Assembly (NCBI GenBank): GCA_011316305.1
Contig: SAUG01000017.1
Span: 62,001 to 126,000, forward strand
Length of the DNA stretch: 64,000 nt
Source: Rusavskia elegans
Taxonomy: Eukaryota > Ascomycota > Lecanoromycetes > Teloschistales > Teloschistaceae
Direction: 5' to 3'
Below, piece by piece: positions 1 to 64,000 of the stretch. Under the pieces are notes generated by a model. That model saw only the letters and a list, made by a program, of their open reading frames with translations, did not search any database and was not told the origin of the DNA. How positions within the stretch are numbered: the first letter of the stretch is position 1; every line of letters begins with the position of its first letter. The position numbers and the translations under genes are program-made.

Positions 1-41
1 GCCCTCGTGGTTTCTCCTCCAATACACCAGACTCCTACAAC

Positions 42-509
42 ATGACTATGCAGCGCGTTGCAGAACGGAATTTTGATAACAATCCCTACAACAACACATA
101 CAACAACAACCCTCAGGCTCCCTCCGATGCTCAACTGCAGCGCCTTGGATTCCAACGCGTCCATGGAGGGCATCTCGGCATCGATTTCCGCTACAGAAAA
201 CCAGAGTCTGTCTCCGATGTGACCTTCATCCAGAACGCATTGCAGGTCAGCCGAGACGACTTCCAACGCATCCTTAAATTCGCTCCAGCCACTATCACAG
301 AGCGTCTTCAGCCATACGCCTATCAGCTCAGCGAGCTGCAGGCCGAGTTCAGTCGGACCTATCCGGGACCGAATCCTCCGTTGCTGCGGTCGTGGGGCCA
401 TATGAGTTCTTTTGAGAATTATATGGGCCGTCAAGGGGGTTCTGGTGCTGGGTATCGTGGGACTCGTGGTCATGGGTTGGGTGATTTCGATGGGAATACT
501 TTGCTCTGA
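42..509 (+). CDS. 3' part of a hypothetical protein gene (left-edge partial)
   Basis: This reading frame is open to the left edge of the window, so the ATG at 42 may be internal and the first exons may lie outside. The visible 155 residues begin with an Asn/Tyr-rich low-complexity stretch, followed by a compact, probably helical block (about residues 30-110) containing QLQRLGFQRVHGGHLG. It ends in a Gly/Arg-rich tail with GYRGTRGHG, an RGG-like composition often seen in RNA-binding or disordered proteins. No catalytic motif or membrane segment is visible and I do not recognise the family. The following 2.2 kb contains no gene I can support, so this looks like the last gene of a cluster that lies to the left. 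Confidence 0.45.
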   Translation: MTMQRVAERNFDNNPYNNTYNNNPQAPSDAQLQRLGFQRVHGGHLGIDFRYRKPESVSDVTFIQNALQVSRDDFQRILKFAPATITERLQPYAYQLSELQAEFSRTYPGPNPPLLRSWGHMSSFENYMGRQGGSGAGYRGTRGHGLGDFDGNTLL

Positions 510-2749
510 AGAGCTAAAGGGGGACGATTAAACGACGGCGTGGATGACGATGGCGTTTCTTCGATGTGCAGTAGTATGGTGCAACGGGAAAGCAGAGTAC
601 CCTTAATAAAGTGCTATATTCGAAAGAAGTTTGTTCACAACAATGAAGTTTCGATCATTAAAAAGCATACTTGATGCTCTGGTGAACGTAGTGTACTTTC
701 CCGAAAATAGCATCAGCGAAAGATGCAGTGATCCCATCTCGGCTTGTGATGGATGTCTTGCCTGCTCTACAGGCCTTACATGCATGCTTGAACGCACGAG
801 GTGGAAGACCACAACGGATATACATGCGAAGAATATCGCGAAGAGCTGAGCCCTGAAGCTGCATGCAACTGACGATCGTGATCCATGCTCCTGATGATGC
901 AGCTACCCTGCTCGTTCTCTCTACCCAGGGTCCCAAGGCTATCCAGTCAATTGGACTGACTCAAATGCAGGATCCTAAATATCCCCAATGGCCCATGTAC
1001 AGTAACGAGGTAGCCACGACGGTGGTTGTCGCCTGCTTGTGTGGGAAAACAGAAGCGAGGTGGATGGTAATTGATATCACGCCCGCGAGGCGACTGAACG
1101 AAAGTGTGTGGTGACGATGGTACGGAAGAGCGAAGAAGAGCAAGAGCGATGATGGGTGGCCAAGTGGTTGTGGTCGTCAAGCGCCTCGACTGCCATGCGG
1201 ATCAGATCCTCTGCGAATTCCACTCCTGAACCGAATCTTACCAGTTGGCGAAATAAGCCCCCCAGCACTTTCTAAGGGTGCATAAATGAAGGTAGAGAAC
1301 CGACCCGTAGCTTGACCGCATGCTGATAGTCGATCTTGCGAAGAACGCGAACACTGAGGTACCTATGATCTCGGGTCCTCCAATCCTTCCTGCTTCTCTA
1401 AGCCTTGCTGAAACATCATGCCTTCATGAGAGGTCGGCGGAAAGTAGGTGCAGATCTTTCAATGAGCCTATTCACACGACTCCAAAAGGTTCCTGGCAAT
1501 CCACATCGTGTGCATTCGAGGCGAATGGGTGTTTCTGCACAATAAGCCCCAACGGTTAGAGATTTCGATGCTCCAATGGTGATATCAGGGATTGTCAAGG
1601 TCGGGGGGATGACACAAACTTTGAGGGTGTTGTCATGTTGTCTAACGGCGGCAAAGCGTAGGTATAGAGGTTCTGGACAATCACCCTACCTCGACTGGGT
1701 GCAAAGGGCGGGGTCAATGCCGTTGAGATGCATGAGAGGGACGAATCCCTAGGAGGTTCGGGAAGTGAGAGCAGCAGAAGGGCGATCGATGTGATGTGAA
1801 GGGTTTTGGTCCTGTCGGGTCTTTCGGCGGCGGGCCCTCTGCATCGTAGGGGATGAGAGGTACGCTGTTTGACTGGGAATGTTAACAAAGAGAAAGGAAG
1901 TAGTCGTATGGAATAGTACAGGAGATTCTTCGCTATGTCCTGCCCTGGAGAAAGGCCAGTTGGTAGTCATGCAGACCCGGGGCCGTGTACGGCGCGTGCA
2001 TAATCATCGAGCTCACACCAGGAGATCGATTACTATGACTCGAGAAGGCCGTCGGATGACGTAACAGTGTATGGGATGAACATACGAGGGCGAATATGTA
2101 AATAGGAGGCTCTGTTGGGTAATGTGGTTGTGTGGGAATTTTGATAGAGAATCCAATAGCAGTGAATGCTTTCGGCCCTGTTGTCCACATCAAGTCCAAA
2201 CTTTGCCCAGACTGTACTTCGAGATGTGGGTAGCGTCTCTGGGATCAACCAGCCACCCGTCGTATTTGCAGTGTTCTTGTCAAACACCACTGTGTTGGAA
2301 AGCACAATTGTCCCCACACCAAGAATTTTCCACCTGAAAATTCTTACGTTGCCAATTTGCATTGCACTTCTTCTCCAAGACACATACAAGGCCTTTGTTG
2401 CTCGTTCAGTGTTCGACATCCTTTGTTTACGACCGCCTGTAGCAACCCCTTTGTCCATTGTTCACTTTTCGACGCGTCGTACAACCGGAGATACGACGAA
2501 GACTCGGTCAACAAGAAACACGACCTTCTCACCACGGGCAGCTGCAAATCTTGCAATTAGACGAGCAATAAAAGGTGTGTTTTGCATCCTCCCTCCCTGT
2601 CGGGCTTCGCATCATCTCCCATCACTGACGATGCGGCTGACTCTCAGATCCAAGTCCGCGATCACCACCACTTCCCACACACCGTGATCCGTCGAAGGCA
2701 CGCGGACTACCAGTGCTCGAAATCCAGTATACTTCAGGATTATCCCAAT
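510..2749. other. Intergenic stretch without a supportable gene
   Basis: Only short overlapping reading frames occur on both strands and none resembles a known family or can be joined by convincing splice sites. The segment just before 2750 (about 2400-2600) probably holds the promoter and 5' leader of the next gene. Nothing repetitive stands out. Confidence 0.5.
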
Positions 2750-5269
2750 ATGGATCCATCAGCTAGAGCTAGTGGTGCGGGGATGTATAGCACTCCACGG
2801 AATGTGACGACTTCACTTCATGGAGACCCTTTCTTTGGAGCCGATTTCCCCGACACGTCGCTTGGGGCTCTGCCGCTGGATTGGGAGACCTTGGGAGCTA
2901 ACAGCGAAATGGAGAACCCGCGGGTAACCCAAGATCCGCCATGGACATTCGGTGGTCCTAGTGCTGCCAGTTTTTACAACGATTTCAGCGTACAAGATGA
3001 TCCACGGTATGAACCTCTGGGTCTTGGAACAAATGCCACGTTTGGGGCCCGCAGCCCATATGAGCGTGCACCGTTGGCCGACAGCCCAGAGATCGCTGAA
3101 AATGTTTATCAGTTGATGGAGAACGATTACAGAATGCAACAACGAGGAGAGAGGCTTCCATCATTCTTACAACCACACCGGACAGTCGGACAACATGCTT
3201 CAGACATGGAGAGTGCAAACTTACCGTGGACCACCGAGGACACTTCTTTCACGGATCCAGCATCAAACTACGGTGGCTCATATCATGCTGCGGGCATGGT
3301 CAATGATGCTGAGCACCTGTCCTCGAACGAAAAGCGCAAGAGGTCCAAGGATACTATGAAAACCCCCAAAGAGAAGGAAAAAACCCCCAAAGGTACGTAC
3401 TTGTCAATCAATACCTCAATGCGCGCTAGGCAGGAGGCTGACGGTGTTGGCACAGTACCAAGTGGCCGCCGGAAAGCAGCCGTCGAAGAAAGGAACGGCG
3501 CTTTATACGTACAAGTGTCCCCGAATTATTGGGCTCCCGCCGTTTACCATAACGATATTCGAGCAGATCTTGTTGCTCAGGCGCCGCCCGAGCTTTATCG
3601 TCACCTGCCCGCATCTGGTCCAGACGAGCTTGATGTTACAAGCTTCTATGAGCCGCATAAGGACTGGGGTTTCGGAGCCCGCCATGAACGCCCAGACGTA
3701 TGTTTTGAGTGGATCAGTCGCGACGGCTCGACGATCGAAAATCCTGGATACATGAGGCATGGTAACTTAGTTGTCCTGGACCACTTCACCAATAAACCGA
3801 TCGAAGATCTTCCCATGCCAACCTGCATTAGCTCCGAGATTGAGGGGGGCAGAATGGAGGCCATGGTCCGCTTGCACGGCCCCAGTGTTATCACTAAAGC
3901 GGCAATTCGAGCGCGGATGCCAAAAGTCGTTGCCGGCAAATCCCCCAGGGGAGAAGGTGCACTGGCTATGGCTATGACAAGGTTTAGGATGACCGCCGGT
4001 TTGCCGTCAAGCAATCCAAAAGACGGTTCGGTTGCCAAGAAACTTGCACTGGTCCAATGTATCCCTGTTGCGGCAATGGAAGAGATCCTCGTGACTAACT
4101 CAACGAGATCATTCCGCGATCTTAACAGCAGTGAAACAGCTTACATTGAAGCCGAAACTCGAGGGTCGAGACCTGAAAAAGCAGGTCACAGGAAGCTAGC
4201 GCCTGCAGACCGGGCACAAGCGGATACAAAGAGAAAAAAGTCGATAAGAGGTTACGTACCCGTGAACCCGACGGCGGAGCCCTTCGGGAATGATGTAGAA
4301 GATGATCAGGCTGCCATCGATGTCGTTCGAACCCGTCGAGGGATCATGCCGGTATACCTTCCCAATGACGATACGATAGGTGCATGGGAGGCGCAGCCAC
4401 CTCGGAATTCTAGGGAATGCTTGGAGCAGGTTGCCAAACAGAACCAAGGACGGAGCGAAAATGGAGCGCCTCCCAAGAACACACTTGGAGCTCTCCTCAA
4501 CAGTCTGGATATCGGACGAAAACGTCCAAGAAGTAAGGGTGGCGAGGCATCAGGACGTCATGGAGATGTTCCCAGATCGCAGCGCCGGCGAATTAATCAA
4601 GATGTCCATGTAGCGAGAGGTGTCAGTCGTAAGGTCAATTGCGCAAACGATTTCCAATTTTCCAAGGAAATCGACTCGACATCTCTAGGTTATCGATCTC
4701 ATGCCTTGACGGAGATGCCAGAGCATGAGGACATTCCAAGGATCTCGGGTATCCCAGCTTGGCAGTCCAGTATGGACACTAGTCGAAGAATTCCAGCGAT
4801 CGAGGAGCATCCTGCGTTATCGACAAGTTTTGCGGACTTCGAAGCCACAAACGAGAGCAGCTGGTGTAGTCAACTGAGGGTATATCATCAGCCGAGGGGC
4901 CATTTCATCCAGGGAATGAACAGGTGTTCGCCTATACTGGATCCCACAGCAACACAGACCGAATTGAGCCTTCCAGTAAGCCGAGACTATCGATTCAAGG
5001 CTCCGGACAACGACGAGGAAATCTTGACAATTGCAATCTGCCTTCAACTGTCCATTCAAGACATCAATCGCATTCTACCGGTCGAGCCACCCGACATTCC
5101 TCGCGATCAAAGCTATATGAGTCAATGGGGACTTCTTTGGGATTGGTACGTCGGGATTTATCCTTTCGATAATCTGCCGACAATTTGGCAATGTACAGAG
5201 CCGTGGGTGGACGGTTGGCCGAGCGAAGAGATGCTGGCAGGTCTGAGGGTGAGGGTGGGGTGGAGGTAG
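2750..5269 (+). CDS. Unknown protein carrying the PAVYHNDIR module (about 818 aa)
   Basis: This long frame starts at ATG 2750; the frame is open further upstream to 2582, but 2750 opens a more natural N-terminus. A 63-nt in-frame intron is likely at 3393-3455 (GTACGT donor, CTGAC branch, CACAG acceptor), giving 818 aa; unspliced it would be 839 aa. The N-terminal 200 residues are acidic and disordered. Then comes a Lys-rich run (KRKRSKDTMK, possible nuclear signal) and a folded region with WAPAVYHNDIR near 3530, DVTSFYEPHKDWG, and RARMPK near 3910. The second half is again low complexity with basic patches (GRKRPRSKG) and a Trp-rich C-terminus (3 Trp in about 15 residues). The 3517-3930 region matches genes at 54.6 and 57.8-58.1 kb in this window, so it is a recurring module. 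No enzyme motif is visible. A nuclear role is only an inference. Confidence 0.75.
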   Translation: MDPSARASGAGMYSTPRNVTTSLHGDPFFGADFPDTSLGALPLDWETLGANSEMENPRVTQDPPWTFGGPSAASFYNDFSVQDDPRYEPLGLGTNATFGARSPYERAPLADSPEIAENVYQLMENDYRMQQRGERLPSFLQPHRTVGQHASDMESANLPWTTEDTSFTDPASNYGGSYHAAGMVNDAEHLSSNEKRKRSKDTMKTPKEKEKTPKGTYLSINTSMRARQEADGVGTVPSGRRKAAVEERNGALYVQVSPNYWAPAVYHNDIRADLVAQAPPELYRHLPASGPDELDVTSFYEPHKDWGFGARHERPDVCFEWISRDGSTIENPGYMRHGNLVVLDHFTNKPIEDLPMPTCISSEIEGGRMEAMVRLHGPSVITKAAIRARMPKVVAGKSPRGEGALAMAMTRFRMTAGLPSSNPKDGSVAKKLALVQCIPVAAMEEILVTNSTRSFRDLNSSETAYIEAETRGSRPEKAGHRKLAPADRAQADTKRKKSIRGYVPVNPTAEPFGNDVEDDQAAIDVVRTRRGIMPVYLPNDDTIGAWEAQPPRNSRECLEQVAKQNQGRSENGAPPKNTLGALLNSLDIGRKRPRSKGGEASGRHGDVPRSQRRRINQDVHVARGVSRKVNCANDFQFSKEIDSTSLGYRSHALTEMPEHEDIPRISGIPAWQSSMDTSRRIPAIEEHPALSTSFADFEATNESSWCSQLRVYHQPRGHFIQGMNRCSPILDPTATQTELSLPVSRDYRFKAPDNDEEILTIAICLQLSIQDINRILPVEPPDIPRDQSYMSQWGLLWDWYVGIYPFDNLPTIWQCTEPWVDGWPSEEMLAGLRVRVGWR

Positions 5270-7580
5270 GAATAGCGTACGATGAACACAGCTGCTACTC
5301 CTCCCGTGATCAATGACGAGAACGGGGCAATCGAGTTGTCGGCTGGCAGCATCAACGACTCGCTGTGCAGGAGGATGTGTTAGAGGAAGACGTTACCCTG
5401 AAGCCTAATGGCTACGCTTACCCTACAACAGCGGCATAGTACGATGAAACTTGCAACTGTTTTGTCCCTGGTGCAATAAAACGTACTTGGGTACAGGTAT
5501 GTGGGTAGTTCCAAAATGTTCAATACACCCGACCGTGGTTAAGACCTTTCTTCGCTTCTTGTGGCTTCTTGCTTCCTTTCGTTTGCTGCTTCCGGGTCTG
5601 GGCTATGAATGTGCCGGAGAACGCATCCGTGAGATTGTAATACGATGTCATGACACCTTAATTGGGTTGTAATATGCTGCTTTATCTTGCTATAGGCTTC
5701 GAAATCTCCTCGTCTCTTCGATGACCTATTCCAGAACAATATCGACTCCTGCGTTCTGTTTCTTGTGAGGCTCGACCCTCCCCTCTACCTGCGCTATAGT
5801 TCTTTCGGAGAACGAGACGACTCGATTTGAGGTAGGTGATGTCGAATTGGACACTCGAAGCTTTGCTAACGTCTGTTCATGGGTAATTCGCGTCGTTCCA
5901 CCGGAGACCTTACCAGTCTGTCGGCATGCCCCGGCGTGAATTCGAAGGGAGTCAAAGTTCTTGAATTCGAATGCGCTGTGGATTCGCCTGGTTGTGAGGT
6001 CGATGTCAGTCCTTCTGTTTCATCTTCCGCCACGTGTGCAAGCTTCCATTGAAGACGTATTACTTTGGGGTTTCCTAGCATGAAGTTGGTATCCTTTGCG
6101 TCGAACTGAGCTTTCCAATGGATGACAAGGCATGCGATCGCTCATCTCGTCTGCGAGTAGCTCCTGCTCTGGCTCAAGCTCCTCCATCTTCCGATACGAC
6201 TGTGGACAGCGTCAAACCGAGGCGTAACGTCGGTTCATCGTATCGTTCTGGTATTGGTCCAAATGGATACGTGCCAATCCTGTCGAATGCTTGATTCTTC
6301 CCTGGACCTTCTCCCTATCATTCCTCGATTGATGCCTCTCGCACAGGCCATGAGATTGATAGGTTCCGATCACAGGGGAGAACGTCAACCTCATTTTGCT
6401 ACACAGCATGCCGCTTGCGAGTTGTTCCCCAGGCCGTTGCAGATGAATTCGTACCAAAGAAAATCCGTTAAGCTTGAGATTGGAAGATGAAGAGGTACCG
6501 CACCTACAGACGTTCGGTTTTACATTCTCCGGAAGCAGACGTTGTAGTAGATCGCTGATGTCGGCGAAGGCATTGTGTTTGACGTTTGAAGAAGCGAAAT
6601 CTTTCGACCAGGGGTAGGTCTTTCACTTCTTTATCCTTTCCTACATCGTCGGTATTTCGCATGCATTGCTGTGGGTATCCGGTACAAAACGATATGGTTG
6701 GTTGCCTGTTTTCGATCCGCTGCGTCAGATAAGCTTAGTGTCAACGCATGCAACGCTTGCTTTAGAAATATCGTTGGAGGTGGTCTCATGATCGGAACAG
6801 TGTCGGCTGCTGCATGGTGGACATCGAATGCTTGATCTTGATCTGAAACCGAGTATGGAGATAGAAAAAGTTCGATCCTGACAGCTGGGTCTCGCCAAGA
6901 CGACATAATCTTGAATGCTTTATTTCGTTGCAGAAACCAGCGATGGCTGTAACATACCCACAAGAGCGCAAATCCAGTCGAAATTAGTCGCACATTCTGC
7001 ACGGAGGTCGAGGAGAGTCAGTGGCACCTAAATAGATGCGCATGTGGGAGGGGATCGAGACGACTTTTTGTAAATCTGACCCTTGTTCCGGTTGGCTTGT
7101 GGTCCCAATCTATTGTCCAGTGACGCATACTTTCTTGGGAATCACAACAGATACAAAGTGGATTTAAGATCCGTTAATTCTTCTTGTCCCGCATGCAAGT
7201 TATAATACCTGCATTTGGTGATTGTAGCCACTTCAACGTGGATTCATCAAGTACTATGGAGACGACGACTTCAATAAAAAGGTCGTGAAGCATGGGTGGG
7301 CCGAGAAGCCCATTCCAATGGGGAGCACGAGATGGTCTGAAGGACTACATGGAGAATTGCAGGACTGTGGACCAGGGGGTTAGGGAACGGGGCAAGCAAG
7401 TGTTATGATGTCCGATAAGAGGCAGGCGAGCTTGAGTCAGATTGCCGCCGACGCCACGCGCGGCTAACCTACTAGTAGAGCAACGCTAAGATTTCCTTTA
7501 TTGCCCTCCAAGGGCATTGAAGGCGGGTAATTTTCCAGTGGGTCACGGTTGCGCTCTTCACCCATTGTCCCCATAGGCTT
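5270..7580. other. Intergenic stretch without a supportable gene
   Basis: This 2.3 kb contains short frames only, none longer than about 125 codons and none resembling a known protein. The last few hundred bases are pyrimidine-rich before the RIT1 start and likely contain its promoter. I see no repeats here. Confidence 0.5.
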
Positions 7581-9178
7581 ATGGTCTTGCAAAACTCCAA
7601 TCTAAACGGTGCAACTAGTTACTCCCCAGTATCTACGGCCTCTCTGATTTTACCCCTCGCGTCCCAGAATTTCTCCAAGACTTGCTCCGCACTCAAACAA
7701 TTCACTCTCTCCGTCACCAACCGCCTATCCTCCATCCATCATGACTCGCTCTTCGTCCAGCAAGTTGCCGATCACTACAAGCTCCCTCTTATCGCCAACG
7801 AACGATGTGGAAGCTGGTACATACCGCCGCAGCGTAAAGCTGGCAGCGCATACTTCAAGAGCACCGATGGCCATCAAGGACAGTGGAGCTTCAGTACCAG
7901 GAGGTTGAATCTGCAGGTCCTGCAGGTAGTAGGCCAGCATAAAGGGTATAGGAGACTAGTTCAAACGAGGAAGGCTCAAGATTCTGTCTGCTGAGACAGC
8001 CCTAGATGCATCATCGTTGACTCCACCAGGAGAGGGAAGAGCATGCCGGACGCCTTATCGAAAACAATACCCATTTGGTGTGCTGTCATGAACCGGCTTC
8101 TGTTTGATGACCAAGGCCAAAATATCGGTCTCCATACTCCAACGGCTGTTGTTGCCCCATCAGAGCAGTCTCAGATCGAGTTTCGCCTCGATGGATTCGT
8201 CGCCGACGCAAAGGTACGTGTCCGATGCACCCCCAACCTTTTCAGACCACCAAAGTTGACATTCATCAGCGCCTCCAAATCGATACGTCTATCCTTCGTC
8301 AAAGGCTCTCTGGCCCTCTTCGACCCTTCTTCGTGACCCCCGATCATCCATTTCCCAATCTCCCCTCCCAGGCACAAATACCCTACCACCCCGTAGTCTG
8401 CCTCACATCCTCCCACCGAGTCTACGGCGCCGAAAACTCAGAGGACAACTACATACAAGGCGCTGGCGACGACAGTGAAAGCTGGTCCCAAGGCCTTACT
8501 CCCGCGATATTTTGGCGCCACAAGGATACTCTGATGTCAACTACCAATACCGAACTTCCGTCGCTGATAGCTTCACTTGTTACTGGGGAGCAGACAGATG
8601 TCCATTCTCAGCACACAGCAGCAACACTCATCACCCCAACGTCATCGATCTGGATCGGCTCCAATGGCTCAATCGACTCCGACGCTTGGGACGCCGTGGT
8701 CTGCTGCAATTGCACGAATCCCTTCACAGATCTACAGGCTAAAAACAAAGCCATGAGCACGAAAAGACAACCAAAGGTCCTCCATCTTCCTGTTCCACAG
8801 GGCAAACTCGGTTCCCGCGCCCTCCGCACCCACCTTCATCGCCTTGCCCCATTCCTCCAGCCCATCCTTGAGTCCAATACAAGCGAAGACGCCACAAAAC
8901 CTCTCAAAATCCTCTTCACATGTCCCACAGGCACCGACCAAGCCATAGGCACGGCACTAGTGGCTTTGTGTCTGTTCTTCGATGACGACGGCAACTCTCT
9001 AGGACGACGGAACGAGAATGAGGAGGTACAGACAGACAAAGACACGCCAAGGGTCAGAACAAAGATCGATAAGCTACTGATCAGACGGAGGTTGGCTTGG
9101 ATCACCACAGCGAAACCAGATGCTAGACCGAGTCGGGAGACGTTGCAGGCTGTGAATACCTGTCTGATAGGAAGGTGA
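7581..9178 (+). CDS. RIT1: tRNA A64-2'-O-ribosyl phosphate transferase (Rit1)
   Basis: Rit1 attaches a phosphoribosyl group to the 2'-OH of A64 of initiator tRNA-Met, which keeps that tRNA out of elongation. Three exons are inferred: 7581-7945, 8006-8213 and 8270-9178, giving 493 aa, close to yeast Rit1 (513 aa). Intron 1 is 60 nt (GTATAG...CCTAG, phase 2). Intron 2 is 56 nt (GTACGT...CATCAG, phase 0); an earlier acceptor at 8245 would leave only 32 nt and is rejected. The join of exons 1 and 2 restores CIIVDSTRRGKSMPDALSKT. Other family landmarks are NERCGSWYIPP (residues 73-83), FKSTDGHQGQWSFSTRRLN, YIQGAGDDSESWSQGLTP, FTCPTGTDQAIG and the C-terminal FFDDDG and RRRLAWITT segments. The gene is convergent with the reductase gene downstream, with 327 bp between the two stop codons. 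Confidence 0.93.
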
Positions 9179-9505
9179 TCAGGGCAGATGTTTCTTAGAG
9201 AGGCTTTGAGAGATAGCTGAACGTTGGGGAGGGAGGCGACCTTGAGAACAAAGTCCTGCGAGGTTTATATATCTGGTTAGGCTCAAATGAAACGAATAAT
9301 TAGGTCAACCTATTTGCTTCCTTGATGATGAAGAAACCACCAGCAAGCCTGCAGAAATTTATACATGATGAAAAAGTGCTAGGCATTTCTACCTATTCTG
9401 TACTCCCTTTCCGCAAAACTTTTCTCCCATCTCCCTCGTATCACCACCATTACACCTTCCCGCTTCGCAATTCTCAATCTCCCCCCAAACATCACAATCC
9501 TCAGC

Positions 9506-12500
9506 CTAACCTCCCATCCCCCCTCCCACCACCTTCCCCGCAGCCGCCTGCTCTTCAATCCACCTCCACATCCTCCCCAAAAACTCCCCATCCAACGGTC
9601 CCACATCTCGCATCACACTACTCATCTCCTTCGCCCTCTCCATTTCAAATTCCATCGGCCGATTCTCTCCACCCTGTCCATCATCACCCACTTCCTGCTC
9701 ACCAAACGCCCCCTTCCACAACCCCACCAATTTCTTCGCCGGTAGTTCGTCTTCAAACGCCTCCAACCGTCCCAACCACTCTCTTGGCGGCGATATTTGC
9801 AAATCGAGTGACGGCGATGCGGCCCGAATGCATTTCAGAAGATCCGACCAGGTGGGTGTAGGCGAGGGGTTCAGGATATGCAGGACGGGACATCCGGTTT
9901 CTGCGTCTGCGGTTCCGTTGTGATGATTCATAGATTCAGCGATTTCGAGTACGGCTTTAGCGACGATATCGACGGGGAGCCAATCGAGGGCCTGGTTTTG
10001 CAGATCGGGGAGGGCGTGGAGCGTGGGCGCTGTGGAGAGCATGAGGGGGTAGGCTTCGGAGGTGTTCCAGATCCCGGCGCTGGTGTCGGAGGTCAGTTGC
10101 CCGATGCGGAGGATGGTGAGGTTGGGGCTTGGGGGGGTGGTGGTGGATAAGTTGCGATTGTCGTCGTCGTTGTTATTGGTGTCGTTGATTTGGGGAGATA
10201 GGGAAGAAGAGGAGACCAGGCGATAGAAAGCATCGACGACATTCTCAGCCACCCATTTACTGCGTGAATAACCCAGTGGAGAAGCCTCTTCGGGGTTCGA
10301 TGAGACGTGTTCGGGGATTGGATACTTGGAGGCAGGGGTGCTGGTGACGGAGGCGGTGGAAGATAGGAAGAGGAATCGGATGGGTTCGGCGCTGTTGCGA
10401 GCAGCGTTAGATAAACGCAGGAGGTGCGAGAGACCGGCGATGTGGTCTTTTTCGAACGAACGTAAACGGGCGGTGAAGTTGACGGCCCATGCGGCGTGGA
10501 TGATTATGTTTGTGGTATTCGCGAGGTGCGTGTATGTTTCCGGGGATACACCGAGAGCTGGGTCGGAGAGTGTACAAGGGAGGCAGGTGACTGTAAGTTT
10601 GGCGGTTGCTGAATCATTGTGGGCTGCGGATGAAGAGTCTGTGGTTAAGGGAGTTAGGGAGAAGGGTGGAAGGCCCGGTTTTGCTCTCGCTGTAAGAGAT
10701 TTGGAGACGCGTTCGTGAGCGGCGAGTGGAGAGGAGGCGCGGACCAGGCATATTATTTGAGAGACCGAGGTACTGGAGCGAAGTAGATGGAGAATATGTG
10801 CGCCGAGGGCGCCTGTTGCGCCGGTAAGGAGCTGCTGGTTCGTCAGCACTGTTCTCGCTTTGACATGATTGATAGGAGAGCGAGGCAAGAGGCTTGTGGA
10901 CACACAAAGGCAATCGCTGGAGTACAAAAGGAAAACCTTACAATGCTTTCTCCACGAGGTTCATCATTTCCGCCATGATCCATCTCCAACGCTTTGTTGG
11001 TACCATTTGATTGATTGATCGAATGCGGTAATGCTGTGCGTAGGTTGTATTGTGTAACGAGATCTTTCATCAATTTGATCTCATCTTCAGACTCAGTCAC
11101 ACGACCCTTGCGAACATTGACGAGATATTTTGAGAGCCTACATCTGGACTTAGTAAACCGAGTCGTAGGTTTGGATGCCCCCAGCATACATTTCTATGTT
11201 TCCGCAATCATAGACAACATTCAGAGGAAGAGCTTGTGTTTTAGGGTTAAGGATCCTCTGAACTCGCATCAGCTTTTTCAATGGCTGGATACAAGTCAGG
11301 AGCGACGACTAACCGATTGGAGCTTTGCTCGGATTGCCATACATGCAACAGAGTCCACGCCGTAGGCGAACAAATCCGCGTCTTCGGCTATCCTATCACT
11401 TGTTCCGATAACACTTTTGATAATTCCTAGTACAGCTGTGGGAATCTCGTCGTCCGGAATCGTGATTATCGCGCGGTCTTCGCCATCAGCTATGCTCTGG
11501 TCATAAGCACCTTGGATCTCCTTTTCATAGGTCTTTTCCGCTTGGGCTCTTAAGACGGTTCCCTTACTACTCTTCTCCAGCCCTGGCGCTCTAGCCTCCA
11601 TGACGATTAGCATCGGCCTTGACAGTCGTGTATGTGCCTGGCCTTCCTTGTTCAACTTGTTGATCGCCGGCCAGACTTCATCCAGCAAGTGGTCCTTGTC
11701 TATCGTGTGGAATTTTTCTGAACGGAATAACAAGGCACCAGCTGACTGCATTCCATTGCCAAAGATCAATACATCACTCAAGAGCTCATGGGAAGCGATG
11801 GCAGCCTCTAATGGTGCTGGATCGAACTTCTTCCCCGTTATCAACGTCAACTGCGAGTCAGCCCTTGAATGATATTTCCATGCGTTTTTGATGCAAGGAT
11901 GCGGTGCAAATAAATCCGCTGTGGCAAATGATCCGTCCTCACGGTTTCGTTTCGCCATATGGGGCCAAGTTGGTCGAATGACGAGTTCAGATAGCCCGCT
12001 TTCGTCTTGCTGTTCTTCAAAGGTCAGAAGATTAGAGTCGTTGCTGCGGAGGTATTGCCATTCTTTGTCCTTTCCGTAATCCCTGTGGGAAGAAAGTAGG
12101 AACCCACATTCTGCGCTTCCAAACCTCGAGACAAGATTTACACCTCTGTCTACCAGTGAGTCGCCAACGGCTTGTGGAAGAGCAGCGCCGCCGACGCCGA
12201 CGATTTCCATCGATTGAAGCATCTTCATACCTTCCAGCTCTGCTGAGACCATCTGCAGTATGTATGGAACGGATGAAAAATACTTGACTGGGGCTGCCTT
12301 ATCCATTCCCTCAGCTTGTCTAGCGCAGTCGAGGCTTTTGAGGATGTTCGATGTCGTGATGGGTTCATCCTTGCCAGGGAACAGCCAAAGGAGGGCACCA
12401 CTGGTCCACGCCCGGAAACAATCGGCTATACCGCCATGATAGAGGGGCGTAGTTGTGAAGGTTGCTTTACTATGGCCCTGTGGTAAACAAGGAAGCACAC

Positions 12501-13309
12501 CAACCGTGCCGTAATGAGTTTGAGGAATTGGCTTTGGAAGACCATTTGACGTGCCGGAGGTATGGAAAAAGAAGGCAACGTCAAAGGCTGTCTGGTGCTG
12601 ATCTCCGGGAAAAGATCGGTCATCATGAGTGTTTCTCTCCCCTTCTGAACTCCGGTTGCGACCCCCTTTCTGTAACAGATCTTGTGGAATCGGCACGATC
12701 TTGAATCGGTGATCAGCATGACCCACAGATTCTTTCGCTAGGTTGGTATATGATTCATCGTAAACGAGACAAGTCACGTCACACGTCGTACAAAGATGTG
12801 AGATTGCAGAGGGTTGACACTGGGGACTTCATGCTTGATGCCCTTATCAGTCCTCCGAAATTTCCACAAGAATGCTCGAGGAACATACGCTATTAGAAGG
12901 ACCGCATATCCCAGTCGTATCAAGCCAAGCCAGGCAGACAGGAATTCTAGAGAGCTTGGACATAGCAAAGCTACAGTTCGGCTGATACTGGTAGGGTGTT
13001 GTGGCTTCAAAGAGAGATTCAGGATATATGAGCTGGCCACCGAGCATTCAGCAAGCTCTTGGAAAGCTGGCGAATCATCAACATCATCAACAAATGCATG
13101 ATGTTGTATCAGGGCATACTAAACACAACGGATTCCCAGTTCCTGTCATCGCTCCTTGAAGGTACAGGAAAGCCCACAGCCGGAGCTTTGGGAACGACCT
13201 GAGCTTGATAATCCAGAAACTCGGTGATGGTTTCGAATTTCTGCAGCGACTTTTCGTTGACCCCAACAGCTTGACCCAGGGTGCATACAAAATAATTAGT
13301 AGCAGCCAT
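9506..13309 (-). CDS. Adenylate-forming reductase (A-T-R, NRPS-like)
   Basis: This is a single-module enzyme of about 1156 aa that activates a carboxylic acid with ATP, holds it as a thioester and releases it by NADPH reduction as aldehyde or alcohol. Six exons fit in frame: 13309-13120, 13066-12889, 12826-11314, 11257-11190, 11137-10942 and 10831-9506. The introns are 53, 62, 56, 52 and 110 nt; the last acceptor could be 3 nt earlier because of a CAGCAG. The adenylation domain has the core motif FFHTSGTSNGLPKP near residue 210. The carrier domain has DLFAYGVDSVACM, the Ser being the phosphopantetheine site, near residue 616. The reductase domain begins with LLTGATGALGAHIL near 718, and its YSRSKWVAE (catalytic Tyr and Lys) lies near 900. 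The acid substrate cannot be read from the sequence. It is divergent from the ABC transporter at 14573, which may export the product. Confidence 0.9.
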
Positions 13310-14572
13310 GACGATCTCTGGTTGCCTGCGCCGACCACTGGATTCCTACTTTAGAAAACAACAAAGTACAGACATGCCGAAGCAGTCACGTGATGTCGCT
13401 TCTAGTAATGACGTCGGATATATTAAGAGGCCACCATCCTCGGAGGATCGAGACTTGAGAAACTATTTTTAGCGATCACTTGTACTTGGGTCAAGAAGGC
13501 GATATTATTTCTTGAAAGGCATTACAAGTCTTTCCCTCTAGGACCCGGGGGTCTTAGTCCAGGCCACCGCAATTGTCGATACTTCGACTCCTCGGAATCG
13601 TGGTGTCGCAGTCTGGTGTTAAGTATTCAACCACACCGAGTCTCCAAACAATCGCGTGATCTTAGAGAACCTTTGGATCTTCTTAACATGTTTTTTGTGC
13701 GAGAATCTACTTCTGGAAAGAATAGTAAATCGTACTCGTTCGTGTCGCCCACAGTTTTCAGGGGCTGATCGGCCAGCAACAGCAGCACGGGAGGAGTGGT
13801 GCTACCGGCTGCGGACAACTAAAGGCTTAGCAGCCAACCATGGAATCCTGCTGTAAGCAAACGTGACGTCTGTCAAACACTATTGACATCACGGCTCCGA
13901 ACGGAGAGTAGTCAGTCAAGGGAGCTTTGATGTGCTTTTGTTCCAACGTGATTCGTCATCGTACTCCAATTTGGCCACCTTTGCAACACACCCACTTCTG
14001 CGAGACGTTAATAGAGGCCCCTAATCTGGCTACTCTTGGTATTCCCTATTAAAATATAAGACCCCAAAAACATCTGTTTTTACAAGCAGAAGAAGCACTG
14101 AATAAAGTAGACTGTATAGCCAGATAACTAGAGGTAAATAAAATCTATAAATATAGGGGTAAGACTCTTCTAAGAATATAAAAATACAGGGCTTTTATGA
14201 AATCCGTTAAGTCCGTGTTGCAAAAGTGGGTGTGTTGCAAAGGTAGCCAAATTGGAGTATCTCGTCAATGGCGGTCTTGGCATCCGAATTTCGTGATGCA
14301 GAGCGGACAAACCGCAGGCCGAGCCCGAGATCGATAAGGTTTTGAATGACGATCGCATCTGCCTGCATTACTTTACATACCTTCCTCTCTGTTCGTCGAC
14401 ATCGATCCTCAAGCCTTGCTGGGAACGTACACCAGCAAGAGTTCGAAGAGGTGAGATTATAATCGGTGATTGTCCTTTGTGCGCACTTTTACAAACTGTG
14501 AGACGTTGAATAAATTGTGTTGGAATGCTCAGGATCCAGTCCAACCCATCTTGTACCACTGCCATATAAGCT
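13310..14572. promoter_or_regulatory. Divergent promoter region between reductase and ABC transporter
   Basis: These 1.26 kb lie between two start codons pointing away from each other and so must contain both promoters. Apart from the 298-bp inverted-repeat element at 13962-14259 I see no gene. An AT-rich core (about 14045-14195) belongs to that element. Confidence 0.5.
13962..14259. mobile_element. MITE with 40-bp terminal inverted repeats and TA target duplication
   Basis: The left end (13962-14001) reads TACTCCAATTTGGCCACC and onward. The reverse complement of the right end (14220-14259) is the same for 38 of 40 positions, both differences being C/T changes. Each end starts with TA, so a TA target site duplication with repeats beginning CTCCAATTTGG is likely, as in the Tc1/mariner superfamily. 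The roughly 220-bp interior is AT-rich and has no reading frame, so the element is non-autonomous. It sits 313 bp before the ABC transporter start codon. Superfamily assignment rests only on the TA ends. Confidence 0.85.
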
Positions 14573-17500
14573 ATGACCTCCACACCGTCCGAGCCCGAGC
14601 GGCCACAAGTACAATCGGCTATGTGGCCATCGACATCAGCAAACAGCTTCCGTCAGCAGTATATGGCTCATGACAGCGCCGCAGACTCCGACCTCCTCGA
14701 AGCTGCTTATGCCCACCAAGAAAGCCACCCCAACGGAGCCATGAGGCGAAACGAGTTTCGAGCCACCAGCAGCCAGATCCAAGGGACAAGCTATGGCTCC
14801 GATGAAAATACCCACGTCCCGTCAGCATCTGGCTCACCGACCAGCAGTACAGAGCCACCCTCCTATCAAGGCGTGCCAAACATGGACATTTCAGGACCTC
14901 AGCCCGATTCTTCTAGCGACTACCTCCCTACTCCTGGCCACCAGGTGACCACCAGGCGATCTTTAGAATCCGCCATGGAAGCCGAGGATGATGCCGATGG
15001 CAAATTTCAGCCCATCAAAACGGCAGCGACAAAGGACACCACCGACCAGCGGCCTAAGCTGCAGAGTAAGGGGTCGGGCCGCATGACCGAGGACGATCTG
15101 TTCAGAGTTCTCAGCAGGAGGAAGACCAATACCAGCGATCACCCTGGCTCGGAGATGTCACCCGCGGTCACGCAGGAAGAGCAGGCCGAAATCGAACGCT
15201 TGATGTCGCGCATGTTTGGTCAAAACAGACGGGCGCAGTCAGAGGAAGAAAAGACTCGTCATGTCGGTCTGATATTCAAGAACCTGACAGTCAAAGGCAT
15301 GGGCCTCGGTGCCGCGCTTCAACCCACATTGAGTGACCTCTTCTTGGGCTTGCCGAGGATGCTCTCTAAGCTCTTCACAAATGGAAAGAGCGCATCAGGC
15401 AAGCCGCCTGTACGGACAATATTGAACGATTTCACCGGTTGTGTCAAGCCCGGCGAAATGCTCCTGGTGCTTGGCCGGCCCGGTTCAGGTTGCTCGACCT
15501 TTCTGAAAGTGCTGTCAAATCAACGCTTTGGGTATGAGAGCATCAAGGGCGATGTCACATACGGCGGCACAGATGCTAAAGAGATGGCCAAGAACTATCG
15601 CGGAGAGATCGTGTACAACCCCGAGGACGATCTTCACTACGCTACTTTGAGTGTCAAAAATACCCTGTCTTTTGCCCTGAAAACGCGTACCCCTGGCAAA
15701 GCATCACGTAATGAAGGCGAGAGTCGCACCGATTACGTTCGAGAATTTCTCCGTGTGGTGAGCAAGCTCTTCTGGATCGAGCATACACTTGGTACCAAGG
15801 TTGGCAATGAATTTGTTCGAGGTGTCAGTGGTGGCGAGAAGAAGCGTGTCAGCATCGCCGAAGCTATGATCACCAGAGCAAGCACCCAGTGTTGGGACAA
15901 CTCCACTCGAGGGCTCGATGCCAGTACTGCCCTGGAGTATGTCGAATCATTGCGAACCCTCACCAATATGGCACACATCTCGACTTCGGTCGCATTGTAC
16001 CAAGCTGGCGAGTCTCTGTACGATCTGTTCGATAAGGTTGTCCTGATCGACGAGGGCCGATGCCTGTACTATGGCTCAACAGAGAACGCCGCGGCTTATT
16101 TTGAAGGCCTCGGGTTCGAGAGACCTGCACGATGGACCACTGCAGATTTCCTTACCTCAGTCACTGACCCTCATGAGCGCAATATCAGAGAAGGGTATGA
16201 AGACCGGTTCCCAAGATCAGCAGAGCAATTCGAACGCGAGTATCGGAACAGTGATGCATTCGAGGCCACGAAAAGTGACCTCCGGAGTTTCGAGCAGGAG
16301 CTCGAAGCCCAGAGAAAGGAGAGAGTCGAGAACCGATCCAAGGCCACAAAGCAGAAGAATTACACGTTGCCCTTCCACAAACAGGTCTGGGAATGCACCA
16401 TTCGCCAATTCTTCATCATGTTTGGGGATCAGCTTACGCTGTTCGGGAAGTGGGGAGGCATTCTTTTCCAAGCCTTGATCGTTGGCTCGTTATTCTACAA
16501 TCTGCCTCAAACCTCGGCCGGGGTGTTCCCAAGAGGTATGCGTATCCCTTCTGTTGCCAAGCAGGGCATCTGTTACCTCGATCGACACGCAGAATAGATG
16601 CTTTGCCAGGGTAAGACACCTCTCTGCAGAATGTTACTGACTTGTGGTGTAGGTGGCGTGATCTTCTTCTTGCTTTTATTCAACGCATTGCTGGCCTTAG
16701 CCGAATTGACGGATGCATTCTCAAGCCGCCCTATCATGCTGAAACATAAAGCATTCAGTTTCTACCGCCCGTCTGCATACGCGATCGCTCAAACCGTGGT
16801 AGATTTACCGCTTGTCCTGGTGCAGGTTCTTCTCTTCGATATTGTCATCTACTTCATGGCCGGACTCGCAAGGACGCCTTCGCAATTTTTCATCAGTCTC
16901 TTGATCCTGTTTGTACAGACATTGAGCATGTACTCCTTCTTCCGAGCTATCGGAGCTCTTGTCGCATCCCTCGATGTGGCTACCAGGATTACCGGTGTCG
17001 CTGTCCAAGCCTTGATCGTGTACACGGGCTATTTAATACCACCCCAGAAGATGCACCCATGGTTCAAATGGTAGGATATCAATCGAGTGGGATACTTAGT
17101 CTAAGCTAATCTTAAAATAGGCTTATCTGGATCAATCCGGTGCAATATGGCTTTGAAGCACTGATGGCAAACGAATTCTATAATCTGAGCATTGAATGTG
17201 TACCTCCTAATCTTGTCCCTCAAGGACCGACTGCTTCAGCCCAGTACCAGTCTTGCACGCTCCAGGGAAGCCAACAGGGATCAACAGTTGTCTCGGGCTC
17301 TGACTATATTAGAACAGCATTTACCTACCAACGTGCTCATCTCTGGCGTAACTTCGGGATCATCACTGGGTTCTGGATCTTCTTCGTTATCCTGACCATG
17401 TTGGGCATGGAGCTACAAAAGCCGAATGCTGGCGGAGGAGCTGTCACTATATTCAAACGTGGTCAAGCACCAAAATCCGTTGAAAAGGCAATGGATAGCG

Positions 17501-19759
17501 GCGACACCATTAAGGACGAGGAGAAGGCCTTTCCAGCTGATGGCACTCAGCTCAGCTCTGAAGACTCGAGTGGCTCGGATGAAGGCAACTTGGTCAAAGG
17601 AGTGGCAAGAAATGAGTCCATCTTTACGTATCAGAACGTCAATTATATTATTCCGTATGAGAAGGGGGAACGACAACTGCTCAGGGACGTCCAGGGATAT
17701 GTTCGGCCTGGCAAACTTACTGCCCTGATGGGTGCCAGCGGTGCCGGCAAGTCTACGCTTCTCAACACCCTGGCGCAGCGTATCAATTTCGGTGTAGTCA
17801 CAGGAGACTTCCTGGTCGACGGACGACCCTTGCCAAATTCTTTCCAGAGAGCCACCGGTTTTGCAGAGCAAATGGATGTTCACGAGCCGACGGCCACTGT
17901 TCGAGAAGCTCTTCGCTTTTCAGCCAGATTGAGGCAACCCAAAGAAGTGCCCATCGAAGAGAAGTATGAATATTGTGAGCGAATCATTGACCTTTTAGAG
18001 ATGAAAAGCATTGCGGGAGCAACCATTGGTAAAATCGGGGAAGGCCTAAATCAAGAACAACGCAAGCGAGTGACTATCGGAGTGGAACTCGCCAGCAAAC
18101 CAAAGCTGCTGTTGTTCCTGGATGAGCCAACTTCCGGGCTAGATTCTGGCGCCGCCTTCAACATCGTTCGTTTCCTTCGCAAGCTGGCGGACTCAGGCCA
18201 GGCGTTGCTTGTAACCATCCACCAGCCATCGTCAGTCTTGTTCGAACACTTCGACGAGCTCCTTTTGCTGAAGTCTGGAGGCCGCATCGTCTACCATGGA
18301 CCGCTCGGTAAGGACTCGCGTCAACTCATCAACTACTTTGAGAGCAATGGTGCCAAGAAGTGCGAGCCATCCGCCAACCCTGCAGAGTACATGCTTGAAG
18401 CTATCGGAGCAGGGGATCCTAATTACAAGGGTCAAGACTGGGGTGACGTCTGGGCTTCGTCGCCTGAGCATCAAGATCGCGCTCGTGAAATCCAGGAGAT
18501 GATCGCCGAACGCCGCGGTGCACCCACAAATTCCAAGACGGACGACGACCGGGAATTCGCTATGCCGCTTGGTACACAGGTGTATGCGGTTGTCAAGCGA
18601 TCTTTCGTCTCATATTGGCGTACTCCGGACTACATGATTGGAAAATTCGTGCTGCATATCTTTGTAAGTCCACCTTTGGTGCAGCTTCAGCTGTTGAGTA
18701 AAGCATCCGATACTCCGGTTGACCTCACACTTGATGGCTCTGCACGGGCATACAATTCATTGCCCCGTTCTAACATCTTCTCAGACTGGGTTGTTCAACT
18801 CCTTTACCTTTTACCATGTCGGCAACTCGCAAATCGACATGCAATCACGCCTTTTCTCCGTTTTCATGACTCTCACCATCTCGCCTCCGCTCATCCAACA
18901 GCTACAACCCAAATTCCTCAATTTCCGCAACATCTACCAATCCCGCGAGGCCAATTCCAAGATCTACAGCTGGGTTGCTCTTGTAACAGGGGCTATCCTG
19001 CCAGAACTTCCGTACAGCATCCTCGCTGGGACATTGTACTTCGTGTGCTGGTGGTGTACGTTGACCAGCCCCCGTTTCCTCCAGTCCAAAGCTGATAGAC
19101 AAATAGTCCCCGCGCTAGGAAGAGGAGCTACCCCTTTCGCCTCGGCCTATACCTGGATGCTGATGATACTTTTCGAATTCTACTACGTCGGCTTCGGCCA
19201 GGCCATCGCGGCGTTTGCGCCCAACGAGCTTCTAGCATCCATCCTCGTACCTCTCTTCTTCTTGTTCGTTGTATCCTTCTGCGGGGTTGTCGTGCCCTTC
19301 GCCGCCCTTCCCACCTTTTGGCGCTCCTGGATGTATTATCTTACCCCTTTCACTTATCTTCTCGGGGGGTTCCTTTCCGCAGCCGCTCACGGCCGCCCGG
19401 TCATGTGCGCCGACAATGAACTCGCACGCTTCCCGCCACCTCCAAACGAAACCTGCGAGTCATACACAGAGCAGTTCGTTGCCCAGGCTGGAGGTTACGT
19501 ACGGACTGGTGCGGAGGGCATCTGTGAATTCTGCCAGTACAAGAACGGGGATGAGTTCTTGAGAGGCTTCAACGTCTTCTATTCCAACAAGTGGAGGGAT
19601 TATGGCATCTTCTTCGCCTTCTGCGGCTTCAATTTCGCTATTGTGTTCTTCGCCTCATGGCTCTTCCTTGGCGGCACCAAGACGATTAAGAACATGTTCC
19701 ATGCTAAAGCAAGGAAGCAACAGAAGGAGTTGAAGAAGCAGCAGAACGAAAAGGCTTGA
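14573..19759 (+). CDS. PDR-type full-size ABC transporter (ABCG)
   Basis: This is a plasma-membrane drug or metabolite efflux pump with the (NBD-TMD)x2 order of the fungal PDR/CDR family. Five exons fit: 14573-16535, 16653-17070, 17121-18663, 18785-19055 and 19107-19759, giving 1615 aa. Introns are 117, 50, 121 and 51 nt, all with clear branch sites. NBD1 has the family-typical degenerate Walker A GRPGSGCSTFL (Cys instead of Lys, near residue 301), signature VSGGEKKRVSIAE (near 417) and WDNSTRGLDAS. NBD2 has a canonical Walker A GASGAGKSTLL (near 998) and LLLFLDEPTSGLDS (near 1123), with the expected degenerate signature LNQEQRKRV. Both membrane domains are complete, the second with a Cys-rich extracellular loop near GICEFCQYKNG. 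The N-terminal 200 residues are disordered. It shares its upstream region with the adenylate-forming reductase. Confidence 0.95.
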
Positions 19760-20302
19760 ATCACTACCAGGGGAATGACGGATATTTATACCAAGCATCT
19801 AATACCGGTAGAGGGAGAATGACAGGATACCCCATTCGGCTTCATGTGAATATTACCAGGGAGCATCAGTGGCATAATTACACACGGGTGCATGTACTGG
19901 GTTCGGTCATGATAGAGCATAGCTTGTCTGTTTGGCACAGCAATAGGGACTTGCTCGTCACACTAATATTGAATAACAGTAAGTACAGATTAAACAAGAA
20001 AGGTGCTATGCGTTTCGAAGCCAGCATCGCTCATGACAGCGAAATTATCTTCAGGGCTGTAGCCCTACACCAGTTAGTAAGCTTCGACCGTCGGATGTGG
20101 CCGCTTAGATGACCTCACTATCTAAATATCATCCGTGAACACATGCTTTCGCGATGAGCACGTCTCTCCCGCTCAAAATGTGTAATTCAAGGATTCTTTC
20201 CAATAAGCCGTCGAACCAGGGCAAAGGTGGCCTCTTGCTACTTCGACCGCCATAGTACGTTTCTAGCATTTCAACCACCTTCTCAAGGTTCTATCATCCA
20301 TC
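19760..20302. other. Intergenic, no gene seen
   Basis: This separates two genes on the same strand. It has only short frames and presumably contains the 3' end of the transporter transcript and the promoter of the glycosyltransferase. Confidence 0.5.
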
Positions 20303-21358
20303 ATGGATTCGAAGAAAGCCTGGGTTACGCTCTTGACACGCTCCTCGTACCTTCCAGGAGTCATTACACTCGCCCACAGCCTCTCTATCAACAATACAGC
20401 CCATTCTTTGATTGTGCTGGTCACTCCCTCTCTGCCCGAAAAATCCGTCCAAGCCCTCGAGCTGGAGTCGAAGCACAATCATCTTCTTGTCGTCCACCCA
20501 GTTGACTTGCTCCTACCTTCTGATGGCCAAAGGAGCGCCTCCGTAGCCTCAAGGTTCGAAGATACGTGGACCAAGCTTCGTGCGTTTGAATTGACGGCCT
20601 ACGATGCTTGCGTCTTCCTCGACGCCGATCTAACAGTCTACAAGAACATGGACGAGGTTTTCGACATCCATCTCCCTGCGGATGACTGGATCGCCGCAAA
20701 TCATGCGTGTGTATGCAACCTTGACCGCGATGCCTGGGCACTCGACAATTGGAGGATAGAAAATTGCGCATTCACACCGCTGCAGCATCCAGATTCCCTG
20801 ACCAAAGCAACGCCAATACCATTATCTGCTGCTCCACCAGACACTTACGCTTTGCTAAATAGCGGTTTCTTCCTTTACCACCCTTCGCCCGAGCTCTGGA
20901 GGTCCATGCACGAATATTTTCAGAACTCTTCCGACCTCTCCACCTATCAATTTCCAGACCAAGATTTCCTCGCCCACTATTTCCGCGGAAGATGGCTGCC
21001 ATTGAGCTGGAAATACAACGCCTTGAAAACGATGGAGAACTGGCATCGGAATATTTGGCGGGATGAGGAGGTCATGGGTCTGCACTACATTGTCGATAAG
21101 CCTTGGGAGAAGAGAGTGGCCAGTGATGGCGTCGGAGGTCATTTGGGAAGAGACGGAAAGACTCATGGATGGTGGTGGGCCGTATGGGGAGATTGGATTG
21201 GAAAGAGGAGGGACGATATGGAGTTAGTGCGGATAGTGGAGGAATTGGTCGCGGAACCCCTGAGCCAGGATGATGATAAGAAGCAATGTCAGGAAAATAA
21301 GGAGAAGGGTTTACCGGTGCCTATACCCGGACGTGACGGTAAACCTCACGGTAAGTAG
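20303..21358 (+). CDS. Glycosyltransferase family 8 protein (glycogenin/galactinol synthase-like)
   Basis: This is an intronless 351-aa gene. GT8 enzymes are retaining, metal-dependent transferases that use nucleotide sugars. The N-terminal WVTLLTRSSYLPGVITLAHSL is the typical nucleotide-sugar-fold beta-alpha opening. The metal-binding DxD is DAD at residues 107-109 within CVFLDADLTVYKNMDEVFD. FLNSGFF-like text (LLNSGFFLYHP) and the late GLHYIVDKPWEK, whose His helps bind metal, complete the GT8 pattern. No signal peptide or membrane segment is seen, so a cytosolic enzyme is likely. The last 40 residues (KKQCQENKEKG and following) are a hydrophilic tail. Acceptor and sugar donor cannot be assigned; the small size argues for an accessory GT8 rather than true glycogenin, which is self-glucosylating and longer in fungi. 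Confidence 0.88.
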   Translation: MDSKKAWVTLLTRSSYLPGVITLAHSLSINNTAHSLIVLVTPSLPEKSVQALELESKHNHLLVVHPVDLLLPSDGQRSASVASRFEDTWTKLRAFELTAYDACVFLDADLTVYKNMDEVFDIHLPADDWIAANHACVCNLDRDAWALDNWRIENCAFTPLQHPDSLTKATPIPLSAAPPDTYALLNSGFFLYHPSPELWRSMHEYFQNSSDLSTYQFPDQDFLAHYFRGRWLPLSWKYNALKTMENWHRNIWRDEEVMGLHYIVDKPWEKRVASDGVGGHLGRDGKTHGWWWAVWGDWIGKRRDDMELVRIVEELVAEPLSQDDDKKQCQENKEKGLPVPIPGRDGKPHGK

Positions 21359-22062
21359 AGCCTTCAGTAGGGCAATGAACCGCAGACATAGCCACACAGC
21401 AAAGTCCAGGCAATCACTACAGCAATAAGCTATACCGAGCTACCGGCTGTTGTACACCCACATCGTGACTGACTTTGTATACGACCAGCCCCCCGAATCG
21501 GATCCCATAACAACGCCGGTGAGATGATCTTTTTGTCCCATGTATTTGGCGTTCGCGGTTACGATGTTATTCCTCGCATGCTCGATTGCCTGCCCATCTC
21601 CACTGAGCTAGAAGGGTTCTTCTTTTTTCAATTAAGCACATCCCAGCTTGACTATTTCTGCCAATTGCCGAGGTATCTTGTCGAGTATGCAGCATGACGT
21701 TCAGCTACCAGCGACCTGCTTATTATGGTGGTCAGAAGCGGGGATTGTACCTACCATTCGGGTTTTACTGTCGTACGATGCACAGAATCTTCCATCCCAC
21801 GAATCACGATAGCCGTTGCTCCAAAGGCGTCGGTTAGAACTGTGGGTAAGCCGAATTGCCGTGCGTGTGCTCCGGCACTATGAGAACTCGACACTTATTC
21901 GACGGTCCGCCCGGGGTTTCCTTTGGGAGTTCTCAAAGGCCATTATCGTCCGTGGGAAGCATGGAGCGGTTCACAGTTGGGTCACTGCTGCTGAAAGTTT
22001 TGGGTGACCGACCAACTCGTTGTCAAACTCCCTGTCGAGAAAGAAATTAGTTGCTCGCAAGC
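21359..22062. other. Intergenic, no gene seen
   Basis: No frame here resembles a protein. It contains the promoter of the sugar transporter. Confidence 0.5.
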
Positions 22063-24211
22063 ATGGCACCTCCAACGTTCATGGGCTTGACTGGAAGGCC
22101 ATTATCTTTGGCAGTGTCGACGGTCGCAACGACAGGTAGGTGGCAAGAAATTTACAGTTGCCAGAATTTGTAATTGACTGAGGTACAACCACAGGGTTTC
22201 TCCTTTTTGGCTACGACCAAGGCGTCATGTCCGGCATCATCACCGCACCAGCTTTCAACAATCTTTTCACAGCTACCAAAAGTAGCTCAACCATGCGAGG
22301 CTTCGTGACAGCAGTATACGAGATTGGCTGTCTCTTCGGCGCGATCTTCATTCTAGCTTTCGGAGACTTCCTCGGCCGCCGTCGTGCCATCATGATGGGC
22401 GGCAGTATCATGATCCTGGGTGTAATTATCCAGGTCACTGCTGAAAGAAACGCAACACCACTGGCACAGTTCATCACCGGTCGGGTCATCACCGGCGTTG
22501 GTAATGGCATCAACACCTCCACAATCCCAACCTATCAAGCAGAGTGTTCAAAAACGTCTAACAGAGGCCTTCTCATTTGTATTGAAGGTGGTGTCATCGC
22601 CTTCGGAACCCTCATCGCATATTGGGTCGATTATGGAGCCAGCTAGTGAGGCATCTCCCAAATCTGCTCTCGTGATCCCAATACTGACCATCCAAATCCT
22701 TCAGTGGACCACCCTCCCTGACCTGGCGCTTCCCCATCGCCTTCCAAATCATCTTCGCTCTCGTTGTCGCCATCCCGACCTACTGGCTCCCCGAGTCTCC
22801 CCGCTGGCTCCTGACCCGCGGTCTCCACGCCGAGGGTACAACCGTCATCGCCGCCTTCCGCGGTCTTGAAATCGATTCCAAAGAGACAGTTCTCCAACGC
22901 CAAATCATACTTGATTCAATCGCTGCGTCTGGCTATGCGGGCAAGAAGAATACACCCATGAAGGCGTGTTTTACGGGCGGCAAGACGCAGCATTTTCGCC
23001 GTATGATGTTGGGGGTTAGCAGCCAATTCATGCAGCAGGTTGGTGGTAAGCAAGTTCGGAGCTACATTGCCCCAGTCCTGCTTGATTTCCGAGATTGTCC
23101 CACCGTTTTGCAAGCTGAGCATTCGAGGTCTCGATTTGCACGTCAATCGAATACACCCGGCCAAAAGCCATACCATAATCTCGATCTCCACTCATAATCC
23201 CAAGACAGTCGCATTGAATGAACACAAGCCACGCTGACTCAATCCACCGCAGGTTGCAACGCCGTCATTTACTACTTCCCCATTCTCTTCGAACAAAGTA
23301 TCCACCAAAGCCATTCCATCAGCCTCCTCCTCGGCGGCATCAACATGATCGTCTACTCCATTTTCGCCACCGTCAGTTGGTTCATCATCGAACGGGCCGG
23401 AAGGCGCAAATTGTTCCTCTGGGGCACCGTGGGCCAGGGCTTGAGTATGGTATTGGTGTTCAGCTGTCTCATACCTGGCACTGAGGCTGCGGCGAAGGGC
23501 GCGGCGGTCGGGTTGTTCACGTACATTGCTAGTTTTGGGGCGACGTGGTTGCCGCTGCCTTGGGTATGTATCCTTACTCATCACTCACCCCATCCTTCCG
23601 CACCTCACCCCGTTCCCTCGCGTTCCTTCATTCACGCTATCCCCCTCCTCCCATTCCTACCAACCACCACCACAACTAACCACACCCCTTGCCCTTTCAA
23701 AACACAGCTCTACCCCGCCGAAATCAACCCGCTCAAAACGCGCGCAAAAGCAAACGCCCTATCCACCTGCAGCAACTGGCTTTTCAACTTCCTGATCGTC
23801 ATGATCACGCCCATCCTCATCGACCATATCCAATGGGGCACCTACCTCTTCTTCGCCTTACTGAATGCCTGCTTTTTGCCGGTGATTTATCTGTGGTACC
23901 CCGAGACCAGGAGGCGGAGTTTGGAGGAGATTGATATTATTTTCGCGAGGGGGTTTGTGGAGGGCGGTGTGGTTGGAGGGGTTGGAGGGCTCAATATGAT
24001 TGTTGGTGAACAGGGTGGGGATGGGGGTAACAAAGGGAATATGAGGTGGAGAGGGTTGGGGCGGGGAGATAGGTACGTGCGAGCGGCGAGGGAAATGAAG
24101 TATCTCAGCGACGAGGAGATTGAGGCGGAGCAGAGACGGTATGGGCTTGTGGATGAGAATGGGGAGGTTGGCGGAGGTGGATCCATTATCGAGGGTGGTA
24201 AGGAGGTATAG
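22063..24211 (+). CDS. MFS sugar porter
   Basis: This is a 12-helix major facilitator of the sugar porter family, probably at the plasma membrane, importing a sugar or related polyol by proton symport. Five exons fit in frame: 22063-22135, 22195-22645, 22705-23045, 23253-23563 and 23708-24211, giving 559 aa. Introns are 59, 59, 207 and 144 nt. Family motifs are FGYDQGVMSGI in helix 1, GDFLGRRRAI after helix 2, ESPRWLL at the end of helix 6, ERAGRRKLFLWG after helix 8 and PETRRRSLEEID after helix 12. The join of exons 3 and 4 gives QQVGGCNAVIYYFPILFE, matching the family's helix 7. The cytosolic tail has an unusual Gly/Val-rich segment (GGVVGGVGG, about 23960-23990). The substrate is not predictable from this alone. 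Confidence 0.92.
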
Positions 24212-24717
24212 GCGCTATGGTGTTTTCCTGATTATCAAAATTTGCCGGCACTCGTTGACGGAGGATCGGACATTGTTTTAGAAATCTAGACACCATAGCT
24301 ACGATTGTTCTTTCACCACTACACAACCGGAATATACAATTCACATGAAAATGCACAAGCATAGTGCCGTTTTCCCTTGCATGCCCATTTCTCGACACAG
24401 CAGTGGGAATTCACGATGATCAAGACTTCATAACCCAATCCTCATCGCAATATCTTTTCAGCGCCATCAAATGGGCTGTATAAACTGACTCTTCATCGAA
24501 AGCCAGAACTTAGTGGGCGATACTTCCCACCGTCCCAATTTGGCAACGTGAATATCCCGTCATCCCTCCATCTATACTGCACACACCGCAATCTTCTCAC
24601 CCTTACCTCTACAACTCACGTATCCTCCACTCCTTACTCACACCCCATCACTCAGCTAAAAACACCACAATCAGCACTCCCGCTCCAAAACCCCCCGCCC
24701 CCTTCCCCCCACAAAAA

Positions 24718-24758
<41 letters not shown>

Positions 24759-24825
24759 GTTTCCCCTACCTCTCTCACCCGCAGCAGCAAAGGTGTAATG
24801 CCGCTCTCCTCTCCCACATATATAT
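24212..24825. other. Convergent intergenic region with homopolymer tract
   Basis: This is the 3' flanks of the sugar porter (plus strand) and of the SnoaL-like gene (minus strand). It contains the A35/T35 run at 24719-24753, preceded by a C-rich stretch (24690-24710). No gene is seen. Confidence 0.6.
24719..24753. repeat. A35 homopolymer (T35 on the minus strand)
   Basis: An uninterrupted run of 35 A on the plus strand, preceded by a short A-rich lead-in. It starts 73 nt beyond the proposed stop codon of the SnoaL-like gene, so on that gene's strand it is a T35 run in the 3' untranslated region. The length is prone to sequencing error. Confidence 0.9.
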
Positions 24826-26047
24826 TCATGCATAAATCTGTGGCATGGATGGGAAGGGGGCGGTATAAGAAAAAAGGCAAGAAACTCACCGTTATCGTCG
24901 TCGTCCTGCGTCTAATCTTCCACGCTCGCGGATGCTGCTCTTGTACCCGAATCCAGCTGTCGATGTATGTGCCGTAGTACCTGTAACCCCACCCCACCCG
25001 AATAACCGTCAGCTCGATATATCAATCATAACGCACCCCACCCCACAACTCGGGTTGCAGAACTATGGTTGTGTTTATGATTATGATGTGGGCTTAGGAT
25101 TATATACACTTCGCATGGTATTTTTTCTATGGGGGGGATTTATGTAGAACGAGAGGGGAGGAGAGGGGATGTGGGACGTAGAATGGAAGGGAAGCAAGCA
25201 AGAACGACGAGACGAGACGGGACGGGACAGACAGATAGACAGACATACGTAACTACACTCCCCGTCCCATTCGGCCCCGCATACGTTGCGATGAAGGAAG
25301 AGGTGGAGTTGATACCCCCACTCCCACCCCCGCTGTTCTTGCCGTTGTGGTTTGCAATCGGGCGCGGCGGGGTGGGGGGGACTGTTTCGATTAGGATGCT
25401 GGTGACGGCATGTTGGGATATTTGGCTTGTGACGGCGGCGGAGATCCAGGTTTTAATGGCGGGGATCTGGTGAGAGGGGGGGTTGTTAGTGGGGGGTGTT
25501 TTTGGGGGGTGGTGGTGGTGATGCGAGGGTTGGGGGGGCCATGTTGTTTGGGTAAACGGGGGGATAAAGTTTTTGCGCTGGGGTTCTGTTGATGAAATTG
25601 AATGAGAGGAGATAGAGGAGGTGGAGAACAGGCGACGCAATATAATAGCCACCCGATAACATCCTTAACAAACAAGGAATAATCAAGACATATGTTTCAA
25701 ACAGCGAAAAGTGAATAAACCCAACCAAGTCGAATCGTACGAAAAGAATGGATACGCGCACGTCAAAACAAACAACTATCACACCACTACCGAGATCAAA
25801 GAAACGACAATTGAAAACATACACCTCTAAGCCTATCACGCTCCGTAGCGCCGTAGATGGCGTACGCATCTGTCGTGAAAACTTCTTCCAGGTCATCGAA
25901 TTTTTTAAAGTCAATCGCGTAGGCGTACAGCGCGAGCTTGTTCCTGATTTGCAGTTCGTCGAGCGCGGAGGGGACTTGGGTGTAGCTTGTGCAGTGTGTG
26001 AGGAAAGTGAGAAGAGGGAGGATGGTAGATAGGGAGATGAAACGCAT
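24826..26047 (-). CDS. Secreted SnoaL/NTF2-like protein
   Basis: This is a small protein of about 181 aa with the NTF2 fold, whose fungal members include cyclases, isomerases and many uncharacterised secreted proteins. Four exons are proposed: 26047-25823, 25466-25249, 24980-24890 and 24837-24826; introns are 356, 218 and 268 nt for the first two joins as placed (25467-25822 and 24981-25248), then 52 nt. A signal peptide is clear: MRFISLSTILPLLTFL, cleavage near residue 20. The fold is recognised from IRNKLALYAYAIDFKKFDDLEEVFTTDA in two overlapping parts, then IPAIKTWISAAVTSQISQHA, then SVVTYYGTYID and WKIRRRT. Intron 1 is long and very C-rich on this strand (G-runs on the plus strand, 25473-25565). 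The last exon of only four codons including the stop is uncertain. Catalysis cannot be inferred. Confidence 0.7.
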
Positions 26048-26085
26048 GGTGCGTTGAAAATGTCAGATTCGAGAGGGATGTGGAA

Positions 26086-26145
26086 GGGAAGGGAAGGGAA
26101 GGGAAGGGAAGGGAAGGGAAGGGAAGGGAAGGGAAGGGAAGGGAA
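26086..26145. repeat. (GGGAA)12 microsatellite
   Basis: There are twelve perfect GGGAA units, with a partial unit in front and imperfect G-rich sequence after. The array lies 39 bp upstream of the SnoaL-like start codon, i.e. in its promoter or 5' leader, where it reads TTCCC on the coding strand. Confidence 0.95.
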
Positions 26146-26724
26146 GGGGTGGGAAGGGAGAGGAAACTGGTAAGGGTAGGGGATGGGTGGATAGATGGTG
26201 GAATGCGGGATGTTATGTATGTTATATACGGAGTAGTAAATCTCTTTCGTTGATGACGAGTTTGAGCGGAAGAATACTATGATGATGTTGGTGCGTCGTT
26301 AGGGCGTGGGGATCTTGCAGGAGTACGCTTTAATGCAAGCCACGGCACTGGGGGAAGATCCTTCTGCACGATCGTGAGTGGTGTGAGGGTCTAGACCTGC
26401 GTTTTGGCGAGCCAAGGGTTGCCGTTGCTTGAGGTCCTTTTTGTTGATTGGGGCTTGAAGACTATCTACGGCAGGTGGAAAATGGAGATTTACGATGGTA
26501 TGTTGAGCGGCTTTTATGAAAAGAAGTGTAACCTACCGCCTGTCGTGTTGTAGTGGTGGCTATCAGTAGGCTCTCCAAAGCAGTGACGGGGTTGAACGTA
26601 TACGTTGAACACAGAAAAAAAGACTTGAGAAAGTCATGGACCTGGGCGAAGGCTATGATTATAAATTACGCTAAACGTCAAACAAGAGATATCTTCTTAC
26701 ATCTTTCCACGCTAACTTCTCTAC

Positions 26725-29622
26725 TCACCCTCCCCTCCCAAGTGCAAAATTCACCATCCCCCCGGCCCCAAAAGAGCGCGGTCTCGACGATCCCGAGCCC
26801 GAGCCCGTCGGTATGCCACCTCTCCCACGATTATTCGCCGGCCTCCTTCCACTGGTTGGGAATTCATACGGCGCGCTGCCTACACCGCTGGCCGCGCTCG
26901 TTGCAACCAGCGTGCTCTTCTGGCCGCCTCGACTACTGGCCGGACAGCCCCGGGCAAGATTCACATCTTGGGTCTCCTGACAAAAGCCGCGTTGGCGTGG
27001 TGAGCCGGTGCAGAAGGAAGTTCGGCCGCAGTCTCCCGGGCCGGCGCAAACACGACGACAGGCTGACATGGTGGTGCGTTGGCCGCGATCGCAATAGGCA
27101 ATTTCGGTGCATTTTTCACGCGCGTTGGGACACACGGTGCACTGGGATGCCGAGGGGGTGAATGTGACATCGTTCTCAAAGGTCTGGATGAGGGCGCGGT
27201 CTTGGAGCGGGAAGGATTTCTCGTTGATAGAGCGTTCGGACAATTTTGCTGGAAGAGCAGCAGAGGAGTTGGATGCGGTGCTAGGGGCGAAGGGGGCTGC
27301 TGAGCCTATGACATAATTCCAAAGATTTTCGAAATTGTAGACTGTTGGAACTGTGTAAAAGATGCGGCAGTCGGCTGGTAGGTATTGGAATTGCAGGGGC
27401 GTAGGGTTGTTCCTACGGACTGCATCTCTGATGTTGAAGCCTGCGTACGTGATATAGAAATCGATACCACGGTCTTGAGGTAACAACGCTGCGGCCGTTG
27501 CGTTGATGGTGGAAGCGAAAGTGATATCGAGATCAAGGGCGAAGGAAGAATAGGCTTCGGCGCCGCGAGATCCTGCGGGAATCTGCATAGGCCCTGCTTC
27601 GGGAAGGCCTCCGACTACAACGGTGCGGACACCTGCTTGGTAGTGCATCATCTCCACGAAAGTAGCGCAAGCGGAGTTACAAATGCCATCGGACAGCTAA
27701 TGCGATTGTTAGTAATGTCTAGGGAGGGCGGAGTGTGAGAAGAAGCCTACCAAGACAATGTTCTTGGCATCATATGGCTGCGGTGGCAAGTTGGTGCGAT
27801 TTGCGAAGCCAGAAACCACGAGTCCTCCTGCGGCTTCATCGAACACGACGCTCGAAAGATTATCACGTTGGGTCGTGGTGAAGAGATCACCATTGTACTG
27901 GTGGGGTCCGTAGAGTTCCGCCCAAGAAGAGAAGTTCCGGCCTGTTTCTGCACTGAGATATCCTTGCGCTGTCCACACACTACCTGCGAGTTGATCGGCT
28001 TCGGTTGAATTCGACCTTTGACTTTCGAAGTAAGCCGAAAAAGTATTACCTAAAACATTCGCCGTGTCATGTGCGCGTAATCGACTTCCACCGAACGGGT
28101 CGACGGAGGGGAAGAACTGCGGGCTCGTCAACAAGGAATCCTTGTCGGCATGCCCATGATTGACTCACTTGCTTGAAGACGTCTGTAGCAAGCAAATTGC
28201 CGCCGCCGCCATTCCGTTGGAGATCTATGATCATCCGCTCCTTTCCAGCCTCTTTGCTTTTTCGGATAAATTCGCCAACGGAGTCGCTGAAAGTGAGAAT
28301 TGCTTCACTGTTGACGTCGAAGCTGGGTATGCTTAACACGGCAGTGACATCGACCTTCAAGAAGTAGCCATTAACGACGCCTCCAAACCCAAGGTTTGGC
28401 TGAACAGTCACCGGATTGGGTGGATAGGGAAAGTAATCCCACCCGGTGGGTTGAGGCTCTTCTTCTTGAGCAGTAGCCGTCACCACAGCGGTCGGCGCGG
28501 CCGAAGGGTCGGCAGAGGCCGTGACTGTGGACGTTAAGCTTGTGGTGGCAGAATCCAAAGCGTCCGCTGAGGCCGTGTCCGTGGATGGGGTGTCGTCAGA
28601 CGATATATCTGCAGCTGATTGATCGGGATGGAGTAATCTCCAAGCACGAAAATGCGATAGAAGGCGTCACCAGAAGCTATAGGGGGAATCCTTTCTGGAA
28701 TGGAATACGTAGCAACCCATGGGAGTCGGAGCGGCTCCGTGCCATTTTCAAACCCAAAGGTGAGGTCATTGCCAGGCCAGAACGGGGAATTACCCTCCCA
28801 TGGCGAGAGTACTGACTGAATGTCGCTGGCAGGACTGGACATGATGTGATTCCAGTCGGTGTGAAGTTCCAGTGTACCGGGCGCATTTGCGGAGGCGAAT
28901 TGTTTCAAAAAGTCTGTGGTGCTGACTCCGTTGATGGTCACGATGGCCGAAGGCTCCCAATCCGACGGGATGTTCGGATCTCCAGCTTCAAGCAGATCAT
29001 CTAACATTATTGGCATATATTTCCCCATGGACTGGAGTGCTACACGTACCAAGAATGAAGACCTTAGGATAGGCGATACCGTCGGTAGATACTGATACTA
29101 TGCTCACAGGTGCACCAAAGGTGAAGACGCTCAAGGCACCAGCGTATAGAGAGATGTGAGCATCACAGGTGGCGTAGACGAGCTTCTGGACAGCAGCTTC
29201 GAAGTCGTACTCATTTTTGTAAACGCCAGTATCGACCGCACGTTGGATGGAGTCCAGGCCTCCCAGCAGGTCGACAGATGGTTGTTTATACGTAGAGGGT
29301 GGGTTCTTGGGGTAAGCTAAGGTACTCTGGAACTGTAGGTTGTCCTTGTAATAGGAAAGGAATTGGGGAGCGACGGTAGCATTGAAAGGTGCACTGATGA
29401 GGCAGTCATGTAAAAGCTCGGCTGTGAACGAATTGACTGCAGAGCAATCAGTGGAGATAGCAGGGTGGAAGAAGTGCCCGGCGACATACAATCCGAGCTG
29501 AAGATATCATTGCAAGCAGTCTCGACAGCGGAAGACCGGGTCTTGCGAAATTCAAGATGGGGTATTGTAGAATGATGCCAACGATGAAGGAGAATAGGAT
29601 ACAAGGACGAAAGACAGACATG
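26725..29622 (-). CDS. Peptidase S41-family protein (fungal, secreted or membrane-linked)
   Basis: This is a tail-specific-protease-like protein of the fungal S41 group (some members sit in peptide natural-product clusters, for example the ustP type). Reliable exons: about 29604-29490, 29436-29050, 28985-about 28675, about 28618-28169, 28116-27751 and 27696-26725. Introns at 29437-29489, 28986-29049, 28117-28168 and 27697-27750 are well supported. The catalytic region is LSDGICNSACATFVEMM, with the nucleophile Ser in NSAC, formed exactly across the last splice. RMIIDLQRNGGG and AVLSIPSF are further family marks. The C-terminus is unusual: a Cys-rich block (CTVCPNAREKCTEIAYC) and a Gly/Arg/Ser-rich end. 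Two problems remain. The only ATG with a signal-like sequence (29622, MSVFRPCILFSFIVGI) is in a different frame from the first S41 exon, and the join near 28620-28675 is ambiguous. A damaged gene is possible. Confidence 0.75.
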
Positions 29623-30614
29623 GCCGCTACGAAACGCGATGCTGGCGAAGAAAGAATGAGCAACTACAAAGTCAACATATTATAGCATGAGCGAGATGAA
29701 GGAAAGTGAGCAGGGGCAAGGAAGATTACTTTGTTGATGTAGCTGAAGAGTGACAGGGGGAGTATGATACTAATCGCGGCTGAGACGGCGTAGAAAGATT
29801 ATGAGATGACTTTCGACTACTCTAGAGTGGTAGTGGGGCCTTACATATGACAGGAGATTACTCTACCGAGTGAACGGTATACTCTCCGCTGAAGTCAGCA
29901 TGCCTGCCAGCGTCGAAATGATAGCCATGGAGAGATCGGATCAAAACACAGCCCACGTTGGATGGATCGGTCTGACATGGTTCGGCATTGCAGTCAAAGA
30001 TAGTCCGTTCTGCATGAACAAAGAATAAAACTGGGACTCTGAAGGCAGAAGAATGGATTGGGGGCCAATTATGCCAGTCGAGAGCGGGACATGTCGATGT
30101 CAGCCGCAGACTTTACCTAGGACCAAAGAGGGTTAGCAGTGATCTAGCAGAGGCACCTTCTTCAAAGAGGCAAGAGCGATACTATTTGGGGACATGGCGT
30201 CGACTAATGCGGGTAGCTCCCGTCCTTCTCCGATCCAGAACAGCACTCGCATCCGATTCGTGCAAATTGGGTGCAGGCACTGCAGGGCGACGATTTGAAA
30301 CGCGCCCCAACGACACTGCCACGTCTTAAGATGCATGCGAGGGTCCAATAATAATACATTCACACCCATACCAAACCGAGGCTGCAGCTCGACTGGTACA
30401 GTCACCGACGCCATCACGATAATCCATCATGCTGGCAATGGCGGTCAAGAGCGATGTCTGGATTGACCGTCCTGGTGAAGAGACATGTCGTTGGTCCTAG
30501 TATCCCGCGCAGCCCGTCGTAAGCTGTTCCGCCGAGAATGGATTGAGATGTGATGGCCTCGTTCATCAGGACAAGTTCATTGCCAAAGAGAGCAAGTATC
30601 AAGAACGCACCAAC
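29623..30614. other. Divergent intergenic region
   Basis: This lies between the starts of the S41-like gene (minus) and the STAND gene (plus). It may hide a first exon of the S41-like gene. No other gene is recognised. Confidence 0.45.
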
Positions 30615-31748
30615 ATGGACGTCGCCGCCAGCATCGTCGCTCTCATTCAAGCCGCCCACAAGCTGTACGAGTATGCAAATGAAGTGGTCCATGCCAGAGA
30701 AGAGCAGAAAACTATCCTTGCTGCACTCCAGGGCATTGTAGATGTTCTCGACGCCATCAAAGACCGAGAGGCTCTTGCCAGTCAGAATCCGAATGACAGA
30801 TGGTATCAAGGCCTCCTCGCGCTCAACACCTCCGCCACCCCAACTACCAATGGCAAAACACTTGTCCCGGATCCTGCTCGGAAGGGTGACGGCGCTCTAG
30901 TCCGCTTAAAGAAAGCTTTTGGTCTCCTCGAACTTGAATTAAAGCCAAAACATGGTTGTGCTGGCTTCCGCCAGCGTTGGGCCTGGACACACAATGAGAA
31001 AAAGATCAAGGACCTCGTCACCCAACTGGACCAGCTCAAAGGCCATATCGACTCGGTGCTGCAGCAAGATCACTTCCATCTGTCCGTCGCCATGCAAACA
31101 ACTGACCTCGATACCAATCAGCGCCTTCAAGACGTGCAGCAGACTAATGCTGCCGTCAAGAATAATGTTGAGGGTCTGAAATCCAGGGGTGCAGATGCAG
31201 TCAACCGTCTCCAGGAACTGCAGGCTCAAAGTGCTGACCATGCTACTCGAGTGGGTGATGTGGCCAACCACACGACAGCCATTCGGATCACCACAGAAGA
31301 TACCCATGCGCGTATCAAACGCTTGGAAGCCGCCGGTGCATTGAAGGAGCAGCGAGAAGAGCGCAGGGCTATCATTGAATGGCTTTCACCTCTCCAGTTC
31401 CTGCGGCGTCAATCTGACATCTTCAACGGTAAGATTCTCTTGGGTGAGAAACTCCTGGATTCGGATGAATTCAAAGCGTGGTTCGAGGGTCGTCCTTGGA
31501 TTCTCTTTGGGTATGGCATGCCGGGCTCGGGTATAACCGTCCTCTCGTCCATAGTAGTGGACCGGTTGCGGAAAAGTCTGAAGCCCGCTGGTGTGCCCGT
31601 GCTTTGCATGTATTTGAATTACAAAGAACGAATTCAAACCCTTCCAAATCTGATTGGGAATCTACTCAAGCAACTGATCCAACTCGAGGATGATAATTTT
31701 CGATCGCCACAGGTGCAGAAACCCTTTCGCGAAATTATAGAAATCTAG
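30615..31748 (+). pseudogene. N-terminal half of a NACHT-ankyrin STAND (NLR-type) gene, truncated
   Basis: Fungal NLR-like proteins act in non-self recognition and regulated cell death. Here 377 residues remain. An N-terminal helical domain starts with MDVAASIVALIQAAHKLYEY and runs to about residue 150 (GHIDSVLQQDHFHLS). A coiled-coil-like linker follows (about 160-255), then the pre-NACHT segment IIEWLSPLQFLRRQSDIF, and the start of the NTPase: ILFGYGMPGSGITVLSSIVV. The Walker A lysine is replaced by Ile (GSGIT instead of GxGKT), which should abolish ATP binding. About 60 residues later the frame ends in REIIEI-stop, where family members continue with Walker B, winged-helix and further domains. 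The matching ankyrin half begins at 32912. The gene therefore looks interrupted by, or recombined with, the nuclease gene between. Whether the fragment is still expressed is unknown. Confidence 0.8.
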
Positions 31749-31895
31749 TAGTTTACTGTTGTATTCTACCAATTGGCGCTAGGCCAAATTCCGCTCAACT
31801 GAGGAACTTAGTAACTTACGTCACAGGTTGGTAGGCTAGCCCCACATCCACCATTTCTCATTTTTCAAAGCCCAACTGCTCCGTACATCTCAACC

Positions 31896-32921
31896 ATGAG
31901 TGGCCAGAAGAGAAAGCGAAGCGTGAATCTTGAAGACTTAAAAACCTTCTTTAAGTCTGACCCTATAGATCACAAAAAAGCTTGGGAAGACTTAAGAGAC
32001 CGGGTACTACAGATTGACCGAAGTATCCAAGCACCTGTGCAGACGGTAAGCCCTAAACTCCCTATTATATAGCAAGATTAATCGGTATAGCTTGCTCCCT
32101 CTTCTCTGTCTCTTCCGGAAGCAGAAGAGATCTTCTCCTTAACTGAGATAGACGATATTCTTTGGGCCGAAGACTCGTCTATCGATATTCCAGCATATCT
32201 CCTAGAAGCTATTGATAGGATTATTACGATAACCTCCCCTATTAACCGTTGTAATGAGGCCTATAGTAGGACGGTAATTGACCAGATTGTCATTTCCGCA
32301 CTATATGAAGAAAACCAGTCAACTCTATCCGTAAAAGAAAAGGAGAAGTCACCCTCAGAACCTGCAAAATTAGAACTTCAGCATAAAGTCCAATTTTCTA
32401 AGCAGGTAACCCTTCGGGGTCAGCCTCGCATGCTTAACGGGTTCTGCGACTATACCATCTTTTACGAGCCACGCACTCAGTCGGCTTTAGCTACTAATAT
32501 TATCATTGTCGAGGCCAAAAAAGCATATACTACAGATACCTGCCTCGGACAGTTAGCCGCTTATATGGGCGTTGTACATACGTCCAGAAAAGAAGAAAAT
32601 CGAGAGAACAGAGTTGTTTACGGTGTCGCTTCTGATGGGCTCTCGTTCCGGTTCCTTCGTATCGACAACGAATCGAACATTACTCGAAGCCGTCTTTTAG
32701 AATGGCACCTTGACTCTGCCCAAATATACTCTATCTTCAGGCAGCTGATCAGGCTTGCGGCCCTCCAATCACCATCTTCTTCCCCTATTAAAGATCCGGG
32801 AAAAAGAGCAAGAGTGGTAGCTTCGTTCGGAAGCCCGGAAAGGGCAAGACACTTCCTCTACGATCTCAACACCCTCAATTTGATAGAGGAAGACGAAGAG
32901 ACAGAGGTTGTTAGCCTATGA
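31896..32921 (+). CDS. PD-(D/E)XK nuclease-like protein lodged inside a broken NLR gene
   Basis: Two exons, 31896-32045 and 32091-32921, are separated by a 45-nt intron (GTAAGC...GGTATAG, phase 0) and give 326 aa. The N-terminus is basic (MSGQKRKRSVN, possible nuclear signal) and followed by helices. The nuclease core is read as NGFCDYTIFY (Asp), then IIIVEAKKAY (the E-x-K) and CLGQLAAYMG (the Gln helix), the order of the PD-(D/E)XK superfamily. The C-terminus is a helical tail ending in acidic EEDEETEVV. The gene has its own short upstream region (31749-31895) and looks intact, unlike the NLR halves on both sides. Its stop codon TGA lies in the sequence that also encodes the resumed NLR frame (AYDYPEF). 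Base composition is more AT-rich than in the flanks. DNA cleavage is an inference from the motif; no substrate can be assigned. Confidence 0.8.
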
Positions 32922-35010
32922 TTACCCAGAATTCTCTGTTCCTTGTGAAGGACTTCGAGAGGATGAAGAGTTCGAAAAGCGCAAGGCCAAACATCATTTC
33001 CTTCAATACGCATGTTCAGTCTGGGGAAACCATGCTAGCGATGCAGGTCAAACAGAGGAGGTACATAGGGAGGTCACTGAATACCTCGAAGATACTGGTA
33101 AGGTTGCTGCATTCATACAAGCAGCCTGGTACGTTACTTCCGAGGGCCTTGAGAACTGGGATATCCGCAAGGGCGCTAATGGATTACATATCGCAGCCTG
33201 GTTCGGATTGACGGAGGTACTTCGCTCGCTGCTTGAACGCGGTCTGGATGTCAACGCCCAAGACCCAGCTGGTGGTCAGACGCCACTGATCCTGGCAAGT
33301 CGTAGGGGTCATGCCTCGACAACTACTTTACTGCTTGACCGGGGTGCTACTGTCAATACGCGCAATAATGCAGAGAGTACAGCAATGTTCGAGGCGGTCA
33401 TTGGCAACCATGCAGAAGTCGTAGCTGTCTTGCTAAGCAAGCCCGAGCTTAACGTCAATGAGGAGCATCTTCACAACGCTGAGCGGACACCTTTGATGTT
33501 TGCTGTTAAAGATGAATATGCTGAGATAGTCTCCCAGCTTCTTGAAGATCCGCGTACCGAGGTTAACAAGAGAGACCTCGACGGTTGCACGGCCCTCATT
33601 TTTGCTGCGAAGGCTGGTTCGTTCATTTCGATTGGATACCTGCTCGAACACGCCACTATTGACTTGGATGCCACTGATCGCACTGGGAACTCCGCGCTTA
33701 TGCATGCGGCAAAAAGGGACCACCATCAGATTGTCAGCCGATTAATCGACGCTGGGGCGAATCCGTCTATAAAGGACCAAGATGGTGGCACAGCGCTTCT
33801 GAGGGCAATCGACGAAGGAAATACTGCAATCTTTGAGATTATGCTCGATCACGACAGCGTCGATGACTCGATTCGTGACAATTTTGGTCGCACCCTTCTC
33901 CACGGTGCAGCTACCACCGGTCGTGCTGACATTGTGAAGTTGCTCATAAGCAAGGGGCTTGATAAAGACGCCCAAGATAGCAAAGGCAAAACACCGCTGC
34001 ACGAAGCAAGTCGGTCTGGGGAAGCGGAAGTTGTGGCCCTGCTCTTGGCCGCTGGTGCCGATAGAGCCATCAAGGACCACTGGTACCGATTTCCATGGGA
34101 TGTAGCATGGACAAATCGACAAGCTAGAATCATGCTCCTGCTCGAAAACAAACCAGCAGATGATGCTTCAGCTCAAGCATTACTCGCCAACTATCCAAAC
34201 ATCGACAACCTACCCATTTGGTCTCTAGCCATATTCGGACAGATCGACATCCTCAACACAGCCATCAAAACCCGTCGAGCATCACTGTTCCACCTCGACC
34301 CCGACACCGACAACACCGCCCTCCACTCCGCCGTCCTCGCCAATGAACCCTTGATCCTTCAAGCACTCCTCTCCGCCGGCCTCTCCCCCAACGCCCAAAA
34401 CATGCAATCACGCACCCCCCTCCACCTCGCCACTACCTTCAACTTCCTAAATTGCACCCAGGTCCTCCTCGCCTCGACTCCATTACCAGACCTCAACATC
34501 CGCGACGAATTTCACCAAACACCCCTCCTGATCGCGCAAATCAAACGCCACTACGACATCGCTTTCGCCCTCATCGAAGCAGGCGCACATATCGATCCCG
34601 AAATCATCCAGGTACAACCCTTATTTTTCCTGGCAGTCGAATTCGGCAAAGCGAAAGCGGTAGTGAGATTGATTGATGCGGGCGCAATGGTAGGGACGAA
34701 GAACTTGGCCGGGAAAACAGCGTGGCGGATCGCGAGGGAGGTGGAGGGGATAGAGGAGGAGATGGGGGAGGTGTTGAGGGTGTTGAGGGCAAATAAGAGT
34801 CGGATGGTTGTGGGACCCGAAGCTAGTGATGTGACCAACGTGAATGGTGAAGTGGAAGAGGAAGATGAGAGGAAATTCCAGATGTCGGCGTTTAGAAGGA
34901 CGGATATATTCGATGAGGTTGGGGACGGTGAGAAGATTGGGGGTATTGAAAACGTAGAGCAGCACCAAGGAGAGCAGATGTCGACGAAGCGAGTGGCCGT
35001 TCTGCCCTGA
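32912..35010 (+). pseudogene. Ankyrin-repeat half of the broken NACHT-ankyrin gene
   Basis: This is an open frame of about 700 codons without its own convincing ATG at the start; it opens at the nuclease junction. The first 90 residues (YDYPEFSVPCEG, HHFLQYACSVWGNHA) are the segment that in NACHT-ankyrin proteins links the NTPase/winged-helix part to the repeats. From about residue 90 there are roughly 13 ankyrin repeats, many with the consensus TPLHxA (for example KTPLHEASRSGEAEVVALLL, NTALHSAVLANEP, RTPLHLATTFNFL). One repeat near 34090 is degenerate (WYRFPWDVAWTNRQAR). The last 90 residues are an acidic, low-complexity tail. Repeats of this kind are the recognition part of fungal NLRs. The coding frame is intact over 2.1 kb, so decay is recent or the half is still selected, possibly from an internal Met. 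Confidence 0.8.
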
Positions 35011-36087
35011 GTTGTTGTATTCGATTGTAATTGTAATGCACTAGATGGATGGGAACATCAAAAGCTAGCGAGGGCACCGACTGTGAAACTCTTTTTTTTT
35101 TCTCTTTTGAGGCCAATGTTGAAGGCTAGGTTGTGATTTTCCATATTTCAGGACCTTTTCTCAACTCCTTTTCACTATCGATTTTTCGATTTTTTCTATT
35201 GGATATCATGGCCACTCAGAAAACTATACACATACCACGACCCAGAAAAAAATTGTCGGCATTCATCGAACGCGTACCATCCTCACATACTCCCATCCCA
35301 TCCCAACTATCCTCTGCAACACCGAATATCATATCTCGATTCCATGGGGGATGTGGCTGTCTGGCTGTCTAGGCTGTCTGCCTTCTCCAGGCGCGCCGCG
35401 TTGGATTCTCTACGGGATATTGGTGTAGGGGTGTGGAGGGCGAGATACTCGACGGAAGTGGTATTTGGGTTTCGGATGTATGCGTACCGGATGGTCTGTG
35501 GGATGTGTTTGGTGATTGGATGATTGGATGATGGTAGGGGGCTTTTATAGGGGAGAGGTTGTGTGGTTGGTTTGGTGGATTTGAGGTGGGAGGGGGAGAA
35601 GAAAGTGGGAAATGGAGGAGGGGATGTGGGGTGCGGTGGATATGGAGGGTTTGGGGGAGGTTGTCTGGTAGGGGGATAGGGGGGATAGCATGGGCCAAAT
35701 GGAGGGAGGAGGAATAGAAACTAGGGGAATGGAACAGGATGGATGGAGGGAGGGAAAACGGAGTTGGGCCCGGGGTTTCCCGAACGTGCTCGATCGTTAA
35801 TAAGAGCCGGAAGAAATAAAGGGAACGTCGCTGATTGGCGTAATGACGCTTTCGCAGGGACATATCTTTATAAGGGGGCTGCAAGTTGGGGCGAAGTGTC
35901 TCTTGGTGTGATGGAGTTCTTAGGTATGTATATGGGACACATTGGCAGGAGGCTTGTGAAAGATGAGTGATCAAACGAAATCGAGTCGGAGAATTGAATC
36001 TAGTTCGTCTCGTTGAGGCGATTCGATAGTCAACAGGAGGAGTGCTTGTACCAGGGGCCAAACCATGGCTATTCAACCAAAAACAAC
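35011..36087. other. Convergent intergenic region, strand-biased (G-rich plus strand)
   Basis: This lies between the ends of two convergent genes. From about 35450 to 35770 the plus strand is almost free of C and rich in GGG and GGT, producing a spurious proline/histidine-rich frame on the other strand. There is a short direct repeat GATTGGATGATTGGATGAT at 35515-35535. No gene is supported. Confidence 0.55.
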
Positions 36088-38046
36088 CTATACAAGCTCA
36101 CCAGCACTCACAGTACTTATTCGCCCGCGAATCTCGTCGATACCATATTGGAGGCCGTATCCGGGCTCAGCATCCGGAATCCACACAATTTCCTCTTCGT
36201 GGAAACCTTTCTTCACATAGCTGCTCATCTCAGAACTCGTGGCTAGTAGCTTCACAACACATTTTGCCCTCCCGACAACCTTGATCAACTTGCTCATTGC
36301 ATGGCACATTCCTGTCACTCTGTCCTCTGTTTCGTAAAAGGAAACTCCATCCACTACCAGTACAACGATTGCTTTGGGCGGCAGCTGATATAGAAGGCCT
36401 TCGAACACAGCACAGAGCGCATCCATGGCAGCATTTAGAATGCCCCCAAAAAGAGCGTGGTCTACGAAATCCAAGGAAAAACTCTGATACCGAGGCGCAA
36501 GAAGCAGCTGCAGGATCAGGTTTTGCAGCATGCCCTCTGCATTCGGAAGGGCATCGTGATATCGATCCGTGTGGAGGCCGCATGCATAGTGCAGTGGTAG
36601 CGCTGTTCTCCACAACTGTGATGTCTGGATCAGGAGACTTGATACCAAGGAGAGTGCCGATATTGATCCATCATCAGAAGAATCACCTTTTGCGAAAAGG
36701 CGGCGGGATTCGGCAGAAGTAAGCCACTCATGAAACTTCTGATTTTCAATGAACAGGCTAGCCTGTGCTTGACGGCTGACGGAGAAGGACATGCTTTCCT
36801 GGAGGATCCACTGCAAATCTTGTGCAACAGTCATAGGGCTTGCTGCTAGCGCATGGATAAGTTGCAAAGATGACGGACCTTTGCTACTGACGGGCTCGGG
36901 GGGAATCGCTCGACATGTTCTCTCCAACTTCTTGTTGACTTGCGAGTAGTATCGCGCGATGCCCTCTCGCTCTCGTGTATCCTTCCCTTTTCGCCTTGTC
37001 TGACCTTCATTCCCCTCGTGCTTAAGAAACGCGTACATACTGTTGAGGATGTTTTGAAGTTCTCTATCGGATTTTATGCCCTCTGTGGCTAGTTTTATGA
37101 GCTCTGCGTTTTGCCAGGTTAGGTAGTCCTGTTTGGATTCTATCTTGGACGTCAGACGTTGGTGACAACGTTGTTCTTCTTGCTTGACTGCTTTGGCAGA
37201 ATTTCTGACAGCCTCGATACCAAGCTCGATCTCCATGCCATAATTCGGGCCTTTAGCTATCGCTTTGGCCGCCTTCAATATTTTCTTATAAAACCGCCCG
37301 GGAGATCGGTCTTTGTAAAATTGCAGGATACGGCGAAGACATTGGGAGATGCTCCGATACAAGCCAGCAATCCGCAGGTCCAGCTCCTCGGATTCATATT
37401 GGTCGTCGGAAAATTTGGCTGCCATGACCGCTTCGGGAATCGCTGCTAGTGCATCTAGGACTTTATCACACAATTCGCGGTGTCGTACAGCAGCGTTGAT
37501 GACGAGTTTGAAACCACCACAGACGATACTGCCATAGGCGTCATCGGGAAGCATTTCGAGCCAGCCGGTAAATGCCTTCCCAGAATTACCGAGCTTTTGC
37601 GCACACTTCTCAATAGCTCCTGGAATCCCCTCGGTACCCTGGTTGTCGATGGATCGCTTGGCTTTCCGGATTTCGTCCATCACAGCTTCCCAGTCCCACT
37701 CCGACATAATGCCCATATGTGCATGGGCATGATCTTTGTCTTGCTCATTGTACGCTTTCATTGAAGCAAGCAATATGTCCCTTTCTTCTAGGGCAGCTTT
37801 GTATGCACAGTCACTGTGTTATGTCAGCAAGAGGCAGCTTTGCCAGCATCGGAAGAATCACCGTTGGAAACGTTTTCTATCTCGAAAAGTGTCCACTTTT
37901 GAGTCGAACGTCACGTTTGGAACTGGTAGAGCAGGATGAAAGTCCTCGCCCAAGCTTCCCACAAATTCTGCTGCGGGGTTCGGATGCTCTACGGTCGCAG
38001 TAGAGGTATCTGGCATGTCGTTCATCTTTCCGAAGTAATCTGCCAT
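36088..38046 (-). CDS. DUF7708-type STAND-like protein (probable NLR relative)
   Basis: Two exons, 38046-37862 and 37813-36088, with a 48-nt phase-2 intron (GTGATT donor, GCTGAC branch, ACACAG acceptor), give 636 aa. The region WLEMLPDDAYGSIVCGGFKL to KVLDALAAIPEAVMAAKF fits DUF7708, a helical domain found at the N-terminus of fungal NACHT/STAND proteins. The second half resembles a degenerate NTPase: a Walker-B-like strand AIVVLVVDGVSFYE and the later CVVKLLATSSE, where sensor-type text is expected, but no Walker A is visible. No repeat domain follows; the frame ends at SAGELV. It may be a shortened family member, or the model may be missing a 3' exon. An alternative upstream in-frame start exists at 38196. 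The neighbours are the broken NACHT-ankyrin gene and an AAA+ ATPase, suggesting a STAND-rich island. Confidence 0.75.
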
Positions 38047-39009
38047 GAATAAGTCGATGAAAAGGTGTTTACAATTTGCAATGCAACTCCACACGAGGTT
38101 GATTGACTTTCCCCCAGAAAATGGTATGCTGAACGAACGTTCAGAGGTGTTTCGGCTACACTTAACGAGAAACTGTAAATTCCTTCCGTCCTGCAACGCT
38201 CCTTCATGCGTACGCTAGCACCGTAGCATTAATGAATTGTCACTGCATAATTGATACCAGTGAGTGGCCCCCTTTTCTGGAGGAGTCGGAAGCCCGCAGC
38301 CTATGAAAACGTACTACAGCCGCTGCGACGTTCCGCAGCAGCTGTCATACACCCCATATCACAAGGACGGTCCTGTTGGATAATCGAACAAGGCTGGCCT
38401 CCACACCTAGGCACGACTGGTGAAGATCCCTTTTCTTGCTACTAGAGGGTTCCACCCTGCCGCTGATTCGGAACCACTAGCAGGAGAAGGGATAACCAAT
38501 TACATCTCCCAGAAACATTGTGTACGGCAAGGCTAACAGTTTACCACTATTGTACCCTTCACGCACGCTCTTGAGCTCTGCACAACCTAGAGTGTGACAA
38601 TGCAGCTTGCAAGAAAGACTCGGGAATGACTTGAATTCTTACCCGCCATTCATGCAAAATGGCGTGGTCCCTGTGCTGTGGTGAGTGAGTCTCGATGTTC
38701 ATAGGACCCGTCACAGACGCTCATTATGCAATACAACCATTGAACACAGCTAATCGTCAGCAGGAGTGTTTCGTTGGTCTGGTGTTGTGGTACGATTGTT
38801 GGCAGCCCCGGAAGCGAAGTCCAATGCGCTCTGATCTCCAGGTTCGTTGAGTGCACATTGGACATGCCGCAAAAGTTGCAGTGTCAAATACGTAAGCCTG
38901 CTTTTTGATCTTTATCCTTCGTCTCGCACTGTTATCGACGAAGCGAGGTTAATCGTCTTTTTGTGTTGGGCTCATTACTCCAAAGACACATGTCCGTCGT
39001 CTTGCAAAT
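38047..39009. promoter_or_regulatory. Divergent promoter region between DUF7708 gene and AAA+ gene
   Basis: The two start codons face away from each other across 963 bp. No gene, repeat or obvious motif is seen. Confidence 0.45.
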
Positions 39010-42000
39010 ATGACGACTAAGCCTGAATCCCCGAATAAGGCATCCCTTGGTAGCGCCGCACCCTCAGATGCCAGTGCTATTGGTGAGGGGCCCGCAAAAC
39101 TAGATACGGCAGCAGTGGCGGCTGGGAAACACTCTGGGTCCTGCCACCAAAGTCGCAAAGCTTCAACACCGTTCGGCTTAGATGGACGCACGATCGACTC
39201 AGGTTCCAAAGACATCGATAGAGAGGAACAAAGCAATTCAGGACAGCCTGAAGCTGGGTCAGAGCTGGGTCCAGATGATGAGTGCCTCAGTGAAGGATCT
39301 TCTTGCACGGAAGAGATCAACTACAAATACATCTACGACAGATGCTTCCAAGAAAGGATCCAGAAAGCGCCAAAACGGGTACGACAGTTCGCCGATTACA
39401 TCAAGCTTATGGAAGATAGAATGGAAGCTATGGAAGAGCAGTTGCTGAGCCTGAATCCGAAAGCCGTGCAGCCAGCTGCAGGGACAGATTCGGATTCGCA
39501 AAACTTACCCTCGCTCGACCTCCAAGTCCCGAACCAGCTTCTGCTAGGCATCGCCCATCTGAAGTGGAAGGACTTCATAAGCGCCGACTCAAAGAATCAT
39601 GTCATCAACGTACTTGTTGGAGATCCTGATCACTTTGGTACTCCGCCGCAAGAGAAGTCAGTGACATTGATGAACGGCGAGAAGGTTCACATCGACGTAT
39701 TCAGAGAAAGGCTGAAACATCGTCTTAAGAGCAGCAAGGACGCTTCCTTGGACGATAACACTGGTCTTAGCCTAACATTGAGGCGCAGCATAATGCCAGA
39801 ACGAATAGCGATCAATTCAGATTTGCTGATCAAAATTCTCAGCAAGATTACGGGACTGGAACTTCAAGGACCGTTGACTATCCTAAGCCCATTCAAGATA
39901 CTCCTACATTGGGAGAACGAAATCAGGGATCACCTTAGTGCTCTCGAGATCCGTTGGGAGCGAACCAATCCCGAGGAGATGAATCTTTGGAACTCTGTGG
40001 CAAAGGACAATTGGAGCATACCCACTGCGACCACCGGTGTGGAGAATGACGATGAAGGGGTCATGTCTAGCTCTGTGACCGATCAGAAAAACAGCCGTCC
40101 AGAAGAGTGCACCGATCCTTCCACAACTGGTACGAGGGTCGAAACAAATCTGCCAGGCCTTTATGTGGATCGGTACACTCTCCGAAACAATGCCGTGCAG
40201 AAGGATGCTCTTGGGGAGAATCTCCAGGAGACAGAGGGTGTGCCAGCACTAATGCGACTTCGTTTGTTGGTTAGATTCATGGACGAGCAGATCTTCGAGC
40301 GGTTGGCTCGGCTCAAATCCCAAGTGGATAATCAGGCTGTGTACTTCGCCGATCTATATCACTTGTATCCTCCCGGAGAGGAGGTTGTCCGAGGGTCTAC
40401 TAGCCTATCTTCTGGGGGATCTCAAGTCTTTCGAGTACTACACTGTACTGGCGGTCGGAGGTACAACAATGCCAAATTCCAGAAGGAGGAAGATGAAAGT
40501 CTGAGATTCAAGCCCCGTGAGAGTTGCAGCCCGTTATTTGTCAGCTGTGTGCGCATGGATTTTGATGGGAAGGTGTTAGCTCCTATCACACATACATTCA
40601 CCATTGAAGAGTATGAGGGTATGCAATCAGTAAATCTGCTGCCAATCATACCGTGGGCCTGGTCTGTTTATGCTGTTAAGGACCGGCCCATGCTCCAACA
40701 CAGAGGAACCAGGTTTCTCGACTTGATCCAAGGCGGGCACCAAGAGTACGCAGGCCTGGCACTTGAGCCACGAGAGGATGTTGACTCGCAGATCATTATT
40801 GACTTTGATACCACCTTTGAGCATAAGCCAGAATGGATGCCATCTTTTGACGTCAAGATACCACTGACTTACGACGCTCGTGAAACTGCAAACGACATGA
40901 GCGTGGGAGGAAATGAGACGACCAAGCGCCTGATACTTGATTGCAAGGAGAACCATACTTGCTGGATACATAAGGACGGCCCGATTGATCAAATCCGGAT
41001 GCACTCCTACATTGACAAAGCTTCGATCTTTCGCAAGGGAGGTCTAGAACTGTCCCAGCTTGAAGAAAATGATCGTATTCTTTTACCTGGCCGCGTTTTT
41101 GGTTACGTTCTCCGGTCCCGTGGCTGGGCGGCCCTCAACATGAACTTCATCAAGGATCGAACACCGAAACCTGATGGATTTGAGCACTTGATCCTTCCGG
41201 ACGGTCACGCGGAGCTCATCAAAGCTCTTGTGCATACTCATTCTCAGGAGAGGTTTTCAACCACCCCATCCAATGAGTCCAATGAATCCAGGGTTTCCAA
41301 GGACGTCATGCCTAAATTTGACTTGGTCAAAGGCAAAGGCAAAGGCCTCATCATCTTGTGCCACGGAGCACCAGGCGTTGGTAAGACAAGTACCGCTGAA
41401 TGTATAGCCGATTCCACTGACCGACCACTCTTCCCTATCACCTGCGGAGATGTGGGCGAAACAGCTGCCATGGTGGAAATGAATCTAGCCAAACACTTCG
41501 AGTTGGCTCACAAATGGGGTTGTGTAATGTTGCTTGATGAAGCAGATGTCTTCATGCAAGCGAGAAGCAGGGGAGCGGCCAATGATATTCAACGAAATAG
41601 TATAGTCTCCGGTATATGCTCTTCTTCAACCCTTACACGACCCCTTCGCTGACCGTCTTCAGTCTTCCTCCGTGTTCTCGAGTACGTATAAGTAAAATCT
41701 CAATAGTGACGATTTCGAAACTAACGATCTCAGGTATTATCCTGGCATCCTGTTCTTGACCACCAACAGGGTTGGTACCTTCGATCCTGCTTTCAAATCA
41801 AGGATCCATGTCAGCCTGTACTACCCTGCGTTGGACAAACTAGCCACAACCAAGATCTTCGAAGTCAACTTGGATAAGCTCAAAGCGAGCGGCAAAAAGT
41901 ACAAGGTCTATGAGGAGGATATCCTTCGATGGGCTGGCGACCATTACGACAAGCACCAAACAGAGGGTCGCTGGAACGGCCGTCAGATCAGGAATGCATT

Positions 42001-42877
42001 CCAAACCGCAGTAGCACTCGCTGAATTCGAGACTAAAGAAATTTTGTCAGAAACAATTACTAAGAGCAACGAAGGTGCTCTTGACGGATACACAATCCCA
42101 GTCAAGGTCAAACACTTCGAGAAGGTCGCCGAAGCAGCCGCGATGTTCGACGAGTACCTCAAAGAAACCCACGGCGGTCGCAGCGAAGCATTCATGTCAA
42201 GTTCGAATCAAGAACGCAAAGATGATTTTGGGGGGAAGCCACGAGCGCAGATGGCACCACCACCAGCAGGGAGACCACGCCAGCCTCAGGCCCAACAATA
42301 CGCCAATCCAAATACATACGCTCGTGGTGGATTTGCTACGGAGCAATACGCACCTCCAGACGACAGTCGCTCTAATGTTCAGGGCTACGGTGCTCCACAG
42401 CGCAGACCCAATGACGCCTATCGGCAGAGCCCCCGGATGCCAGCTCCAGGTTTCGAGAACTTCAACGACACACTCGCCACCACGAGTCCCAACAGCAGAA
42501 CATCTAGGCCCAGACAATCTACAGCGAATTACGGTCTCAACATCCAGCAACCCTTCCGAGAACCAGCATATGGTACACCATCCATGCCATCGCCGCAACT
42601 GGGCAGACCAAGCCAACCAAACTCGAACGATCGCTTTTCGTCTCGCAATCCAACCGCAGATTATCACCACCAATCTCAAGAGCCGTTCCACCAGCAAACA
42701 ACCGGCAACAACATTGAAGTACCGAAAGGGACGAGTATCTCGCAGCAGCACGAGCATGATGAGCACGTGTACGAAGCCGAGGCGATGGACATAAATAGCT
42801 ATCAGCGGCCTGATTGGAGGTATGGCGATGAGAGGGGGATACAAGGTGCGCGTCGTTATGCGGGAGAAGGATACTGA
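39010..42877 (+). CDS. Large AAA+ ATPase with DUF7025-like region
   Basis: This is a fungal-specific AAA+ protein of about 1254 aa. Three exons fit: 39010-41611, a 19-nt micro-exon 41663-41681, and 41734-42877, with introns of 51 and 52 nt. The micro-exon is needed to write SVFLRVLEYYPGILFLTTN in frame. The N-terminal 110 residues are disordered and acidic, followed by a short coiled coil (LMEDRMEAMEEQLLSL). The central part around 40560-40760 resembles DUF7025 (TFTIEEYEGMQ, RGTRFLDLIQGGHQEYAGLAL). The ATPase has Walker A GAPGVGKTSTAE near residue 786, Walker B VMLLDEADVF near 840, sensor-1 FLTTNR, the arginine-finger region FKSRIH, and a lid with RWNGRQIRNAFQTAV. The last 200 residues are Pro/Gln/Asn-rich and disordered. 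The client is unknown. It may be part of the STAND-rich island or simply a neighbour. Confidence 0.9.
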
Positions 42878-43861
42878 AAGGTCGTTCCTTCACTGAACTC
42901 AAAGAATTAATCGATCACGTCTATAGAGTAAGGAAGCAGCTCACGATTTCCCTTCGTTTGCCAAAATGCGTGGTCCCTTTACCCCTACCAGACTCGTCAG
43001 ACCAATCGCGACGGGAGGTTACGACAGCCGTCCCCTCGATAAGGGATCTCGTTCTATCGATTGCTCGGACGTAAGGTATAGACGTGTAAATCCAAGCTGC
43101 TCTGGCGAGGGAGAATATTGAATGGTAGGGCCAACACGGTAGCAGACTAAGGGATACAGTTATCCCCAACCCTTGCATCCTTCCAATCATCCATAGAATT
43201 GCACTGCACAGCGTCTATCCCCTTGCATCTCCAGTAGTCGCTAGGTTGCTGAGAGGCGTCGGTTAGAGCCCGCATCGACCGTCTCGAGCAAAGTGAACGG
43301 GTTCATTGGTAGGGCGTCTATGCAGCCGAGGTAAGGTGAAGGAATCAACCATGGCTGGCGCGAGTCGCAGCGAGGTCCGTCATGAAAAGAAGCATCCGTG
43401 AAAAGCATCGACGAAAACCACAAGGGTATCATAGATACGGCGGCAGTCCTGGAGGATCTGAAGCCTTTCAGATGAAGCTGTCCTTGTCGCTTCCGCAGTA
43501 GAAAACGGGTTGGATTCGCTGTGGTTGCTGGCTTGAAAGGTGTGGAGAATTTGAGATGATATGGTATCCCGCACAATGATGGCGCAGAACGGCTTGGTCA
43601 CGCTTGCCTGGTGAGATTGCGCCCATAGAGTGTCAAGTGTAGGCTTGAATCCACTCTGGCTAATGCAGCATGTCTCTTGAGGGAGGGGATTGTGGAATGA
43701 TTAGCAGAGCAGGAAGGTACTTCTAAGAAGTGAAGATTCTTGGCGCCGAGGAATTCTGTATCGAATTAGGTATCGTAAGATTTCTCGTAAAGTCAAGTCG
43801 CTGCCAGCAGTATACGACGTCCAGTATCCGTCTTCAAACTCAAGCGATAGGTGTTTGACAA
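42878..43861. other. Convergent intergenic region, no gene seen
   Basis: Short frames only, on both strands. It holds the 3' flanks of the AAA+ gene and the aldo-keto reductase. Confidence 0.5.
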
Positions 43862-44785
43862 TTAATCATTCTTCACAGCCTGCACGATTGCCCCCCTAGG
43901 CCCTTGATCCAAACTATCCAATGTCGTCATGTCATCCTGATCGAGCTCGAATCCATACAAATCCGCATTTGCCTCGATACGGGATGGTGTATCACTTTTC
44001 GGCAGTGGTACCCAGTCTTTCTGCAGGCAGTATCGGATCAGCACCTGGCCGGTCGTCTTGTCGTGTTTCTTGGCGATTCGGACAAGGTTCTCTTCGTAGG
44101 CTTTGTTGTTGCGGACGAGGGGGCAGTAGGCTTGGATGACGATGCTGTTGTTGCGGCAGTATTCGACGATTTCGCGCTGTTGGTTCCAGGGGTGGAGCTA
44201 TACTATGAGATTAACAATGGGTTCCTGGTGCATACGCTGGGATGAATTGGAGAAGGGGGGATAAACCTCAATCTGATTGACTTGTGGAGGCCAGATCTTG
44301 GCATATTCCTTCATCTCATTGATATGCCCGATACCGAAATTGCTGACGCCGATGCTCCGCACTTTGTTCTCCTCTACTAGTTTCTCTAATGCTTGCCACA
44401 TCTCCTTTCTCTTCGCGGATCCCGGGCTGGGGCTGTGGATCAGGAAGAGATCCACATAGCCGCCTTCACTGGGATCGATCGCTTTGACACTGTCTAGACA
44501 TTTCTGGTACGTCTTCTCCGGTGACCCTCCGGCAGACAGGATCTTGGTGGTCAAAAAGACTTCTGAGCGGGGTATGCCGGATTGGCGGACTGCTTCGCCC
44601 ATCTCGGATTCGTTGCGGTAGAATTGAGCGGAGTCGATGTGTCGGTAGCCGGCGCGGAGAGCGGTAAGACAGGACTTCACACAGACGTCGGTGGGGGACT
44701 GGTAGATTCCGAAACCGAGGCGGGGCATGCTGTACTTGGAGTTGGCGAGGGGGATGGTCGAAGCGAGGGAGAGTTTGGGAGACAT
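43862..44785 (-). CDS. Aldo-keto reductase
   Basis: This is an NADPH-dependent carbonyl reductase of the AKR superfamily, cytosolic, 284 aa. Two exons, 44785-44267 and 44197-43862, flank a 69-nt phase-0 intron (GTTTAT...GTATAG) whose removal gives VNQIELHPWNQQREIVEYC, the family's strand 6-7 region. The catalytic tetrad is visible: Asp51 in HIDSAQFY, Tyr56, Lys81 in TTKIL and His117 in FLIHSP. The cofactor-binding text LPKSDTPSRIEANADLYGF is also present. It lacks the extended C-terminal loop of some members. Similar fungal proteins reduce small aldehydes or 2,5-diketo-gluconate-like substrates, but the substrate here is not determined. There is no clear partner gene next to it. Confidence 0.92.
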
Positions 44786-45829
44786 GTCTGCGTCGGTGGA
44801 GGAGGGCGTGTTGTTGGTGTTGTAGTAGGCTTCGGCGGAGGCGCGACCTTGGTCTGTTGTTTGGTATTGGGCGGGAAGGGGTTGGTGGTGAGAGGAGAGA
44901 TGGCTGATGGTGGTTAGGTGGGAAGGTGGCGAACTGCAGAGGATGACTTACGATTGAGGAGGATTGACAACCATGACAGAAATTGACAGTGGTGATGGGA
45001 AGCCTGACAGTCGCAATGCTGGTGATTAGTTCTAAAGTTTTGGATAATGACGTTGAGATGTCGCGATCTCGGACCCGACGCGGGGTGAATCTAGAGGCTT
45101 GGCGCTCAGCCTCGTCCTGCCCTGCACGGGCCTGCACTTGCAGCTTCATTTGTTGTTGTTTTCATTCTGGATCCCCGTCCATTCACCTCGCATATCGTTA
45201 GTCTGGCAGCTAGAAAGCTTGTGCCACCGTACAGGAGACTTTACTCTGCTTTACTACTCCCTTGGGCTGCTGACCTGTTCTCCTGCTTGACTAGGGATTC
45301 TTTCGGAATGCCGCTATGGACTTGGAAGGACCTCTGGATCTGTCAACACCCGGTTCATAACGGCCCTGGCGTGGGACAACACTATTATTGCTATGCTGAA
45401 TCCTAGGCTGCGCGTGCTGCAGCATCCCGAAGCGAGCCACTAAGAGCAATGGTCTGACAACCTGGGCTGTGCGACTCGGCTGCTGTTGGCTTGCGAGCGA
45501 CAAACAACACTCCTGTTCGTCCTGAAGGTGTGTGCCTGTAGTCAGCATGGCTGCAGCCAGCCAATCATTCAGTCCGTTTGCGGCATCTCATTCATCGTCG
45601 ACTTACTTCAGCTCCGTCCTGCCGATTGGCTTTCCGCATGGCTGACTGCCTGTCTTCGATTCCGATTATTGAGAGATCTTCTTAAGACCGGCTCGTTCGC
45701 TGCACTCTGCCCATTTTCGGCCCTTCGCTGCCTCGACGTACACCTCAATCGCTCTATGTTCATGGATTCCCAACCACTTTTCTGACACCCCACTCTCCAT
45801 TTACTATCTGCGTCGCCCAATTGACCATT
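44786..45829. promoter_or_regulatory. Divergent promoter region between aldo-keto reductase and secreted protein
   Basis: About 1 kb between outward-facing start codons. It includes pyrimidine-rich DNA before 45830. Frames on either strand are shadows or chance. Confidence 0.45.
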
Positions 45830-46333
45830 ATGTTGTACCTTTCGCTGCTTCTCCTCTCTCACCTCTCTCAATTGGTTTTCTCTCAGCCTCTTGTCATCCA
45901 ACACTCTCAACCGTACAGCCTCGAGCCGCCGCCAAATTCCATCGCGGATCACCACATATTGGTCGACCACAATCCCTCCTACCCGCCTCCATCATTCACC
46001 TTCCATATCGCCGACTCGTGTCTGCCGAACATCCGCGACCTCTGCCAACACATGGCATCGCCCAGCCACGCAGACGATCAATGGGTCTGGGTAGCTCATG
46101 ACGGCTGCCAAGTTGGCTATTGGTCTCCGTCCGGCTGTGGCAGCCCATGGTCCCGGACCGACTGCGAGGATGCAGGAGCCAACATGGTGCGCCAGCTGCA
46201 GCAGGGCATCTCTTTCGTCCCCGAGATCAACCGCGCGAGCATCAACGTGAACGAATACCCACCGCCCAAGGCCTATTGGGATAGGAGAGAGGCGGCAGAT
46301 GGCAAGCTGGCGAGTATGATGATACAGATTTGA
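45830..46333 (+). CDS. Small secreted protein, unknown function
   Basis: This is an intronless 167-aa protein starting at ATG 45830. The first 18 residues (MLYLSLLLLSHLSQLVFS) form a strong signal peptide. The mature part has a Pro-rich, His-containing N-terminal segment and five Cys clustered in the middle (DSCLPNIRDLCQ, DGCQVGYW, SGCGSP, TDCEDAG), an odd number, so one may be free or the protein may dimerise. No membrane segment or GPI-like tail follows. Size, secretion and Cys content fit the loose class of effector-like or cell-wall-associated small secreted proteins, but I do not recognise a family. Confidence 0.65.
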   Translation: MLYLSLLLLSHLSQLVFSQPLVIQHSQPYSLEPPPNSIADHHILVDHNPSYPPPSFTFHIADSCLPNIRDLCQHMASPSHADDQWVWVAHDGCQVGYWSPSGCGSPWSRTDCEDAGANMVRQLQQGISFVPEINRASINVNEYPPPKAYWDRREAADGKLASMMIQI

Positions 46334-47497
46334 GTTGTTTCTGCTGTCGATGAATGGACGGACCTAGGTGTGTTGATGTGTATGATTTCGAGCATGATAC
46401 CCCGGCGACGGCGATGGGAAGTCTTCACCAGAGGGTGAATTGATGATATGCATGAAGATGTGTTTGGGAGAAGGAATTGATGGCATCAAAGACTATGGGA
46501 CCTTAAGGAGAGCAACCTCCATTACATCTCCCTCTTTTCTCCGCTCTCATCCCCTTCCGCTCGTCCTTCTTCACCGCTCGACATTAATCTTCTCTTTCCG
46601 GAATCCCGTTCTGCCTTTACAATGACACCAGCATCAGCCGAACATAACTTCTATCTCTCCTCGGAGGTCGATCGCGACAGCCGTCACGTTCTTAAGGATG
46701 GCAGCATCTGTCTGCGAACGACGCTTCCCCGAGCCCCGGATTGATCGCCATCAGTCCCTCGCAAGCTCCCTCGCTCCCCAACCATCGCCAAGACAACATA
46801 GCCGTAGCGCCTGATTCGTTTAGGTCTTGGCGGACGCGGACCGTCGCAATCCAAAGTCGTTTCAGGCGTGTTGCCTATTTTTTCTCACACGGCTCGGCAC
46901 GCATCTTACGATCTATATGCGCTCACGGATCCAACTGCTAACTTCAGATTACCGATCATGCCAACAATTTTAAAAGTCGCATACCGCTCAGACGAGGTAT
47001 GTTGCCGAAGCCTCGGGAAAAAGGTTGCCCAGGGCGGTAGGGAAGCTGTCTCATCATTTGGCTTTAATTATACAATCTTCCATGCTTGTCTACATGCAGT
47101 CAACTTTAAGCTTAAGATAGCACAAAACACCATTAGCGTCACGGCTTCAGCTACAAGCTTCAAACCCTGCTCAGCAAGGGTTTCCCGCACGTCTTCCTTT
47201 CCATGTCGAGAACAATGCGTCAAACATCTTCTGGAACCTGACCTCCAGATTTGGGACCATCGTGAAACAAGGACATGTCTCAACTAAAATTTGAATATCA
47301 TCCCGTCTTTCACAATCTCAATTATGTTGTATAAAGACATGGCTGCCACATCCCACAGCAATCACCCAGCACCACTCGCTCTACTTTCGTTCGTCACTCA
47401 CTCACCGATCCAAAAACCCCAACAACCACTCATCCTCCTTCCTCACAAAAATCACCTACATATCTCACATAAACTCCTACACACCTACCTCACAACA
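46334..47497. other. Intergenic with minor frames only
   Basis: A 39-codon frame opens at 46621 after a strongly pyrimidine-rich leader, and a frame of about 110 codons ends at 47287. Neither has family resemblance or a signal peptide, so neither is called a gene. The C/A-rich stretch 47355-47497 is probably the leader of the next gene. Confidence 0.4.
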
Positions 47498-47767
47498 ATG
47501 CACTCAACTTTCCTCCTAATCCTCCTCTCCCCCCTTCTCGCCCTCGCCACCCCTATCAACCCAGGCAACCTCATCGCCCGTGCCCCAATCTACGGCTGCG
47601 CCGCCAACGAATGCTGGACTATGAGCGGGTGCAGCACCGACTGCCTTCCGCCGCCGCCGCCGCCGCCACCCAAGCCCGTCGTTAACCATAATTGCGCGCC
47701 GAACGAATGCTGGCTTACTGTTGGGGGCTGTGCTATCATGAGGTTTGGTACCGAGTGTGCGCCGTAG
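47498..47767 (+). CDS. 89-aa secreted cysteine-rich peptide with duplicated CAxNECW motif
   Basis: The start is ATG 47498, after a C/A-rich leader. MHSTFLLILLSPLLALA is a signal peptide. The mature peptide of about 70 residues has eight Cys in two similar halves separated by a run of eight prolines: YGCAANECWTMSGCSTDC, then the proline run, then HNCAPNECWLTVGGC, with a final Cys in TECAP. The repeat C-A-x-N-E-C-W with two or three residues to G-C suggests an internal duplication, each half probably with two disulfides. LIARAP just before the first half could be a Kex2-like processing zone (one Arg only, so weak). Effector-like or antimicrobial-like function is a guess from architecture; no family is recognised. 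Confidence 0.7.
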   Translation: MHSTFLLILLSPLLALATPINPGNLIARAPIYGCAANECWTMSGCSTDCLPPPPPPPPKPVVNHNCAPNECWLTVGGCAIMRFGTECAP

Positions 47768-48555
47768 GTGGATTGAGGATGGGAGAATTGAAGGGGGAAT
47801 TGGGATAAGGGATGGTGCGGGTGAGGAGAAGGGAATAAAGGATGTAGCTGTGGTGTTGCTGCCTTGGATTGCTTCTTTGAATAATGGATGCTGTTTTGTG
47901 TAAGGAATTTGATCGTAGTCAATGGCACTTGGAAGTATATCATCTTGCCTCCACGATCGAAAGTAAACCGATTTACCGCTGAATAATATATCTCTCGCAC
48001 TGCTGTTTTGACAAATCCATCGGTCTCCTTGTCAGCAGAATTGTTGTTCGGATCAATGAGCTTCATTGGCGAGAGCGAAAGTATATACACTTCCTAGTAA
48101 TCTTGTAGGTGCTGGATGGTGGATAACATAGGCTAGCTACCTTACCGAGGCTTCGATGTCCTAGATCCGCGATTGAGAATCACAGATACTACTATCTTTC
48201 TTTATTGCTTGGCAGCGATGTTTTGTAAAGTTTAAGTAAAATATATTAAAATACTGCGAGCGCCACGGCATCTGCTAGCGATAGCTTTTAAAACGTACTA
48301 GGTAGCTCTACCTAGGACCCTGTCCCTTGCGAGGACGTCTTCTCTTACATCGAGACTAACGGGCGCGCCCTCTGACTCCAGACGGCGTGAGGTGGATAGA
48401 AGGCGTAGACGGGATCTTTGGCAGTCGTTGCTGAAGCCTCCAAATCACAGACGTGCGCCAAAATTAGTACAGCAACAAATACAATTTGCATTTTCACTTG
48501 AAACACTTGCGACCGAGGCTGATTCGGATTACTGGGGCACTTGTATGCCAGGGAT
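47768..48555. other. Intergenic, AT-rich patch
   Basis: No gene is seen. The 48190-48305 stretch is AT-rich and unlike the surrounding DNA (TAAAATATATTAAAATACTG). Confidence 0.45.
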
Positions 48556-49065
48556 TCAGGATATTGAGGATGAGGCTGGTGGGGCCGCAAAACCGTGAGG
48601 CCACAATAGTAGGATGCTCGCCAATGCCCATATAGACCATAGCAGGGAGGCGCCTGAGCTCCTGCCTGGTACGATAGGAACACAAAAATCCGTCAAACGT
48701 GCTAGCTCAGCGAGTGTTATCCCTCGCCTCTCGAGCAGAATGAAAGCGATTCTCCAAGCGAGTAGCGCTGACGAGCTGCTGGCTATGAGCCTAATGAAAA
48801 ACAGTCAAAGGGATATGAGACCGGTGACTTGAGCCTGATACAATTGGGAGCCGTAGGTAAACATTGTTGAACCCGCCCCAATCTCGAATACATGGTGGTC
48901 AATCCGGAGGATGCCAACTACCAAGGCGGTCGAGGCCAGCAAGTGAACAATGAATAGATACCATGCTTTGCAGATGTTCCAAATTCCAGCGTCATCAGAG
49001 CGGGTAAGACACGTAGTTTGCCGGGCTATTTGAGCTTGTTCTTCGATGACAGCTTCGTATGTCAC
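48556..49065 (-). pseudogene. Remnant of a fungal multi-pass membrane protein
   Basis: Two adjoining minus-strand frames read like consecutive parts of an uncharacterised fungal membrane protein. 49065-48805 has IWNICKAWYLFIVHLLAS, ALVVGILRIDHHVFEIG and SQLYQAQVTG. About 48800-48556 has LLAWRIAFILLERRGITLAE and SLLWSIWALASILLLWP. They are in different frames with no intron of acceptable length between, and no start is evident, so this is most likely a decayed or truncated copy. The family is remembered from the WR-A-F-LLE-RGIT pattern only, without a name or function. Confidence 0.35.
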
Positions 49066-50616
49066 GCCGTGCTTGTCGATGATCCTATTCTTTTTGGGTT
49101 TTGAAAACCTACCAGAAAACGAATCCGATAAATGTTGTTCCCTTGGATGAGATGTTAGGCCCGTCGCGCGGTGAGTTACTTAGGCTGTGTTCTGGGTACA
49201 GGACTTTAGATACGCTGCCGCAGATTAGGCAGTCGGGGGACTATATATGCAGCCGATCTGGCGCCCACTCAGCCAGCTCGATGGCTGCTCTCCTCGCCAC
49301 CTATAGCCTAGACCAAAGTGGAGGTTGGGGCTCCATGGTTTGTCTGGAACGCGGCTCCGCGCTGCGATGTGGCAGCCTTCACTGTAATGGGTATGGAAAC
49401 AGAGGGATTCTCCATATGCAGTCGCTAAGAGGCGAGGCAGCTGCCAACGCTGCATGTAGTGTGTAGGGTGATTGAATAACATGATTGGTGCTAGCAGGCG
49501 CACTGGTGGCAGTGCTAATTCACAGGATAACCTAACTAATTCTGGGGAGCTTAAAACTTGAGTGGGAAGCAATCCCAATAGAAGAGAAACAGGAGCGCAG
49601 TGCATACCGATACATGGTGCTTGGAGAAGATAGTAAAGCTCTCCCTGTGATAGACGTAGTGACAACATGTGTGTAAAAAGGGGTAGATAGGTGGAGAACC
49701 ATTTTGGTAGGGGTTTCCCATGACTTAGCATTACCACTGAAGGGGGCTTCAGAACGGCGACCCCGCGACGGTTTCCCGTTATACAGAGGCTCAGGATAAC
49801 GTTTTCCACTTTCGGTCGATTGTCTCTAGAGGCATTCATCTTTAGCGGACCTAGTGGGGTCAAAACATGGATACTTAGCCCGGTCCCTTGTTGTTCCTAT
49901 TGACGAATCCTGGAGGTCATTGACCGATCTGAGCCTTTAGGTTACCCCCCGGGTCTATCCTATTAGTCATAACTATAGTGATGCTTTTAGACTCGTCCGC
50001 GATCATCTCGAATAGAGCAGAGACGACGATTTCAATTTCGAAGGTTCCTATGATTGAGTTGTGCACGGACCGTGACGTCTCAAGAAGACCTAGCTTTCTT
50101 GGGCTTAGTGCGGCTTGGCATTGTTTCCATCCAGCTTCAGGGGCTTCGTAATTATCTTCAAGACACAGAGTTGAATGGACTTCCACCACATATATGTTAC
50201 TACCACTACTATCGGACCCGTACGAGTTTTTGAAAAGCATCAAGAGTTATGCATCTTGGATAGTCAGTCTACGTCTGATGTACTTTCTTGTCTCAAAGAC
50301 CTTCCTACTACTTGTTATCCATCTTCGTTTTTTGATGCTGGTGAAAAAGCATAGAGCTCCTTGAAAACGCTGAATTTGGCAACCCAGCGAATAGAGGTAC
50401 AGATCTGCAGGTTACAGTGGTAGTAGACTGCCTCTGAGTGCTAGGGGATGAAGGCGATCTTGCTCAGGGACCGTTATTCGATGTTGCAAAACTTCGGGAT
50501 TCTTCTATGAAGGATCTCTGTAGGATATTGGAGAGCTGTTCATTTGACAAGGGTCGATGGAATTCCAAACCAGTCGTTAAAGCGCTGGGACTTCTGCCCA
50601 CTCGTAATAAGATTTT
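49066..50616. other. Gene-poor stretch
   Basis: Short frames on both strands only. One of 75 codons on the plus strand (50438-50662) overlaps the end of the CorA-like gene, and one of 212 codons on the minus strand (49225-49863) has no family resemblance. No repeat or transposon end was recognised. Confidence 0.4.
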
Positions 50617-52950
50617 TCATGCCAAGGTACCGGCCGCGTACGCAGCGGAATTGGTGTTCTGATGTCTCCCGGTATTGTCCTTGGTTTCTTTTTTCTTCCG
50701 GGTGCGAAGCATGTTACGCATGCTGTCACGTCCCCTTGACACAGCGTCTTTGATGTATGGAAGACTGAGAACAAGAATGTACGTGATCGCACACAGTAGG
50801 ATAGTCACTATGATGTAGGAAATGAGGTCTGCGCTGTTCGGGAGAGCGTCCATTCCATAGATTGACTGGAATACGCAGGTTAGCCTGGATCTTTGTCGTG
50901 AGGGTATAAGCTTACGGTGGCTAAGTTCAGTGGCAGATACGCAATTGTCACGATGGTGAGTAACCGGATATTACCATTCTGCTCTGTTGCCAGTCGACCT
51001 TCTGCGACCGAAGAGGCTAAGAGGAGCTGTAGCCGTTACGTCAGCCACTAGGAAAAGAGATATTGGTGTCAACTTTGTATTGACTGACCCCGTTGCTTAG
51101 ACTTTGCACTTCCTGCCCTTTACGTTCAATCCGATCTCGTATTTTTCCTAACTTCTCCTGATGTTCTGTGATAAATCTCTTCCGCATCTCGTGTTCCTTC
51201 GTCGAGCCCTGTGGCGAGCCGTCAAAGTCTCTCGCGGAGTGAAGTATAACAGGGACAATGCGCAAGGTTCCATCGATATATTCTGCGAACAGTCGAAGCG
51301 ACTGAAGGGCCCAGAAATGCCTTTTCGAATTAGAAAAGTTTCGATCCTCGAAAAGGATTTTTTGTCGCGTATTGCTGTCAACGGTCACAGAGCTCTACTT
51401 CTCAGTAAGCAAAAGTACTTCGAACGAATAAAATTTCGCCAAAGCGAAACGGAGAAGCTATACTGAAAGCGTAGTTTGTGCGTCAAGCGCATCTAGGACT
51501 TTTTCCCATTCATGAACGATCCAAAATAAATTATTCTGGACCCAATAGACGCCAGATGTGTTTGGGTTTCTAGATTTCCTCCAGTCTTCTCTCATTCTTT
51601 TGCCCATGTATTGACTTAGAGGACTAAGAACCACCATTAAAGTCGGCTCATTAGGTGCTAGAAGGCCACTCCATGAGACACTGAATTTCCTTTCGCAAAT
51701 GTATTTTCCGTCCATTGCATTGATGTTGAAGATCCCAGTTGGAGACAAAGGAGCACAGTCGGCAGCCGGTGCCTCATCCGTAACGCTGAAGTAAGGGACC
51801 GTGAAAGCCGATATCTAGACAACGCATCGGATCAGCCATCAGTAATCTGCTAGCTGGGCAGATACATCACGAAATGAACCTGATTTACATGACGAGCGGC
51901 ATCTCCATATCTGAATCCGTGCTCTTCACAATAATGTCGATCTATAGATCTGGTACTCAAATGTCTTCGAAGGGCAGCATATATGGTCGCGTAGTCATGG
52001 TCCTTGTTGTACGCAGCACATAGTAGAATTGTGCTCAATGGGCTGGGAGTGAAAGCGTTGGCTACGCTAGATGGTATCAGAGGTTGCTGACAGCGCTGCA
52101 CTGCAGTCTGCATGGTAGGAAGATTATCTTACATAACTCTGTCTTTAGACTCCTCCGTGGTTCTCTAGAGGTTTATTCTCTTAGCTTGCCGAGGTAATGC
52201 AGGTTGTGGTTTGAGATCTATGTACCTGCCTGAAAAGTCTTTGCAGCATCCCACTCTGATGGGTAGCACCCACAGTTGGTCCATTACATTCGCCCGTATA
52301 CAAGACAATGTGGCGGCGTTGATCGTAGTCAATCACATAGAATGCTGTTTGACCAGAGTTGGTGGCCTTGTCGACAAATTTGGGGTCTCTCTTGAATGTG
52401 AAACGAGTGAGATCGTTTAGTGCTTTCGCTGCGATGAACCTTGCCGCAGGATCCGTGGAGTCAACATCAGGAAGGTCTGTTGGGCGGTTCACGATGAGCC
52501 ATAATCACATTGGAGATTAACTGGGACTCGCCTCTCCACGTGCCGCCACCGCAGCCGGGCTCCCGTGCTCGTTCCTCGATCCGTTGATGTAGGAGAGTAT
52601 TACTCCAAGGCATTGCCCAATCGTCAGGAATACGGGAGATCGTTCCTGGCGAGGGAACATGGTGCGGAGCTGGACTGGCCGAAGAGGGATCTGTATTCTT
52701 CGTCTTTATTCTACTGTCTTTGTTTGCATCATATCTGTCCTCAGCTCAGAATATACAGCAAGGTTGACGACCAGTAAATTCACCAAACGCGGATAAGTGC
52801 ATACATACCCTCGGCACTCTCAAGAACCTTAATATTCTCCTGAGCTGTATCTTTCGACGCCAGGTCAAACAACGCCTGCAAGCATTGTACCTGTTCTTGA
52901 TGATGTCGTTCGAGTTGGGCAATCAACTCCTGTGCTTTGACTTGCTCCAT
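50617..52950 (-). CDS. CorA-like membrane protein (divalent cation transporter family)
   Basis: This is a multi-exon gene for a fungal CorA-like protein, a family of two-helix Mg2+ channels with a large cytosolic domain. Well-supported exons: 52950-52809 (MEQVKAQELIAQLERHH), about 52476-52226, 52107-51889, 51814-51464, 51394-51089, 51026-50916 and 50865-50617. Introns are 118, 74, 69, 62 and 50 nt for the last five. A further exon containing WAMPWSNTLLHQRIEERARE (about 52530-52700) probably belongs in the 332-nt gap after exon 1, but I cannot place its borders. Family marks: VQNNLFWIVHEWEKVLDALD, SNSKRHFWALQSLRLFAEY, a coiled region RDRIERKGQEVQSL, then helix 1 (NIRLLTIVTIAYLPLNLAT) and, across the last splice, SIYGMDALP followed by helix 2. 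The signature GMN is GMD here, which may mean altered or no transport. Confidence 0.7.
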
Positions 52951-53562
52951 TGCTTGATATTTGCGGTATAGAACACCACCCTCATCCTAGAGTTGCAGAA
53001 GCTACCAAGAAATGCCTAGATGTTGGACTTTACGACCAAAGACAATGGTTGAAGAATATGAGTAAAACCATACCTGATCAGACAGGCTGGGGGCTGCTAG
53101 TGTCTAAACACCGCCATTTCAAGAATCTGCTCTTTTTCAGTGTTCAAACCGAAAAGGGGGAGCAAAGTAAGAGACGGCACAAAATGGAAGTTCGAGGCTT
53201 CTTTCAGCTGGGAATTTTAAACGTAAAGAGAATAGCCTGCTTAGTTAATAGGATTGGCATTCGGTAAGTAGCTAATACTTAATCGAACGTTTTAAGGTAG
53301 CGTATTTTATAAAATACACTAGCCCTGAACAGCAAAACGATACCTCACGTTTTTTTCCTCTGAGACTCACCGCGCTCATATTTGGTTGATAGTACCTTGA
53401 TGGAAGTCGATAATTCAGTTATTAAGCCACTACGCATAGCACTCTCTATCTGTGATCACTAGACCTTGCAGAATGGCTCTGCATTCGTGAAAACCTGCCA
53501 GTCCGGCCATTCCGTACCGAGGCCAGCACGTCCTCCAGGCTTCCATATTCATCACGATTTTC
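52951..53562. other. Intergenic, no gene seen
   Basis: It contains a short perfect palindrome GTATTTTATAAAATAC near 53300-53316 and AT-rich DNA around it. The frames present are shadows or chance. Confidence 0.4.
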
Positions 53563-54712
53563 TCACAGGTGCAACTTGCCCTTACTAACCAAATCCGTTC
53601 TGCGAGGGTGATCTGTCTCGTCTTCATACCTCTTCCTTGCCCCCGGTATTTCTTCCATTTCCTCCATTTCCTCCAGCAACATCAGCTTGTCACTACCGTC
53701 ATCCGGCCAGTCCAATGGACGCGGGCTGGGCAATTTTCGAAAGTTCCTTTCCTCCCACAATCGCACGAATCTTTGTCTAATGTTATATAATGGATGACTC
53801 ATCTGAGAGCGCTCCAGGATAGTTGGCCCCTGCTGACCATCTTCTGCTAGTGTGATCGTTGGATGACCTGTCTGACAGCAATTCGGGGCAGTTAGACTTT
53901 GTTCACGGTTCAGCATTCCTGGTAGACCCAGTGGTGAGCCCGCTCGGCTCTTCCCTGTATTATGTGATCCCTGCATTTCTTTGCCAAGTGCTTTAACATC
54001 GTTCTGTTCGTTCTCATCAAGATCATGGAATCCCTTCAAGGAACGTGTAGTCTTGAATTGTGGGAAGTGCTGCGAAAGGTATAGCTCTAGGGCCCGATCG
54101 ATCTGGGACGGGCCCGCCCGGCGCATAGTCCACGAACGGCAGCATAGTCGCAGTCGGGCTGCTCTCTGTATGTTGCTGAAGTAGGTCGGGTGGAGTATTG
54201 GTGTCGTTGAAGACATCCCTTCGGCAGACTGCTCCTTCTTCGGCATACGAGCCATCAGATCAGCCAGTTCCGACCGTCTGTCGAGACGTAACAAGGCCTC
54301 AACCTCTTGCCCAGTGATTCGCGATGAGATAGTAGCAGGCAGGTGACTCCAGCGCCGGACTGGTATGTTGTTGTACCCCAGCACGATTCGTTGCTGATCA
54401 TACCAAACCTTAGGACCGTAAGTAGGGTTTAGAGACTCGTCTGGGGGGTCGTATTGAAAGAGTATCTCTGGACGATTCACCCGTTCGGGACCCCAAGTAT
54501 GGTACGCTTCCATATATGATGTTACATCATCCACGTGGCTCCCTTGACCCCATGGGATTTTATAGGTACCCTTTTGTGCTGCCTCATCAATCAAGCGCCG
54601 GCGAATGTCATTGTGGTATACTGCAGGGATCCATTTGTTCGAACCCGTGGTCAGGTACTCTAAGCTATCAGCAGTACCGCGGACCCGTGCTGCTTGTGCT
54701 TGTGCTTGTCAG
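53563..54712 (-). CDS. Unknown protein carrying the PAVYHNDIR module (3' exon of a larger gene)
   Basis: This is an open frame of about 380 codons, from an upstream stop near 54715 to the stop at 53563. The first Met in frame is at 54594, but homology begins earlier (GSNKWIPAVYHNDIRRRL), so the true start is in an upstream exon. The module runs from 54640 to about 54230 and matches the 2750-5269 gene along its length: PAVYHNDIR, DVTSYMEAYHTWG, RPEILFQ, LPATISSRITGQEVEALLRL, ARMPKK, then TTRSLKGFHDLDENE. The C-terminal 150 residues are hydrophilic, with an acidic Met-rich cluster (LMLLEEMEEMEEIP). Candidate upstream exons are 54898-54720 (FACFAWPINKQPKEHP, faintly zinc-finger-like) and 55086-54922 (a charged 54-aa frame starting MNDNTSSKGEQ). 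Neither could be joined securely. Function unknown. Confidence 0.6.
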
Positions 54713-56740
54713 GACCCTTGCTTCATCATGTCTAGAGCTTGCCTTTCGCAAGCTCAGGGTATACCAGCTTGCAGTGGCACACTCACTTGGGTGCTCCTTA
54801 GGTTGCTTGTTGATCGGCCATGCAAAACATGCAAAACCATCAGTCCCTTCAAAGGGTCGTCGTCGTTTTAGCTGGGTCTTAATATGGGAGTCTTTCAAGA
54901 TCGCTATATGGTACGAGGCTGTTAGCCAGTAGCACCACTTGTACCAACACCTTGTGCCATGAGCCCCCTACCCTTTTTGGAGGCGGAGTCATTGTCAGAC
55001 TTCTCAGGAACCTTCTCATGACCGCCGCTGCTCTCTTCGTCGTTGTTGGCTTTCTGTTCGCCTTTCGAAGAAGTATTGTCGTTCATTATGGCTGTATTGA
55101 TACCAGCTGTTAGCACTGATCAGGTTGTGGAAGTTCCTATGCGTACAATGTGCGGATGCGAGTACGTTACTGTGCTGCTCGATAGCATAATCATGTACTC
55201 TTTGCATGGATCGGTCTAGCGTATGGTCGATGCCACCAATCATCGTTCCTGGAGCTTGTCCTGCTGCTGTAACCGAGGAGCCACTGATTAGTGACAGTAT
55301 GCCTATTGATACCATGTCGAGTACTGTCTTTACCTTCTTGAGAGGTGTTTCCTTCACCTTGCCCACCAGCATGTTCTGGTTCGCATCGAGTTTTCATAAT
55401 GCCCTTAGCGAGAACCGTAATATGCATCGCAGCAACCCCGAGCTGGCGACGATATATATCTGTTGTATAGATACAGAGTGGACTCCTTCCGCATGCCAGC
55501 TGCTGCAGATCTTGCGGTGTGACGGTGATTTCGATCTCCCTAAGAGGAACAATACACTCGATGTGGAGGAGCTGGTAGTCTGGGGTGACAAGGGAGCAGA
55601 CAGTATTCGGGCCCTGTCTGGTAATCTGAAGCGACTGTCTTAGGAGTAGTTCACACAGACTTGGGCGTGCTCCTCACGGAGAAGGATGTCAGTGAAGCTG
55701 CGTTGTCCACGGATACGTCAGTGGAAAGAAAAGAACGATGTAGAGATGCAATTATGTGAAGAATGTCAGTCGGTCTGGATTAAGATGTCTTGAGGCCAAG
55801 ACGACCCCCCGCTTAGCGGTGTTGAGGTATAGCTCCATGATCGTTCCTTCCGCCATTCAAGAAGTGATATGCCTAGCGTGCATACTCATAGGCTCAGCTC
55901 ATAGTTAGATCGAGACAGCAGAAGGGGAGACGAAGGATGCAACAAGCTAAAAGGGATCTTGAATTCCCATTGCGCTGGCTCACTCTTCCAATCCTGCTGT
56001 GATTAGGTGTGATTATAGGCAGATTAATAGGGGACGGTTCAGCCTTTTCTATTATCATACGGAGTGGTCCCGCCCGCGTGCACTGAGTCAAGTCGATGAC
56101 ACAGGCTTGATGAACAGACCTAAGCAGCTTATATGTGTGGCTATTGTCCGTCACGCCATGGCTGAGAAACCAAAAGCGGAGGAAATTCCACGACGACTTC
56201 GACTAGAGACAGAAACCCAAGCTAAGATAGAGATCAAGTACAATGGTTTTGGAACGCATCGGATGGTCTGGCGGGAGCGCATAGCAGACTGAGAATGGTA
56301 TGAGAGCATGGCGCTTCCATTCAGGTTCAGAGCAGCGAGGCATTTATTTGCAATTCTAAGGGCAGGGGTTCAAGATGGTATGTGGTTTTGCCATCAGACC
56401 ATTGCGTAGACACTGACGACCTCACGACTATGTATTGGACATAGCAGCACAGACGCGTTTACCGTGATCACAACAGCCGAGGCAACGCGTAGCATGCAGC
56501 ACACCAATCGTATTGAGATTGAGGTCATTAGTCAGCAGATTTGTCAGCACAATAGCGCACAAACTCGTTGAACATTTTCCATCATCAGCTTCTGGCACTC
56601 AACAGTGAAGATCAGATCCTCCGATGTTACTACACTTATTCGGGCATTATAAATCTTGTTCTGCGACGCCCTTGTCGCACCTGCTCTCAATGGGCCACCC
56701 TTTCTCCCCCAACCCTTCTCTTTCATGAATTTCTTGTCCT
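54713..56740. other. Gene-poor stretch with possible exons
   Basis: Minus-strand frames at 54922-55086 and 55016-55643 could be upstream exons of the preceding gene. The latter includes a hydrophobic segment, VLDMVSIGILSLISGSSV, and EITVTPQDLQQLACG. No consistent splicing was found. 55650-56740 shows only chance frames. Confidence 0.35.
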
Positions 56741-57423
56741 TCAGAGCCTACTCGTGGCCCCGTTCCTCGCAATTTTCCTTGTCGCTCTGTTGACCGCTTC
56801 CTTGAAGTTAAATGCCTTTTCACCGTCGTAATCTGAGCATCGCTCCTGGAATCTCGGCCCCCTGGAGTCTTTTTCTTCGGTGTCATAGCCATTAGGTAGG
56901 GAGTCTATACGTTCCAAGACCGTGAGCATGCAAAACAGTAGGTGATCTTGTTCTTTTTTGTCGGGTCGATTGAACAGCGTCGCCTCTTGCCTGTCCAGGC
57001 AAGCATCTACCAGCCCTTCCTCCATGGCTCCTCTCTTGGCATTCTTCCATGCAGCGGTAACTTCTTATTCTGTATATTTTCGCCAGCCAATAGTATTGTT
57101 CGTCTTGCGCCACTCTTCCGGCATCAGTTCATCGAGATAATCGATGTTTTTACGAGTAGCCGACTCAACAGAGTCCGTTCGATCCAGCCTCGCTTCCAGA
57201 CATCAATGCTTTGCTCCAGTGTAGTGTAGGACTTGAAGTAGTGAGGGACAGCTGAAACGCCTGTGCCAAGACACGCCATGCTCATCTCTGAATACAGTCC
57301 TCTGGTTTCTGGAGAAGACTGATCCTCTTGGCCCTCTATTCGCGTGAATGTTCGGAGCATACGGTCACGAAGATCCCACAGCGTTGAGCGGATATCATGA
57401 CGCAGCAAGGCCGCCATTTCCAA
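56741..57423 (-). pseudogene. Downstream part of a decayed PAVYHNDIR-family gene
   Basis: Two consecutive minus-strand frames continue one another across a frameshift near 57140 and an in-frame TAA near 57070. The first contains LRHDIRSTLWDLRDRMLRTF and YTTLEQSIDVWKRGWIERTL. The second contains YLDELMPEEWRKTNN, then after the stop TAAWKNAKRGAMEEGL and DKKEQDHLLFCMLTVLERID. The spacing and pattern recall the segment after the module in the 53.6-54.7 kb gene. Without an intron that repairs both lesions this is best read as a pseudogene; a multi-exon live gene is not excluded. Confidence 0.4.
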
Positions 57424-57767
57424 GCCTGTGCGCTTCGTGCGTAAGTGTTGCAGGTAGATGCTTCCAGTCTAAGATGGGTTTATTCTTCGGCCCATGCATG
57501 ATCTTCTCTCCATCTTGCCAATCCCGAATAGCGTAAACAGGGTGAGGGTGATTCTTTTCCCTGTTAATGTCCACTTTCGCACGAGGAATGCCCTTCCAAG
57601 AGAACGTTGATGGTCGTGAATGTGCTGCTGGATGCAGGCGACGAGCTTCTTTGTCGCCATGTTTGCGGCGGGCATATTCTGCATGGTGCAGGTATCGAGT
57701 TGCGGATGAGCTTTTGCTGTTGGTAGTTGGAGGTTTTTCGAGTTTCGAGGCTATGTTTCATATCTTG

Positions 57768-58402
57768 CGACCCCACGCTTTGTATGCAGTGTTATAGGCG
57801 GTCATGTCGTTCCGGTCGGTGCCTGTACCCCGTTGGGAGCCATACTGATCCTCTTTTGCTGCATCATCAATCAAGCAAGGATGAATTGCGTCTTGTCGGA
57901 CAGCCAGAACATCTGTGATGCTCATGATTGTACTTCATTTCGGTGCGAGTCGTTCAATTTTCTGACCTCGTCGTTCTGGTGAATTTCCCAAATATGCTCC
58001 ACACGGATCTCTGAGCTTCAGTATTTCATCCAAGTGTATAGGTTGCTGGTTATTCACCAACGTGCGGAAAGTACCCTTAATTGCAGCTGCTTGGATCAAA
58101 AGAGAATGTGTCGGGGAGTGGCCGACTGCGGGTACCCCTTCATTCGGGACGAGCTTGAATTTCACTCGATCTCCATCTTTCCGAGTAAGGGGGGTATGGC
58201 GTCTCATAATCCGGCTTGAGTCGTTAGGCGTCTTGGTCTTTCTTTCTGCATTAGACTGACTGACGTAAGCTCGAATATTAGACAAAGAGATTATTTGCGT
58301 CTTAATCTTACTTACGTTTACTTTGGCATCCGCAAGCTTTTCTTTATACGCCTCCTCGCGTGCTTCCTCCTCGATTTGCTTCATGACTGACTCCTTGTAC
58401 AT
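57768..58402 (-). pseudogene. Two tandem decayed copies of the PAVYHNDIR module
   Basis: Reading leftwards, 58402-57935 encodes a helical, charged stretch (MKQIEEEAREEAYKEKLADA), then VPAVGHSPTHSLLIQAAAIKGT, then a stop. Immediately after, 57930-57768 encodes VLAVRQDAIHPCLIDDAA and, without a gap, NDMTAYNTAYKAWG, then a stop. The second aligns over 47 positions, ungapped, with the 54.6-kb module (PAVYHNDIRRRLIDEAA ... DVTSYMEAYHTWG). The two are in different frames with stops between, so at least one is dead. Together with 2750-5269 and 53563-54712 this makes four copies of the module in the window. Confidence 0.5.
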
Positions 58403-59385
58403 AGCAGCATATTCTCCTTGGATATTTCGCGTGACCTTGGCTTTTTCGCTGATTGATAGACTAGCAGCCTCATTCGTCTTTGCAAACTCGAAGACCCCAT
58501 ACAGCAGCTTGTCTTTGATGTCCGGGCAGCAGGTAAAGCACTGGCAATCATGCTCATCGCTACCTCGTTGATAAAGACGCTGGCCAGCTCGCAGATCTCC
58601 CCTTGACTGATTGTCTCGGCAATATCATCCCTCTGCTTGCCTTTGTCGTTCTCCTTGGAAGGCTGATGTTTCTGCTTGGGCATGCGGTCTATACGGACCA
58701 AACAGATCATCGACAGATTCCTGCTTGACACAGGGGGGATAGGGTCAACGTCAAACAGCCCAGCTTGATCGAAAGCACCACTGCTGGCGGCATACGGCAT
58801 AATTTCTTCCCGTCAGAATCATCGAGGTTGACAACTTCGGTAAGCCGTTGGACTCCGGCTGGTTGCTTAGATGCTGCTCTCTGCGGCAAGCGTTCTCCTA
58901 CATCCTTCTGTGCATTTGTACATCTGCTGGGAACTTTTGATTGAATTGGCGAGACTGGTGATCTCAGCCTTGGTACCGCCAGCGATCTCAAGTAACGCTT
59001 TCTTAATGTTGTCAGCAAGTTTCCCGGTCCCCTTTTTCTTTGGCCGGGATGACCTACTGAAAAGATTGGCCTCAAGGTACAATTTGTCTGCAGGCACTTC
59101 TTGTCCCTTACTGTTATTCATCGCGCTGCTGCTCAGACTCGATGGCGGCGTCCCAAGCAGATGCTGTCGTACTGGGCTTCCTGCGCAGTAGAATTGCTTT
59201 CCAACGATAGAGCAACGCACTCGTTGATTGACCAGGAGTCTGAGAATTTGTTGATGTGCTGTCCAGACCTTCCCAGTTTTGCCAAAAGGTGAGGATGTTC
59301 GACGGACAGAAAGCAGCAGCGAGTAGTGGCAGTTACCTTGTTGTCTGCATAACCCTTGGTTGTTGAAGAGCTCTAACACCCTCAA
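58403..59385 (-). other. Probable exons of an uncharacterised gene, damaged or unresolved
   Basis: Minus-strand frames with coding-like text follow one another: KGTGKLADNIKKALLEIAGG and EITSLANSIKSSQQMYKCTE (59080-58870), then RLTEVVNLDDSDGKKLC (about 58850-58790), then EICELASVFINEVAMSMIAS (about 58600-58530). They could be upstream exons of the module-bearing sequence at 57768-58402. No start codon or clean set of splice sites was found. Confidence 0.35.
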
Positions 59386-60445
59386 TCATGTAGCCGGTGA
59401 ATTTTGGAGAATGAACGAAGGAAAGGAAAGGAATGGAATTCCGTCGTGCAGAAAATATTTAGCCCACGGCAGGCATATAGCGGAGACTTAAGAAAGATAA
59501 GAAGAAGTAAAGATTATAGAAAGCCTTGGGAAAGAAATTATATACAGTCTGAGAAACCGTGGCCGAAGAGTGTTTGTTGCTATTGAATCTGGAAAAGGAG
59601 TGAGAGGAAACAGTCGGGCTTTGCACCAGAGAATAGACTGTTGTATCCTTCATCATCTATTGACTACGAACCGTGAAGCTTTTGTAAGATCTTCACTACC
59701 ACTCATGGATCGTTATTCGAATGTTATGAAGTAGTGAACAGTTTCACTCATTCACTTTACCTTAATCAATGATCCCTGGACATTCTTCTACGTGGTCCCA
59801 AGCCGTCGAAATTCCATCCACACATTGAGTGAAAATGATAGTGACCCATTGCTACCAGTCATGTCTGGCTGACAGGACATTCAACTTTTACCGCTCTTCA
59901 AGCTCAGAACTTTCCCGTTTCTGGATCAGGGATACGGTGCAAGACCTATTCTTCCTTTCCTTCTTCACCACTGTAGGTGGTTGCGGAACCTGTCTGGAAT
60001 GGGAGAACGGAATATTCATGGCTTGATTCCCGTTGACAAGAATGGATCGAGGACTGATTGTGAAATTTGGGTGAACGAGTCAGACTGTTGTTAACTACAT
60101 GAACGCGGATAGTGTGCTGGATGAATCGACAGATGAAGTTCCCTATGACCAATATTTCGTCGTCAATAGCTGGTGAATGGTGAACGGGACATCAATAGTC
60201 TCGTCGGGTATAAAAGCTTGCCCCCTCCTCCATTCCTTCTTCCTTCTCTTTTTTTCTTTGCGAGCCCACTGTCTTTCGAGCTCGGCTTCTTAGTCTGTGT
60301 ATATTTTCTCCTTAATCTTCTTCAGCATTTCTCTCTTCAGCTATATATTCTTTCCGATTCTTACCTACTTGCAAGATATACTTCTCACCAGACATCGACT
60401 TTCATTTATCCTGTATTTCCTTCATATCCTTTACCCAAGAGGATC
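59386..60445. other. Intergenic with promoter of the next locus
   Basis: No gene is seen. The right end has a TATA box at 60209 followed by a long pyrimidine-rich leader. Confidence 0.45.
60209..60215 (+). promoter_or_regulatory. TATA box
   Basis: TATAAAA in the context GGGTATAAAAGC, followed by about 200 bp of T/C-rich DNA that runs to the ATG at 60446. This is a typical layout for a fungal promoter and 5' leader and is the main support for transcription of the locus behind it. Confidence 0.5.
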
Positions 60446-61453
60446 ATGACGACTGAACCAGAGAGTCTATCATCATGTATAACAGGCTGGCGCCACGTGA
60501 GGTTGGTGTGTCAATCCACTTCTTCTGATGATTCAGTCCCAATCGCTCACACGAGATCAGTCAATGAATGTCCCATGCCAGTTTGCAATTCAGTGTCAAC
60601 TCGTCCGTGGAGGCTACAAACAATCAGCTTACAAAGCGTCTCGCCCCCGCATTGAAGAGGTATTCACCCGCCGATAACAAAATTGCAACAGCAAGGCTTC
60701 AACTTATCCGCGAGATCCTCCTTGTCCGCGAGCAGATAGACTTTTTGATCTCCAAAATTTCTTATCTAGAATCGCGTTACATCTCAATGATGTCTGCCTT
60801 CTACGAGTACAATTCGACTTCGACGGAAGCGTTTATGTATTTGTGGTCGACGACTTCGATGTCGAAGATATTAGCTATGTCCCCACATGGAGTCTTGCGA
60901 TAGTTAGGATTCGACCTCACCAAAGTGTACCGAGAGCAATAGATCGGAGCGCGTGAGCGCTTGAATGAAATACAGTCGGGTATAGACGTCTTAGAGAAGG
61001 CATCGGGCAATCTGGCAAGGACACGCTTTAGCCATGCCAAGTCTCCAAAAAAAAAAAAAGCAATGACAGGGGAGGGCGTCTCTGACTGTTGAAGATACCC
61101 CAAATATCGACCCCTATTTCTGTTTCAAACCACCGGAGGAATATGTACCGACAAAACTCAACCATGTCATCCTCGCCACGAAGACTGATGGCCACAAACC
61201 TCTGAGAGCTGGTTACGGCACTGGAGGCATGGTTATGAGACGCGATTGGGACGAACACAATTCCTATTGGACTGTCGATGTCCACGGCGGCGACCGCTGG
61301 ATCGTGATCTACAGTAGACCAACAGCTAAGCATGGTGCGGTGCGCACTGGTGCCGCTTTTTGGGCCCAAGGAACGGTTATTCGGTCATGCCCCTGGCTTT
61401 TCCATTTGATGTTAGCAATCTTAAAAGCAGATGATAAGGCTAATTATGAATGA
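60446..61453 (+). pseudogene. Uncharacterised gene, exon structure unresolved (possibly broken)
   Basis: After the TATA box and leader, ATG 60446 opens a short exon (MTTEPESLSSCITGWRH) that could splice with an intron ending at CATGCCAG to IQCQLVRGGYKQSAYKASRP. Further coding-like pieces follow in changing frames: LIREILLVREQIDFLISKIS (about 60700-60760), VYVFVVDDFDVEDISYVPTW (about 60830-60890), IQSGIDVLEKASGNLARTRF (about 60970-61030), an A13 run at 61047-61059, then a long last piece to 61453 with YGTGGMVMRRDWDEHNSYWT and VDVHGGDRWIVIYSR. The gaps are too short for introns in at least two places. Either several frameshifts have broken it or the true model is different. No family is recognised. 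Confidence 0.35.
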
Positions 61454-61539
61454 TAGAAGACTTGCATCCCCTTCGGCTGGCTGCCCCTATCCGATGCTCA
61501 AACGTGTCACAGCTTCCGACATAATTACCCTGCGCGTCA

Positions 61540-62115
61540 ATGGATCCCTCTCTTTCCTTTGAACCGAGTCAGCCACCCCGATCGTGTCAGTACCGCCCGT
61601 CCTATTTGCGCCAGGCAAATCCACGGCCAACGTCAGCACAGCTACCTCAGGAAGATCTGTGGGAACTCATCAAATATCAGCTGGCCCTTTCTTCTCCCAT
61701 CGATGTGGCTGGGTTTCTAGGAAACGACAGACACCGAGAAAGTATTCTCAGGAAAGAGGACTTCCCAGAAATCTGCCGGAGCGTGGAGCGATCGGCAGGA
61801 TATAAAGAAGGCACACAACAAGACCGCATTCATCGGCTATTCAAGTCCCTTGCGCTGACCGAGATTGCATCTAAAACTTTTGGGGCGATTTGGGATCAAT
61901 CGATAGAGCGTAAGGCCAATGATCGTACGAGCTCTTCGAAGACAACTGCTGCCAGCTCTAATACTCGAGGTCGCTCCAGTGTCCCACAGAGAACAGAGCC
62001 GTTCATCCCCGCCTGTGCAAGAAAATGCCCCGAAGGCAAACCTGGACTCAAGATCATCTCCATTATCCAATTCACGTGGACTTTTTCGGCTACTTCTTGT
62101 ATGATCTGCACGTAG
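61540..62115 (+). CDS. Hypothetical protein (191 aa)
   Basis: An intact frame from an ATG preceded by a C/T-rich leader. A helical part (residues 35-120: DLWELIKYQLALSSPIDVAG, FPEICRSVERSAG, RIHRLFKSLALTEIASKTFG) is followed by a Ser/Thr-rich stretch. The last 20 residues are hydrophobic but follow a likely frame drift, so the real C-terminus may differ. There is no recognisable family. It may be chance or a decayed gene, since the region around it is gene-poor. Confidence 0.35.
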   Translation: MDPSLSFEPSQPPRSCQYRPSYLRQANPRPTSAQLPQEDLWELIKYQLALSSPIDVAGFLGNDRHRESILRKEDFPEICRSVERSAGYKEGTQQDRIHRLFKSLALTEIASKTFGAIWDQSIERKANDRTSSSKTTAASSNTRGRSSVPQRTEPFIPACARKCPEGKPGLKIISIIQFTWTFSATSCMICT

Positions 62116-62910
62116 GATCGAATACTGAATTGATCGTACGTTCGCATACAGATATACGTGACTCTGGCCAAGGCAGGTAAGGACAATTATTACCTGTTAG
62201 GGACTAATTTGCGATTAACAACTTCACAGTAGCAACGTACCCAGTCCGATCCTACCTGTCCCCATGGCCCCTGGCAAGACCTCAACTACTCCTAATCGAC
62301 AATCCACCAAGTCAAAGGCCCCGTGATCGAGAAGGCTCCAGCGACTCTATAGGCGAAACATTTAGATCCGAAAAAGATCAGCCATAGAATGTTGAAATAT
62401 GTTCGTGGCTAGACTTTGGCCGACCGAGCATGCTATAGACCAGGATGCAAGGCTTAGGTCCAAGCCAACCGGGTCTCTGCACTAATACTGCTGGCCGTCT
62501 CTTCAATATCGAGATCAACGATTTAATCCAGCAAAGGGTCTCAAGCCTGAAGATAGTGCCAAGTACCATGTCAAAACAGATTTCCTGGGACGGTCAATGG
62601 GTAGCTTCGACGACGGAGAGACTCTGGCTCAGAAGACGGACTGGACGGGAATCTCAGGAAACGACCGACAAGTCCAGATGACAACGCCAATAGACATGGA
62701 TCGCGATCGGTGGATACGATTTCAGCAGGGCCGACTGTCCGACTTATCGAACGTGGAGCTTGATAACCTCGACGGTCGATCGACGCGCAGCACGCTTATC
62801 GAAGCGAGCAACAGCACGTCACTCCAGGTGGGAAAAGCAAGCCCCAGAACTACACATCTCCGTCGTCTTGGAACATCGTACAGTGCTAGCCATCGTCAAT
62901 TACTCCCATC
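62116..62910. other. Gene-poor stretch
   Basis: Overlapping frames of 60-105 codons without family resemblance. Nothing repetitive was recognised. Confidence 0.4.
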
Positions 62911-63105
62911 ATGACTGAGCTCCCAAGCTTCTCGAACGGACTGCTGGTCATAATTGACAAACTGCCTACCAGTGAAGGCCGGAAGAACCTTCGGTTCGTG
63001 TCAAGACAAGGCGAAATCCTATTATACAAGACCTTGAGAAGGACAGATCTGAACACCATCAGAACCTCATCCGAAAATCATCAATGCGCCCATACAAACT
63101 TCTAA
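62911..63105 (+). pseudogene. F-box-like fragment (64 aa)
   Basis: The frame starts MTELPSFSNGLLVIIDKLP and continues EGRKNLRFVSRQG, the pattern of a fungal F-box (LPxELLxxIIDxLP ... LRNLRLVSR). It ends after 64 codons without the leucine-rich or other substrate-binding part such proteins need. F-box proteins recruit substrates to SCF ubiquitin ligases; this piece alone would not. Probably a remnant. Confidence 0.35.
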
Positions 63106-63667
63106 TTCACCTCACTCAGCGCTTCCTTCCGAAGATCCACCACCTTTGAAGATTGGGGACTGTGTTTTGGACCGTAGCACCGCTCGGGTTTTTGTCTGAA
63201 CACCATCAGGAACACCACCAAAACACTATCAGAACGCCACCAGAACACCACCACAGACGAGACTCAAAAGAAAGTTGCACCTGCCGGTTCTGAACAGCAC
63301 GATTTCACCCCCCACGCAGAGAAGATCTCAATAGCAAGCGTCGTCGAGAAGGCTTCTTTTAAGAGCACGTCGATGCAAACCCGGATATCTTCATCCTTAC
63401 CAGTCATACTCACTGTGTACACCTCACGACATATTCTATAGGTGCTCAGCTGTCCACTTGCAGAGCCATTAATATGATCGGTCGCGCATGAGGGCGATCT
63501 GAATAAACAGCGTGGGCATACCGTTTCTCACCACCTCGACCCTACAAAATCCGCTGTTTCCCCCATCGCTTTTCTTCCTTCTTCACCATTCTTACATACA
63601 TACAACCATCCAACAAAGCTGGCCCTCAAGCCATCTCATCCATCTATGAGCGACTGCAACGGTCAAT
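63106..63667. other. Intergenic with short ACCACCA-type repeats
   Basis: At 63195-63262 there are several near-repeats of GAACACCACCA and GAACACCATCA. The last 100 bases are C/T-rich and probably the leader of the locus at the right edge. Confidence 0.4.
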
Positions 63668-64000
63668 ATGGAGGATATGCTCGACAGCAACTGGGCATAC
63701 TATCTCGGTCTTCCGATGCTGCTTGTCAGCTTTCTTCCTACCATCGTTCAGATCTCCAAACCTCTATGGAACATCCGTTGTAAGAACGACTGCAACGGCT
63801 TCATCATCCTTGGCAAGGCCGAAGAAATCGAACCACTTGACGATATTGCCACCCTAACAGCGCCTTCAAAGACATGGGCTTGACGAACGAGGCGATCCAA
63901 GAACTCCGTTGCGCATTTGACGGATTCGCTATGCCGAAAGAGCCATTGCAAACTGAGATTCCTGAAGCAGACTGGTGTTTTATAGGCAGAGCCAAGCGGG
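63668..64000 (+). CDS. 5' part of an unknown gene at the right edge
   Basis: From ATG 63668 a frame encodes MEDMLDSNWAYYLGLPMLLV and SFLPTIVQISKPLW, a possible membrane segment, then CNGFIILGKAEEIEPLDD. It stops at 63883, but an overlapping frame continues to the window end with DMGLTNEAIQELRCAFDGF and PEADWCFIGRAKR, so an intron or frameshift near 63850-63870 is likely. The gene continues beyond the window. Family unknown. Confidence 0.35.

Follow-up and report, generated by a model that had tools for sequence, protein, structure and literature searches.

How did an intact nuclease-like gene come to lie inside a broken NLR gene of Rusavskia elegans, and what kind of genetic element is it? 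The window considered here is the whole stretch of 64,000 nucleotides that was analysed (contig SAUG01000017.1, positions 62,001 to 126,000). In it, as a preliminary description had proposed, a two-exon gene encoding 326 amino acids occupies positions 31896-32921 of a disrupted NLR gene whose ankyrin half is still open. The relevant features are listed below; C72 carries a second full-length copy of the nuclease gene, and P0001 is a related protein.

30615..31733, + strand: N-terminal part of the NLR gene; the frame is open from the ATG at 30615 to a stop ending at 31748, inside the insert
31533..31535, + strand: P-loop (Walker A) codon, lysine in relatives (GSGKT) and isoleucine here (GSGIT)
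31734..32927, + strand: inserted unit, 1194 bp, with ends (ATTATA...TTACCC) that it shares with the C72 copy
31734..31895, + strand: upstream segment of the unit, presumed to hold the promoter; the C72 copy conserves it in part
31896..32045, + strand: nuclease exon 1, 150 bp, matching the N-terminus of P0001
32046..32090, + strand: intron of 45 nt (GTAAGC...TAG), also in the C72 copy
32091..32921, + strand: nuclease exon 2, 831 bp, with the PD-(D/E)XK core, identified by a profile match and conserved catalytic positions
32448-32450 (D170), 32511-32513 (E191), 32517-32519 (K193) and 32550-32552 (Q204), + strand: catalytic codons in exon 2
32928..35010, + strand: C-terminal part of the NLR gene, ankyrin repeats, frame open to 35010

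Two separate comparisons give identical borders for the insert. Alignment with the C72 copy yields a match that spans 31734-32927 of the window, with nothing significant outside. At the protein level, relatives keep the NTPase-ankyrin NLR gene whole, and three of them (P0051, P0052 and P0054) continue beyond FR(E/D), where the NLR residues of the window stop (31733, ..FRE), and rejoin the window at E(F/L)S (32928/32929, ..EFSVPCEGL). Aligning uninterrupted relatives, a check recommended at the outset, has in this way placed both junctions, and some details of the preliminary description change as a result. The frame of the N-terminal half does end at 31748, but the NLR sequence itself ends at 31733, and the terminal codons (IIEI-stop) are part of the insert. 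The ankyrin half had been taken to resume at about 32912, overlapping the nuclease stop codon, but the bases through 32927 are common to the C72 copy, and the stop codon (32919-32921) lies wholly within the insert, 6 bp inside its right edge.

That the event was a replacement rather than a clean insertion had been suspected, and is confirmed by the whole NLR relatives and by the second full copy with identical ends elsewhere. At the NLR gene, 1194 bp were gained and ~1040 bp lost. The window lacks 347, 348 and 348 residues relative to P0051, P0052 and P0054, respectively, rather than the roughly 400 first estimated; these three of the seven relatives tried supply the count, the right-hand anchor pattern having no match in the other four. 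As seen in P0051, the lost stretch comprises the last 62 residues of the NPHP3_N domain (276-435) and a winged helix (620-695). The N-terminal part has a SesA-like start (below the Pfam cut-off), then a coiled coil and the beginning of the NACHT-like NTPase domain (NPHP3_N); the window NLR lacks the end of this domain as well as the P-loop lysine codon.

The two halves otherwise show little sign of decay. Among the columns that are invariant in relatives, the N-terminal half has 10 changes at 167, and six relatives have 3 to 12 changes at 170 to 179; the C-terminal half has changed at 8 of 198, the same figure as in P0055. This close relative shares 95.8% identity with the window NLR over the 479 columns compared, and its NLR sequence is continuous across the right junction. 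Accelerated decay of the NLR gene is therefore rejected, since, the P-loop lysine apart, neither half has an excess of changes over relatives. We also saw no nonsense mutation in either half, where neutral evolution would be expected to produce 1.0, 3.1 and 5.2 of them at divergences of 1%, 3% and 5%, respectively. Given this absence of stops, the break was probably a recent event, provided that the halves are no longer in use. The genome contains no close paralogue of the NLR gene, the next best match to the N-terminal half having 39% identity, and the best protein relatives include sequences of the lichen fungi Calogaya, Xanthocarpia, Polycauliona and Gallowayella.

The assignment of the inserted gene to the PD-(D/E)XK nucleases, made at first from the sequence alone, is upheld by the PADLOC PD_DExK profile, which matches all 18 family members given to it (E 3.4e-12 for the query), and by retention of the catalytic residues. 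In an alignment of 58 rows, D170 is conserved in all 58, E191 in 55, K193 in 55 and Q204 in 56. The resulting pattern, D..EAK..QxxxY, has the D...(D/E)xK residues in the right order for this superfamily. Pfam has no model for the family, and the query has no Pfam match at E<=1 and no kinase domain. Weak matches of the family (at best 0.043 in Pfam, 0.013 in NCBIfam and 0.033 in PHROGs, with a single PDB match by sequence at 0.74) were not used; in a viral fold library, the best E-value for the family was 1.9e-3.

We found 61 relatives, of which the 12 that are named all come from lichen fungi or Leotiomycetes; the closest of these, P0001 from Xanthoria sp. 2 (Teloschistaceae), has 89% identity. 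In 84,980 bacterial and archaeal genomes, 18 pattern matches were obtained and none was confirmed, and the same is true of 26 viral pattern matches. Informative sites are split 3:3:3 among the possible relationships of the window copy, the C72 copy and P0001. In the free tree, Fulgogasparrea and Letrouitia fall apart from the Xanthoria group; horizontal transfer is not claimed, as a tree in which the Teloschistales rows are held together has the higher likelihood (p-AU 0.57 and 0.63). Among the papers listed by a literature search that covered a minority of subscription journals and no preprints, none was recognized as describing this nuclease family or the insert.

The genome assembly (44.16 Mb, 217 contigs) holds four further copies or pieces of the nuclease gene. 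The second full-length copy (C72:32717-33938, - strand) adjoins a SURF4 gene, has kept the intron and is 83% identical in DNA and 78% identical in amino acids over exon 2. It has nine stops in the frame of the window copy, seven of which arise via C>T or G>A. Among its differences, C>T outnumbers T>C by 43 to 19, with 25 G>A against 23 A>G; CpA is the context of 24 of the 43 C>T changes, and TpG that of 13 of the 25 G>A changes. The RIP index, defined as TA/AT minus (CA+TG)/(AC+GT), reaches 0.87 for the C72 unit, with flanks at about -0.7; the window unit has 0.19 and the whole window -0.62. RIP-like mutation has destroyed the C72 copy.

Two of the remaining pieces are short and sharply bounded. 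One has 56 bp (C156:30151-30206), and at all four positions where it differs from C72, the change in C72 is C>T or G>A; the other has 97 bp (C25:112392-112488), with 7 of 10 differences of this kind. Both mostly show the state that preceded RIP-like mutation, and must therefore have been copied from an undamaged C72-like gene. A weak extra match lies ~0.9 kb from the 97-bp piece (score 37, shuffled maximum 32), and this site may instead be a larger copy that has decayed. The last piece is an older relic with 49% amino acid identity (C156:47056-47274).

Selection on the window copy can be gauged from its coding differences to C72. Of the C>T/G>A differences towards C72, 20 of 59 are synonymous, in line with the 0.331 expected without selection; the figures are 21 of 34 for T>C/A>G (expectation 0.343, p 0.0016) and 10 of 42 for transversions (expectation 0.174, p 0.31). 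Because the transversions fall short of significance, the case for selection on this copy depends on a single class of changes. The stronger reason to think that the protein works is that its catalytic residues are conserved throughout the family.

Copying of the unit went through DNA, because both full copies contain the intron. It is well supported that the unit was copied whole to at least one other site and in part to others. The C72 copy is unlikely to have been a direct recent donor, because 56 transversions separate the two full copies, yet no stop has arisen in the NLR halves. The insertion into the NLR gene probably postdates the split of these copies, which, together with the shared ends, points to a defined unit. 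The fact that two insertions of differing age have both ends in common suggests ends intrinsic to the unit, but an allele of the C72 site from another individual, acting as donor, would explain the shared ends equally well.

The explanation that we favour, and hold tentatively, sees the insert as a compact mobile nuclease gene that is pasted into breaks during their repair, with its nuclease most likely making or promoting these breaks. The unit would consist of ~160 bp of upstream DNA, the two-exon gene and 6 bp past the stop codon. The enzyme would cut the chromosome, sequence would be lost from the broken ends (~1 kb here), and DNA of the nuclease gene would be copied in as a patch, much as seems to happen with the WHO10 genes of yeasts. 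A patch containing the whole gene would give a new active copy and a partial patch a short fragment, and RIP-like mutation would afterwards destroy surplus copies. At the NLR gene, the patch and the accompanying loss of ~1 kb would have broken the receptor gene. Break-induced repair, the route proposed in the preliminary description, is plausible. A limit of this explanation is that only two full copies are known, from one genome.

The main rival explanation, which we consider unlikely, is passive capture, in which an ordinary nuclease gene served as chance filler during repair, its enzyme being uninvolved and the unit having no ends of its own. The sharply bounded 56- and 97-bp pieces do resemble filler DNA, and the loss of ~1 kb at the target and the lack of a target duplication or terminal repeat fit equally well. 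Repeated dispersal of one particular gene speaks against it: a 1401-bp nuclease query has three dispersed matches in the genome, in addition to the older relic, whereas three neighbouring stretches (2083, 1731 and 1792 bp, 5606 bp in total) have only self-matches, with the qualification that the control consists of these three stretches and that counts from the genome search are lower bounds. Chance filler also leaves unexplained why two full copies have identical ends, one of them just 6 bp past a stop codon.

Identical ends could also mean that the unit is non-autonomous cargo, moved by the enzyme of a separate transposon that recognizes them. We regard this as improbable. The hallmarks of cut-and-paste DNA transposons are missing: neither full copy has a target duplication in its flanks, and there is no terminal inverted repeat, the best inverted match between left and right being an internal one of 7 bp. 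Direct or inverted repeats at the unit ends amount to short, chance-like matches, and hairpins there, with the C72 copy represented by its 3' end, reach a z of -1.6 at best. The 3' end pattern has 12 genome matches (10 for a control) and is exact in the two full copies only. The 5' end pattern has 322 matches, compared with 40 for a reversed control, but of the 320 other matches, the 13 whose loci were read lie in AT-rich DNA of RIP-like character (GC 15-29%), and no further similarity was seen in them. We therefore take the excess as compositional and reject a terminal repeat family. The arrangement looks more like patching at breaks than like the work of a transposase.

A third possibility is a killer or toxin nuclease, comparable in effect to Spok and kept by drive, whose moves would be by-products; we think this very improbable. 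Excerpts of the work on the Spok killers of Podospora describe a PD-(D/E)XK domain with a QxxxY motif, together with a coiled coil, a cysteine cluster and a kinase domain that confers resistance (PMC6660238, PMC9972908). As far as likeness goes, both would be selfish genes of fungi that encode a PD-(D/E)XK nuclease with a QxxxY motif, present here as D..EAK..QxxxY, and relatives of the present protein are patchily distributed. In contrast to Spok, however, the nuclease stands alone: its 326 amino acids contain no Pfam domain, and specifically no kinase or resistance domain, and the unit has no second gene. The spacing differs too, in that catalytic residues K240 and Q294 of SPOK3 are 54 residues apart, according to the same excerpts, and K193 and Q204 here are 11 apart. 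Nor did we find a recognition, methylase or helicase domain on comparison with the N-terminal nuclease domains of the restriction enzymes BpuSI and DrdV and with an HsdR fragment.

Least probable is the idea that the nuclease joined the receptor locus, as one spliced product or as a system paired with the ankyrin half, since, although both NLR halves are open frames and the C-terminal half has no excess of changes (8 of 198 invariant columns, as in P0055), the nuclease has its own start and stop, the ankyrin frame is offset from it, the two best candidates for an in-frame splice lack a branch site and score 3.6 and 2.7 at the donor (7.9 for the gene's own intron), and the unit stands without an NLR gene on C72. 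No convincing nuclease-ankyrin splice was present among the candidates scored, and the loss of the NTPase end and P-loop lysine likewise tells against the captured conflict module once envisaged. A preference of the element for NLR genes, also raised early on, finds no support and is rejected on this evidence: the C72 copy lies near a SURF4 gene, and a set of 86 NLR/ankyrin proteins gave no match at E<=1e-4 to DNA around the other four copies and pieces, taken as 16 kb at C72, 10 kb at C25, and 10 kb and 3 kb at the C156 sites.

The WHO/HO endonuclease is an intein-derived enzyme of the LAGLIDADG type. In excerpts of the published account, WHO10 of Torulaspora globosa, from the WHO/HO family, comprises mobile endonuclease genes at several unlinked sites, with copies that are 72-80% identical in amino acids and that interrupt host genes without flanking homology (PMC7282813). 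The same excerpts report relics, a restricted and patchy distribution, inserts of 2.8-6.6 kb with an FBA1 fragment in all five, and WHO proteins that are fusions of an intein and a zinc finger; the authors state that the route of entry is not clear (PMC7282813). The nuclease gene described here resembles WHO10, as portrayed in these excerpts, in its several unlinked sites, low identity between copies (78% over exon 2), relics and patchy distribution, and in interrupting a host gene without flanking homology. A WHO/HO element would be expected to enter at a gene and to duplicate or replace part of it without target duplication; here, ~1.04 kb of the NLR gene was replaced, the flanks have no repeat and the other sites are unrelated. 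Unlike WHO10, the nuclease is of PD-(D/E)XK type and has no intein-derived endonuclease or zinc finger domain in Pfam, and the unit has 1.2 kb, contains no host gene fragment that we could see, and entered with loss of ~1 kb of target. A bolder reading, possible but doubtful, is that these loci represent a kind of fungal mobile gene not described before, in which a free-standing PD-(D/E)XK nuclease, reduced to promoter and coding sequence and having its own ends, makes breaks and is copied into them, leaves new genes and short scars behind, and is countered by RIP on the part of the host.

If this proves true, free-standing mobile endonuclease genes of fungal nuclei would extend beyond the intein-derived WHO/HO genes, and a PD-(D/E)XK nuclease would have taken a similar road. 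The locus illustrates one route by which fungal NLR genes are lost. It is also a small, testable system, in which an intact gene, a RIP-damaged copy, dated fragments and whole NLR genes in relatives are all available, and it addresses a question that the WHO study, in the excerpts used here, leaves open, namely how such genes enter sites without flanking homology (PMC7282813).

Dinucleotide composition is RIP-like even in the intact 1194-bp inserted unit (31734-32927) that carries the nuclease gene, with an index (TA/AT minus (CA+TG)/(AC+GT)) of 0.19 versus -0.62 for the window, and the GC3 of the unit is low (0.443 versus 0.555 and 0.558 for the NLR halves). These two values could reflect either past mild RIP or a different origin of the unit.

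About 1.1 kb separates the broken NLR gene from a neighbouring gene with an open frame of 575 amino acids:

36088-37815, minus strand, DUF7708 gene (E 3.3e-12)

P0055, a close protein relative of the broken NLR, serves as an NLR comparison for the right junction (32927/32928) only. Its residues 1-14 differ from those of other NLR relatives and are directly followed by a well-conserved stretch; these odd residues suggest that the P0055 NLR may have upstream damage as well.
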